Positions 1 to 64,000 of a stretch of 64,000 nucleotides of DNA are shown piece after piece. The translations under genes and the position numbers were made by a program. The notes beneath the pieces were generated by a model. The model made no database searches and was not told the origin of the DNA. It saw only the letters and a program-made list of their open reading frames with translations. The stretch is taken from NCBI RefSeq assembly GCF_964355755.1, contig NC_092674.1, positions 11,909,001-11,973,000 of the forward strand. The letters are read 5' to 3'. Numbering within the stretch: position 1 is the stretch's first letter; each line of letters begins with the position of its first letter. Origin of the DNA: Antedon mediterranea (taxonomy: Eukaryota > Echinodermata > Crinoidea > Comatulida > Antedonidae).

Positions 1-1115
1 TCAATTAATATTCTTTGAAAATAGAAAAGTATCAGCAGTAACATATTACAGCATTTTTATTGACAAAATATATTGAATAAAATAAACGTGCATTTCATCA
101 ATTGTTGTGAAACAAAGGAATATATTTACTCAACGGGTGAAAATATGGTGAGCTTAATTTATTTACCTCCAACAACAAAATATAAAATACATAATTCCCT
201 CGTTGACATTAATAACATTGTTTATAAGTTTTAAAAGGAAATTTCTTAATGTAACAACAGCGCCGGGTAAATATCATAAAATCAGCTTTTCCAATGAATG
301 ACCAAGTGAAGCGCAATATTCGTGATATTATGAGAAATTGTCACAACTCAAACTTTGTGAGATGTGCCTATGGACACGATGGCGTCATATCACTACCGTA
401 TTTGGACACGTCACACTTTCTTTTCGTCAAACTAGTTCGATAGCGTAGACACGTTAAATATTATATACTAGAAATAAAAGTGCTGAGTCATTAAAAGTAT
501 ATGCGCATTACGAAGAAGCTTCACTGGATTGCCACGATACATTGTAATTAAGGTTATTTATTTACGAAAACACATTTTTTAAATAGGAATACAATAAAAA
601 AAAGACAATTTGATTGCTGTAGGTCTATTTCTATGTATAAATATGTTTATTTTTGTAATTAAAATGTTATAATTTGTGGTGATGGTAACTCATACTAATA
701 ATGATGTCAAACTAAGAGAAGTCAACAGTCGATAATGATAGTTTTAATTGAAGATAGGCTAGACCTTAAAAAGCAATATTCTTGTTTATTAGTTAAGTAT
801 AACTCGTACAATACAACACCACTTAGTTATAAATTGGTTCGATACATATAATAAAATTGTCGAAATGAATCAGAAAAAATAAATCATTTAAAACATGAAC
901 ATATTTGTCATTGAGATGTTCGCTACGTAGCAACAGTCGATAATAGTATACACACAGATTGCTAATACGACTGATTGAGTCTAGCAGACTATTGCAAATC
1001 ATCTAGAAAAGATTCTGAATGTATGGAGTAGTTTTAATCATGAATTAAGGAATAGAAGAATATGCATTGACGGTGACATTAAATGATTTTTCCAACGTGC
1101 TTGCCTATACTAAAG
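1..1115. other. Intergenic DNA, no gene seen
   Basis: AT-rich sequence without a convincing exon on either strand. Apart from the MITE-like copy at 340-452 I see no structured feature here. Confidence 0.5.
340..452. mobile_element. MITE, CTCTGTCTACACTATC family (degenerate copy)
   Basis: One of four copies in the window (others at 7220-7357, 56606-56753 and 63885-64000). The shared core is a near-palindrome around ATGACGTCAT, flanked by GATGTGCCCA-like and TGGGCACATC-like arms. This copy keeps the core and a degenerate right end ending in TAGCGTAGAC. No protein is encoded, so it would have needed an autonomous partner to move. Confidence 0.6.
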
Positions 1116-1385
1116 CACTGCTGCCAATCAAACAAACATGCTCATTGAACTCCGTGTCTCTAAACGCGACCCTCTATAGAACGCTGCGAATCAACTGTTA
1201 CATTTTTTGAGAACAAAACGTCGCCATGTAGAAATCGTATGCGTAGTCTGATTGTTCTAGTGACATGTCTGCGTGCGTCAATGATTAACTGACAACAACA
1301 ATATATTGCTGAACAATTCTGTTTTAATGTCATCACAATCGGACTACGAAAAGTTTACTTTCTTACGACCGGTAATTTTAAGTAG
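1116..1385. repeat. Dispersed repeat, copy 1
   Basis: Shares an extended match with 2868-3105 in the same orientation. It starts at CCAATCAAACAAACA, runs through CCCTCTATAGAACG, and ends in a TTTACTTTCTTACGACCG-like stretch. The family is unrecognised and has no coding capacity. Confidence 0.55.
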
Positions 1386-1910
1386 TTGGTAATAAAAAAA
1401 AAAAATGCAATTTTTATATTTGAATTATCATATTGGCCTGCCACCTTCTGTCATAAAAAATTGCGTTAATCTATAGAATATTAAATTATGCATTTTACCC
1501 ATGTATGTTGTTACTGTGTCTTGTGGTGTCAAGTACAAAAAACGTATTTTTAATATAATGGCTATAGGCAGTGGTTTCTTCAAAAATCTCCATAATTATC
1601 GATGTGATTATATTTAAATTGTAGTGCCTTGTGATTGGCTAGTGATTATGTCATCCACATCACATCCAATCACCAGGCCTAATCGAATGAAAACTGTGAT
1701 CCATGATCCGGGATTGGCTGGCTATGTATAGTTGCGAAATGTCACCACTGACTCTACTACTCTCTAGCGCTCGTTTTGAAAAGTAGACGCAAGGCAAACT
1801 TAACCATAAACAAATGAAGCATAAAAGTACCTTGTCTATTATTACTGTTGTATTATTATTCCCACAAGAAGTAGACAACAATGAGTATATAGATCATTTT
1901 ATGCGAGTCA

Positions 1911-1965
1911 AATGGCCGAGCGGTTAAGGCAGGGGCGCCGTTTACCGTACCTAAAGTATCCTTGC
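1911..1965 (+). mobile_element. tRNA-headed SINE fragment
   Basis: Contains a perfect RNA polymerase III A-box-like block (TGGCCGAGCGGTTAAGGC), as in Leu/Ser-type tRNAs. It is followed by a segment, GGGGCGCCGTTTACCGTACC, that recurs with two changes at 41436-41470. No clear B box or cloverleaf follows, so this is a SINE head rather than a tRNA gene. Confidence 0.6.
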
Positions 1966-1989
1966 TGATTTTGTAATTTTACTTGTAGA

Positions 1990-2017
1990 CTGAGACAACA
2001 ACTAGTTGTTGTCTCAG
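1990..2017. repeat. Perfect 28-bp palindrome
   Basis: The segment is identical to its own reverse complement across all 28 bases. Its half-site begins CTGAGACAACAAC and the centre is CTAG. It lies between the SINE head and the 5S-derived copy. It could extrude as a cruciform or be a dimeric protein site; the function is unknown. Confidence 0.8.
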
Positions 2018-2082
2018 ATGTGTAGGGCTACTACAGGTCATAAAATGCTACTTTAAGGTCATAAAAACAATAGCGTAGATCA

Positions 2083-2203
2083 ATACGGCTTTACCACGTT
2101 GAAACACCGGTTCTCGTCAGATCACCGAAGTGACGTTGGGCCTGGATAGAGCAGGGAGTTATAACAACTCCCTGGATAGAGCTTGGATGGGGGGTGTCAC
2201 GAA
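2083..2203 (+). pseudogene. 5S rRNA-derived pseudogene / SINE3-like
   Basis: Matches the 5S rRNA 5' half (ACCACGTTGAAACACCGG, then TTCTCGTCAGATCACCGAAG, then GGGCCTGG). It carries an insertion of about 30 bp that repeats CCTGGATAGAGC and contains the inverted pair AGGGAGTT/AACTCCCT. It rejoins 5S-like sequence at CTTGGATGG. The internal control region is disrupted, so it is not a working 5S gene. Confidence 0.75.
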
Positions 2204-2370
2204 ACCTAAGACCACAAAAGCTAAGACCCCCTAAGACCTAAGATCACGAAAGCATTGTGGCCGATCCGCGCTCTGTCGGTTAGAGTCATGGAAGATTTGA
2301 TCTCAAACTGATACATATCCTTCTATTCCTTAATCCATGTTTAAATACACGAAATCATTGTCACTAGAGT

Positions 2371-2862
2371 ATTAGGGAGGTTTCGCAACCTTACGAATAC
2401 GATAACGAAAACGGATACGTCACACATTTGTGAAACTTTTGAGCTGATCCCCATTTCATATTCGTAAAGCGTATTCGTGTTGACGAATATCACCAGTCAT
2501 ATTCGTAACTACAAAACGAGTATAGTTTTTGATCTATTTTGCACATTTTGCATTTGAATCAGGAATGATTCATGATTATAAATAATTATACTTTTATTGA
2601 AAGTAATTTACTAAAGTAATTTACTAAAGTAATTTACTAAAATGCCAGGTCAATTTTGATAAATAGAAGTCCTCACTCGCTTTGATGTTACGCTAGGCAT
2701 AGGCAACCAAGCACCAAGCAACACGTACCTGCGCTTCGCTCAAATTTACCGCAGTCATATTTTGGACGGATTTTTACTGGCTTACGAAAAACGAATACGT
2801 GTGCGTGACGTAACCGTTTTCGTTATCGTATTCGTAAGATTGCGAAAACTTCCTATTATGTG
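2371..2862. mobile_element. MITE with ~55-bp terminal inverted repeats
   Basis: The left end (2371-2425) and the reverse complement of the right end (about 2806-2862) match closely. Both contain CTTACGAATACGATAACG, then AAAACGG and TACGTCAC. The interior is about 380 bp, AT-rich and non-coding, with a triplet of AGTAATTTACTAA units. A related element lies at 57048-57560. Confidence 0.75.
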
Positions 2863-2867
2863 AAAAC

Positions 2868-3105
2868 TGCACCAATCAAACAAACACGCTCTTTGAACTC
2901 CGTGACTCTAACCGCGGCCCTCTATAGAACGTTACAGTCAACTGTCAACAGTCAACATTTTAATCAGGATCAACAACAAAAACAAACCAATATGTAGAGA
3001 TCATATGCGCAATTGCTCTCTATGTCTGCGTCATGGATTGACAACAACACAAAATCAGACTACGGAACATTCAATTTTGTACGACCGTGAATTAATTTTT
3101 ATTTT
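2868..3105. repeat. Dispersed repeat, copy 2
   Basis: Second copy of the repeat at 1116-1385, sharing CCAATCAAACAAACACGCTC-like and CCCTCTATAGAACG blocks. It sits immediately after the right end of the MITE at 2371-2862. Confidence 0.55.
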
Positions 3106-3771
3106 ATTCATCCATAAGAAATTAAAAAATTAAAAAGCATAAAAATATAAATATAATAGAGTGGAAAATGGGCAAAAAGGATAGAGAGAAATACAGCTGC
3201 CTATCGAGATCAACTTCCATTTCTTTTAGAAGATATCAAGCAAAGCATGTAAAAAATCAAAGTACATAGTAAGTAGGCCTATATTAATATAATACACAAC
3301 GTGAAATGGTTAAGATAACATAACAATTAAAAGTTGATAAGGATTACCGTCACATAATATTCAAATCCGTTGACTTTAGTAGTTTTGAAAGGTTTCCTAT
3401 AATTAATTTCTCGAACATGCTTTGGAATTTCGTTCCATATTTTTGCGCCTATTCTAATGTAACATTGACGAGATAATATGCCTTAGGTTGGTATAAATTT
3501 TCCTTACATTTCTGTCTGTACTGTAACATCTTTGTTTAAATTATGAGTTTAAATTGATCGTGTCACAAATCAAACTTAAATAGCGAAATTCATTTTAAAA
3601 TATATCAAGTAAATTCAGTTGCCTAAATAAAGTCAAATAACTAAAGTTAATTCTCTGGAGTAAAAGATGATAAATAGCATATTGCGATGAACAAATCTTA
3701 TTGTTTGCTTAATTAAAAACATAACTTTAAATGTACCATTTGTTTCCCTAATTGTTTCGATACCCTTCGGT
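3106..3771. other. Intergenic DNA, nothing recognised
   Basis: AT-rich, with no long ORF, splice-bounded exon or clear repeat seen. Confidence 0.45.
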
Positions 3772-3900
3772 TAACGTTTTCATTAACGCTATTTTTCAGA
3801 AATAAGGTTCTCGATGTAACTAAAGTTTTTCGTCAGAATAGATGGGACTAGGCACTGATAGCATTGTCATTTTTTCAGAAGGCCTAATTGCGTTTGGATT
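3772..3900. repeat. Repeat flanking FAM124 exon (short copy)
   Basis: Matches the two ends of the longer copy at 5298-5580, in the same orientation. It shares CAGAAATAAGGTTCTCGA, then GTAACTAAAGTT, then AGATGGGAC and AGGCACTGATAGCATTG. The ~160 bp in the middle of the longer copy is missing here. The two copies bracket the large FAM124 exon. Confidence 0.6.
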
Positions 3901-4061
3901 AAATAAATAGAAATACTATTATAACTCATACAGTGTTTTTCATCCCTCTACATTACCGAAATAGGAATTTAAATATAGAGTGTTTATAAAAACTAAAATT
4001 TGTCAAACTCTGCTTTTACAAATAACTCAAAACAGAATATAATAATATAGGCCTATAAACC

Positions 4062-6310
4062 TTATAAATCAGTGTCTTCAATAGATTCAAGTTTCTTTTT
4101 GTTTGAAACAAATCGTTTTGACTTTGATTTTGTTGGGGAAAGGAGCGATTGCAGAACATCTATGGAAGTTCGTCGAGGGGTTAATATGGGAATAGACTCA
4201 TTTTTTGTCACCAGTAAAAGTGTTACATTTCCATCCGGGTCAGTAGTTTGCAAACGATGAGAACTTATTGGTGAACAAGCATTGGGTAAGTTATCCATAA
4301 GTTTGTCAATATTCCGCACTTTAAACTGCAAAAATGCAGAGTTCAATGGTCGTGGATTAAACCTTTCCGGTGTTTTCTTTACAGCAAATTGAATATCACA
4401 TCCACTTTTTGTATGAACCGTGAAAATGCAGAAATTGTTGTCGCGTTTAAACGTAGGATCTTTATTAAGAATTAACGTATAAAAGTTTATCATTTCCAGG
4501 AACGTATTTGCGGAGGAATATATCATGAATCTGACAAATCTTCTTCCGCAATGCACTTGACGCACAGCCCATAACGGCGTGTCAAGCGCAGAACTATAAA
4601 AGTGCTGCTCATTTGGGTGACACGTCGTGAATTGATGCAACATATCGGATGTATGGTGATGCTGCCATGGAGGTTTTGAAAGGTAGTCTTGCAATTCTGA
4701 TATCAGTTCCGAATCCAGTTTCTCGTCTAGAAGTAGTAAAACACAGAGTGGGGCTACCGCATCTGGTTTTTCAATCGAGTTAAAACATTCGCTCGCTCTA
4801 CTTCGTTCAGCCGCAATGTTAAATAGTTGAAACGAAGGATCACACCATTTTACCAGTGGTGTAGTCAAATTCCGAAAATCATTACTGCCCTCAGGATCCG
4901 TTATAAAATGCATAGTCATTGCAAAAGGATCGGATTTCTGATCGTTTGGAAAATAGTCATCTAAAATTAAAATAAATATTGGCTTAATTAGTTGAGCATT
5001 ATAATACATTTCAGCATTAGGCTAGGGTCTAAATATAGGCTTATATAATAACAGATATCGCCTTTTAAATCGGTAAAATATAAGATTTGACTCGGGAATG
5101 ATATTTCCTCGAACAAAATATCATTCCCTCGGGGATGTCAAATCTTGTATTTAACCTCTAAGCAGGCAATATCTGTATAATATTGCATTTTTATAATATA
5201 ATATCCCCAGGAAACATACTGTACGTGTACCGTGACTATAGTGGGCTCTATTTTTGTTTTTTATTGTTGCTCTGTAGTTATTACTATCTTTAATGAGTTT
5301 TTTATTAATGCTATATTTCAGAAATAAGGTTCTCGACGTAACTAAAGTTGTTCGTAATGCTTGCGCACGCGCAGATCAATATGTTTACAAAGTGGGCGGA
5401 GCTTGCGCGTTTCATGTTGGGAAAATAGCGTTAAAGTTAACGTTTACGTTACGATGTGGGCGCGGTGAGCAGTTTCGGCACAATAGATGGGACGTTTACT
5501 GAAGCCCTTCTATTTATTAGTCTGTAGATCCAGCTAGGCACTGATAGCATTGTCATTTTTCCAGTAGGCCTAATAGGAAACATACTGTACGTGGACCCGA
5601 TTCTGCTACTGTCAATAGGTATGTATCTGTATAACTATATAAAGTGTATGCTGTCGGCAAAAATGCTGTACTTTTAACATAAATATATTATAGAGGGCGC
5701 TATATAGAGTAAATACACACAGCAGAATCGGCTGGTACGTGTCCCGTGACTATAGTGGGGCTCTTTTGTTGTTGTTGTTGCTCTGTAATTATTACTATCT
5801 TTAATAATGAGGGTGGCAGTATCCAGTCCCAGTATTGGAACTGATAATTAAGTGACTCGATAAAACATAACAAAACAAACATTATAAAATAATCATAACA
5901 AGTTAAGAAAATAAAATATCTACATTAAAAGTTAAAATCGTTAATAATTGTTGAAAAATAAGTATCTAGCATTATTGAAATCCTATTACGCACACACCAC
6001 CCAGACATAGTTGTGGAAACGTGTACAAGAGTTAAGATATAGATAACAAATCTTATCCATTCCATTCCTTTTTAATACATTCTTCATATAATTACACATT
6101 ATTGTGTAACACAATGATATACCACCCATTATAATATAGAATCATTACTTGAATCAAAATATAAAATATAATGTATATTCTGTGCTATCTTCAATGGTTA
6201 ACATCAAGTTAATTGAACTATAGCAACTATAATAGCTGCAATTAATGCAAGTAGAAGTCAATTAAATGAAATATATACTTACTACTGCTGTTGATCCATG
6301 CAGCTGTCAT
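4062..6310 (-). CDS. FAM124 family protein (FAM124A/B-like), two coding exons
   Basis: Function in animals is unknown; FAM124A and FAM124B are poorly studied vertebrate proteins with one conserved domain. The main exon is 4062-4960. Its reading frame runs on to 5009 only by reading through an acceptor (TTTAATTTTAG), so I end the exon there. It carries hallmark family blocks: SDPFAMTMHF near the start, KPPWQHHHT, TPLWAVRQVHCG, NNFCIFTV, LQFKVRNI and SPISSHRLQTTDPDGN. I infer the first coding exon at 6283-6310. It is a 28-nt piece starting with ATG and ending at a strong GTAAGTATA donor, and its phase fits, giving MTAAWINSSN before DYFPNDQ. The model is 308 residues, much shorter than the roughly 450-550 of the human proteins because the variable C-terminus is brief. 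Family call is firm; the first exon is inference. Confidence 0.85.
5043..5185. mobile_element. Long hairpin, MITE-like, in FAM124 intron
   Basis: Two arms of about 65 bp are imperfect reverse complements. The inner arms, AAGATTTGACTCGGGAATGA and TCATTCCCTCGGGGATGTCA, face each other around a short loop. The outer arms contain CAGATATCGCC and GGCAATATCTG. It lies just upstream of the large FAM124 exon, inside the inferred intron. Confidence 0.65.
5209..5807. repeat. Nested duplicated blocks in FAM124 intron
   Basis: The segment 5221-5297 (TACGTGTACCGTGACTATAG through TTATTACTATCTTTAAT) is repeated at 5731-5805. Between them lies the long copy (5298-5580) of the repeat also seen at 3772-3900. 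AGGAAACATACTGTACGTG occurs at both 5209 and 5576. A tandem duplication followed by divergence fits. Confidence 0.6.
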
Positions 6311-7219
6311 TCCAACAGAATCTGAAGAACATGAATGGAAGTGGTAAAACAATATTACTATCTATAATATCTATTTATAAAATAAGCTGTAAATCGGTTA
6401 AAAACATACAAATCACTCACGTAAGATGAGATTTATTTAAGTAGAGAACGTTATGTTCCTTCCATCTATTTTAAGGTTTTCCATCTTAACTGTGCATTTT
6501 TAATTACATTTATTTATGAAAATGTTAACACCAAATGGAAGAATCCACAACTGCTATTCTTTTCATAGTGTTTTTTATTCATAGAATTATATGCGTTTTC
6601 CCCTTGTATATTGGGAATAAAACAACTGCCGAGGGTTACATTTTTTGTCCACCCATCTTAGGTTGTTTTTTCATGTTGGTTATCTTGTCCTTCCACGAGT
6701 TAACAATGACGATCGGTGTCTGGTTATGCATCATGCATGGATTTTATTTACATGTACTGTGTACTGCTCAGTACAGTGGGGGAGCCAGTATACCGACTAT
6801 ACTAAGTACACTTTATATGTCGATTATTCCACACACTCTTCCTCAGGTTCCCAAACATAGCGCTCGAGCTTCCCATTTAGTGAAAGATAGTTTATCATTC
6901 AGCCTATCATTCTATAGAACAGTGCCCTTAAACTTTATTTTTCTGGTCATGATAATTGATAATAAATCGTTGATGGTTGATATAGGATCTGATTTCTTAA
7001 TTCTGAATTTCACTACAGTTATTTTAAATCTTCCACACATTGTGTGCAACTAGAGCATCTGCCGGCGAAGATGACAACAGCACATCTTTACATAAAAATA
7101 ACTTCATGACAAAAATCACCATTATCACAATCAGTCTGTAAAAGATCTCTAAGGTCGACTACTATAAATCTGTCCTTTTCATTCCACCTAGTCGCCTGGA
7201 TATCTAAGGTGATCAAGCT

Positions 7220-7357
7220 TTAAGCTAACTAACTAGTTTGACAAAAAAAAGTGTGATGTGCCCAATTAATATGGTAGTGATAAGACGTCATCGTGTCCAT
7301 ATTGTGGGCACATGGCATTCTTTGTGACATACAGTTTGATAGTGTAGACAGAGCTTA
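7220..7357. mobile_element. MITE, CTCTGTCTACACTATC family
   Basis: The right end reads TTTGATAGTGTAGACAGAGC, the reverse complement of the family's left end at 63885. The core has GATGTGCCCA, TATGGTAGTG, GACGTCATCG and TGGGCACATG. The left end is eroded. It is non-coding. Confidence 0.7.
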
Positions 7358-8351
7358 TGGTTTTTTCAAACACAATCTTAAGCATAGATAATGGTGAGTA
7401 GGCGCCGCACACATCCTTATTTCACCCCGTACTGAAATTCCTGCACCAAACCAATATATCTTATTAGGCCTACAGAAACAATTTACAATACATTCTTTAC
7501 TTATCAACAGGAATAAAATTACTTACATGATGGTGCTGATGATACTGTATGTGGGTATCTTCTAGGCCTAGAATACATCACTTTAACCCTCGGATAGAAT
7601 AGTTTGCAAATGTCTTTGTTGTGACATTTCCACAGTAAAATGTACTAGCACAAACGTTAACGTGTCGAGCTTTGAAGAATAAAATCAATACTGGACACTC
7701 AATCAAAAGGAAAGTAAACATACTGTAATGGTATGCTTTGATGCTACGTAACAAATCCATGTTTTACTATTTTACAAATTTATGTACTGTATTTTCTTAT
7801 TATTTACAAGTTATTTCAAGTAAGTAGAGTATGTTACAAAATGGAAACTAATTGAGGTTTCGACACCATTTTAAAAGTAAAATAGTAGTCCTCAAGTACT
7901 TTCAAACGATTATCTTAATCGACTTTGAAGCCTCTCTCTTATTTGCTTTTATTAATGTTTACCTTTAGATAAAGTAGATATGGACTGTCTATCTCCTAAT
8001 TCAATTGGCGTAACTTGCTTATACAATACTGTTCGATTTTTAGTGTATTAGTACTAAATCCTATTATTCGACGGGACATTGGTGTCATGTTTAGCTTTAA
8101 TTAAACCAACACATAACATTAAGTTACCAAGATAGTCTTTCTTTAATATGGTAAAAATCGATATTTTGAAATGTATGTTTGCTTAAGCACATTATGCTGA
8201 ACCATAGTAAAATGCAAACATTTTATCAACACACAGGGCTTTGATCCAACCAAAAACGCCCAGACGGTTTGTTTTCACTGGCTAAACTAAATCTAGCTCA
8301 ATGATGAAGGGGACAGATCCTTACCCTTCGTGGAAGCTTTCGGAAAAAAAT

Positions 8352-8378
8352 CTAACTTGAAATCTAATTTCAAGTTAG
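8352..8378. repeat. Short inverted repeat, 12-bp arms
   Basis: The arms CTAACTTGAAAT and ATTTCAAGTTAG pair perfectly around a 3-base loop. No neighbouring gene suggests a terminator role. Confidence 0.6.
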
Positions 8379-9094
8379 GCGTATTTAATAAAATAATTCT
8401 ATTTTAAAACAAAAGCTTTAAGCTATGAGAAGTCCGAGATGATTTGGCTCAGCCTTACTCGTAACTGATGTTTGTAGGCCTAATCTCGGTGTGCAACTTT
8501 GTGGTTTCTTTTTTTTTATATTCTTCTGTAACTCGTCAATTACATAATGAAACATAATGAACAAACAACTTTATCATTTATCGTGATTATAAACTAAGTA
8601 TCATTTTAGGCTTAAGAGTGGATTTGAAAGAGTCATGAGGCACTCGGTGAGGATTGATATTGATTATTGAGATTGGAAGCCAAGCCACCAAGCTACAGCT
8701 CCACTACAATATGATTTTCAAATGACTATGCCATCACATTATAAGCATGATTTGCCACAAGGCTACTTTTCATCTTCATCTTTGTAAACACGAAATTATT
8801 GGACAGTTTGAACTTACTTCTAATTAAAAAAAACTTCAGATTTTGTTTTTGGCTCATGGCCGACGTCTGTATAATTAGTTTTACATTCATCTGAATGATG
8901 GATGAAACTAAGCCAGTACTGTTTAAGCACCTTGATTGGTCCTAACATTGATAAAGGGCTTCTCTCGTCCAGTGCACATCTTGACCAGAGGAAAGGCATA
9001 GGCCAATACGTCTAAGGCAAATAATAGATGCAGTGGCTGCCATGAGAGTCAGCCAGCAGTGCTGATTTCAAATGCCTAATGGGACCCCAGGTCC

Positions 9095-9210
9095 ATATAT
9101 ACCCGATATTCCCAGATGGTCTCCCATCCCAGCTCAAACCAGGCCTAACGAATTGCTTTACTTCGATGAGCTGACGAGAACCGGTGTTTCAACGTGGTAA
9201 AGCCGTATAC
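9095..9210 (-). pseudogene. 5S rRNA-derived pseudogene or SINE3 head
   Basis: On the minus strand, about 116 bases align along the whole length of 5S rRNA. The blocks are CTTTACCACGTTGAAACACC, GGTTCTCGTCAGCTCATCG, GCCTGG, GAGCTGGGATGGGAGACC and CTGGGAATA. The near-complete length and internal control boxes suggest a 5S-headed SINE or a dispersed 5S pseudogene. Changes such as CTCATCG and an altered loop argue against a working gene. Confidence 0.75.
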
Positions 9211-10927
9211 AATGGAATAGCACTCTAAATTAATTGTATTACATTTCGTCAGGAAAATTGTCGCGAGCGAAAGTAAATGAAACGATTTTTAAATTTATTG
9301 AAAAGTTGAAGGTATTTCTCACATTGAGCTGCTGCAGCTGAGTAATCTGCTGGTGTGCTAATAATCCAATGGTTTTTTACAAAACAAGATATAACTTTAC
9401 AGAATAGTTCCGAGTGATATAGAAAATCTGAAGACGCCGTACATCTTCATCATATGGGTAGACAAGGAAGGGGACAGACGATCGGGTCCATTTTGGACAT
9501 CTCATCTCTCACTCTTTCTTCCTGAAATTTCCTCAGTTTATTTAGCATTAGGATGCAATTATATTTCAGGTTCTGTCGACAAATTTACGAGCACTGCCAC
9601 ATGCATATCACCTCAGTACGCAAAGTTATTGATGACTTTGAAACCGGGATCTTGACAAAAGTTACTACTGTGGCCAGGCCATATACAGAAAGGTGAAATA
9701 TATTAATGTATACTAGTTTACTATATCAGCGGTATATCAGTTCATTTTAGGGGTAGTAACATATATTTAATTTAATATCAATTTCGAAGGTTACACATCG
9801 GAATTACCTTTGTCGGTAAAAGCAGTCATGATATGTATAATCTTGATAGGCCTATCATAATAACCAGCAAAGTACAGGTTTAAATAGAGACGAATACTAT
9901 GCTAATGTGTGAGACCAAGTACTTAAGGCCTACTTCAAATACGAACACTTACCTCCACAAGCACTATACAAAACAGTGATTGTTTAAATTCAAAATAAGT
10001 TAAAAACAATATCTTCTGATGGAAATTATTCGCAGAATGAGTAGTCTATACCAAGTTACAACAAAATCAGCTTCGGACAATGTTTTGGCATATTTTTGTA
10101 CCATAATACCGTCTGTGTTGTAGCTTATTGAGAAAAGCATATACTAATGAATAGCGATATAAATACTGTCCTTTCTCTATCAATAATCCAGCGACGTCCT
10201 GATATCAAAGAGCAATGCAATTTGTTCACCTAGCTGGAAAATACGCGAATACAAATATGCCATTACAATGCAACCTGATCCCGACAAAACGTTATTGTTA
10301 TTTCAATAATAAAACTGCTATGAAAAATAAGTGCAATATACAAAGCATCGGTACAATAGGGAATAACCCTTGAATAGCCTATTTTAAACGTCAGTAAACG
10401 TCGCTCTAGGGTTCACTGTTTTGACTAGTTTAGATTTACGTCTTTTAAATAACTTCCCGGTATTAGTACTGGACTAAAACCAAATAACATTTTCTGACCG
10501 GATAGAGTTATATTGTACCGTATACACTATACAGATTAATGCATTATTAAAATTGAATAAATTGCGCTCGAGAGTAGCCGCTTAAGGCACTTTATTTATA
10601 ACAATTATTTATCGTTTTGTCTTGTACCAGGGACTGGTTTTAGCCTACTTATCAAACAATTTAAAATATCACGAAGCCGACATATTATGTTTAAAATAAT
10701 GTTTGTGGGATTCCTCATCGAACTCTTCAGTTTAAAACCCTGAGTAGGCCCTACTAACGATTGAAGTATATGCCACGGCTGACCGTGACGGTAGTTTTCC
10801 AAATATAAAATAACACTAAAACAAATATAAAAACAGATGTCATTTATTTAAAACAACGACGGTAAATGATTTGCACCTCTCCTGCTATTGTAGTATTTGT
10901 ACTCATTATAGAGGGATATAGGGGAGC
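9211..10927. other. Intergenic DNA, nothing recognised
   Basis: AT-rich. The only ORF above 60 codons (10605-10802 minus) resembles nothing known. Confidence 0.4.
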
Positions 10928-11268
10928 TTAAAGATGCAGTGTCCCCCTGAACAGTCCTGAACTTATTTTTTTTTTTTTAAATATGCTATTTAATGTCACA
11001 TACGGTAAAAGATATCCAATTTTACAAAAAAAATTGGATCGAACAAAATCTATTTACCTGAAAACCCTGTAATTTTAAAGCATAGTCAAATTGGCTGCCA
11101 AATTTGGTTGAATTTAACCAATTATTTTGTCATTTTATAAGTGAAACAATTATTTTTGTTTTTTGTATGGAACTTATTTACTTTATAAAACTAACAAATA
11201 ATCTATTCAAAGTCAGATTTAATATTAATCTTCATTTTTTATGTTTTGGGGGACAATACTAATCTTAA
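10928..11268. mobile_element. piggyBac-like MITE (TTAA-flanked)
   Basis: Begins TTAAAGATGCAGTGTCCCCC and ends, as reverse complement, TTAAGATTAGTATTGTCCCCC. This is an imperfect terminal inverted repeat flanked by TTAA, the target duplication used by piggyBac-type transposons. The interior has the block ATTGGCTGCCAAATT that recurs at about 14581 and, more weakly, near 60310. No transposase is encoded. Confidence 0.65.
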
Positions 11269-12301
11269 TACAGTAATAATAATAATTTTATTTATAAAAT
11301 ATTAAAACAATAAAACAACTATGTAACCCTTAAATTCGTAAAAGCAAGGTACTGTATTTTGTATTGTACATTATATGTAATATCTATCTTTTTAAATTTA
11401 TTTAAAATAAATATTGGGTACAGAAACAAAAACAGTTTGCTGGCAATTATTCAATATAAAAACTCAAACGATGATATATCCAAGTTCGCTACTAAAATAT
11501 AGTCAAACCATTAAGTAATTTTTTTACAAAAAAAAAAAAGGAAAACAAACCAATGCTTATGTAATAATAACTGTAAAATAATTAGGATAAAAAAATATAA
11601 TTTTTAAAATATAAACTAATATAAACAATCATTGCATACCTCTTGGTGGTTATGGTTAGCACACAGCCTGGATTACTGTATTTAATACTTTCTTTACTTT
11701 TAATACTGTACATGTCATAGGCCAGGGCAGTCAAGGCTATCAACATTCTAACTGATCTATTCTTATTAACAACATTTAATGTGTGTTGTGACTTAAGGTC
11801 TACCAGTACCAGAGAAGAGTAAATGTTTCGTCTTATTTATTGCTGTATAGGTTTTCGATTCTTGCCTATTAAACAATACAGCATGTTACAGACAAACAGC
11901 TTACAGTATTGTGTTAAAAATTACACTATAGAGGGCACTACACATTTCAATTGGCATACAGTATTTAATATAGAAATTTAATATTGAGAATAGTTTTCTG
12001 AACTTTTATATTTGAATGGTATTTGTAAAATGGTTGTGTTTAATTGAAAATCTAAAGTACTTTCTTAATTTAAATAACTATACTCTGTTAATTAACTAAA
12101 CAAGGAAAAACTAATGAAATGTTTAATATGCCAATTGTAATACAGTACCTGAAGTTACAGTAAAGTTTGATTCGTTAATAACTGATTATTCAACCAAAAC
12201 CAATTAAATCAACACATAAAAATGTCCTGTTCCAGTCGTGGGTTTGCAATACTAGATAGGCCTGCATCAACTTGAAATTGAGAAGTTCAACTGTGTAAGA
12301 T
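11269..12301. other. Intergenic DNA downstream of CEP19
   Basis: AT-rich; no exon seen. Part may be the CEP19 3' untranslated region, since CEP19 is transcribed leftwards. Confidence 0.4.
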
Positions 12302-12799
12302 TTAGAAGTCTGATAGATCTGAGTCTGAATCCCATGCACTTGTTTCAATTCCTCTGTTTTCCATTGCAGGAAATTCAACCTCAACATCATACTGGAAGTC
12401 GGGATCACCCGGCTTTTTCCTGTTCTTCTCGTAGCTATCATTCATTGCAGTTTTCTTTTTTTTAAGATCGTCATCGTCCAACTTGTTCAAGTCCTCTTCG
12501 GGGTCAATCTCATATTGTTTCTTTGCTGTGGCAAGACTCTCCTCCAGACTTGAACCATGTAGAACTGCCTGTATTATTCTCAGTAATTTCTCAATTTGAA
12601 ATTCACTGACATGTTGTAGGTATTGCTTATGTCGAGGGTTGTTCTTAAGTTCTGTTGTAAAGCAAGTGATATTTGTATTCTTGTTAAAGTTTCTAAGCGG
12701 CATTATTCTTTCTCTTAGTTTTTTTGAAGAATTTTCATATTTCAATATAAGCATCGGGGGTTCAACTCTGACCCCACATTTTTTCGGTGTCACTTCCAT
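12302..12799 (-). CDS. CEP19: CEP19 centrosomal protein, complete single-exon CDS
   Basis: CEP19 is a small protein of the centriole and ciliary base. In vertebrates it is recruited by CEP350/FOP, binds the small GTPase RABL2 and promotes loading of intraflagellar transport complexes. The ORF gives 165 residues, close to the human length. It shows the family blocks in order: KKCGVRVEPPMLILKYE near the N-terminus, RERIMPLRNF, ELKNNPRHKQYL, IEKLLR, DPEEDLNKLDDDDL, EKNRKKPGDPDFQYDVEVEF, and an acidic serine-rich tail ending SDSDLSDF. The ATG at 12799 places the start directly before KKCG as in orthologues. The frame is intact with no intron in the coding region. Any 5' non-coding exon would lie above 12799. 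Identification is firm from sequence. Confidence 0.96.
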   Translation of the reverse strand: MEVTPKKCGVRVEPPMLILKYENSSKKLRERIMPLRNFNKNTNITCFTTELKNNPRHKQYLQHVSEFQIEKLLRIIQAVLHGSSLEESLATAKKQYEIDPEEDLNKLDDDDLKKKKTAMNDSYEKNRKKPGDPDFQYDVEVEFPAMENRGIETSAWDSDSDLSDF

Positions 12800-12876
12800 A
12801 TGGAATTAGGTCATCATAAATTTACAAAAAGGCTAAAATAAAAAAAAGTTCGAAGTTGTATTATTTTGGCATAGTA

Positions 12877-13152
12877 TGCACTTGTCAAATTGTATGACCC
12901 ACTATATTACTACCGGGAGAGGTGTATCATTTAAGAATAATTATTGACGCAGGGGTGCATCATAAAACCTAGATGGTACGTCACATCAATGAACAATGGT
13001 GTGTCAATGTCCATCCCTTTACTAACCACCATATCATATAAACAATATGGTCACAGTGCGCCTAAATGGGTGCGCTAAGATATAAAAAATATCGGACAAA
13101 TGACGCACTGTTCCCGGGGGTTGTATAGTGGGTCGTACAATTGACAAGTGCA
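12877..13152. mobile_element. MITE with ~30-bp terminal inverted repeats
   Basis: Left end TGCACTTGTCAAATTGTATG followed by ACCCACTATA. The right end, read in reverse complement, is TGCACTTGTCAATTGTACG followed by ACCCACTATA. About 276 bp in all, non-coding. It sits upstream of CEP19 and could overlap its promoter region. Confidence 0.75.
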
Positions 13153-13230
13153 TTATGTTGACATGATAGAGATAGAATGTTAATAATAATTTTATATATA
13201 AAAAAAACATTCTTTCAATAAGTTGGGCTA

Positions 13231-13752
13231 ATTTTGAAAAGTCATAATAAAATAAAATTAGACATACTGTATAACTTGTCAATAAATGCAAAATGATAAA
13301 TAAGTAGCCTATAACACTCATTGTCTTACGCTGTTTGTTTTAACTAATCTATACGAAGGCCTACTACACATTTATACATTATTATATTATCCTAAAAAAT
13401 GAGCTGGTAGGTTCTGAAGAAAGATTCGTAATTGTGGCTCTGGTAACTAATTTTAAAATTTTAAAAATTAAATTAACATTTTCGAAATCAGGGATAATCT
13501 TTTTAGAACTTTCAATAAGGAACTATTTTTCTAATGATTTTCAAAAACCTGTAAAATAAAAATTATAATAATACTAATAGGATAAACATTTTAATGTATA
13601 GGCCTACGACATTTAGCGCGACCCAAGTAACAACGCGATCGATATCAAACGCAACCACTGTTATGATTAAAACAGCTACTACTACTAGCGCTTCATACCG
13701 AAATAAAACCATGGATGGGCGAGTCGGCGACTTTGCGATGGGGCGACTTGAC
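13231..13752. mobile_element. Transposon remnant related to 26431-27018
   Basis: Shares long blocks with 26431-27018: ATTTTGAAAAGTCATAATAA, AGTAGCCTATAACACTCA, CGCTGTTTGTTTTAACTAAT, ATGAGCTGGTA, CAGGGATAATCTTTTTAGAA and GCGCTTCATACCGAAATAAA. Both copies end in GGGGCGACTTTGCGAT-type units. The right edge here reads GGGGCGACTTGACTGG. No left terminus was found, so this copy seems truncated. Confidence 0.65.
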
Positions 13753-13869
13753 TGGATCCCATAAAAACTTATTATTATAACTTTATCAAGCTGAAATGTG
13801 AGATTTGTATCTCTCCTCCCTTTGTTTTGGGTTCAACCATAAACTGACCAATCACAGGATATAATACTG

Positions 13870-14140
13870 AATAATATCTAGGCCTAGGCCTACTGTATGT
13901 GCATCACATCTAGTAGGCTAGCTCTGCCGGATCCAGACTACATATACTAGACTTGAGACTCTAGCTAGTAGGCCTAGGCCTAGCCTAGGCCTAGAGACCT
14001 ATAGGTAGGAGGCCTAGGTCTAGGCCTAGACTAGAGCACTAGTCTAAACCCCTAAAAGAGTTTAAAATGCAGGTCCACCTACATTGTGGTTGGGTTATAT
14101 CATAGAAAACTTAACTTCGTACCTACCTCCTAAAGCCTAG
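13870..14140. repeat. TAGGCCTA-rich stretch
   Basis: Dense runs of TAGGCCTAGGCC and CTAGACTAG-type words. The octamer TAGGCCTA is its own reverse complement and recurs throughout the window, most densely here and at 52920-53330. Confidence 0.6.
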
Positions 14141-14458
14141 GCCTAGCTATAGACTATGAAAGGGCCGTCCGAGGACGTCGTGTTTGTTGTTGCTCTTTTT
14201 CGACTCGCTATGGAGGGCCATACACGCATTATAACATTGTGTTATAATTATTATACAGTATTATAAAGGATCCCATTATAGATTGGCTATAAATATAAGC
14301 TCTTTGGATAATAACACAGTCAATTCAATTAATAAGCGATGGACTATTTTTATGTTATTGATGAATTTATGTATTCAAAATAAATTTATCTGAATGTTGG
14401 TATATTCCATACAAAATGTATTTATTTAATACAAAGAAAATTTAATTATCTATCAAAT

Positions 14459-14665
14459 AAGACCATTTAAAACAAATGGGGTAAACAGTTACACATGTTA
14501 AAGTTATCCACTTTACCAAAAAATATGATCGAAAAAAAACTTATTTTCCTGAAAAAAACTGCAATTTAAAGCAAAAATAGTCAAATTGGCTGCCAGCCAA
14601 TGGGTTTTTGGTTTAATTTAACCATTTATTTTGTCATTTTATAAGTGTAAATTGTTTTTTTCTTT
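14459..14665. repeat. Repeat related to MITE interior at 10985-11160
   Basis: Shares TCAAATTGGCTGCCA, TTTAACCATTTATTTTGTC and ATTTTATAAGTG with the interior of the MITE at 10928-11268. A weaker third copy is at 60241-60370. No termini are recognised here. Confidence 0.55.
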
Positions 14666-14954
14666 TTTTTTCTACGAATAAAACTACAAATTAACCTATT
14701 CTGATTATTATTATTATCTATATATTAATGCTATTAATTTTTTCGCGTAATTTTACGTATCTCCTCCAAAACCACTGAAAGGTACGTGCTCACATTTGTC
14801 ACACTGATGTTTATTGAGGGACGCACACGTCGATATGCTATGTCACTTTCCTGAATTTTAAGGATAAACACTAAAAAAATGCAAAAAAATAGCAGTAGAG
14901 TTTGACGTCTCAGCGATCAAGTTACATCACTGATAAACTACGCAACTTCTTCTG

Positions 14955-15350
14955 TTGTGGCGTTGGGTCCGATAGTCTTTGAAATCGTTGGGTCCGATAG
15001 TATTATTTGGTAACTGTATAATTATCTGTGTCTACTATTGCAATTGTTTGGCAGATAGAGAAATTGAAATTGTCCCTTTTTTAGCCTAAATGAATTATTT
15101 GTTTTATTTTCATTTTATTGTGTTTGGTATTGAAAAAATAATGTCGCGTTAAAATATATAATAATATTTTATGGTGAACAATTATAAATCCAATTCGTTT
15201 TTGTGGTCCCGATCGTCTTCTCTTTATTTTATAATGGACCCGATCGTCGATTTATATTGGGCCTGAACGTCCACCCAGTTGAGCCCAAACGTCCACCAAC
15301 GTTCTAACGCGTTGGTACCCGATCGTCTTTAAAAAAAAGCCCGATCGTCT
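14955..15350. repeat. Irregular array of (G)GGxCCGATCGTC motifs
   Basis: About ten near-copies of a motif such as GGTCCGATAGTC, GGTCCCGATCGTC, GGACCCGATCGTC, GGGCCTGAACGTC and GAGCCCAAACGTCC occur at uneven spacing over 400 bp. It is not a simple tandem repeat. It may be the subterminal motif array of a transposon. No gene overlaps. Confidence 0.6.
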
Positions 15351-18102
15351 GTCAATCGCTTTAACACAGAAACGTTCTATCATATACTAGGATAGTTTTG
15401 AGGTATATGGTAGGCCCTACATGCAAAAAAAATGCTGATTTTTTGCTAAAGTGAATCTTTTTTGTTCAATAAAAGCCATTTAGTGAAAATTATTACGCAA
15501 ATCCATATTCTATATAAGATTATCATAATAGCTATCCATCAATAAAATTTTTGATAAAATACGTACAACTTGCATGAACAGTAGTATTCCGGATGATCGA
15601 CAATGTTAAGTTGCATTTATGAGTTTGCTTTAAGGATGGGGCATTGAGGAGAAGAATGATATGTTGTGGACCTGTATATTTTCTTTGTTTGTAAAAACAT
15701 CTCGAACGGAACTATAAAATCGAAAACGGATATGATATACAATATTGATACTTTGTACTTGTACAATTGTTAAGCTTCAATTGCATTTTTTAGGCCTACA
15801 TTAAAACTACAAATCTAATCCCGTCATTATAAAAAAAAAACGCTCGATGTAGCACAAAAAGTCAAAATTAAATAGCACACAATGATTGGTCTCTTGATTG
15901 TATACAGATTCAGTATTGAACACGATATAGTACGTAGCTAGGAGCAGTGTTTACACAGCTTAACTAGTCAAAGAATGTACCAAATCCACGTCAATCTAAC
16001 TGTGAGTGCTTTTGCTGAAGTAGTAGTTAAGTTGGCGATTTAAAAGCGTAGAAAGTACCTTGAAAACAGCTGTTTTAACATACTGTTTGCCAGTAAACAA
16101 TCATGATTTCTAGTATTCTAATTTTGTTACGATTTTTGATGTACATGACGACGTGTAGAACTTGTCGATACATATACAGTTGCAATGCATTATGTTAACA
16201 TGAATATCACGCTATCGTGTTACGATTTCAAATACCGGATACAATCGACAAGTTGTTGGCCATATCTATGTAAAGATTCTTTAACTTCAGTACAATGTTG
16301 TACAATAAAGTATAATTCTCTCATAGAATATTTTATTTTTTCATTTTTATTATTATAGTCGAGTAGCCTACACGTAAGCGAAAACACATCAGTACGAGAA
16401 TCGGCTTTGAAGTCAACGTTGATCCAGAGGTTTTAAATTAGTTTCTATTATTCTACCTTTTCACGAAACTAGAACATACATAATAAAGAAGAAGTACAAT
16501 ATTAACAAGGCCATATACATGACTGCATCGCGTGCTCAAGTCAACCGATTGAAATTGCTGAACATGTTTAGAAATGTTGAAAATGTTTAAAAACATTTAT
16601 ATTTTTTAAATTTATACGTGCGTAGCCTGTAACCTTTGGCGTGCTCGTATAACGAAATTTCGAGTTGGAAAATGAATAAAATATGATGATTATCAAATGT
16701 TATTTAATTGTGATTCATGCCTGTGAGGATATGACTAACGTGATTTTGTTAAATCGTGCGTAGACCGCGTGATTTTTATTGCGCACCGTGAAAAACATAA
16801 CCAAATCGTGTCCTGGTCATAAGGAATATACTCTGAAAAATTGACTTAGCTAGATGAAACTGATGCACGCGACTAAAACATATATTAATGTAGGCTTACA
16901 TACCCGCAAACGTACTTTCCAGGGGACGAAATATTCTATGAGAGAATAATATTCCTACATTAGGCCCTATTAATACCGTAATTGATAACAATATTAGAAG
17001 GTCTAGTCAAGACAATATACGAGTCGGTGTGCTTATCACTAGATCGAGTGGAAATACTGTTTTGAAGGATCGGAAAAATGTATTATTTCAACGAACTATT
17101 TTGGTATTAAATTCTATTTTTTCAAAGGAACGAAATAATTTTGAAGACAACGAGATAATGTTTCCGAAAAGAACAAAATAAAATTTCAAGAAAACAGAAC
17201 AATATTTCGAGAGAACTAAATGAGGATGGAATAATATTAACCAACTAACGTTCTAAAATATCTTCTACAATGTTCATTTCAACAAAGGTAAACGTACGTA
17301 CCACTGTACAAAAACAATTTAGTTGGAAAATGAATATTTCAAGAAAGTTGGAAGAATCTTAGTTTCTAGTCGATAATACTTTTAAGACTTGGCCGACCCA
17401 TTTGTTGAAATGTAAATAATCCATAATCGCAATTGCACAATAATTCTTAAAGGCAATCTTTAATTAAAATATTTAAGAGCCATTATACTGAATCTATTAT
17501 AAACACATCTTGGGGGAAAATAAAGCTACGTTCATATTGTATATGTTGATACAATTCGGTTGCTGATAGCTAACTACCTCCAAGATACGAGTCAGAAGTC
17601 TGTGAAATTGCAACGCTTCGGTTATATTGACTTTGCCTCGTCGTGGAGGCAGGCAGGCGAAAAATTGGCGAGAAAGGGCTAATCCTTGTCCGGGACGTGA
17701 TCTAGCCTTAATGAAAAATTTCGACCCAATGTCACAGCCTGAGGAACCTCCCGAAGTAACCTTTTAACACTTTAAAAAGAATACATCGTAGTGACAGAGC
17801 ATGGTTATTGGTGATCAGTCAAACTATTTGATAATATATCGATTAGCAACTGTTTAAACAAAGCAGTTTATTTCCTTAAAGGATCGTTCAAATCAAAAAG
17901 CAGCGATGACTGAATGTGATAAACAGTCACTTCAGTATAACTTGGATATAAAGGTGCTGAATATACCACTTCAACTGATATCGGTGAGATGAGAGGAAGG
18001 TACTGGTGCGCATAGCGCTCATTCTTTACTTGAACTAGTAATGACGTTTAGTTGTGTTCGAAATCATTGTTTCTGAAGAAAACAAAAGTGCATTTGAGGA
18101 TA
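15351..18102. other. Upstream region of the nuclear receptor gene
   Basis: No exon or repeat is recognised with confidence. The 5' untranslated region and promoter of the plus-strand nuclear receptor should lie in its right part, but I cannot point to a specific site. Confidence 0.4.
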
Positions 18103-21100
18103 ATGGGTAGGTAGAGCTATTATGTTGCATTGCAATTTCAATTAATACTTGCAATGATTATCTTTTTAGTGATATCGACTAATCAGGTTAATCAGTACTT
18201 TTAGCAAATATAAGCTTTACAAATTTAAGGAATTTTTGTGCAGCATGATTGAAAATAAGCCAACATGTTTATAGGCCTATATGATCTGATTGTGAATGTT
18301 TTGCTTGTTTTACCATTTTTATATCGAGAAAAACGAGTTTCCATTTACACATTTTGATATATCGAACAAATAAAGATTTGATTTTATTAAACTGATTTAT
18401 TTCTAACGTTTACATTGATGTTTCTAATTATACATTTCGGAAAGGCGCAAAACATTTTACAATCTTTTAATTAGTTAAAGTCAGCTTTAACGGATTTCTT
18501 CTAGAGTTTTTCTAATTTTTGTCCTTGATTGTTTATTTTTATCATTTTTATTTGTTATTGTGATTACAATTTACACCATTGTTATTTTGGTTAAAATATT
18601 TTCTTTGTTATTAAATTGTACATACAAAAGTATATATAGTTAGGTTTAACGTTTATATAATAGGCCCATTTTTTACATAATTTAAGTTTAATGTAAGTAT
18701 ATTTAGCTAAAGCTTATTTTTAGAAATTCGGAAAGGTCTATCCGAAAATGATTTTCATTGATCGTAAGACATTTTAATGATTAAAATGTAACAAAATATG
18801 TTGAAAACAACACGTTTACAAAAACAGGATTGTGTTGTGTTGCTTTTAACTATAAGACATAGTTTATTTTAAAATCCTTTTTTTCAATCAGGACGGACAT
18901 TACCTCACCCAGTATCATGTCGAGTGTGCGGTGATAAGAGTTTTGGTAAACATTATGGTGTTTATTGCTGTGATGGTTGTAGTTGCTTCTTTAAAAGAAG
19001 TATCAGAAGGAAAATGCAATATACCTGTATCGGAAAAGGAAACTGCGTCGTGGATAAAGCAAGACGCAATTGGTGTCCGCATTGTCGACTTCGTAAATGC
19101 TTTTACGTCAAAATGAATAAAGCAGGTACGTAATAAATTGACCATAGATTAACAAATTAGGCCTATCTAAACTGGATATCGTGTATGTAAGATCAGCTCT
19201 CTTTTACTTTGTCTATTTGTTAAGCTTAAAATTACTTAATATTATGATTTAGGCCTTCTATTATTTTCCAAATGTTAACCTCATTAAAATACTAAATAAT
19301 ATGTAATAGTTATTTTATTCATTTCTAATTGGGGCCACTTATAATTGTACTTATTTAAGTTATTTATATACAAGATTTTTCAAAAAAATAGTTTTTCTTG
19401 CCACCGATACTAATTCATTTTCCAAAGCTTCTTCAGTTTATTTCATTTTATATCCTACTTATGAGTTTACTGAATTACATATTTTTGCCGGTGGATGCAG
19501 TAAAAGAAGTCGTTCTTCATGACAAAACAATATCAATTCTTCAGGACTTTCCTACATTATTCACACGCGAAAATGGTGTAGGCTACACAGTACAATTCAC
19601 GCGTACTATAAACATACCAGGCATCACGTCTACTTACTTTATTCCTCAATTCCGTTAGTGTTTTTATGAAGAAAAGATGAAAATCTCATCCTTCTGATTT
19701 CATTTGTTTCCTTTTTTATTTTTGCAAATACAATCAATTTATTTAACATCACTATTCTTTGTAAAAAACTATATATGTTGATGTTTTCTTCATTAGCTGT
19801 GCAAGAAGAAAGAGGACCACGCAAGAAAAAGGCCACAGTACAGAGCGTAAAGCCAACCAACAGTACCCAAGTTACACCGATTCAAAATAGAACACATCCT
19901 CATACGAAATATTCCGCAGATAGATCTAGAAATGAAGTTAGGTCGTCTGCGTTTGTGCCGTTCCAACCTTGGAAGCGGGCAGAACCGTGCAATCATAGTA
20001 TGGTTTCAAGGTCAATAGTAGGTCTACCAACAATGCTGCCCAATCATTCTAAAAATGTTCAATTCCTACAAGGTGGAATATGTGGAACTTACATGTCTTC
20101 AGTGATGACCCACCCTGACGCAACTCCATTTCCATCTGCAATGGCGTCGTTACTTCATGAGCAATATTATGAACGGCCAGGTAAGGTTTCCACCATTTGG
20201 AATAAATTTAATCGTTACAGTATGATAGAAACACTAGAAACAAGATAAATAATTAGTATTATCACTTATTCATCTACATTGTTTGATTTAATATATTTGA
20301 TAAATTATAAAATTATTTACATTTATCCCGTAATTGGCGAGTTACTCGCTGTTGGTTGCGTATAAAATGAAAATTAGTTACAACAAAAATTACTGGAAAA
20401 CAATATACAAAGTGAAATGTCAATGATTGTCGTCAAAAACAAACTTAATCACGGTTAATACGGAACGTATTCTGTTACAGGAAATTTAACAGAATACATG
20501 GAATGACAATTTCGATTAAAATTATAATGATTAAAGTTATCCCAAATATAAATAATATAAAATAAACAACAGTAGATTCGCACATTGTAGAACGTAAAGT
20601 AGAATTTACAACAATTCTAGTTAAATTTTCTGTGAATGTGTGTAGGGCGTATATGCTAAAACTAGTGCAATTTGAGGATTAAATAGTTACCGACCCGTTA
20701 CACTGTTATTGCATCCATCGTTAAAATCATATTGAAACTTTGTAATTAAAATTGGTCGTTTTTCTTTCCTGAGCTTTTAAAATAATGTAGTTTATTATTG
20801 AATCCATTGATTGTTTATACAACTAATAGAAACAATAAAAAAAAAATACAAAACCTTAATATTAATTTAGGTTATGGTGAGATACAGATGCACCCAACAT
20901 ACCCGGATGTTCATGCAATGCTAGTCAGCAGTACAGAAACCGATCAAGAGGCTCTTCGAGAAACTGCTTCGAAAATCCTTCAAATGTTGGTTGACTCGAC
21001 GTCTTCAATTTATGTGTTTCAAATGTTTGATAGAGATGATAGAATTATTCTTCTTGAAGATTCATGGCCTGAACAGTTTCTTTTTCACATTGCCCTGTGG

Positions 21101-23343
21101 CCGATTATAGACATGCACGCAGCAGTAACAAAGCTTAGTGTGAATGGAAGTTTGGTAAGTCAAGACTCATTAGCTGATAATTAGTAGGCCTATGTATGGT
21201 ATTTGAAACTTACGAAATGAAAGCTTGCAATATCCATACATTGCTTACTAAAATAAGTAGGTGGAATTCATTTTTTGGCTCAATATTACTGTTATTACTA
21301 TGTATGGGCCTATCTAAATATAAATATTAATCATTTTTAATGTGTATTGATTATTTGAGTTTCCTATCCATAACCGTAAGAAAGGAAAGCAAAACAAAAC
21401 CTTATAAATCATTAACTATTTTATATTATTTGTTTACGTTACGCGCACTCTCGATTTTAAACTAAACTCGTATTAAAAGTATTTAAAATACAACTATACT
21501 TGTATCTAACTGAATATACTCAGTTAGTATCTAGAGTGCCAGCTGCATAATCTGGTAATACAACTATACTTGTATCTAACTGAATATACTCAGTTAGTAT
21601 CTAGAGTGCCAGCTGCATAATCTGGTAATACAACTATACTTGTATCTAACTGACTATACTCAGTTAGTATCTAGAGTGCCAGCTGCATAATCTGGTAATA
21701 CAACTATACTTGTATCTAACTGACTATACTCAGTTAGTATCTAGAGTGCCAGCTGCATAATCTGGTAATACAACTATACTTGTATCTAACTGACTATACT
21801 CAGTTAGTATCTAGAGTGCCAGCTGCATAATCTGGTGCCGAATTGAGACCTTAACCGCCGCACAACATAGGCCTATTTATTTGTAATTGTAGTTTTTTAT
21901 AACCACTAGCCATCAGCGCAAGCTCGGTGGTCTAGAGGTATGAACGCCAGGCTAAGTGATCTGAAGGTCGTGGGTTCGAGTCCCACCCGAGAACTAATTG
22001 CGAATTTTTTCGCAAGTATTCTCAAATGTACTTAGTATAAAGTACAAATTACGTCAGAGTAGTACAAAACATCTAATTAATAACATGTTTATTATTATTC
22101 CAATATTGACACACTTAGTGCATATTACAAAGTGTTCTACAACAAACCTAATTTTGTGGATAATTATATTAAAATTTCTATCCCATAATTCCCTATACTG
22201 TTAAGAATATAACAGAACATACGATGCATTAAGAAATACTAATTGTTTTACTTTTAGAAAATACCCTCAAAGTTCATTGACGATGTGCGTGACATTATTT
22301 CAAGAATAAGATCTCTAAACCTGAGTGCGCCAGAGTTTGCTTTTTTAAAGACCATTCTGCTCCTGAAGCCGGGTAGGTCAACTTAATAAAACAACTTAGG
22401 CATACGCTAATCAAAAGTCGACTTTTTGAGTAATAATAATACCATGTATACATAATTTTAAAATATTGTTGATGTTAAAAATGTGTGTAGTTAATTGGAC
22501 GCTTTCTTGTAAAATGTAATTATTATTTTTTTTTATTTCTGTGCACTGTTCTGGGTTGACCAACTAGCATAGGTGTTTAGCGGTCTTTCCTTGCCTTTTA
22601 TATTTCGTTTTGTCATTTTATTTGTGTATTGTATATGGCAGAAATTGAATTTAGGGCAATTAGAAACTAACAAAGTACGTCACCTACATGAATTCAAATC
22701 CAGAGAGAGAAAATGAAATTCTAGTCTACACTCAGTAAAATTGTGTTTGCAAATACCAATTGGCCACTAGAGGCTTTCCACACCCGAGGATGGCTTACTG
22801 CCGTATGATCGGCTTCAGGAAAGATTTCGGTAGGACAACATTCTCGGAGTTTGCTAACAAAAGAAACTTAAGTAGGCCTATAAGACGTCAACCAATCAGA
22901 TTTCGCTATGTCAGCTTCAACGTTGTGGAATTATCTAATCCGACAGTGTGCTAATTTTTAGCTAGCCAGTCACATTTTCCAATAAGTTTTTTTCATTTAT
23001 AAAACTATCCTCCTTTTTAAAATTTATAGTACAGCGACTTGACAGCCTTGTAATTCCCTAGGCTCAACTGAACTATTCATGTGCTTTGTTTTTAGAGTCG
23101 CATGGAAAATTGCGAGAAACCAAAAAGGCAGAAATGCTTCGAGACCAAGCCCAAGTGTTTCTTGCTCAATTTGAACAGGACTTGAACCCACAGTCACCCG
23201 CAAGGTTTGGCAAGCTTCTTCTGGGATTACCGTGTCTAAAACAAGTCGATAAACAGACGCTAGAAGAAGTATTCTTTGGAAGAACTATTGAACGATCTGA
23301 ATTACAGAGATTGATGGGTCCTAGGGATCTTCATAGACCATAA
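18103..23343 (+). CDS. Nuclear receptor, NR2E (tailless/PNR) type, six coding exons
   Basis: Predicted ligand-regulated or orphan transcription factor. Exons: 18103-18106, 18892-19125, 19797-20180, 20871-21154, 22258-22372, 23096-23343. All junctions are GT-AG and keep phase, giving 422 residues. The first exon supplies only ATG plus one G and is inferred; it yields [18 protein letters not shown]. Two C4 zinc fingers follow at residues 11-76, then the NR2E-like extension [13 protein letters not shown], a ~110-residue hinge, and a ligand-binding domain. The latter has the signature [38 protein letters not shown], and [12 protein letters not shown] near the end. Odd points: the first-finger recognition helix reads [10 protein letters not shown], where family members have glycine at the sixth position. 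The C-terminus ([14 protein letters not shown]) lacks a normal AF-2 motif. NR2E1 versus NR2E3 or another branch cannot be settled by eye. Confidence 0.9.
21489..21836. repeat. Tandem repeat, five copies of a 70-bp unit
   Basis: The unit starts TACAACTATACTTGTATC and ends CTGCATAATCTGG. CAACTATACT recurs exactly every 70 bases at 21491, 21561, 21631, 21701 and 21771. Copies 1-2 have CTGAATATACT and copies 3-5 CTGACTATACT. Each unit holds an inverted repeat CTAACTGA/TCAGTTAG. It lies in the fourth intron of the nuclear receptor gene. Confidence 0.95.
21922..21994 (+). mobile_element. tRNA-derived sequence (SINE head or tRNA pseudogene)
   Basis: The 73-base segment has a good B box (GGTTCGAGTCC) inside a perfect T-arm (GTGGG/CCCAC) and an A-box-like TGGTCTAGAGG. 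The acceptor stem pairs only five bases (CTCGG/CCGAG). The anticodon arm pairs four bases around an 8-base loop, so no proper anticodon can be assigned. It is therefore a tRNA relic, in the nuclear receptor intron. Confidence 0.6.
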
Positions 23344-24464
23344 CAAGGACATGATTATTACATTTTAATTTAAAAATAGATATAAAATTTGATTCTTCAT
23401 TCATTCTTCTTTTGAGGATTTTATTTGAATATATATACGCGTTTTGCACTTATTTATAAATCGATACGCATAGTTTGTCCATATAATATGAGTAATTTAA
23501 ATAATAGTAAATAATTCGCAATAGACCACTTTGTTAACGTTTTGATTATAGTTTAATTAATGGTAAAGATTAGGTATGTAAGCGTTTATAAAAGGTCTAC
23601 AAAAATATGTAGCTGTAGGTAACAATTGGTTTTACCACATTTTATTCTAACTCCTAACACTTTTCATTACTGTATATCGTGCTGAAATGTATATTGTTTA
23701 AGGAATTTTGGCTCAGGATTGAACTAAATAATGTAATTCATCTCTCAACGAATTCGTATTTGATTAGTGTGTAAGATTAACAATCCAACTGGACCATGTA
23801 ATATAGTGTTGGAACCGTGTTTTTTTTTTATTACGACGGAATTATAGACGTTATGACAACATTTCCTGATGGTCTTATTCATTGTGTTCATCTAAAAAAG
23901 TTAGAATTTTATCTTGTTTGTAGGCCTGATCAATGTAATCACCAGCCATAGAGAAACTCGACGTCGTCTCACCATGTGACTGTTCTTTTCATTTATTATG
24001 CTCTCATTTATTATGATAATTTTATTTTATTATAAACAATTCTGTCGCTGTATTTTGGTACCGCCCGACACAAATCTAAAATCATTTTAATTGTGTTGGC
24101 CTATTATAATTATTGTTTAAAAAAAATGCAAAATGTTGTCAGTGTAGAGGGCGCACTACAAGGTTTACATGTGGAACTTTCACAACACAACAAACTCTCA
24201 GCAGAAGTCGAGTCTTATTCAATAAGAAAATTTTCTTTTTTGTCTACTTTGAATAACTTAAGATGTTTTCTGGACATGCTTTTAATACGTAAGTATAAAG
24301 TGACAGTAGTACTTGCATATAACTATAGTTTAGTGTATTAGCTGTTTGTATAATAAGACATGATACTCTTTTAAGTTTAGGATAGTTACGAGATAAACAG
24401 TACATCCGCTGAACTGACACCGGCAACACTCCGACTCTGATGCTCTGCTAGGAGGGATGGCATG
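23344..24464. other. 3' flank of the nuclear receptor gene
   Basis: The 3' untranslated region of the receptor probably occupies the start. ATTATTATG-type words occur near 24000 but no clear gene or repeat. Confidence 0.4.
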
Positions 24465-24865
24465 CTAGTCAAGTCGCCCCATCGCAAAGTCGCCCCAAAA
24501 CAAAGTTGCCCCATCGCAAAGTTGCCCCATCGCAAAGTCGCCCCAAAGCGTTAAAGAATAAAATAGTTTACAAGTGCGTAAAATGTGTCGTTGTCGCACT
24601 ACAAACAACGCACCTGAAGAAGGGGAAACCCTGCCGGAGTCACTCCGACTTTTGCGATGATACTTCTTGATAGCGGTCACGTTTAATTTTGGTCGCGATA
24701 AAAAATTGATTTTACCATCTAGATTATTTTTACTTTGGTCGATGAATACTTATTATTATTATATTATTGATTTTTTTTTATTTTACAGATCTAGGCCTAT
24801 TATGATGAGAAAGGTGTGTGCCTTAATGACAATTTGTAAACATACTGTAGTTTAACATTATAGTA

Positions 24866-25419
24866 TTAAAGCCCCATTTCCTACGTTTTTTAAATCTAAT
24901 TTAAGATCACAAACTATATTTAATGTAAAAATAATACTATATGGTCCTATTGCGATAACTTTTTTCGTCCTTAAACGGTTAAAAATGTGAAAAATAAATC
25001 GATTTTAATAATTATAGCGGCCCGCTATAAATCCCAAAATGCATTGCGCGCGGATTGATATTGTTGTTTTTCACCTGTCATTCGCCCACTTTTCGATCGA
25101 TCGTGAAGCCAAAACAAATGGAAGACTCCTAACTTTACAACGTCAGGCTAGGTATATAGCTAGCGTACGATGTTCGTACGTTACCGATGTTTACCAGCTA
25201 GGCCTACAAAACTAAGCCTAGCTAGGCTAGGCCTGAGACCGTCCACGAGAGGTCGATCGCCGCGAGCTACTTAGGTAGTGCATTGTTTCTCACTTTTTAT
25301 CATAATTTACCATAAAACGTACATTTAAGACAAGGAATGACATGGATTAATGTTTTTAAAGTGATATATATGTATTATTTTCCAAAAAACGTCCAAAATT
25401 GCAGGGAAGGGGTCTTTAA
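24866..25419. mobile_element. piggyBac-like MITE, copy 1 (internally deleted)
   Basis: Flanked on both sides by TTAA. Left end AAAGCCCCATTTCCTACG, right end GCAGGGAAGGGGTCTTTAA, giving an imperfect inverted repeat TTAAAG(A)CCCC. Nearly identical to 52139-52775 but about 89 bp shorter: CTAACTTT joins directly to ACAACGTCAGG. The interior includes GCGGCCCGCTATAAATCCC and TTTCGATCGATCGTGAAGCC. Confidence 0.85.
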
Positions 25420-25649
25420 TTATTCAGCATGTCATTTAGCAATTTTACATAATTATTAAATGTGAAATAGGTTATAGAGAACGTAGGCTACGTCTGTGTC
25501 TTTTATTTTTTATGCAACAAATTACGTAAAACAATTTATTTTCAGTTTACTATTATTAGTATACAATGAACATTTGATTATACCTGTAAAGGCAATCCCA
25601 TCATTATCCATTATAAATTGCATCATATCACCAATATATCGTAAATGAT

Positions 25650-26045
25650 GACGTGCGTGCATAATAGTGGCCAAATCTGGCATAATTTTGACCCATCTGG
25701 CATCTGGCATTTATGCTAGAGGCATAATTTTAAAAAGTCTAGCATAATCTGGCATAATTTGAAAAACACAAGTCTACAGCATATTTACCACTACTTAGCA
25801 TATTATCTAGCATATTTTCTAAAAAAACTAGCATAATTTTTATCAAATCTAGCATAATTTGGTGGAAAAAACCAGAAGACCTTTTTTTTCTGGCTTCCCA
25901 CTTTTGTGGTATAAACATACACCGCCCTCTGATACATTGTTTTTGTGCTATTTAGACCGTAATTGTGCCTAACATAATCTAGCATAATTTTGTGCTGCCA
26001 TCTACGGGTAGCATGATTTAATTTCCATCGCTGGCCACACTGTGT
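25650..26045 (-). mobile_element. ATTATGCCAGAT element, copy 1
   Basis: Read on the minus strand it parallels 54030-54440 throughout: GTGTGGCCAGCGA at the start, GGCAGCACAAAATTATG, AGAGGGCGGT, GTGGGAAGCC with an A run, a degenerate run of AAATTATGCYAGAT units, AAATGCCAGATGCCAGATGG, and GATTTGGCCACTAT at the end. The outer GTGGCCA/TGGCCAC words are inverted, as in MITEs. Open frames through the array are by-products of the repeat. Confidence 0.7.
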
Positions 26046-27208
26046 GTTTTCGTCGTATCTCCATGTACGCATTATTCCGTGCCTCTTCACTGTCTTGAAG
26101 ATATTTATTATGTATGATAATTAGAATGTTCTATAAATAAAAGGGTTGAAAGGAATTTTTTCAGTAAAATGATCATTGTGCTGTTGATTAAAAGGCGACT
26201 CACAATCTGAAAGCAATCGGAACTGCGCCTTCTGGCAGCTGTTTCCTCAAAGTTGCTACGTCTTTTTGCTGACCGTCGGGGATTCCTCTTTTAAAAAAAC
26301 ATGCACACGATCACTGTACGATTTTTTTTTCCATTGTCAAAATGTAGCGTTTTAATTTTACTAAAATACCTGCATGTAAAACGATCATATCGGCGTTTAA
26401 ATCCTTTTTTTTAGTATTTTTTATTTCTTCATTTTGAAAAGTCATAATAAAATAAAAATAGACATATATTCTAGTCAATAAATGTAAAATGATCAATAAG
26501 TAGCCTATAACACTCACTCGCTGTTTGTTTTAACTAATCTATACGAAGGCCTACATTTACCATTTTATTATATTATCCTAAAAAATGAGCTGGTATCCAC
26601 TTGCAGGTTGAAGAAAGATTCGTAATTGTGGCTCTGATACTAAAATTTTAAAATCATATTGAATTAACATTTTTCGAAACTATAAATCAGGGATAATCTT
26701 TTTAGAACTTTCAAACAATGAACTATTTTTTTAATGATTTTCCAAAAGCACATTACTCTAATAAAACCTGTAAAATAAAAATTAAAACACAAATTATGTA
26801 TAGGATAAACATTATAATATAATGTAATACAACATTTAGTGCGACCAAAGTAACAATGCGATTGATTAAAAAAGCAAACCACTAGCGGAGGCGCTTCATA
26901 CCGAAATAAAACCGATGGGGCGGAGTTTGCGTTTGGGTGACTTTGCGATAGGGCGACTTTGCGATGGGCAACTGTGCCGGGGCAACTTTGCGATGGGACG
27001 CCTTTGTATGGGGCGACTAGAGCTGTTATTAATCGCCGTGGCTAACGATACCGTACCGTATCTTATTATGTTGGATCGTGACTTTGTGTCATAATAGCGA
27101 AGCACTTTTTAATACTTTTAAGGTTGAATCTCCCTTTTCTCTCTGAAAGGAGGTTATCTCATTGTCTGAAAGGTCTCTCTAACCCTGCCCACTATGCTTG
27201 TTACCAAT

Positions 27209-27338
27209 TAAACGGTAGAAAATCATGAATAATACCACCAAACTTGCGAGTTAGGATGACTATAACGAGGCATTTACATTTTAAGGCAATTTGCCTTTTT
27301 ATTAAATGCCTCGTTATAGTCATCCTAAACGGTAGAAA
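27209..27338. repeat. Perfect 26-bp inverted repeat between 12-bp direct repeats
   Basis: Arms at 27251-27276 and 27303-27328 (TTAGGATGACTATAACGAGG... and its exact complement) enclose a 26-base loop that itself contains AAGGCAAT/TTGCCTT. The word AAACGGTAGAAA occurs at 27209 and again at 27327, bracketing the structure like a target duplication. Confidence 0.75.
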
Positions 27339-28006
27339 CCTGCGAAACCGTAATTAACATTTCAAGTCTGACTACTCGAACAAAACGATTTTCTAATAGC
27401 CCTATCATGTTTTATATTGACCTCTAACTAGAGTTCAGCATGGGATACCCTCCTCTCAAACTCTTTTCTCAGACTTTTTTTCTGTCTGTTTTTCATATAT
27501 TGTAATGTTTCTGTCTGTGCATGTTTAATTTGAATACGTACAGTACCATTTTAATGTAATTTGTAACTAGCAATTTGGCCTTTGGCCACGAGATGTTACA
27601 TACTGTAGATGTTATTGAATTGAATAAAAGTGATAATAATAAATTCTGTTTCTGTTTGCTATTAGTATTATGTATGGTAAAATTGCATTCCAATATAAAC
27701 TCGTTTTTAAATATAAAACTCATCCTACAGTGCTGTACTGTTAAAACTTGTCCTAAATATTAATAAAAACCTAACCCTCAATCTTTCTTAAATTAAAAAA
27801 ATCTGAAACACACGTACAGTAGATCTCCATGCTTGGCAGTGGAAGTTATTTGCCCTGTTTATTTAAACTTTTCCTCGTTCCCTAAATTCTACAATCATAC
27901 ATAATGACGGTTTCAGAAATATACAAACCTAGTAATATTAATTAATTATTAATATTACTTTCATTACTATTTCTTGTTTTTATTACTATAGTGATTGAAG
28001 TTTTCT
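27339..28006. other. Region before the GDPD gene
   Basis: No exon recognised. An acceptor-like TTATTACTATAG ends at 27991, so a 5' non-coding exon of the GDPD gene probably lies further left. An in-frame stop directly follows that acceptor. Confidence 0.4.
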
Positions 28007-31000
28007 ATGAAAATGGCATGCTGTAGTTGTTTTGGTGCTATTACTACAAGGTGCTATAGCTGTAGGAAACGGCAACGATACCGCAGGAAGCGCAAACCAA
28101 GCAAGGTATTTTAAATACACAGGAAAATTACTCAGACATGCCAACACTTCCATTTTGGCCGGGAGAATCCCGTATTTTAGACTTTTCTCCAAGCCTAACA
28201 TCATGCTCCTGGTTTTCCACATTTTCTTCCGGATTTCTTCTGAACAAAAAAGCTCACACACAAGTAAATAAAGTAAATAATATCCTTTTGTTAAATAAAA
28301 ACATACAAATGTTTGTGGAAACCACATTATATGTTCCCAATTATGTTATGGAGTGAGTGCAGAATCTGTTTGGGCTTTAGCCTATTCTCATTCCTGGTTA
28401 TTTTTACATTGATGACCGAATAAATATTATTATTATTATTATTATTATTATTAAATTTACGATATTTCAGCTATTGTGCGACCATCTGCGGTCATAATTC
28501 TTAAATTTTTTTCCCGACTGGATTTCCCTCACATAGCCAGCACGCAATACTGCTTGTCACTTCACACACGACACTCCTCACTTCTGTTCTTGAAAATAAA
28601 TATAGTGACTGCTGACCTTAAAAAAACACCACCTCCCGTTTATTGAACTTCAGATGTTGCAGTACTTTACTATAATATTAACTGTAACTTTATAATTATT
28701 AATTAATAACTTTCTTTAAAACTAAGTATACAAACTACAGTAAACACTTTACTATAAAGCAAATTTTATAAATAAATATTTTAAAATGGAATAATCTTGA
28801 AAGTGAGTAAACTCTCCGAATACATACCTTTATGGGCTGGCCTAATATGTCTGGTCCAGAAAGTCTGCTATTCAAAATGTGTTTCCAATGGTACAGCAGT
28901 AAACCTGAATTTGGGATCTTTTGGACCAGACTCTGGTATTAGGAGAATGACTGTAATTATATAATTCTCGTTTATATATAAAAAGTGAAGTGTTTTACTG
29001 TTAACACAATCTTATCTAATTCAGAGCATTTTTATCATTATACCCACAACCCAATTTTGTTTACACAGAAATCTTACTTGCGTGGGAAATTTTGTTGACG
29101 CAGAGGCTGATCAGATGCAGCTCACTAATTATTACATTTTTTGGTCTGCAAGGCTTGAGTAAAATATGCAACTTGTGTTTACGTATTTTATTTGACCTAC
29201 CTACAGTAACTAATTGCAGTAATTCAGATTTGGTGTAATTATTGTTTTTTACCAGTTTTTCTTATTTTTCTTTAGACCAATAAACTTTGCAGACCTTTTT
29301 TACATTGTCTGTCTGTACCATAGAAGATAGAACTGGTACTTGGATATTTAGTGACTCTTAGTCAGAAAAGAAATATGATTCACTATTAATCACAGTATAA
29401 TCCTGTATTAACTATTAAGAACATCTCAGTGTCTGGTCTCAGTATTGATTTTAAGGGTATCCTATAGTAATTGCTAATCTCGCAAACCTTGCACAACTTT
29501 ATTTTTTGGGAAAATTACTGATTTCGCAGAAAAAACCCTGCACAATTAACCACATTTAAACTAATTAACATTGATTAGATCTCAACCTAAATAGTTTAAA
29601 GAGACAATTTATGAACAAATATTTTGCAAAGTTTTCCTTTTTTGGAAGAAAATTACAGATTTCATCAGCGGAAGCCCTCAACTGATTCTAAACAAAAACG
29701 CATCCAAAATAATCCAATCAGCTCACATCTTATTTCATTACATTGGCTGGCGGTTAAACAATGCATAGAATGAAAGATCCTCATGCTCACCTACATATCC
29801 ATTCATAAACAATCACCACCAATCATCTTTCATCGCCTGTCATCTTTAAAAAATGTTTTTTTTTATATTTTTATTTTGTAGTTTGTTGTACGGGTTGCAG
29901 ACACTCATATGTTATGGCGCATTATTGCTGTTGCATGCAACCCCTTGACCGATTGTGTCGAATAAATAAATGAAAATAAAAAATTTAACACGCATAAATC
30001 TTTTTCATGTATATCTTCGCCTCAACTATTCCAACCAAGAACATGCAGTCATACATTTACTCTTCCACATTCAATCAAGAATGACATCTTCAAACATTCA
30101 CTTAGCATATGAGATGATGTAATTTCTACCTAGTTCGACTCGCCGTGTGGACAAAAGACAATTATTATTTTAATATTATTATTAATAAGGATAGGCATGG
30201 TTAAGACATAAGACATACTTTATTATCTCCAACAGAAGAACTTTCAGGAGCTTGCAAAACAACAAGTATCATATAAAAACATATACAAGATCAGACCCAC
30301 CCCCACAAGTTACCTTTTATCATCTTCTTTAAAGAAACCAATGCCCTCAGCTACAAACAAATCACGGTATCTGTTGGTGGCAAAAGCAGGAAATCTCATA
30401 CGTCCACTTCTGGGGATATAATCACTGATAACCACATCATGGAGAGGATGAGGCTCATCAGTCATTATATGATGAAACAAATTTGTAACCCTGACTATAC
30501 AAGAGTCAACTGAAGGCAAACATACACCAGTGATTCTACTAATCTTTCTAATCAAACGATCTATAATTCTTTATCTTTGTAAATTGCAATTCCTTCCCAT
30601 CCCGTTTTGCAATAACCCCACAAATAACTGTTTAAAATATGGTGATTATTTTGTTACAAACATTAAAATTGATTAATTTAAAAAAAGAAATCAAAGTTGA
30701 AATGATGAAACAGTTGACGACCATAGTTATGTCATGGCAATCCACTGTGTGTATGCAGAGATATTGGGACTCCCACCTTGACACAGATTTGATGGTGTCT
30801 AGGTCCAGGTGATGACTGATGATCAAAACATCGATTGACCTCACCTAGGTAGGTCATCGGTCATTACAAATAGAATTCCCTGTATGGTAAAGAGAAACTC
30901 TGCTATTATTCATTTTAAAATCATAGTCATTCTCTATTGCTTACTGTATAACCACACAGCAATTTGTTAAAAATGTGTATTAATGCTATTTAAATCAAAT

Positions 31001-34000
31001 AGTCAAACAAAATGAAAAAGTGTTTCGATAATTTAAATTGGAAATCATGCAATTTATAACTCTTTCCCAGGAAAGGAAAGTGATAATTCTCTTTTTTTTT
31101 ATTAACTGTGCAGTGATTCTGAATGCCGAAATGAATAAAATAATAACCATCACATTCTCTTGAGATAACAGTATATCCTCTATTATCTGTATCATTAAAA
31201 CATAAATTGTTTATTTGGATGATAAATAAATAATACAATCCAAAGCTAATCCCAGTATTTATTATTTGTATATAATTCTGTGGCACTCAACCATGTGTGT
31301 GAATACACAGCAAACTGTAGTCATGGAATGGTGTCAATACTGTACACAATCAAAGTAGTTAATTTATCTGTCCTTTCAAATAAAGGAACTTGTTTCGTAT
31401 ATACAATAAGTTAGACCCGTTCCTATAACAAAAAGCTTTTAACAATTATTTACACTGCATCTGGTGGATACAAAACCGAGATACAAAGACTAAAAAGAGA
31501 ATCAAATGGCCATCTGGTTGAAGCAGTTACTGAAGAACCAACAATATTGGAATGGGTTCAACTCATTCCTAGTTGTTGTGATTGTAATAACAGTAATTGT
31601 TCATGCTTTTCCATCATCTAACTTAAATTATTGCATCTCACTTTATTTTATTATCCGAAGCAACCGTCAAGCGTTTGCAGAAAGTACAGAATGCTGGCAC
31701 TGTTCATATTAATTTTTTTCTATACAGTACACCATGTCGTCATCATCACTCCCACATACTTTATCCTTACAAATCTTCATTCGCTGTATATTCAAATTAC
31801 TTTTGGTGACTTTTAAGTCACTTTATTATTACAATCCAGTATATATGTAATCTCCTCCACACTATGTATCCCTAAGTCAGCTTCGTTCATCCATCTATTG
31901 ACAGTTCCATCTCCTCAGCACAAAACCAAAACATATGGTGGTCAACATGCCTTTTCCCGTTCAATTCTGTTTCCGTTCAATAATTTGGAACTTATTTTCT
32001 GTTTGTAATTCACCAAATCTACTTTCCTTTAAATTATAGTCAACTTAAAAACCCCTTTTTCATAATTTTTTATTGATCTTGCTTTATTCTCACACAGCAA
32101 CTTTTATAAGTTTTTCAATTGGCGCTATATCAATTTAAATGTTATTATTATTTAAAGACTAATAAACCATAGGTTCAGTGTACACAGTTACCTGTGTGCA
32201 TCTAAAAAACTCATTTTAAATATCACGAGTAGGGAGAGTAGTAGAAAATAGATTAGTAGGGAGGCCGGTCAATGGTTCACAAAATAGGATTACTACTGAT
32301 CTGATAGGATAATGATTAACTTACTATGGTAATCATTGGACATGTACTAAAAACATAATTCACATTAAAAAAAGTTACATTGTATAGGTAAACTGAGTAC
32401 TAAACTATTTTTTTTTTAAATGATGATAACTATGATTTATATTACTTTAATAAATGTATACAGGTAGTATCAAACAGATTCAGATTAAATTTTTGTCGTA
32501 CATTGGAACGTACAATGAATAGTATCGGCTTGAAGGTCAATAATAACAAACTATTTTAATTTGTTTTTAATATTTTTAATTTCAGTGTGAGAGAGTATGG
32601 TTTGTGTTTCTGATTTTCACGTTTCTTGTGGCGCTGGTCAACTCTTTCTACCTGTTCTCTGTTTCTAATGATTCAAATGAATTCAACTTGTAAGTATGTT
32701 TTTGATATAATTTTACCACATTCAGTATAGGCACTAGTACACAACTTTAAAGACTGATAATATACTACATCAGATTATATTAATCAACATGCTGCTATTA
32801 TAATTAATGCATTGTAATTCTCACAATCGCACTCATCAAAAGTATTAAATACAGTATTGTACGTAAACACATTATAAAACTGATTCTTGCTGAGCATTTC
32901 ACTACTATTTTACATATAAAAAGTTCATCATACAGTTTTAAAACATTCTGGATTTATTTGGACCCAGCATACACACTGTCTTTAATGACAATTTCCTCCC
33001 CCTTTGATAACATGACTGACGACGCTCACCGCATGTATGTAACTTTGTTGTACAGTAGCATAGTTTAAATTGATGACTTGTTTTCTGGGGAATTGCATAA
33101 GGATGTGGTTTTTTTCTAACTTTAGTTTAAAACTAACAGTCCATCAACAATACTTGTCACAATCCTCTACAAATTATTGACATGGCATTGACTGTGATTC
33201 CTCATTTCTCATTTTTTTGGTTATTAAAGTACTATGGATCTTCAATTATATTAGTTACACAATACGACATATATAAACGGTTTGCTGTACCTTATATTGC
33301 TCAACTCTCAATAAGATGCACTGTTTTTTTATGTTTTAAATAACTTTTTGATGTTTACAGTATAAATATTATCTTTTTTTTAAGGAGCGATTTATAATAT
33401 GTACTACAATAATTTCAGACTTTTTCTGCTTTTTGTAATGTTTTTTATATACCTGAATAAATAAATAAATAAATACTATAATACTAAATAGTTATGGAAA
33501 TACATACAAACAACTATGAAAGTTACGGGAAACTTCTCAGTAAAACAAAATAATTCTGGAAAAATCAATGAACTGACACCAGTAAAATAATAATTTCTTT
33601 AGACAATTTTAATAAAAATATGTGATTTCATGTAATTTTTCGAAATTACTGTGGAAAGACAGAAAATGTTCAGCTGCCACTGTCAAATTATGTTTCAGCT
33701 AATTTAATTGGCTATGTTACTAGTATTTCCGTTGACTTGGGCCACAGTTAGGAAAGGACTGATTACCTGGATATCACTACCAGTTGACCTAAATTTACTC
33801 AATCCTTTCCAGATTTGGTTAAAAACACCAAGGAATATACTTACTACAGAAGTGGTTAATAAAGAAACATGAAAACAGTAAATTAATTAGAAATAAGGTA
33901 CACTAAATACAGTGTTGACTGGACCACTTTGTTCGATATTTAAAACCAACAGTGTGAAACATAATTATTAATAATCACACTGTACAGTACAGTATTTCAA

Positions 34001-37000
34001 AAATAAAAAAAATAACAATTTTGTTAATACATTTGAGTTAATATATTATTAATTATTATCATAGGTATTAACTATTATTATTTAATTGTTATCAAATTAT
34101 TTGTTACTATGTTATAGGAATTGTACAATGTCGAAATTTGAGAGAAAACACAACTTTTACAAACATGATAAATGGTTCGCAGTGCAAATTGTATCAAGAA
34201 TGAACATGCATTTAATTAACAAAAGTTAACTCACATAAACAAAATTGATGATGTAAAAGTTCAATGTAGTTAGTGAATATCATGTGATCCATAGTCCTCC
34301 AATCAAATTACAATAATTTACTTAGGCAGGAATATCTAATGTTGGCTACTTGCCATGCTAAATTTAATTAATTTTACTCCAAAGTTGGAACTCCAGTAGA
34401 CACCTTCTGATCTTGATCTCTGTTTATGAGAAGTTATTTTGCCTGATTTTCTTCTGATTACAGTATGCTAAAAATGTTTATGTTGTCATTTATTTATTGT
34501 AGGTATGTCTGGAAGACATTTGAAGTTTGGTTTCCACTGTACATCATAGTGCTTTCAGTAGCGTGTGTTTTATTTGGCTATGTAGCATTATTACTATTAT
34601 TTGGTATCATTAGTGTTTGTCTTCATCAACGTTTGTGTATGCATGTTATTCATAAGGTAAGCTACCTATGTTGATTTACTTTAGGGTGCTTTTTTGTGCA
34701 ACAACTGATGAGCTATCTAACTGTAGTCAGTCATTGCCTGGACTATAGAAACCAACTTTTGTTCTTATTGAAAATGCCAAGACCATTTTAAAGAACATAA
34801 TTTGATTTTTTTTTCTGCCACGGCAGCGACTCACTTTCCCGTTCCCTTACTTTATTTTCAGGTTCTTATTTGCTTTGTTTTTGTGTATCACGTTGCAATA
34901 CTGACTCTGTTCACATTTTTGGATCCAGTATTGTGGATTCTTGCTAGTCGCTATTTTCAGGTAAGTACCTTTTATGTACAGTAATTATCATGTACAGGTA
35001 CATTTTTCTGTTGATTTTCAGAGAAGCATGTTTGTTTCACCATAAATGGATTATGTGTAAACCAGACCTCCTACCTTTAAATTGTTTTGCTTTAAACATT
35101 ACCATAATGAATATGAACTACTATAATATTTTACAATGAACTCGTGTGATGCAATGCATCCGATGGGTATTTGAACTTGTCCAACCAAGATTCCTCTGTG
35201 GTTTAATGGTTTATATGCTCGCCTTGTCAGTGAGAGGTCACATGTTCAAGTTTCGTCAATAATTATATCGGAATATCAATTGTGTTGAACTATTGTACTG
35301 TATCTCCATGTCCCAGTTAAACATTTATTATTTGTTTATTTCTATCTTAAAATGCAGTCTATTTTTCTTTTCAGTTTTCTGGTCCATTCCTACATCTCAT
35401 AGCTGTTGTTTTTGTTACTATAGTAACTTGGTTTGTTGCAGCAGGTCTAGGTGTGCTTTGTAGTCGAGGTAACTTTTAGTATCTTCTATGTTTAACGATA
35501 TTTTTACAAGGAAAAAAATAGCATGCTGGTTAATTTGTCATAAATCATTCTGATTCGTAGTTGATCACAAATAAGATGTGTCACTATAAAATAATATTGT
35601 GTGAAGATTTACTAATCAGTTTTAATATTCAAGATAAACACAATTGAAATAGCACTTTATAGACCTTATTTTTTTCACATAAATTCTCATTTACACAGCA
35701 CACTTGCTCCTCCACTAAAAGCTTTTATATGTCAAAAAAAAATTCTATTAAATAAATTAAATTCTAATTTGTCTTAAAATATATCTTAAAATATTTGTTT
35801 AGTTTTAAATACTGCAAATAAATAATTAGATAAAGTGTACATATAATCATTTAATAATTACAAAAACTATGTAATAAAAAGTGCTATTCAACTTTGTGTA
35901 TATTTGAATATCTGAAAAAAATTAAAATTAAAATAACATAATTAATACATTTGCACATGGCTAATTGGAAATGTTTTATTTTTAGAATTACATTGTGATT
36001 TTACTAACCTTGCATTTACAAATAACATATTTAGTTGCACATTGTTTTTAATTTCAGACGTACAAGTTCAATATGAACTGGTTGCTGATAAAGACCCATT
36101 AGATGGGAGTGATAACAAAATAAACAAAGAATGTTCATATTTATATAATACAAATAAAATAAGTGAGTGGTTTTATAATTTATAGTAATGGTGTTTTATT
36201 GGTTAATTCAACTCTATCAGTCTATCTCTATCCAGTATTTGAATATTCCCATGGGAAAAACAATTTTAAATAGAATCCACTCAAAAATTATTTATGTCGT
36301 TATTGCTAGATGAGCTAGTAATTTCTTTTCTTTCTTTCTTTCTTTTATTCAATTTTTCACACTTCAAAATAGTACAAGTTATGTGAAACAATGATAACAG
36401 GTATCATAGTAATAAATAAACAATAAGGTAATTAAACTAATTAAAAAAAAATGTATAAAGATACTTGTACTTTAAAAAAAACAAAGAAGTGTGAAAGGAG
36501 GTCAAATAAGTATGATACTTTAAGCTTGACCCCTAACAAGACTACAGGTTACGGTACATGACAAAACAGCACATGAAGTATTGATATTTGCAGTACAAAA
36601 TGCCTAGTAATAATGCATACATGAACTCATAATCATTCTCCCCAGCCAGGATAAGAAACATGAGAAGTGAATTTCCCATTTTCTTGGTCAATAAAGACAT
36701 TTTTTCTTTTAAAAACTCTTTTCTACAGTAAATTAAAAGATTCTTCCAATCTATTGTAAATTTGTAATAAACATTATATTAGGTTTTGTATAAAAGGCCC
36801 ATTAGCAAAATATGATGCTACATGACTATGCCCTATTTCCAATTGTGAAAAAATAAGAAATTTACTTATTTTCAATGACCAACCAGATAAAAATACATTG
36901 AAAAAATAGAGGACAATCCGATGTAAATTTTCTCCTCTTTTATACTTTGGCTTTATACTTGTTCTTTGTTGGTTTTGTTGCTTAATTAATTATCAGACGA

Positions 37001-40000
37001 TAACGTATTGTATCAAAGTAGTATTGAACTGAATGTTGCTAGCTTTATTTCCTTTTTTTAAATGCTTGATTTTTTTTAACATGAGTTTGTTATGTTCTTA
37101 TTTTTTGCTTTTTTTAAAAACTTGGTTTTACATAATGGCAATCACCACTAATAAATTGCTTCATTAATATTTTAAACAGCATGAATAACAATAATTATAT
37201 TAAAAATATCTATAATGTTATCAAATAACTTCTAGTTTAAAAATCCAAATGATGATTCACAAAACAAGACTTTCTGGCTATGTTTAAAACTGTAATAAAA
37301 GATAAAATAAATACATATACATTGCACTTGAATATAACTGGCTGTTTATATAAACACATTGGCATTTTAATGCACTTGCATAAAAGCCACACAGTACAAA
37401 AGCTACTGTACGTTGCCTTTGTAAATGTAACGTTAGATTTTTTTTCTCAAAAATTGTTTGTGCACTTAAACATAAATAAACTATTTTGCTCAGTTTTTGT
37501 GCATTTTCATTTTTTAGGAGTTACGATTCGAGATATGACATTGGTTTACTTGCTGCTTCTTATTGGATTGTATATAACACCGATATTTATCAAATCTCCT
37601 TGTATTATGGATTACAGTGACACACCTGATAAACCACTTATATTTGCACATAAAGGAGCTGAAATGGTAAGTAAGCTAGAATAGTAATTTACTTGATTAT
37701 ATTTTGTTTATATTAATAAATTCACAAGCAAACAGAGATAAAAACAGGCTGAAATAGAACAAAACAAATGGTACAATATCTACAAACTGATATATTTACA
37801 TTCAAGATCTACAGTAAATCTAGCCTACACATTTTATGGCAATTAAACTCAATTTCTAGAGGTTTCTTTACTAATGCAGTCCAGCTGTGGATCACATGAC
37901 CAGACTAGGCTTTAAAGCTAAAACTAACTCACCGTAACTCACCGTATACCACTCTAAATGAGTGGTGCAAGAGGCTGGTGGGCCGGTCGTGGCCCTCTAT
38001 TAAAACTGCAAACTTTAATGTTTTAAAACTTAATTACTGTAAAAAATAACATTGTATACTTTTAATTCTTAATATATTTACATATTTTAATAAATTGTTC
38101 ATGATATTAGAATTCTTTGATTACATTGTTTGTACTTGTACAAACAATAAAGTTAATAATTGATTTAATACTATTTAAAAAATAAAATGTTGCCTTTTTA
38201 TGCCATTTCTATATTTTGTATGACGCTTTCCATTATTAGTACTATACATTCATATTTTTCTTCACATTTTTCACTTTTAAACTTTTTAGCTCGCACCGGA
38301 AAACACAGATATGGCATTTCGTATAGCATTGGATGACTATAAGGTGCATGGTATTGAGTCTGATGTTAGAATAAGGTAGTGATGCAATTTAATTTATATG
38401 TTCTGTACAGTGTATTAAAAATAATAGTTCATTCTTATATAGCGCATATAAGCAAGTTCTCAATGCGCTGAACATTATTACCCCAGACATTGTTTTAATA
38501 TATAGCCTGCTTCATCCATCTGTTAGATCAGCGTTCTGCAAACCTTTTATTTTTCGGCCTAAAATCCTGTCCTCAGGACCAAGCCGCGACCCAACTGCCC
38601 AGATGAAAACTGAGATCATGAGGTAATAAAAAAGAGTCCGCCACAACTCAGCCCCACCATGGTTGGTGAGGTAAGAATATTTTTGGAATATGGACCGTGG
38701 GTTCTAGAAAATTGATCCAATAAAAAAAAATCAGCGCAGGGTTTCCCTTTTTAACATACACGATACATATCACTGTGTCATGTTTCAGTTCATACATCGC
38801 GATCAAAATTTGGCCGCACATATCAATTGCGTTAGGTATGCTTTCAAACATTTTCAGCAAGATCAAACCATAATATTATATATAATAAAGGTTCTTACAA
38901 TCTGAAACTTGTATTGTTGTATTGGTAATGTAATTATTTTTGAAAAAAATGTTTGGCGGACACATGCCAACCATGGAGCTATATAGCTCCATGGTAATAC
39001 AGTGTCAAATTCAAGTTGAAATTGACACAATTTTCATACTGTAGTTTTTTTATCAAATTTTCAGTCGTGACGGCGTGCCATATGTAATGCATGACAACAA
39101 TTTACGACGTACAACAAATGTGAAGGATATTTTTCCAAAACGCTACATGGAGTCTGCAGATAACTTTACTATTGACGAACTAAAGTCCCTCAATGCTGGT
39201 TCCTGGTTTATGACGGTATGTGCAAAAAACAGTTATAGCAATTGTTTATGGGTTTAAGGCTTCCAAAAAAGCTTCCATCATAAGAATGCTTTTTGGAAAG
39301 ACTAGTGTAATATCAAAATTGGATTATTACCAATTGTTAAAAGTGAAAAAAAAAGGAAGTACTGTATGTCATTAAATGTTATATGTCCGTTGTAATATAG
39401 AACTTCAATTTGTCTAAATTATTGTTTCCTCATTATTGTTCAACATTTACAAGTGTGCAAATAGCACATGTAGTTGGAAGGGACTTGTACCTAATGTACA
39501 CATTTTATGGCAAGTAAAATTGTTGATTTAAATTTTACAATAATTTGTAAACATTTATTGGGTCATTTTGCTCATATGAGTGGAAAGAGCGGTATGTTCC
39601 ATGCCTCATGTTGTAGAGAAATTATTCAAGAGAAACTACCAAGGCCTATTAGTGCTCTGATCATAGGCTTCAGTCAGCCATATGGGACAAGCCTTTTGCA
39701 AAATAATGTGTACTCTTTGTAAATGTTTGAAAATGTTGAAAATTGTGAATGGTTCCTTGATATATTGAAATAATTATAATTTTTTACAATATAATACTAT
39801 ACAGTATTATGTTATAATAATCAAATAATTGTTTAATTTTTAATTTCTAAATATTTTATTTTATTTTTTAAATATTTTACCCTCATAGAGAGACCCTTTT
39901 TTAACAGCCGGGATGTTGTCGTCAGAACAGAAAGATCATTACAGATCACAGAAAATACCCACAATGCAAGAGATGATTAGAATGGTTTTGAAACGCAACA

Positions 40001-42701
40001 GGACACTATTATTTGATATTAGACCGCCCCCTAGTGGTCATCCTTACATCGAGTCATGGCTGAACGTGACGCTGAATACAATACGTGATGAGGGTATTGC
40101 TGACCAAGATTTGGTATGTACGAATAATTCTGACTAGTTCTTCTATCTTCTGCTCACATTGTATCACAAATATTTCATTTGTTGAAATATTGAATTTTCT
40201 ATAGACAACACCTTCTGGTCTGAATTTTATTTAATTACTTTGCTTCTACCATCTTGCGTCCTTGAGTTGCACATAATTTTGAACATTGGCATTAAATATC
40301 GCCATTAATATCGCTTTTCTGTTCTGTGAAACTATTACTGAACATGTGATACGTAATTACCCAATCACATTGCAAGAATACACAAGGTTTTATAATACAA
40401 ATTTTATTCATTTTTTATTAATTACATGTCCAAAATACTAATGTTTGCATAAATTAATACAATATGTCATTCAAATATTTACTTATAAATAGTTAAAATG
40501 TGTTGAATCATATTATCACTTATTATTTTTAGGAATTTTGGAAAGCACCAAATGGACCACATTATGTGGTCTTTATTAAAGTCTTTGATAAACGAAAGAT
40601 ACAGAACGTACATCACTCAATACCATTTAAATATATAAGGTAACAAGTTTTATGTTGATTATTCATTTTTCTAAATGGTTTGTACTGGTTGCATATCTAA
40701 TGTGCAGGGCTCGCATTATCACTTTAATAATAATAATTATAATAATAATAACTAAAAATAATAAATATAATAATAACTAAATCCCCATAATTAATGTGAA
40801 CTAAAAAAATACACTTTGCTGCAGTTATAGTTACTTTCGGTTAACAAAAAGGAAAAACTGAGTTTCTAATGCATTTTACACAATATGCCACACTTTGAAA
40901 ATGCCTACTACATCCCATTGTATTGGATGTATAAACAAAATTATAGCACCCTCTATGTTCAGATTTTACTGTCAATACCATACAACTTTTAATCTATCTG
41001 CCTTTAGTGTATTAACATTGCTGAATTTATGATAACAAAAAAGGACAATTTCCATATTTTTGTTTTTGAATTGCATTTTTTTGTTGTGTCCTGGACAGAA
41101 ATATCTATATCATTTCCAGTTAAAAGGGTTCTTTTCATACTTGATAGACAAATAAAACAGTTTAAAATTTAAATCTGTTTATCTCTAGTTCAAATGCAAC
41201 AATGAATATATCTACAAATGTGTGGAATGTCAAAGAGAAGTGGTTATTTTCATTGTTCTGGTGTGTTGGAACATCGTCTGTTACAACATCAGCTTGTCAC
41301 ACATTGCAACAGTTGGATTCTCCATCTTGGCAATTGGTGAGAAAACAAAAACATTAAAAAAAGAGAGAATCATGTTTTGTAGTAGGTACCTGTTTAAGGA
41401 TTACGTTATAGCTACAGTATAACACTTGACCGGGCGGTTAAGGCAGGGGCGCTGTTTGCCGTACCTAAAGAGCCAAAAATATCGGCATGAGATATTATAC
41501 AAATAATGAATTTTTGCCAAGTCGGAGCCTTGTTATTTTAATAAACTTGAAATGAGTTGAAAATAGAGGTAGGGATTATATTTCCAAATAACAAGTAATA
41601 TGCAATTAACCAATCAAATTGCAAGAATTCAATCAGGTGTGTTAAAAAAGGATTAATTATTATCACTTTTTGTTTCTGTAGAGTCATCAGCACTATTTGA
41701 TAATGTGGATATTATTTGATGTTGCGTCTCTTGTTTGGGTGGTTGTTTTGTTCATTATACAAATCAGGTAAGAAACAAAAGTAAGAAGGTATTTTTTATT
41801 TATTGACAATAACAATAAAGTGAAAATATAATGAATTTAAATGTAATTGCATATTTTCTTATTAACCATGATGGAGACAGACCTTGAATTTAGGAAACTA
41901 ACCAAATAGAAAACTATATAACATAACAATTTAAACCCTTCAATTGGAACAGGACACACTCCAAATAAGGAGACTTTTTTGCAGAAAACAAACAAGGGGA
42001 AATATACTATACAAATAATGAATGTTAGTAATATTTTTCATAAAGGTGAAAAGAGAACATTTTTAATAGAAAAAAAAAGAACTATCACCTCATGAAATTA
42101 TTTGGCCTATTGAACGAATTAAAACATTTATTATTTGTACATACATTTACTTTTAATGAGAGGCTCACTGTGTATTACACAACAAGAACATCCACTTTAA
42201 TGGGTTTATAGTATATGTCTATTGAACATCATGTGACCCACAATTGTCAAATGAAATGACAAGAATCTATGTGTTATAATAATATAAAAATATATAAAAT
42301 ATTAATAACACAACTACCCCTTAAGAGCACACTCATATTGATGGGATACTTTGTCAAGTGTTATACTATTGTTAAATGTCTAATTAATAAAGTAATTTAA
42401 TGAATTTTGTAAATGGTGATAACTGTAACAATTGATTTGTTAAATTTAAATAAAAAAAATGATTTTTTTGGATTACCTATTATAATTTATGAAACGTATT
42501 TTGTTTTTTAGTCGGAGACACCAAAGTGCCACAGTAAAAAGTGATCGATACAATTACACTGATTTTATAACCCTTGAAGAAATGACTTCCAACACAGCTT
42601 CAACGACAGTAAACAGTGCCCACATGGATGCAGTGAGTAAGAAACAGACATCGACATCCACGCAAAGTGGCCTGGAACGGGAGTCAAATCACGTACTCTA
42701 G
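28007..42701 (+). CDS. Six-transmembrane glycerophosphodiester phosphodiesterase (GDPD5/GDE2-like)
   Basis: Membrane ectoenzyme family GDPD2/4/5; GDE2 (GDPD5) cleaves GPI anchors and glycerophosphocholine. Exons: 28007-28105, 32586-32689, 34503-34656, 34862-34960, 35375-35468, 36058-36162, 37518-37666, 38290-38375, 39065-39215, 39889-40113, 40533-40639, 41189-41336, 41682-41767, 42512-42701. All are GT-AG and in phase, giving 598 residues (human GDPD5 about 605). A cysteine-rich cytosolic N-terminus (CCSCFG, CYSC) is followed by membrane segments from CERVWFVFLIFTF on, then the outer GDPD domain. Catalytic or metal residues, by family: H263 (AHKGAEM), E272 (LAPENT), E291/D293 (GIESDV) and H306 (VMHD). 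A last membrane segment ends VVVLFIIQIR. Odd: the usual HRGA motif reads HKGA, and the 63-residue C-terminal tail has no cysteine. Closest paralogue not resolved. Confidence 0.93.
28421..28452. repeat. (TTA)n microsatellite at a retroelement tail
   Basis: About ten TTA/ATT units directly after GATGACCGAATAAATA, a typical 3' end of a non-LTR element. It lies in the first intron of the GDPD gene. Confidence 0.7.
29680..30170 (+). pseudogene. Decayed non-LTR retrotransposon, 3' part
   Basis: Fragments of the C-terminal region of a LINE reverse-transcriptase polyprotein are visible in shifting frames. LNKNASKIIQSAHI is followed by an LHWLAVKQ block (family consensus LHWLPV) and KILMLTYISIHKQ. 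Stops and frameshifts break it. A tail region with AATAAATAAATG (29960) follows. It is intronic in the GDPD gene. Confidence 0.6.
30195..30560 (-). pseudogene. Non-LTR retrotransposon 3' end, minus strand
   Basis: An 81-codon open frame (30310-30555) ends with PRSGRMRFPAFATNRYRD followed by LFVAEGIGFFKED. This is the C-terminal pattern of many LINE ORF2 proteins (TNRY.N.F.P..I..FN). The remainder upstream is missing. It sits in opposite orientation in the GDPD first intron. Confidence 0.6.
31430..32070 (+). pseudogene. Decayed LINE reverse-transcriptase C-terminus
   Basis: Readable in shifting frames: LNYCISLYF, then EATVKRLQKVQNAGT, then TVPSPQHKTKTYGGQHAFS. These correspond to the DYCNSLLYG, RLQ.VQNAAAR and AFSVAAP.LWNSLP regions of LINE ORF2. 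Multiple stops and frameshifts make it a relic. It belongs to the intron, not to the GDPD gene. Confidence 0.6.
32690..34502. other. GDPD intron 2
   Basis: AT-rich intron without exons. A LINE-like 3' tail of the form AATAAATAAATAAATAAATA lies at 33455-33475. Nothing else is recognised. Confidence 0.5.
35200..35262 (+). mobile_element. Degenerate tRNA-derived SINE head
   Basis: Contains GTTTAATGGTTTATATGCTC, then CGCCTTGTCAGTGAGAGGTC and a weakened B box (TGTTCAAGTTTC). This layout is that of a tRNA-headed SINE. No cloverleaf can be completed. Located in GDPD intron 4. Confidence 0.45.
36163..37517. other. GDPD intron 6
   Basis: Includes a short (TTTC)n run near 36325-36343 and a stretch to about 36960 that looks transposon-derived but matches no family I can name. 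No exon seen. Confidence 0.4.
38376..39064. other. GDPD intron 8 with palindrome and repeat debris
   Basis: Contains a short segment with TATAGCGCATATAAG and CAATGCGCTGAA, a motif also echoed near 57360 (AAGCGCTGTACA) and typical of dispersed elements. A stretch near 38530-38600 has a GCGACCC-type word. The perfect palindrome at 38970-38995 lies before the acceptor. Confidence 0.4.
38970..38995. repeat. Perfect 26-bp palindrome in GDPD intron
   Basis: Half-site ACCATGGAGCTAT; the whole 26 bases equal their reverse complement. It lies 69 bases before the next exon, so the pre-mRNA could form a hairpin near the acceptor. Confidence 0.8.
41427..41475 (+). mobile_element. tRNA-headed SINE fragment, second copy
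   Basis: Shares GCGGTTAAGGCAGGGGCGC, GTTTGCCGTACCTAAAG with 1920-1955. The A-box core GGGCGGTTAAGGC is kept; no B box is evident. Located in the GDPD intron 12. Confidence 0.55.
41601..41646. repeat. Short dispersed repeat
   Basis: TTAACCAATCAAATTGCAAG and the following AATTCAATCAGGTGTGTT recur in reverse complement at 43529-43566. A weaker direct copy is near 40355-40390. The two inverted copies enclose the last GDPD exons. Confidence 0.5.
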
Positions 42702-42994
42702 ATAAAATATGCATTTTCAATAATATTTGAACTATAAAGTATACACTAGACTTTTTGGTAATGTTTACAACAAAAATGAAGTGCAAATACTGTAGCTCAA
42801 ATAGACAACTAAGTTAAGCCTTTTCCTGACAGATCACAGCCATCACCGGTAATATAACAACTATGATGTTCACCGAAACCAGATACTAAAATTGTATTTT
42901 ATTTATTTCCCATTTATATTGAAAGGTGGTAAAGACAGAAATGATTTTAATATGAATATTAAATCATTTAGAGAGAAAAGGGCTTTAGTTTCAG

Positions 42995-43190
42995 GACACT
43001 GAGCTTGCCTTGATTTGATCTTATGTCTGGCTGCAATAAATACCAACAGTACTGTATGTACATATTCTCCAAGGCGCACGGTATCTGTTAAGGGGTGTGG
43101 AACTGATCGTGTCACAGCCACAGGTAAACCCTTTGATCTCAAGAGCACATCCTGTTGTTAGATTGCTTTAATTTATCTAAGGAAACTGAA
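42995..43190. repeat. Dispersed repeat shared with 55825-56044
   Basis: Common blocks: CACTGAGCT.GCCTTG, TTGATCTTATG.CTGGCT, CAAATAC-like, AGGGGTGTGGAACT, CAGCCACAG.TAAACC and GTTGTTA.ATTGC. The orientation is the same. The family is unrecognised. Confidence 0.6.
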
Positions 43191-45089
43191 CTCTGAAAAA
43201 CTAAATTAGCAAACAGAATGGATGATGATGTACTATAATATAGTTGTAGTATAGTCTTCAGGTCACTTATAACACTGTTTTTGTAGCACTTATTTTGAGC
43301 CAAGCAAGCTACAGATGAAGGCCCAGCTTCTTGTTGTGATGTCACAGACACGTTGACGAGCTTATGTTTCAGGATGGCAGACCAATAAGACTGTACATAC
43401 TGTGACAGTGAAAAAGGAATACTCCTCACCAATGTCTGTTAAATTACATATTGTTACTGCAATGAAAGCTTGCCTATTTAATTTGGCTTGTCTTCCCATT
43501 CAAATCATAAACATTATTGTATATTATATTAACACACCTGATTGTATTCTTGCAATTTGATTGGTTAGTACGCATCTTTTAGAATTTTGGAATTTGCCCT
43601 ACCTAAACTAAAAAGTGATATCTATGATAATTAACACGTTCTAATGCATGTTTTAGCTTTTTGTAGAATTTTTGCCATGCAATCAATCATCGCGTTTGAA
43701 AATCAACTTGTTGTGCGCACCATCTATAACTTGGAAAGTTTTGAATGGCCTAGCAATCGTCAATTATTTATGATAATAGAATAAAAGTAGGTGTAGAGAA
43801 TATTTCTTTTGATGAAAAATGCCTCGCCTCCTTTAAAGGTAGAGCAGTTAATTTTTCAACTCATAAAATATTGATTCTCACCATCCAACTCATACACATT
43901 CATTTGTAAGTAAGATGTATTTGTTATGGTTTATAGCAGTTGTAGACTAATTTACACTTACTATTTACACGGATTAATTGTGTTTTTTTAAATATTTTTA
44001 TTTCTTTGTATAATGATAATAATAAGTGTGTGCAGTGATAATATCGCTATTTATATATATTTTATATCCTTTCAGTTTCACTTTAATAACAATAATAATC
44101 CTGTTTTGAATACGGTTTATATTTTATAGTTATTCTTTAAAAAAAAATATTTTATCAATTTACAAAGTAACAAAAGAATTAGTATACAATTTACATACAG
44201 TAATTATGTATTTCTTAAAAGATGATTAAAATAGAAAGTCAGAAATATATGTATATTTGATATGAAATATAACGGTAATATAATCAGTTTATTTTATATA
44301 TATAAAATTGCCATGTTATATATAAGATATTTTAGACTGGGGTTTACTGTTCTTAAATTTAAAATTTATCTCCAATTAATTTTTGACAGTTGTAATGAAA
44401 AATGAGTGCCGTGTAAGCCCCTCCCCTTTTTTTCTTGAAGATGATTAAAATACAAGTCAGAAATATATGTATATTTGGTATAAAATATAATAGTAATAAA
44501 ATCAGTTTCTGTTTATAGGTTAAGATAGGAAATTTAGTTTTTAACTGGGTAACTATTTGTAATAGAAATACTATTTTCTTATGTAAAATTCATTTGAATT
44601 ATATAAGTATATGAGAGTCGATTTTGATAAATTGTTTATCTTTAAAAACTAAAAAAGAGCGGCTTATTTCGCTCGCTCCACTAGAAAATTAAGTGGGGTT
44701 ATTATTGTTATTTTATAATAAACAATAGAATCCTTGAGCTACCCTTTAGGCATGGCTTATTAACTTTCTCTTTTAAGAGGATATAAATGAATAACATTCT
44801 TTGGTAGTGCTTTCATAATGCTATTCATAGATCGTTGTACATTTTTATAACAAGTAAACATTTGAATTACATCATATTCTAAAATTAGTAACATTTAGTT
44901 AATCATTTCAATGCTCCTTATTATTACATAAATGTACATATTTGCTTCTACAGATATGAGTAACCCATGCTTTGAGATTTTAAATTGATAGGAAGTTTCT
45001 GCTATTTTAAAAAGTGGGTTTACTATTACGTGTTGATTTCATTTTCCACTCATTCAGTTCACAGCCTAGCTTCTACTGTTTATTGGCTT

Positions 45090-45129
45090 CAGGGAAGAGT
45101 GAAATTACAATTAATTTCATTCTTCCCTG
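45090..45129. repeat. Hairpin with 18-bp arms
   Basis: Arms CAGGGAAGAGTGAAATTA and TAATTTCATTCTTCCCTG pair at 17 of 18 positions around a 4-base loop. It lies 2.4 kb after the GDPD stop codon, possibly in its 3' untranslated region. Confidence 0.65.
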
Positions 45130-46680
45130 GGTTTACTATAGGCAAAATAATGTTTTTTAATTGTTTATTTACACGATTTACCTAAAGATTCTGTAAAATA
45201 ATTCAGTTCAAATTGTTGCCGTGTGTATGTATATATAGTACAATTCCTTGCTACTAACACAGCCATTTATACATTATACATAATACACATGTGCTGATGT
45301 GTGTGTAGGACTACTATTAACACAATGCAAATTAGACTAGCCATAATGCAGCATTACATTTTTGTATTCAGTCTTAATTAAGAATTTCAATGAAAAGTCT
45401 AGATAAAACAGAAATGTTGGAAATAAATATGATTATTTTTAATAACTGTTTGTATATTTTAATTCATATACATTATACTTGAACTGTCAAAACAAAGGAA
45501 CTAAGGATGTGGTTTTTACTCCAGTTGTCTTTTTCATTCTTAGTATGATAGTTTCATCAAACACAAACAAATTATGCTTTATAGACAGAAATTAGTCTTT
45601 CATCACTTATGAATTCAAACACATTTTAGACCACAAGTTATGTTTGCATTTGAAGTTGAAAATTTCAAGCTTTTGATAAATTAATTTCCTTGTTTGTACA
45701 GTATTCACAATATTAGTCACTTTTTTAAAATGCTGTTTTTTTTAACTTTCATACTTTCCTATGTATTACATTACTACTAATAAAGTGATATAGTATAGGA
45801 GTAAATATATATAAAGTAAATAATATAGAATGATAAATACAATAATTTGTTTTATTATTTTATTTTGTATTTGTTTAAAAAGCTAGGCTATACAAACAAT
45901 TCCAGTTGAAATACAGTAGGAAGAAACACAGTAAAAGAACAGACATCATTTTTAGAACTCTAATTTTATTTTACTAAAAACTATTGTATTATTAATTATT
46001 ACCACTCCATATGAAATTTATTTATAATGATATCTTTATCTATCACACTCACAGTAAAAATTATCAAATTAAAAACAATTTATAACTTTAAAAAGAAAAC
46101 TGGAGACATACAGTAGTTGTAAATGTCAATACAAAATTAGATTATTATAATATTCTGTATAAAAAATATAGCTTATTTTCGTTGCATCAATAAATTCTAA
46201 TTTCTTTGTATTTAATTGGTTTTTTTCATCATTGCATTAAACTGAATTGCAATATATGTACGATATAAAAAATATATTTTCACACACAAAGAAAGACTTA
46301 AAAACGATTGAGATTTTACAGGGTTAATATATTAAAAACGACATTTTAAATTTGATTACTTTGCTGAATGTTCAGTTATTACATATCCGCCTGCCAATTA
46401 CTAATCGAACTCATTATGTATGGGCCTGTAAAACAGATCCGTTAACTGGTCTGTTATAGCCATTCAATTAAATTTGAACAGTTTCCCTCCTGATGTTTTA
46501 CCTATTGTTTATGATATACTGCTGTTGTATACTAAGGTTCAGGTAACGGTATTTATATTATCCCATTCATTTATCAGACTCCTGAAAATCACACATTTTC
46601 TTATAACTATTATAAATATTAATCTCTCCAGTAAAGCAGACTAATTTTTTTTTCCCAACAGAAAACATTTTCTTTAAGGC

Positions 46681-46800
46681 TCAAAAGGTCCCAAGGGGTA
46701 GTGCCGAATGTTTACTCTAGCTATCTAACCGTTTCAAAGGTCCCAAGGGGTAGTGCCGAATGTTTAAGATACAGTACTCTAGCTATCTAACCGTTTCAAA
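46681..46800. repeat. Two-copy tandem duplication
   Basis: AAAGGTCCCAAGGGGTAGTG, CCGAATGTTTA and CTCTAGCTATCTAACCGTTT occur twice in tandem. The second copy has an extra AGATACAGTA. It lies just beyond the stop codon of the minus-strand gene at 46910. Confidence 0.85.
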
Positions 46801-46909
46801 ATACATTGCCAATCTATAGTATATTGCTCTTCTACTAACATTTTTGTTTGAGGCCTAATATGACTACCTGTACTTTACTACATATACTGTATACGTATTT
46901 TCAAGTAAT

Positions 46910-48263
46910 TTATCGTGGTTTAACTATTTTAAGGAATGCTCCTGGAACGTTCTTTGATGGGTCTTCTGATTGAATTAGTGTCGCATCGCCATTCTCTATC
47001 GCAAGATAAGTATCTATGCAAAAAAGAAATAATAATCCTGATGTAAAATCAACAATTAGTTTTCATTAATGTAAATTTGAGATTGCATTTCATCAGCTAG
47101 TGACAAAAGGAGAAGATTTTAGTAGCCATGAAGGCTAATTTATACAGACGAGATGTATCAGCAGGCGGAAAACAAACAATATAGAATCTATGTCTTCATA
47201 TGACCATTTACACAAAATGCAGAGTGGACCACCGGTGTCTGTTTAAATTGGCCTGAATAGTTATAACACCCATTTGAATCATTAATTTGTATCATGAGCT
47301 GTGCAATATCTTCTCCCATTTCAATGCATTTTGTGTGCTATTGCATGGTCAGCTTTTTGCAAACTGTAATGGCTATGCCTAACATATCACTACTAGATGA
47401 GTATTAATATAATAAGTAATATTTTATGTATAATTTTCTTACACTATTTTTAATACAGTTATGGTAAAAACAGCTTCTTCGGGAGAACATTTAAATTAAT
47501 TTGACATACCTGGTTTATTGACAGCTTGAAACAGCCAACTGTTTGTGTTACTCTCAGAAATTAAGTAAAAGAACCGATTATCATCAGGCTTCAACTCGAT
47601 CACCTGATTATTTAAAAGGTCACTACCATTCTTTAAAAAAAAAAAATTCAAAATCATGTTCGACATTAAACTCCACACATATTAACATTTTGGTTTTTAC
47701 TGTTCCGCATTAAATGCGTACTACCATTTTATAACATGTTTTGGAGTGAATACTACAGATCACGTGGTCTCCAGGAGAAACGTAGCTCGCATTATTCAGA
47801 ATTTAGATGCAAATAATCATCACATATATCATGAATTGCGATGGCACATACATACTACTACTACTACAACCATGGCAATTTCAGTCAGATAAAGATGAAG
47901 AGGTGAAGCCGAGTGAAAATAGAACCTTATCTCATCAAATTATTTGTACCATTGCACTAATACTTGCACAATATTTGTATATTTTAGTGAAATATAGAAT
48001 TATTATGAATGAGAACAGCAAACAAAATACATTTAAACAAAATAAAATAGGATGTTTATAAACTTTAAAACAAAAGATATCAGACAATCAATCTAACAAT
48101 ATATACTGTAAAGTGTAAACCATATTACCTTTAGCTCTATATTCTGACCACTGGAACTGGATGTGATGCACGATTCAGAATCCTTGTGTACTACTGCACA
48201 TACCTGCTTTCTCTCATCATTTAAAAACTTATTGACAACAAAAAGTCCTGAAAAGAATAACAT
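46910..48263 (-). CDS. Interleukin-1-family-like beta-trefoil protein, C-terminal three exons
   Basis: Predicted secreted or cytosolic beta-trefoil signalling protein; the family is a proposal. Exons: 48129-48247, 47510-47630, 46910-47013. They have GT-AG ends and matching phases and code 112 residues. The frame also stays open up to an ATG at 48263 (MLFFSG), but that would read through the acceptor TTCTTTTCAG, so one or more upstream exons are likely missing. The chain alternates short beta-strand-like runs: LFVVNK, KQVCAVVHK, NIELK, NQVIELKP, NRFFYLISES, WLFQAV, TYLAIEN, ATLIQ, GAFLKIV. The segment RFFYLISES...LFQAVNKPDTYLAI aligns with the IL-1 core where family members have RFxFxxSxS...FESAxxPxWFLxT. 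It fits the IL-1 signature, as I recall it, at all but two fixed positions. FGF-type or AbfB-type trefoils are the alternatives. Confidence 0.55.
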
Positions 48264-49320
48264 AATAGAACCGTTTTTAATATTGTGATATGATTGTTAT
48301 TTGTAAAAATAATTATTAAAACCAAATTATAATAATTTCAATTTCTTTTTATAACAACATTGTTATTCAAACCATAAATTCTATACAAATATTTACATTA
48401 TTTTATGTTTTGAGATACACCCCTATTAAGAAGAAATTTGTCTGTGAAACCTAGGGGAGCAATATTTGTTTTAACTTTACTGACAACCATTTAGGGGACA
48501 CACCAAGAGAACACTTTGTTGGGTTCTACACTAACTGTGCATTTTATACGTCATGAGGTAATTTCCCGATTGATCGTAATCAAAACGGTACTGGGTTTGG
48601 TCTACTAGCGTTCCTGCTCCCAACCAGTACATCCATTCATAGAAGCCTTAATGAAGTATCGTAAGCCTACCTGGTGGTGGCCATAGAACGGTCCCGAGAT
48701 AACGACTATACTTCGGCTTTAGTCGATAGAAGATTGAATAAATTGTTAGAGATAGAGTATACGATGTTATGATTATGTGTAGATATGTGATTTGTTCTTT
48801 ATATTCCAATGATGTTATGTATTTAATAAATTTGTTATATCAATTAATTAAATTATCGTAGATTGCATATTATGCGATGAATATTATTTAATAAATTTTT
48901 GATATTATTATTATTATTATTATTCTTTTATTTCATATAAAACATCAAAAAAACATTAGACACCACCATGCCACAAGTTACCACTAGTGGCCAAAGGCCA
49001 GATTGTGGGTAACTTTTACATGCATGTACCAAGACCAATAAAAATATACAAAATAGAAACATACAAAATAATAAATTATACAAAAATGAGTGAAAATCAG
49101 GCGTTAAGCAGGCGGATAAAATAAGGGATTGGGCTGTTACTGAAATATTATTTATTAGATATTATTAGATATATTATTATTATTATATTAATAAAAAAGA
49201 TATTTGTTAGTATAAATTAAAAAATATAGATATAAGGAAGAAAAGCAAAGAGATTATGGAGCGGCTGTACCAGAATATACAACACTAAGTATTGTAAAGT
49301 TAATATATTAAAAATTTAGG
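48264..49320. other. Upstream of the IL-1-like exons; LINE tail
   Basis: No upstream exon could be placed. At 48905-49130 a (TTA)n run followed by AAACATCAAAAAAACATTAG and GGCCAAAGGCCAGATTGTGG resembles a minus-strand LINE 3' end. A 5'-exon-like ATGGCCACCACCAG with GTAGGC donor (minus, near 48690) has the wrong phase. Confidence 0.4.
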
Positions 49321-49359
49321 CGATCTTGTCAAAGATTATAATCTGTAAAACTTTATGGT

Positions 49360-50205
49360 CCAACAAATTACCCCAATAAACCACACCACCAATAATGAAC
49401 CACAGCAAACCCCAATGAACCACTGTACAACGAATTACCCCAATGAACCACAGGGTATCCCACCAATAATGAACCACAGCAAACCCCAATGAATCAGTGT
49501 CCGACGAATAACCCAATGAACCACAGCGTATCCCACCAATAATGAACCACAGCAAACCAAAATGAATCAGTGTCCAACGAATTACCCCAATCAACCACCA
49601 CAGTGAACCAAAATGAACCACAGCGTATCCCACCAATAATGAATCACAGCGTATCCCACCAATAATGAACCACAGCAAACCCCAATGAATCAGTATCCAA
49701 CGAATTACCCCAATGATCTACAGCGTATCCTACCAATAATGAACCACAGCAAACCCCAATGAATCAGTGTCCGACGAATTACCCCAATGAACCACAGTGA
49801 ACCCCAATGAAGCACAGCAAACCCCAATGAATCAGTGTCCGACGAATTACCCCAATCAACCACAGCGTACCCAAATGAACCATGACGTACCCCACCAATA
49901 ATGAACCACAGCAAACCCCAATGAATCAGTGTCCGACGAATTACCCCAATGAACCACAGTGAACCCCAATGAAGCACAGTGTATCCCACCAATAATGAAC
50001 CAACAGCAAACCTCAATGAACCAGTGTCCGACGAATTAGCCCAATCTAATCAACTGCATCGGATCCCAGACTTATCTCAAAAAGCATGGGATGGTGATCA
50101 TTAAACGTGACTTAGTCTCTTAGGCCTATGTCTTGAAATGGTCACTGGTTCATTCGCATCGGTTCATTAGGATTCGCTGTGGTTCGTTGGGGTAATTCGT
50201 TGGAC
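49360..50205. repeat. Higher-order minisatellite (AATGAACCACAG-type)
   Basis: Built from recurring modules: CCACCAATAATGAACCACAG, CAAACCCCAATGAATCAGTG, TCCGACGAATTACCCC and AATGAACCACAGTGAACC. They combine in varying order into units of about 65-130 bp. It leaves long open frames on the minus strand (49316-49678 and 49705-50016) that are products of the repeat. The last part (50150-50205) carries the unit inverted (GTTCGTTGGGGTAATTCGTT). Confidence 0.9.
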
Positions 50206-51039
50206 CACAACTTATATAAGCTTCTGACAAATTGAATGTTCACAAACCATCTTGTCCTTCAATACTCTTGGTTGCACATAACTTGTTTGCATTGTTCACT
50301 TTTAAATACTCAGCTTTTGTTCCTGGTCTGTAAATCATTAGATGTTGTGAATCCACTTTTAATAGGGACATGTTTCCTAACTGCAAATATAAAAAAAAAA
50401 CAAAGTTTAGGATCAGGTGCCGTTTTCGGCCACCTCGACTTGTATGGACTATACCATTATTATGATAGGGGTGTGGTGTATTATGTTTTATGTAGAGAAG
50501 GGTGTCTATTGAATGGGAAGACAATACAATTGTTCTGTTATGTAACCTACAATACAGAACATCAAAAACTAGCAAGCATGTAATTTTTATAAGGCATGTT
50601 ATTATTAGGTACTGTGTTACGGAATGCCAAGATTTTGTAACAATATTAACTATATAAGTAGGTAACTTACTTACTATATTTATATAAAAACTAAACTAAA
50701 CACTACAGTATAATCAAAATTAAAACATATTAAATACTATGTTAATATGCCTATCTGGATTTAAACACAATAAATTTTAGTACATATCACAATCGGAAAT
50801 AAAAAATCTTAAATACTACAGTACAATCGATATTAAAATATCCTAAATACTACATTACAATCGGTTAAATTACCAAAACTCTATAATGTTGTGAAATATG
50901 TAAAAGAATGTTGGCAAATCGGCCCAATCCTATCGGTAGATAAATCATATTTTTTATTTGCAAGGGATAAATCCAAACAACATGGATTTGAACCTAAGAA
51001 CCTGGAATCGGTAGACGAGTATAATTGAAGATTCATTGA

Positions 51040-51310
51040 CATATAATTTAATGTTTTTTGTTTGTTTTACTGATCACCTGATACATTTACATTTAATGCT
51101 AATGTAAAACGAATAGTAGATACAGAAACTATGGAGGAATTCCTCCATGCAGAAACAAACTAATAACAAATTCATTGACATAATTTTATGTTTATTTGTT
51201 CTACTGATTACCTGATACATTTAATGTTAAATGTAAATAAATGAAACGATTGTAGATACAGAAACAAAATGGTAACAGATTCATGGACGACTTAATTATA
51301 TGTATTTTTG
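51040..51310. repeat. Degenerate tandem duplication, ~120-130 bp unit
   Basis: CATTGACATA, TTTATGTTT, ACTGATCACCTGATACATTT, GTAGATACAGAAAC and AACAGATTCAT recur in the same order at least twice, with a third partial unit. The first unit contains an 18-bp palindrome (ATGGAGGAATTCCTCCAT, 51131-51148) that splits an otherwise shared CAGAAAC sequence, like a small insertion. Confidence 0.65.
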
Positions 51311-51549
51311 TTTTACGATGACTCGACAATAGTTGGACTTATAACAATGATTATTCTCTGTACCTTTCTGAGATTATTCGATTTACCGATTATGGCAACA
51401 ATTTTCTTGAACTAAACATAAATAAAACGAAAGAAATAAGGATTGATTTTCGAAAACAAAATTGGTCTGACAGTATACTAATATTAATTAAAGGAAAGGA
51501 AGTAGAGATTGTTAACAATTATAAGTATCTGGGAGTAGTGTTTGACTAA
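51311..51549 (+). pseudogene. Non-LTR reverse transcriptase fragment
   Basis: The frame begins FYDDSTIVGLI, the catalytic [FY]xDD strand of LINE reverse transcriptases (usually FADDTTIVG). After a one-base frameshift it continues with LELNINKTKEIRIDFRKQ and VEIVNNYKYLGVVFD, both standard conserved blocks, then a stop. About 75 residues survive out of roughly 800-1000. Dead fragment. Confidence 0.8.
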
Positions 51550-52138
51550 AGTTCAATATCCACCTTAGGGAATCCACCTAATATATCCATATTATTAGGG
51601 AAGGATACCTACAAATTATATAGAAAAGTGCCATAATACGGGCCATAATATACTGTATTAACTTGAAAACTGAAATTAATTCTACAGCGTGTAGGGCGTA
51701 GTTGTTTTCCCTTTGTTGCTGAAACATAATGCACTAAACAAAAGAACAAAAGCAGCAGTATTTTAACACATTAGCACACTAAATTAATAAATGGGACACC
51801 CCTATTTTCCCATCTTTTTATAATGGTATAGTCCATACAAGTCAAGGTGCCCGAAAACGGCACCTGATCCCAAAGTTTATATCTATAGAAAATGTTGATC
51901 AATATAAATAATGATATAAAAAAGTGATTAAAAAAACACTTTTTCTTAATTGAATGAAAAAGAATTCCATTCCACATTTAATACTTAATTTAATATTAAA
52001 CAGGTTTATTGTCCAGTCTTGTATTGTATTTTGTATACAAAATAAACTGTCATTTTTAGTTCCTGCTGGTTGACAGATAAATCAGGCAGTTGTTAAAAGA
52101 TACATCAGGGAGTTGTTAAAACATACATCAGGGAGTTG

Positions 52139-52775
52139 TTAAAGCCCCATTCCCTACGTTTTTCAGATCTAATTTAAGATCACAAACTATATTTAATGTA
52201 AAAATAATACTATAATATGGTCCTATTGCGATAACTTTTTTCGTCTTTAAACGGTTAAAAATGTGAAAAATAAATTGATTCTAATAATTATAGCGGCCCG
52301 CTATAAATCCCAAAATGCATTACGCGCGGATTGATATTTTTGTTTTTCACCTGTAATTCGCCCACTTTTCGATCGATCGTGAAGCCAAAACAAATGGAAG
52401 ACTCCTAACTTTTCAGCGAAAATACCGGGTTTTCCCCAATTTGTATCAACGGAGTCTGGCAAAAATAGAAAGACAATTAATGCAGCAATTATACAACGTC
52501 AGGCTAGGTATATAGCTAGCGTACGATGTTCGTACGTTATCGATGTTTACCAGCTAGGCCTACAAAACTAAGCCTAGCTGGGCTAGGCCTAAGACCGTCC
52601 ACGAGAGGTCGATCGCCGCGAGCTACTTAGGTAGTGCATTGTTTCTCACTTTTTATCATAATTTACCATAAAACGTACATTTAAGACAAGGAATGACATG
52701 GTTTAATGTTTTTAAAGTGATATATATGTATTAATTTCCAAAAAACGTCCAAAATTGCAGGGAAGGGGTCTTTAA
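52139..52775. mobile_element. piggyBac-like MITE, copy 2 (longer form)
   Basis: TTAA at both ends, 637 bp. It is nearly identical to 24866-25419 over the shared parts but retains about 89 bp (TCAGCGAAAATACCGGG through AATGCAGCAATTAT) missing from copy 1. High identity suggests recent mobility. No ORF of note. Confidence 0.85.
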
Positions 52776-52899
52776 ATCCTGTGGTTGATACTGAGTTAAC
52801 TGTCATAAGTACAGTACCTATCTGTCAACCCTTTACACATTTAAATTATAATACTTAGAGGTCTAGATACTAACTATCTATGTACTATTATTTAATTAG

Positions 52900-53340
52900 T
52901 AATTTAGATTGGCTAGTTTATGCCATGCACTATTATCATCGCCAGCGTTAGAACTACTACTACTAGGCCTAGGTAGAAGTAGTAGTACTCGGTCAGTACT
53001 AGTACTCTAGGCTAGTTAGTAGGCCTCTACCCAGCTAGAGAAGTACAGAACAGTACTGACTGAGTACTACCAACTCCCTAGCTCGCATTTTACTATCATC
53101 TACTAGGCGCCTAGCCTAGTCCAATTGGCAGGCAGACATGCCCTTTCAGATAGACTACTACTACTAGTGAGGAGTACTATACTACTACTACTAGCAGAGA
53201 GAGGCCTAGTAGGCCTAGGCCTAGATAGGCCTTCCTTGGCCTGCCTAACCCAGCGTTAGCTGATCACTTCGGCCGCCAGAAGTTAATCATGTTACTTGTT
53301 AGGCTAGGCCTAGTATAGGGGGCCTAAGTAGAAAAAAAAA
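52900..53340. repeat. TAGGCCTA and ACTACTACT-rich low-complexity tract
   Basis: Dense CTAGGCCTAGG, GTAGTAGTACT and ACTACTACTAGG words on both strands. No gene. Confidence 0.6.
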
Positions 53341-54009
53341 CATAACAACATACATTATTGATACTATTGGATCAGGTGCCGTTTTATTATTATTACTGTC
53401 AAGATTCTTCTACTGCTGTTCGTCTGATTACCAATGCGAATCTCCACATTTTTAGTTGACAAAAGTAATATTTATAGTTTTAATTCCTTTTGTGATGTAC
53501 ACACACGTGCGTGGGGATGATATGCGTCACGTGACTCCTCAGTAAAATCAAAGATAGTGTACACTATCTTTTGGTAACGTCATAGGTTATTTTTAATTCA
53601 TGATGATCAATGCTAAATGATTCAATATTTCGAAAAGTTGCCATATAGATAATTAAAAATATTGAGAACATTTTAATTTTGAACCGTACAAAATGTGGAT
53701 CTAAATCTATTATCTAACTTACAATGTAGGCCTATAGGCCTAAGTCGTACCAAAGTATCTCGTAGTAGAGTCAAAGGGCGGCGACATCAAGGGTTAGGCC
53801 TATAGTCACTATTAAAAATGAACCATTCAACCGAAATCATACACTGCACACAGAAATCATTGGGGCCTATTTCTATATTAAGTTTGCCACTACACGATGG
53901 GCCTATATTCACAGTTTGATTTTATTCATGACTCGGGACTCAGTAGCCTATTTCATGAAATTGTAAGTTAAAATTAGGCCTAAGAAAAAATCAAATAGAC
54001 CTATAGTGG
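53341..54009. other. Intergenic DNA, nothing recognised
   Basis: Contains the partial GGATCAGGTGCCG copy at 53370 and several TAGGCCTA words. GTGTACACTATCTTTT and GATAGTGTACAC near 53550 form a small inverted repeat. No exon. Confidence 0.4.
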
Positions 54010-54176
54010 CCTCATCAATAAGCAGTGTGGCCAGCGAGCGAAATGAAATTATGCTAGGTGGCAGCACAAAATTATGCCAGATTATGCCAGACACAATTAA
54101 GGCTAAAAGTGCACCAAAACAGTGAATAAGAGGGCGGTTTATGTGTATGTTTTATGTACCACAAGGTGGGAAGCCA

Positions 54177-54207
<31 letters not shown>

Positions 54208-54440
54208 CTTCGGGTTTTCAGCCAAATTATGCTAGATTGTGTACAAATTATGCCAGATTTTTTCGCAATTATGCCAGATAATATGCTAATTCGTGGTGAA
54301 TATGTTGTATGTTTGCGTTTTTCAAATTATGCCAGATTATGCCAGATTTCCTAAAATTATGCCTAGCATAAATGCCAGATGCCAGATGGGTCAAAATTAT
54401 GCCAGACGGCATAATTATGCCAGATTTGGCCACTATGTCA
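54010..54440 (+). mobile_element. ATTATGCCAGAT element, copy 2
   Basis: Plus-strand copy of the element at 25650-26045, from GTGTGGCCAGCGA to TTTGGCCACTAT. It includes a run of 29 A (54176-54204) where copy 1 has a short A tract, and a degenerate AAATTATGCCAGAT array. Open frames here come from the array. Confidence 0.7.
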
Positions 54441-55824
54441 ATAAGTCGTATCCAAGCAGACTATGTAACTATATTCATTATTAATGTAAATGTTATTATA
54501 CTTTCTGGGTTTTTGCCTCTTAATTTTTTATATTTAAATTGTTATTTTGTATACTTCAAAGATAAGAAATAAATGTAATTATGAATGAATTATATAGGTT
54601 ACAAAATAAAAAATCAATAGGCCTACTTCAAGTAAATTTAGGAAAGGCCTACTATTTGTTTTAGGAACCTAACTGCACACCATATATGTATACCGGTAAA
54701 TAGTTCCAGCCTACTCACAGGTCCGTATTGCTCACTACCGAACATAAGTCTAAATTGACGTCATTAAAATGTATGACGTGAAAAAGTAGGCCCGGATAAG
54801 GCCATGAGGAAATTGTCGCCTGTTCTCTCCCTCTGACATAATAAATGTCTTAGGCCTATAGGCCCCGCTATAGGCTGAATAATTTCGTTGAATCACAGTA
54901 AGAACAGAAAAAAAAAAAATAAACATGCGTTCGACCGTCTTATAACAAAAGTTAATTCTCTGCACTGAAATGCGAAGTTGTTATTGTAGATCTATTCATT
55001 TTAAAGGTATAGCCTATTTGGAGGATTTATAAAGATAGAGGCATTAGCAATCGGTGTGATCTATTCAATAATGATGCACCCGCGTGTCACGATGTACGTA
55101 AGATGATAAAGTGGGACTTATACTATTGGGACACACCGACCGCGGTTGATAGACTTTTTCATTCTTTATAAGCATATTGCGTAATGATGAAAACGAAAGT
55201 AGGTCTAACAAGAATTGGGGTGTTATACTCCCACGAAAAGATTATCTGTTATACAACACAACTTTAACATTAAACAAAAAAAACAAAAGCAAATACGACT
55301 TAACTTAACGATATAATATGAAAGATTAAGAAGAAATTACAATTTAATATGAACGTCATTTTTCATATTAACACGTTAATAAGAAAAATGATACGGATTC
55401 TGATACTCGGGCTTATTTGAGTATCAATCAAAGCATTGATTGCGTACGTCCGGGTTATTTACAGTTTACGAATCTGATCGCGTAAATAAGATAAGTTAAT
55501 TCACTAATAAAATATCAGGAGACGTAATCAAAAGATACGTCTATAGGCCTATGTATAGCATTTTAATTGGATGGTGCATATTTTGAATATAATTCCAGGA
55601 CAAAAACGTGGGAGGAAGGGTAGGCCTATAACATCACGGATTATATTTTTTAGGAAAATCAATTGTTGCACAAGGATTAGGTGTACTGATGGAAGATCAA
55701 AGCCCACCTTCCAAAAATATTGCACAAAATCATGAAACCGCTGTTTATTTAGGCCGCTATTATGTTGAAAGTTCGAATTATGCGGAAGGCATACTAGGCC
55801 TACACCAAGACAATCTAACAATTA
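54441..55824. other. Intergenic DNA, nothing recognised
   Basis: AT-rich with several TAGGCCTA words; no exon or clear repeat. Confidence 0.4.
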
Positions 55825-56044
55825 CAGAACACTGAGCTCGCCTTGCCAAGATAGGAACTCGTAACAGTATGTTGATCTTATGACTGGCTCCGACAAATAC
55901 AAACAGTAGGCCTATAGTACTATATATATTCTCCTCCTCGGCGCGCGAAGGGGTGTGGAACTTATCGTTCCGCAGCCACAGATAAACCATTTAATTCTCG
56001 GAGCTCAGTTGCTTGTTGTTATATTGCATTGATTTCCGAGAACA
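55825..56044. repeat. Dispersed repeat shared with 42995-43190
   Basis: Second copy of the family described at 42995-43190. It is about 25 bp longer in its left part and ends near an ATTATTATT microsatellite at 56045. Confidence 0.6.
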
Positions 56045-56605
56045 TTATTATTATTATTATTTATTGCCAAAAACTAGTTACAAACAAACAAGAACACAGA
56101 AACTAAGGGAGTAGGCAGGAACCTAAAAGTGAACCTAATCACTATAACAAGAGTTCAGGTTCCGAACTCCCAAAGTAACAACATGTCGCTATGAGTCTGC
56201 TACTCCAGTTGCTCTCCTGTAATTTGATAATTAACCGTGTCGAGAATTTTCCCATGTTTGAACGGCCAAAATGAGGTTTGTCCTGCAAATTTCGACATGT
56301 GCTGGTGGAAAAAAAAGAAGATTGAACACTTTCCTTATTTTCACCGCCGGAGCTGAACGTGTGTTGAGAGTGAAACCAAAGGCACGACGAATACTTTTCC
56401 TGCATAAAGATTTCCGAATTGGCTTTACGTACGTCGTTACGTCAACAAACCTTCTGGGGGGATTTGCACGCATAATGAATGTGTATTATTAAGAAATTGC
56501 GTTTCGATTGACTTATTCGACAGATTAGTTGGCACACACGATGTAAATTTGTTGATCGGTGTTCTTAGTTTGAATCTTCCGTGCCACTATTTATTGTAAT
56601 TTCGA

Positions 56606-56753
56606 AAGCTCTGTCTAGACTATCAAACTTTTATGTGACAAACAATTTGATATGCCCAAATATGGTAGTAATATGATGTCATCGTGAACGTAACATGGGC
56701 ACATCACATTTTGTCACATTAATTGTGATAGTCTATTCTTTAGAGAGAGCTTT
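56606..56753. mobile_element. MITE, CTCTGTCTACACTATC family
   Basis: Left end AAGCTCTGTCTAGACTATCA, right end GATAGTCTATTCTTTAGAG, core TATGGTAGTAATATGATGTC and TGGGCACATCACA. About 148 bp. Confidence 0.7.
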
Positions 56754-57047
56754 GGTTGGTGATAATAAGAACACAACAAATTTATTTGTCGAACAAAATA
56801 TCACGGTATGAAAAGGTGTGCTTGTGTAGAGGGTCAAACACGGTAAGTGTAGGCCTTGGTGAAAAATGCAGATCAACTAAATTCAATGAACAAGTCAGAC
56901 AGTGTGTAGTACTAAAATTGTAAATGATGATTATATTGATAACAATATCATGACGAGATCGTTGATTTCGTTGTGTCTTGAATAATGAATGACTGTATCA
57001 TCACAAACTAACTTTACATAATGTTAAACTCACTGGCATTCAAGAGG

Positions 57048-57560
57048 CAGGTTTTGCAACATTACGAACACGATAACGAACAATCCGACCAAACGAGAAC
57101 CTAAAACTGCTATTTATTCAAATTTTCGTCAATTTAACAATAATATTATATTGTTTGAAGGTTTTTTGCATGGCGAATCAAATGTTAATATACATTTTGC
57201 GGTACACCACGTATATGAGGACGATCAAAGGATATTGATCGAAACGTCGAGAAACTCAACAGTTCTTCAGAACTAATATACATGGTGTACTGCAAAATTG
57301 ATATCAACAATAATAATATTAATAATAATATCCTTGATTTATAAAACGCCTAATGTTGTAAAACGTCTAAGCGCTGTACATATTATTAGCCGAATCATAC
57401 TGCCATAATGCAGCCAGTAATGTGTGTCTTACCAGGTACCAATTTGTTATCTCTTACTAAATACCATTGCTGATATTAAAAAATAGTTAAAAAGTTTAAG
57501 AAAAAGTATGACATCGTACCCGTTTTTATTACCGTTTTCGTAAAGGTTGCAAAACCTGAA
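57048..57560. mobile_element. MITE with CAGGTTTTGCAAC termini
   Basis: Left CAGGTTTTGCAACATTACGA and right, in reverse complement, CAGGTTTTGCAACCTTTACG form the terminal inverted repeat. ACGATAAC/ACGGTAAT follow inside. It is related to the element at 2371-2862. A hairpin (57192-57300) and an (AAT)n tract with AAGCGCTGTACA lie inside and look like later insertions. Confidence 0.65.
57192..57300. mobile_element. Hairpin with GATCGAAACGTC core (Penelope-like relic?)
   Basis: Outer arms ATTTTGCGGTACACCACGTA and TACATGGTGTACTGCAAAAT pair almost fully. Inside, GATCAA/TTGATC pair and are followed by GAAACGTCGA, a combination found at Penelope-like element ends where a hammerhead ribozyme sits. The other conserved box (CTGATGAG) reads TATATGAG here, so any ribozyme is inactive. 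Confidence 0.35.
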
Positions 57561-58232
57561 TATTGATTATTTCGAAAATATTACTAAATTAATTTCATAT
57601 AGAATAATATGTATTTTACACATTTTCATAAATTAATTATACTGTGTGATACTGTGTGCTTGGACACTCGACTTTTAGAAGCTGTTTTCTAATAACATGA
57701 TTGTATACAGTAGAACCTATTGAGGGGACTCATTCGGTACCCAAACTGTCCCTTAATAGGGGCTGAAAATGATTGGCCCTCATTCATTTCACAGTGAAGG
57801 TGTCCCCTTATTAGGCGTGTCCCAAAGGAATGGTCCTACTAGTATTTAGAATAGATACATTCATAATATACTAAATTTTAGTCACAAGAATAGTACTTCA
57901 AAATACTGGCCACTATTTTTTAATGTCCTGTATGCATTATTTTTTCCTAAAATGTTCAGGCATAAATCATGATTTCTGCCTTTTAACATGTTGAGAGAAA
58001 AAGAAAGCTCAACATTATTCCATTCAGTAAAACATCTATGCCTCTATAAGGTCTTAATTTATGCCGTAATGTAATGCATTATTTTTTATTTATGTCATAC
58101 ATTATCTATGATTTCTGCCTTTTTTGTTGAGAAAAAATAAGCTCAACACTATTCAATTTAGTTTACAAAGCACCTTTTAACATGTCGAGAAAAAAATGCA
58201 TCCCTGCATCCTGTTTTCGTAGCCATTTTTGA
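57561..58232. other. 3' flank of UBXN7
   Basis: Likely holds the UBXN7 3' untranslated region, read leftwards. AGAAAAAGAAAGCTCAACA and AGAAAAAATAAGCTCAACAC indicate a partial duplication near 57990-58160. No exon. Confidence 0.45.
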
Positions 58233-61200
58233 TCATCGTTCTTGGACAAAGACAGTTTCACGTGGTACAAGACCAGCCTCTTCTAATGTTTTATCTGCAT
58301 CCATGTAAGATAGTTGACGCCTAGGATAATTGGTAACAAGCTCATACCTTTCACTGGAAAATCCATCCTTTGCCACACGTGTAATTAAATCCTAAAATCA
58401 AGTTATATTCAATTATTTAGTTACATTATATTGGCAATATGTTACAACTTAAAAAACTCAAAAAAGTCAAATTTCAACTATTTTCCTATATTAGTGAGTT
58501 CATTTTGTTTATCAGCTGTTAATGTGCCTCTCAAAGTACTTTCTTTGTACGACCACATAAGCGAATTCATCGCAGTCTAATAAGCGCCTCACCAACTTAA
58601 GCCGATAGAGATGTCTGTATACTAGAGGCGTCCGCATACAAAAAATATCCGTATATGAGAGGTGTCCACATGAGAGGTGCCTGATATGAGAGGAGTCATC
58701 ATATGGGAGGTGTCCGCATACGTGACGTGTCCGCATTCGTGAGGTGTCCACATAGGAGATGAGTCATCATATGGGAGGTGTCCACATACGTGATGTTTCC
58801 GCATATGTGAGGTGTTTGCATGTGAGGTGTTTGCATGAGAGGTGTCCGCATGAGAGGTGACTGCATATGAGAAGTGTGTGCATATGAGAGGTGTCTGCAT
58901 ATGACGTGTAGCATATGAGGACGGTGTTCGCATACAAGGTGTTTGCATATGAGGTATCCCCATACATGTAGTGTCCGCATATGAGAGGTTCCCAGATTTC
59001 AAAACCGGGAAAGGAGAAATATAAAAATAGTTTTAAATAATAGAAAAATTTACAATATTATATTAGGGATTTAAGAAAATTAATTTACCAATAGCGTTGA
59101 TCTTCCAGGCATGTTCATTTGTTTTCTTTCACCATCTGGTAACCTCAGCATTATCTTAGCTTCAGAATCTACAAATAAAATAGATATTAAAATACTTCAG
59201 TACTAAAACTATTCAATTCTGAGTAGGAAACAAATCATGCAAGAAAAAGTTTAAGTTATTGAATATAAGAAAATACCATTTTCATTTGTATCTCTATTAA
59301 GCATTCAATCTAATAATGTGTTATTCTTGTACTGTACAAATGAAGATAGTTAATTTGGATATTTCAGTGACATGCACCAGGCATGTGTATGTATTGTTTA
59401 ATATAATTATTTAAACAATAAAACTATTGAATTCCGAGTAGGTCGATTATTTCAGCAAATGATGCAAAATGAAAGAATATAAATTATTACCATTTTCATT
59501 GGTTTGATTTTGTTTATTATCTTCATTTACATTATTTGTAATATGTGTAGGCTTGTCTATCACACTTGTAGTTGCAGAGTTTGTATCAGTATCATTTTTA
59601 CTGTCCTTATCTGGTATTCGAGTTTCAGAAACATTATTATTTGGCAAATATTCGTTATTGTCTGTCTGTTTATTTCGCTTAGTTATAATTTCTTTTGATT
59701 CATTCTCTATTACTATAGTGTCTTCGACAACACAATTGTCATCTGCGTCATTTCTATCTATTGTATTGTCTTTATGATTATTCAAATCTTCAGTGACATC
59801 ATTAGTTCTTTGATTCTCAATTTCAACGTCACTACACGAGTCGTTATCGCTTTCTGACTGGCAAGAATCGCTTTCATATTCCGGTTCCGAGTCGCTATCA
59901 ACGTATATAGTTCTTTTGTTCTTACAGCTTGTTTCTGACATTGATGCCGCAATTGCTGCCCTCAATTGGCTTTCTTCATCTGCATCTATTATACTCTCCT
60001 AAAATAACATTTGGTTATCTTTATTAAAAAATAGCTTGAAAATAATATGTTGTTAATGCTGATTTATAAAATGACAATAATAAAAAAAAAAGTTGCCAAT
60101 CAAAGATTTTGATGTTACGGGGAAGGGGAACGGAATGCTCGGGTGAATCATTTTAATTCTTCTCACTACAAATTGTCTACATTCACCTATTATAAAACTT
60201 GTTATTGGTGTTTTTAATACAATTTGTATATTTTTAATATATCATTTTAATGTCACATAAAATTGGATCGAAAAAAAAAACCTTGATAAATTGTAATTTA
60301 AAGCAAAAACAATGGCCATATTAAGGGGTTTTAGTTGAATTTAACCATTTATTTTGTATTTTTTGTAGGTGAAAGAGATTTTTTTGGATGTTTTTTAAGG
60401 AAGTGATTAACTTTATTAAAACTACAAAATTGCCTATTCAATGTCCAACATTTTTTTCTCAGAATTGTTCATGTTTTTAAGGTCAATACGTCGTTGTATG
60501 GATTATGTATCAAAATGTATGATCTGGTGGGTTTATTATAGGGAACTTGTATTCTTTGTCTTCAAGTTTAATAATTTGTTTAGCCACCATGTGAAACAAA
60601 TGATTTTGATGAAAGTGAACAAACTTTTTACTATTAGTGATACTTCACATGTTTAATTATAAACATCATTTTTACCTTTCTGGCTTTCTTCTTTGGTGGG
60701 CTGAAGCCATCTTTATCAAAGCATGGGTGATCCTTTAAAAAATTAGTCACTAATAAGAAAACAATACAAATAGTATTAGAAAGGCCTGAAATTGTTATTG
60801 ATTATTTTACATAATCTTAGCTTAGTACAATCAACGACAATTGCAACAATAGTTATTTCGTTGATTGGATATAAGTCTAGCTTTCTTCTAAGAAACTGAC
60901 AATGTACCTTTTTGTATTACAATTGTCGTATTCGAGTGGACCGTTGAGTAGTTTTTCCGTTGAGTACTTTTTAAAGGAGTATTTTGAGCGTTGAGATTAT
61001 TCTTAACGAAAAAGCTTTTGTTGTCAACGTTTTCTATTCGAATGACTTTCTGTTGAGCACAAATTTACAATTCGAATACAAAAAGTACTCAACGAATCTT
61101 TATGTTGACAACGAAAGTTCCCAATCGAATACGACAATTGATGGTACCTTGATTTTACACTTCTGGCTGGAGGCTAAATGTAAGTACATATTTTTATTGC

Positions 61201-63751
61201 ATAGATAGATTCAATCGAAAAACACGGTCTTGCTAAAAACTACTAGACTAAGAACTTCAATAACAAAATAAGGAGTGCTCTCATGCATGCCATATCAACT
61301 AAAAAATGTAATGCTCTAAGTATTAAACACAAAAAACAACGAAAACTAAATTTGATTTTTTTTTTCATATTTCAAACTTGTAAAACACCCACAGAAAAAA
61401 AAACATGTGTGATCAAACTTGGGCAGGCTTGTTTCCTGTTATTATATTACTTAATTCACTGAATACCTACGCGTCTGTCCATCTTTATTCAGAGCCTAAT
61501 GCTCGTACGTGCTTTAAACTTGGTGGGTGCAGCTTTGTACAACAAATAACAAGTTTGCGTTCATTAGTAAAATCTCAAAATTCTTAAATTGTTTTGATCG
61601 AGCTGAAACTTGGGTAAAGTAATCCTGAAGATAGAGCTCATAATATCAAGAAGGGTGCCAACCAAGATCAAGATCAGTTCACTTAGGTTAACCCTGGTCT
61701 CCCCAATTTAAGTTTTTTTTGTTATGTATATACTCAAATAGACCAAATAAATAATGAAAGGTCAAGGTAAAATTTCAAAATTGCTCCGATCAAGCTTTAA
61801 CTTGGGTAAAGTAATCCTGAGGAAATAGGGTGAGTATGAATGTGACAAATTATGTTTTAAACTACATAAACTACAATACTTGCTAGTAGTTTAAATGCAC
61901 AAGAATATGTAGTGTGTATATACCTAAGTCACAGAATACAAGACTATCAAGCTTATCCCATGACACTAATAGTTCACCCGTTCTTGGATCCAATATGCTA
62001 ATGTATGGGAAAGTAACCACTTTGTAAAACTGGCAATATTTTTGGCCTTCCTCACTATCATGATAAACCTAAAAATGTAAATAGATAATTTAAAATTATT
62101 CAATGATCAATTCTTTGCTATTCAATAGTCAACATTTATTTATTTTTTAACAAATTAATTCATTATTCGGTAGATGATAACATGAACAAAATAAGAGGTC
62201 TCCAGTTCTTAGATTTATATATATATACTGTATGTAAATCAATTGTGTTGCATAGCACTGTGTAAATTATATATAAATCATACTGTCAAATTATAGAAAC
62301 TGTGCTCATATTTGGAAGATGATCTCATAATCGCGTTGAGCATAGCTCATTGGCAAAAGTTCAATATTTTTTTAGTTGTATGAAAAATGTCTCTGGCGGG
62401 AGCACTGTTTCTATAATTTGACAGTATGATTTATATGTATATACATATATGTATATGTACAATATCTCTGTATATCTATGTATGTGAAAATTATATTACT
62501 CCGTGTAACGCAATTACCACAATATGTAACATATGATTTGTATAATATTTACCTCAGTAAAGGCACTTGTTTGTTTGTTTGTTTGTTTTATCTTTATACT
62601 GGGTGACCTCTTCAGTCAAAGACTGATCTCCCAGAGGGCCCAGTTGGTGATCAGTGGCTGTGATGTACTAATACACCGGGGTAACCCCCTACTCGTCTCG
62701 AAAGATGTACTAGGTTCTTTAAAGTGCACATGAGCAAGTTGTGTACACTGGACCTACGGTTTATAGTCCTTAGTCCTTAGACCCGTTCTACCACCAGAAC
62801 CATGGAGTGAGCCTCGAACCCCTGCCGATGTTATGGCTACGTGATTACGGTTCCACTGTCTTAACCACTCGGCCACTCACTAACGATACTACTAACGGAT
62901 GTTCGTTATGCATAGCCATGTGGATTTCACTAATTCTGTTAGCATGGAGGTTTCCTCCATACCGTTAGCAAATTGATTATTCCATGGAGGAAAATTCCAC
63001 CATGATTATTCATAAGCAAGTAAATGAATATTCATGATAGTACTGCAGAAACAGGAGATACGCTCCATTGATTAAAAAAAATAATGCAACTTGTTTAAAC
63101 AATAAAGATCTAATTATATTAACTATACCATGGATATGACAATCAGCAAGAACACACAAATTGAAGTTCCCTTGTTCTCTGAACACCTGTGTACTGCATA
63201 CACTGTGTCGCTGAAATTTGTTTTGTTGTTTTCTGACAATCTTAATTATTTTCATTGTGGAAAATATACAAATAATTTACAGTGTGCAATTGTTATGTTT
63301 ATTCAGAAAATGGATCAAATGATTGAACACATTAACTCATTAACAACTTGTAATATACTGACTATCGATAGCCGTGGTGTACATGTTACACAGAGTATAA
63401 TCATTTTGACACGTCCCCTTTAATTCAAATTTTCGTTTTGTTTAATTCGATATTTTTGATGGATTTGGAAATTTTCATTTAATTATAATAATATAATGTA
63501 TAATTCAACTAATTTAAAAGTGTCAATAAAAAAAAAATAAAATTTTATCAGTTATCAGTTGCATTACAATGTATGAACCAATAAAAGACGTAGCTAAAAC
63601 TAACCTGCCAAAATACAAATGACTGGTTAATGAAACGTTTGACTGCGGGATCACTCCAAACATCACGGTTCAGTTTCTGACAACTAAATTCTTGTACATC
63701 CTGAACATTAACCAATAACCAACGTCCTTGTTGCTGGCCAACTTCCCGAGC
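58233..63751 (-). CDS. UBXN7: UBXN7 (UBX domain protein 7), C-terminal part; gene continues past the window
   Basis: UBXN7 is an adaptor that links p97/VCP to ubiquitinated substrates and cullin-RING ligases. Exons in transcript order: 63605-63751, 61924-62068, 60676-60749, 59491-59998, 59089-59168, 58233-58391. All are GT-AG and in phase, giving 370 residues plus stop. The UAS domain is nearly complete: REVGQQQGRWLLVNVQDVQE, LNRDVWSDPAVKRF, VYHDSEEGQKY, FPYISILDPRTGELL, VTNFLKDHPCF. A short basic patch (PPKKKARK) and a ubiquitin-interacting motif (DEESQLRAAIAASMSE) follow, then a long acidic Asp/Asn/Glu-rich linker. The UBX domain starts KIMLRLPDGERKQ and ends AGLVPRETVFVQER. The UBA domain and the first exons lie to the right of 64000. 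Odd: the p97-binding loop reads YPRR instead of FPRR. Identification is firm. Confidence 0.95.
58622..58990. repeat. Minisatellite in the last UBXN7 intron
   Basis: Roughly 25 degenerate copies of a 14-17-base unit such as GTGTCCGCATATGAGAG. CATATGAG, GAGAGGTGT and GTCCGCAT recur throughout. It leaves overlapping open frames on the minus strand (up to 126 codons) reading as repeated Thr-Ser-His-Met-Arg. These are artefacts of the repeat, not a gene. Confidence 0.9.
59203..59500. repeat. Partial duplication of a UBXN7 exon edge
   Basis: The segments 59203-59291 and 59420-59502 share AAAACTATT.AATT.CGAGTAGG, AATATAA and TACCATTTTCATT. The second includes the real donor of exon 59491-59998 (minus: AATGAAAATG then GTAATA). 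The first carries a copied donor (AATGAAAATG then GTATTT) with AG before ATACAAAT. Confidence 0.6.
60241..60370. repeat. Third copy of the 10985/14459 repeat
   Basis: Shares AAATTGGATCGAA, TGTAATTTAAAGCA and TTTAACCATTTATTTTGT with those loci. It lies in a UBXN7 intron. Confidence 0.5.
60750..61923. other. UBXN7 intron
   Basis: Contains a partial tandem duplication: ATTTCAAAATTG..GATC and AGCTT.AACTTGGGTAAAGTAATCCTGA occur near 61573-61630 and again near 61770-61822. CGTTGAGTA and TACTCAACG words near 60940 and 61085 are inverted. No exon. Confidence 0.5.
62218..62470. mobile_element. MITE-like inverted repeat in UBXN7 intron
   Basis: ATAAATCATACTGTCAAATT then ATAGAAACTGTGCTC (62273-62307) recurs in reverse complement at 62399-62435. 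The AT-rich TATATATA tracts outside also mirror. The spacer is about 90 bp and non-coding. Confidence 0.65.
62566..62885 (-). mobile_element. Full-length tRNA-derived SINE
   Basis: Read on the minus strand: Ser/Leu-like A box GTGGCCGAGTGGTTAAGAC, a B box GGGTTCGAGGC about 50 bases later, a body of about 230 bases, and a tail of (AAAC)n (plus strand TTTG repeats at 62568-62590). It is the best preserved SINE in the window. Located in the UBXN7 intron, same strand as the gene. Confidence 0.85.
62886..63604. other. UBXN7 intron remainder
   Basis: Several GCATGGAGGTTTCCTCCAT-like inverted words at 62930-63000 recall the palindrome at 51131. No exon recognised. Confidence 0.4.
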
Positions 63752-63884
63752 CTTACAAAACAAAAAAATGTTAGTAAGTGTTATTTTAGTTACTATTTGT
63801 CCCACCTGGCCCAGTTTTTCTATTAAATTTTTAGAAAAAAAAACCAACTTTTTTTTTGGCTAATTTATCATTTTACTTTGTTTG

Positions 63885-64000
63885 AAACTCTGTCTACACT
63901 ATCAAACAAGTTTTACCAAATTTTGTAGTGATATGCCCAAATATGGTAGTGAAATGACATCATCATATCCATACAGTACAGTATATGGGCACATTACATT
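63885..64000. mobile_element. MITE, CTCTGTCTACACTATC family, cut by window end
   Basis: Clean left end AAACTCTGTCTACACTATCA, core TATGGTAGTGAAATGACATC and TGGGCACATTACA. The right end lies beyond the window. It is in a UBXN7 intron. Confidence 0.75.

Follow-up and report, generated by a model that had tools for sequence, protein, structure and literature searches.

Does the interleukin-1 (IL-1) family of cytokines have a member outside the vertebrates? The question is raised by a locus in a 64,000-nucleotide stretch of DNA from the crinoid Antedon mediterranea (hereafter the window, whose first letter is position 1), in which a first-pass annotation had proposed an IL-1-family-like gene. An origin of the IL-1 ligands in early vertebrates is proposed in publications of 2018, 2022 and 2025 (PMC5861070, PMC9020223, PMC12108812), the first and last of which date it to some 420 million years ago. 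The one of 2022, a review, states that no invertebrate IL-1 ligand gene is known, despite IL-1-like activities in echinoderms and tunicates (PMC9020223). Homologues of the IL-1 receptor (IL-1R) are known from invertebrates (PMC5861070, PMC9020223, PMC12108812). No published invertebrate IL-1 gene was found in the literature searched, the scope of which left aside bioRxiv preprints and many subscription papers. Reading from the DNA, we consider that the locus is probably a four-exon ambulacrarian gene for a leaderless, IL-1-like beta-trefoil cytokine of 155 amino acids related to the IL-1/IL-33 superfamily—a strong candidate for, and a probable case of, a cytokine gene of IL-1 type outside the vertebrates. 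Formal membership of PF00340 or PF15095 is not claimed for it.

The core of the gene model consists of three minus-strand exons, described by the first-pass annotation as phase-matched, and they proved to be open, bordered by AG and GT and compatible in phase. Exon A (48247-48129, 119 nt; phase 1 in, phase 0 out) encodes LFVVNKFLNDERKQVCAVVHKDSESCITSSSSGQNIELK and is expected to span strands beta4 to beta7; exon B (47630-47510, 121 nt; phase 0 in, phase 1 out) encodes NGSDLLNNQVIELKPDDNRFFYLISESNTNSWLFQAVNKP, expected to run from the beta7-beta8 loop to beta9; and exon C (47013-46910, 104 nt with its TAA; phase 1 in) encodes (D)TYLAIENGDATLIQSEDPSKNVPGAFLKIVKPR, expected to form beta10 to beta12. 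The stretches RFFYLISES and LFQAVNKPDTYLAI are present as first reported, and the end of the locus at 46910 stands, while its start moves from 48263 to 48247, where exon A begins. A missing 5' exon had also been postulated, and a probable candidate was located by its frame, acceptor and phase-1 donor: exon 1 (50380-50248, minus strand), which reads MSLLKVDSQHLMIYRPGTKAEYLKVNNANKLCATKSIEGQD, probably completes the protein and would supply beta1 to beta3. This exon lies within an open frame of 151 codons, and its first Met (at 50371) follows just after a strong acceptor. Its donor (ATG/GTTTGT) is the best phase-1 donor of that frame, yet weak (score -1.2), and joins exon A in frame. The joined product of 155 amino acids, MSLLKVDSQHLMIYRPGTKAEYLKVNNANKLCATKSIEGQDG-LFVVNKFLNDERKQVCAVVHKDSESCITSSSSGQNIELK-NGSDLLNNQVIELKPDDNRFFYLISESNTNSWLFQAVNKPD-TYLAIENGDATLIQSEDPSKNVPGAFLKIVKPR, has no obvious signal peptide, as judged by eye, and neither a propeptide nor an N-terminal nuclear domain was seen in it. 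Any further 5' exon would be expected between 50381 and 58236, because the upstream gene on the same strand ends at the latter position; this neighbour (58236-62068, minus strand) has Pfam matches to UIM and UBX and was named UBXN7 by eye. A tandem repeat array (49386-50046) with units of about 68-123 bases lies in the intron that separates exons 1 and A.

Elsewhere in the window, Pfam matches mark FAM124 (4065-5021), CEP19 (12305-12805), a nuclear receptor (18873-21181) and GDPD (39045-39254). In the human genome UBXN7 and CEP19 adjoin on 3q29, a region with IL1RAP and FGF12 as well. The genome had been judged likely to be that of an invertebrate, and rightly so: for the N-terminal exon of its tektin-2, the tektin in the sea-urchin sperm structure PDB 8snb gives 236 bits and mammalian tektin-2 at most 146 bits, pointing to Ambulacraria and probably to an echinoderm. 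For a second tektin exon the nearest chain was mammalian tektin-3, with no sea-urchin chain closer, and this exon does not separate the lineages. Searches for GH6, meant as a test for tunicates, and for COX1 yielded no usable match.

The IL-1 reading rests above all on the comparison of exons A-C with single proteins, which gave Z scores of 9.5 for mouse IL-33, 6.3 for IL-1RA and 4.3 for IL-36alpha; as a yardstick, IL-33 scores at most 5.7 against other accepted IL-1 members. The IL-1 group as a whole reached p 0.0005, and the best score was 78, against 48 for the best of 177 decoys drawn from real ORFs of the same genome—statistics that are conditional on the choice of the candidate, since visual inspection of a long sequence had singled it out. 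Of the comparison proteins, eight were checked against Pfam, with one failing sequence dropped; mouse IL-1alpha, IL-36alpha, IL-36RN and FGF9 entered without such a check. The similarity is specific to certain superfamily members (IL-33, IL-1RA and IL-36alpha), with no signal from exons A-C against IL-1beta, IL-18, IL-1alpha or IL-36RN. Exons B and C carry it. The contribution of exon A is small, although its alignment with IL-33 and IL-1RA is in register, and exon 1, which has no sequence similarity of its own, contributes nothing.

Library searches pointed in the same direction at lower strength. IL-33 was the top match among 177,635 PDB sequences (E 0.018), and the top cytokine model in Pfam was IL33_bt (PF15095) with E 0.019 and 15.3 bits, against a curated cut-off of 27; both matches fall short of customary thresholds. 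No curated Pfam cut-off was reached, Pfam gave no report for PF00340 (IL-1), and NCBIfam returned no match. The proposal of an IL-1-family gene is upheld in part, with the best match to IL-33, the IL-1-specific pairwise scores, and the loop and receptors described below in its favour, and the missed Pfam cut-off against it. When the animal's own genome (354 Mb, 18 contigs) was searched for paralogues with the protein and with IL33_bt, either the gene itself or nothing was returned, and no relatives were found in the viral and prokaryote contigs searched. The sole match to the IL1 Pfam model in the genome, on contig C11 (23 bits, below the cut-off), falls in an Ig-domain membrane protein and was set aside as apparently spurious; this protein is encoded by a single exon (C11:21922561-21925779) and carries a tail with repeated tyrosine-containing units.

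As regards the IL-1 signature of PROSITE, which includes a P-x(2) element, the first-pass annotation had noted a fit save for Ala in place of Ser and Ile in place of Thr. This description was borne out: seven of the nine fixed positions match, and the strict pattern fails at these two. By our own count, mouse IL-33—an accepted member—matches at five of the nine and fails at four. A fit of seven in nine occurred nowhere else in the window (31,649 positions tested in six frames) and at one of 96,552 positions in other loci of the genome. The copy of the signature given in PMC7144542 is without the P-x(2) element. Structure prediction had little to add: AlphaFold, run on the single sequence, returned a model too poor to test the fold (pLDDT 41.6, pTM 0.39), for which Foldseek placed IL-33 chains second, fourth and fifth (E 0.5-1.1) and VIA-align listed polo-box domains at the top with IL-1 nearly absent, neither list being informative.

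A divergent beta-trefoil of the FGF clan, stripped of its FGF motifs and no relative of IL-1, is the alternative against which the architecture of the gene has to be read, and we regard it as unlikely. The candidate has a phase-1 intron ahead of the expected beta4, a phase-0 intron after beta7 and one additional intron, again in phase 1, that separates beta9 from beta10. The IL-1beta gene has intron phases II, 0, I, I and 0, with the trefoil in its last exons (PMC4880838). The phases 1, then 0, of the candidate match the last two of these. Beyond phase, the intron positions presumably also coincide with those of human IL1B, going by its exon lengths. However, FGF exons of the same genome show phases 1, then 0, at equivalent places, so the gene frame fits an FGF equally well; we accordingly dropped it as an argument for IL-1 over FGF, and it supports the IL-1/FGF clan without choosing within it. 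FGF2, moreover, gives a weak match to the IL1 Pfam model, and the two families overlap at such a level. Sequence nevertheless argues against an FGF: five FGFs scored at the level of shuffled sequences against exons A-C (Z about 0; group p 0.49), and hhalign gave p 0.26 for FGF and 0.049 for IL-1, with profiles of three to five sequences that are too weak to decide. Pfam gave no report for PF00167 (FGF) at E<=10. The stretch from the phase-0 intron to the aromatic pair of beta8 comprises 19 residues and ends in D-x-RFF, compared with 14-17 residues in IL-1beta and IL-1RA and about 6 in FGF; this long beta7-beta8 loop, together with the RF motif, favours IL-1 rather than FGF.

Two further explanations were weighed. 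The gene could be real but of a different beta-rich or beta-trefoil type, be it lectin-like, fascin-like or of an undescribed family, with its resemblance to IL-33 and IL-1RA a matter of convergence or chance. DUF4988 nominally outscores IL33_bt in Pfam (E 0.0098 vs 0.019), CBM-like and RicinB_lectin_2 models also score weakly, chance can yield an E of about 0.02, and the IL-1 fold is putative; nevertheless, two or three IL-1 members were matched in one and the same register with the decoys far below, and no lectin or other trefoil reached E 10 in the PDB search, so that we give this explanation little credence. That the locus is non-functional, either a fortuitous succession of open stretches or a gene in decay, seems to us very improbable. 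The donors of exons 1 and A are both weak, and the codon signal is modest: all four exons exceed the mean codon usage of the window's random open stretches, of which a fraction of 0.044 score at or above exon 1, 0.18 exon A, 0.038 exon B and 0.022 exon C, exon A alone being not significant. Against this, the exons are open, bordered by AG and GT and compatible in phase, the joined frame has just one stop, at its end, and the similarity runs across both the A/B and the B/C junctions. A functional gene of IL-1 type remains our preferred reading.

IL-1R-like receptors have been described from invertebrates (PMC12108812), with no ligands known for them. The genome contains 38 TIR matches, and most of those inspected belong to short Toll-like receptors. 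On the gene's own contig, at 2.81 and 2.85 Mb (C5:2813500-2858000), two loci have exons that encode Ig domains, a membrane-spanning segment and a TIR domain. For the TIR domain of the first locus, whose exons were joined by eye, the nearest matches are IL-1RAcP (1.9e-16) and SIGIRR, with Toll-like receptors behind them; at its end stands an LKW...FWK...MP stretch resembling that in IL-1R proteins. This pair is a candidate for the receptors of the ligand-like gene. At 24.54 and 24.56 Mb of another contig (C4:24535500-24562000) lies a second gene pair, in which several Ig domains are combined with a transmembrane segment and a TIR domain. Short Toll-like receptor genes, some of them nearly identical copies, form a cluster on a third (C3:5548000-5660000); in these genes an intron separates the leucine-rich part from the TIR exon.

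On the reading that we prefer, the protein would most likely be a cytosolic product that lacks a propeptide, like IL-36 or intracellular IL-1RA, and might be released through cell damage or by an unconventional route. It would then bind the Ig ectodomains of IL-1R-like receptors encoded by the same genome and bring their TIR domains together, leading to MyD88 and NF-kB signalling; an antagonist role is equally possible. The candidate could account for the IL-1-like activities that have been reported in echinoderms, and its IL-33- and IL-1RA-like sequence features could be ancestral. We lean slightly towards genuine homology between this ambulacrarian gene and the vertebrate IL-1 superfamily, in which case ligand and receptor would both predate the split between chordates and the echinoderm/hemichordate lineage. 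If so, this would be the first ligand gene outside the vertebrates, within the literature searched, and a candidate ligand for the orphan IL-1R-like receptors of invertebrates; the origin of the ligands would move back to early deuterostomes. The common ancestry of IL-33 and IL-18 with IL-1beta, denied in 2018 (PMC5861070), would be open to debate again.

Set beside known families, the candidate shares with FGF (PF00167) the presumed fold clan and two intron phases, but has neither the short beta7-beta8 loop, nor the core motifs, nor any sequence signal of that family. Compared with the PF00340 proteins IL-1RA, IL-36 and IL-1beta, it has one intron more, in phase 1 and separating beta9 from beta10, and a signature without the S and the T; from IL-1beta it further differs in showing no similarity signal and no visible propeptide, whereas with IL-36 it shares the lack of a signal peptide. 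At the end of the loop before beta8, the EEDKRF of IL-1RA is close to its D-x-RFF. Closeness to IL-33 is odd, because IL-33 itself has been described from mammals only (PMC5861070), and IL-33 has an N-terminal nuclear domain, unlike the candidate as far as seen. The cytokine domain of IL-33 (PF15095; mouse, PDB 5vi4) is nevertheless the closest sequence, with NKPDTYLAIEN in the candidate facing NLPGTYIGVKD in IL-33 and the two chains staying in register to the C terminus.
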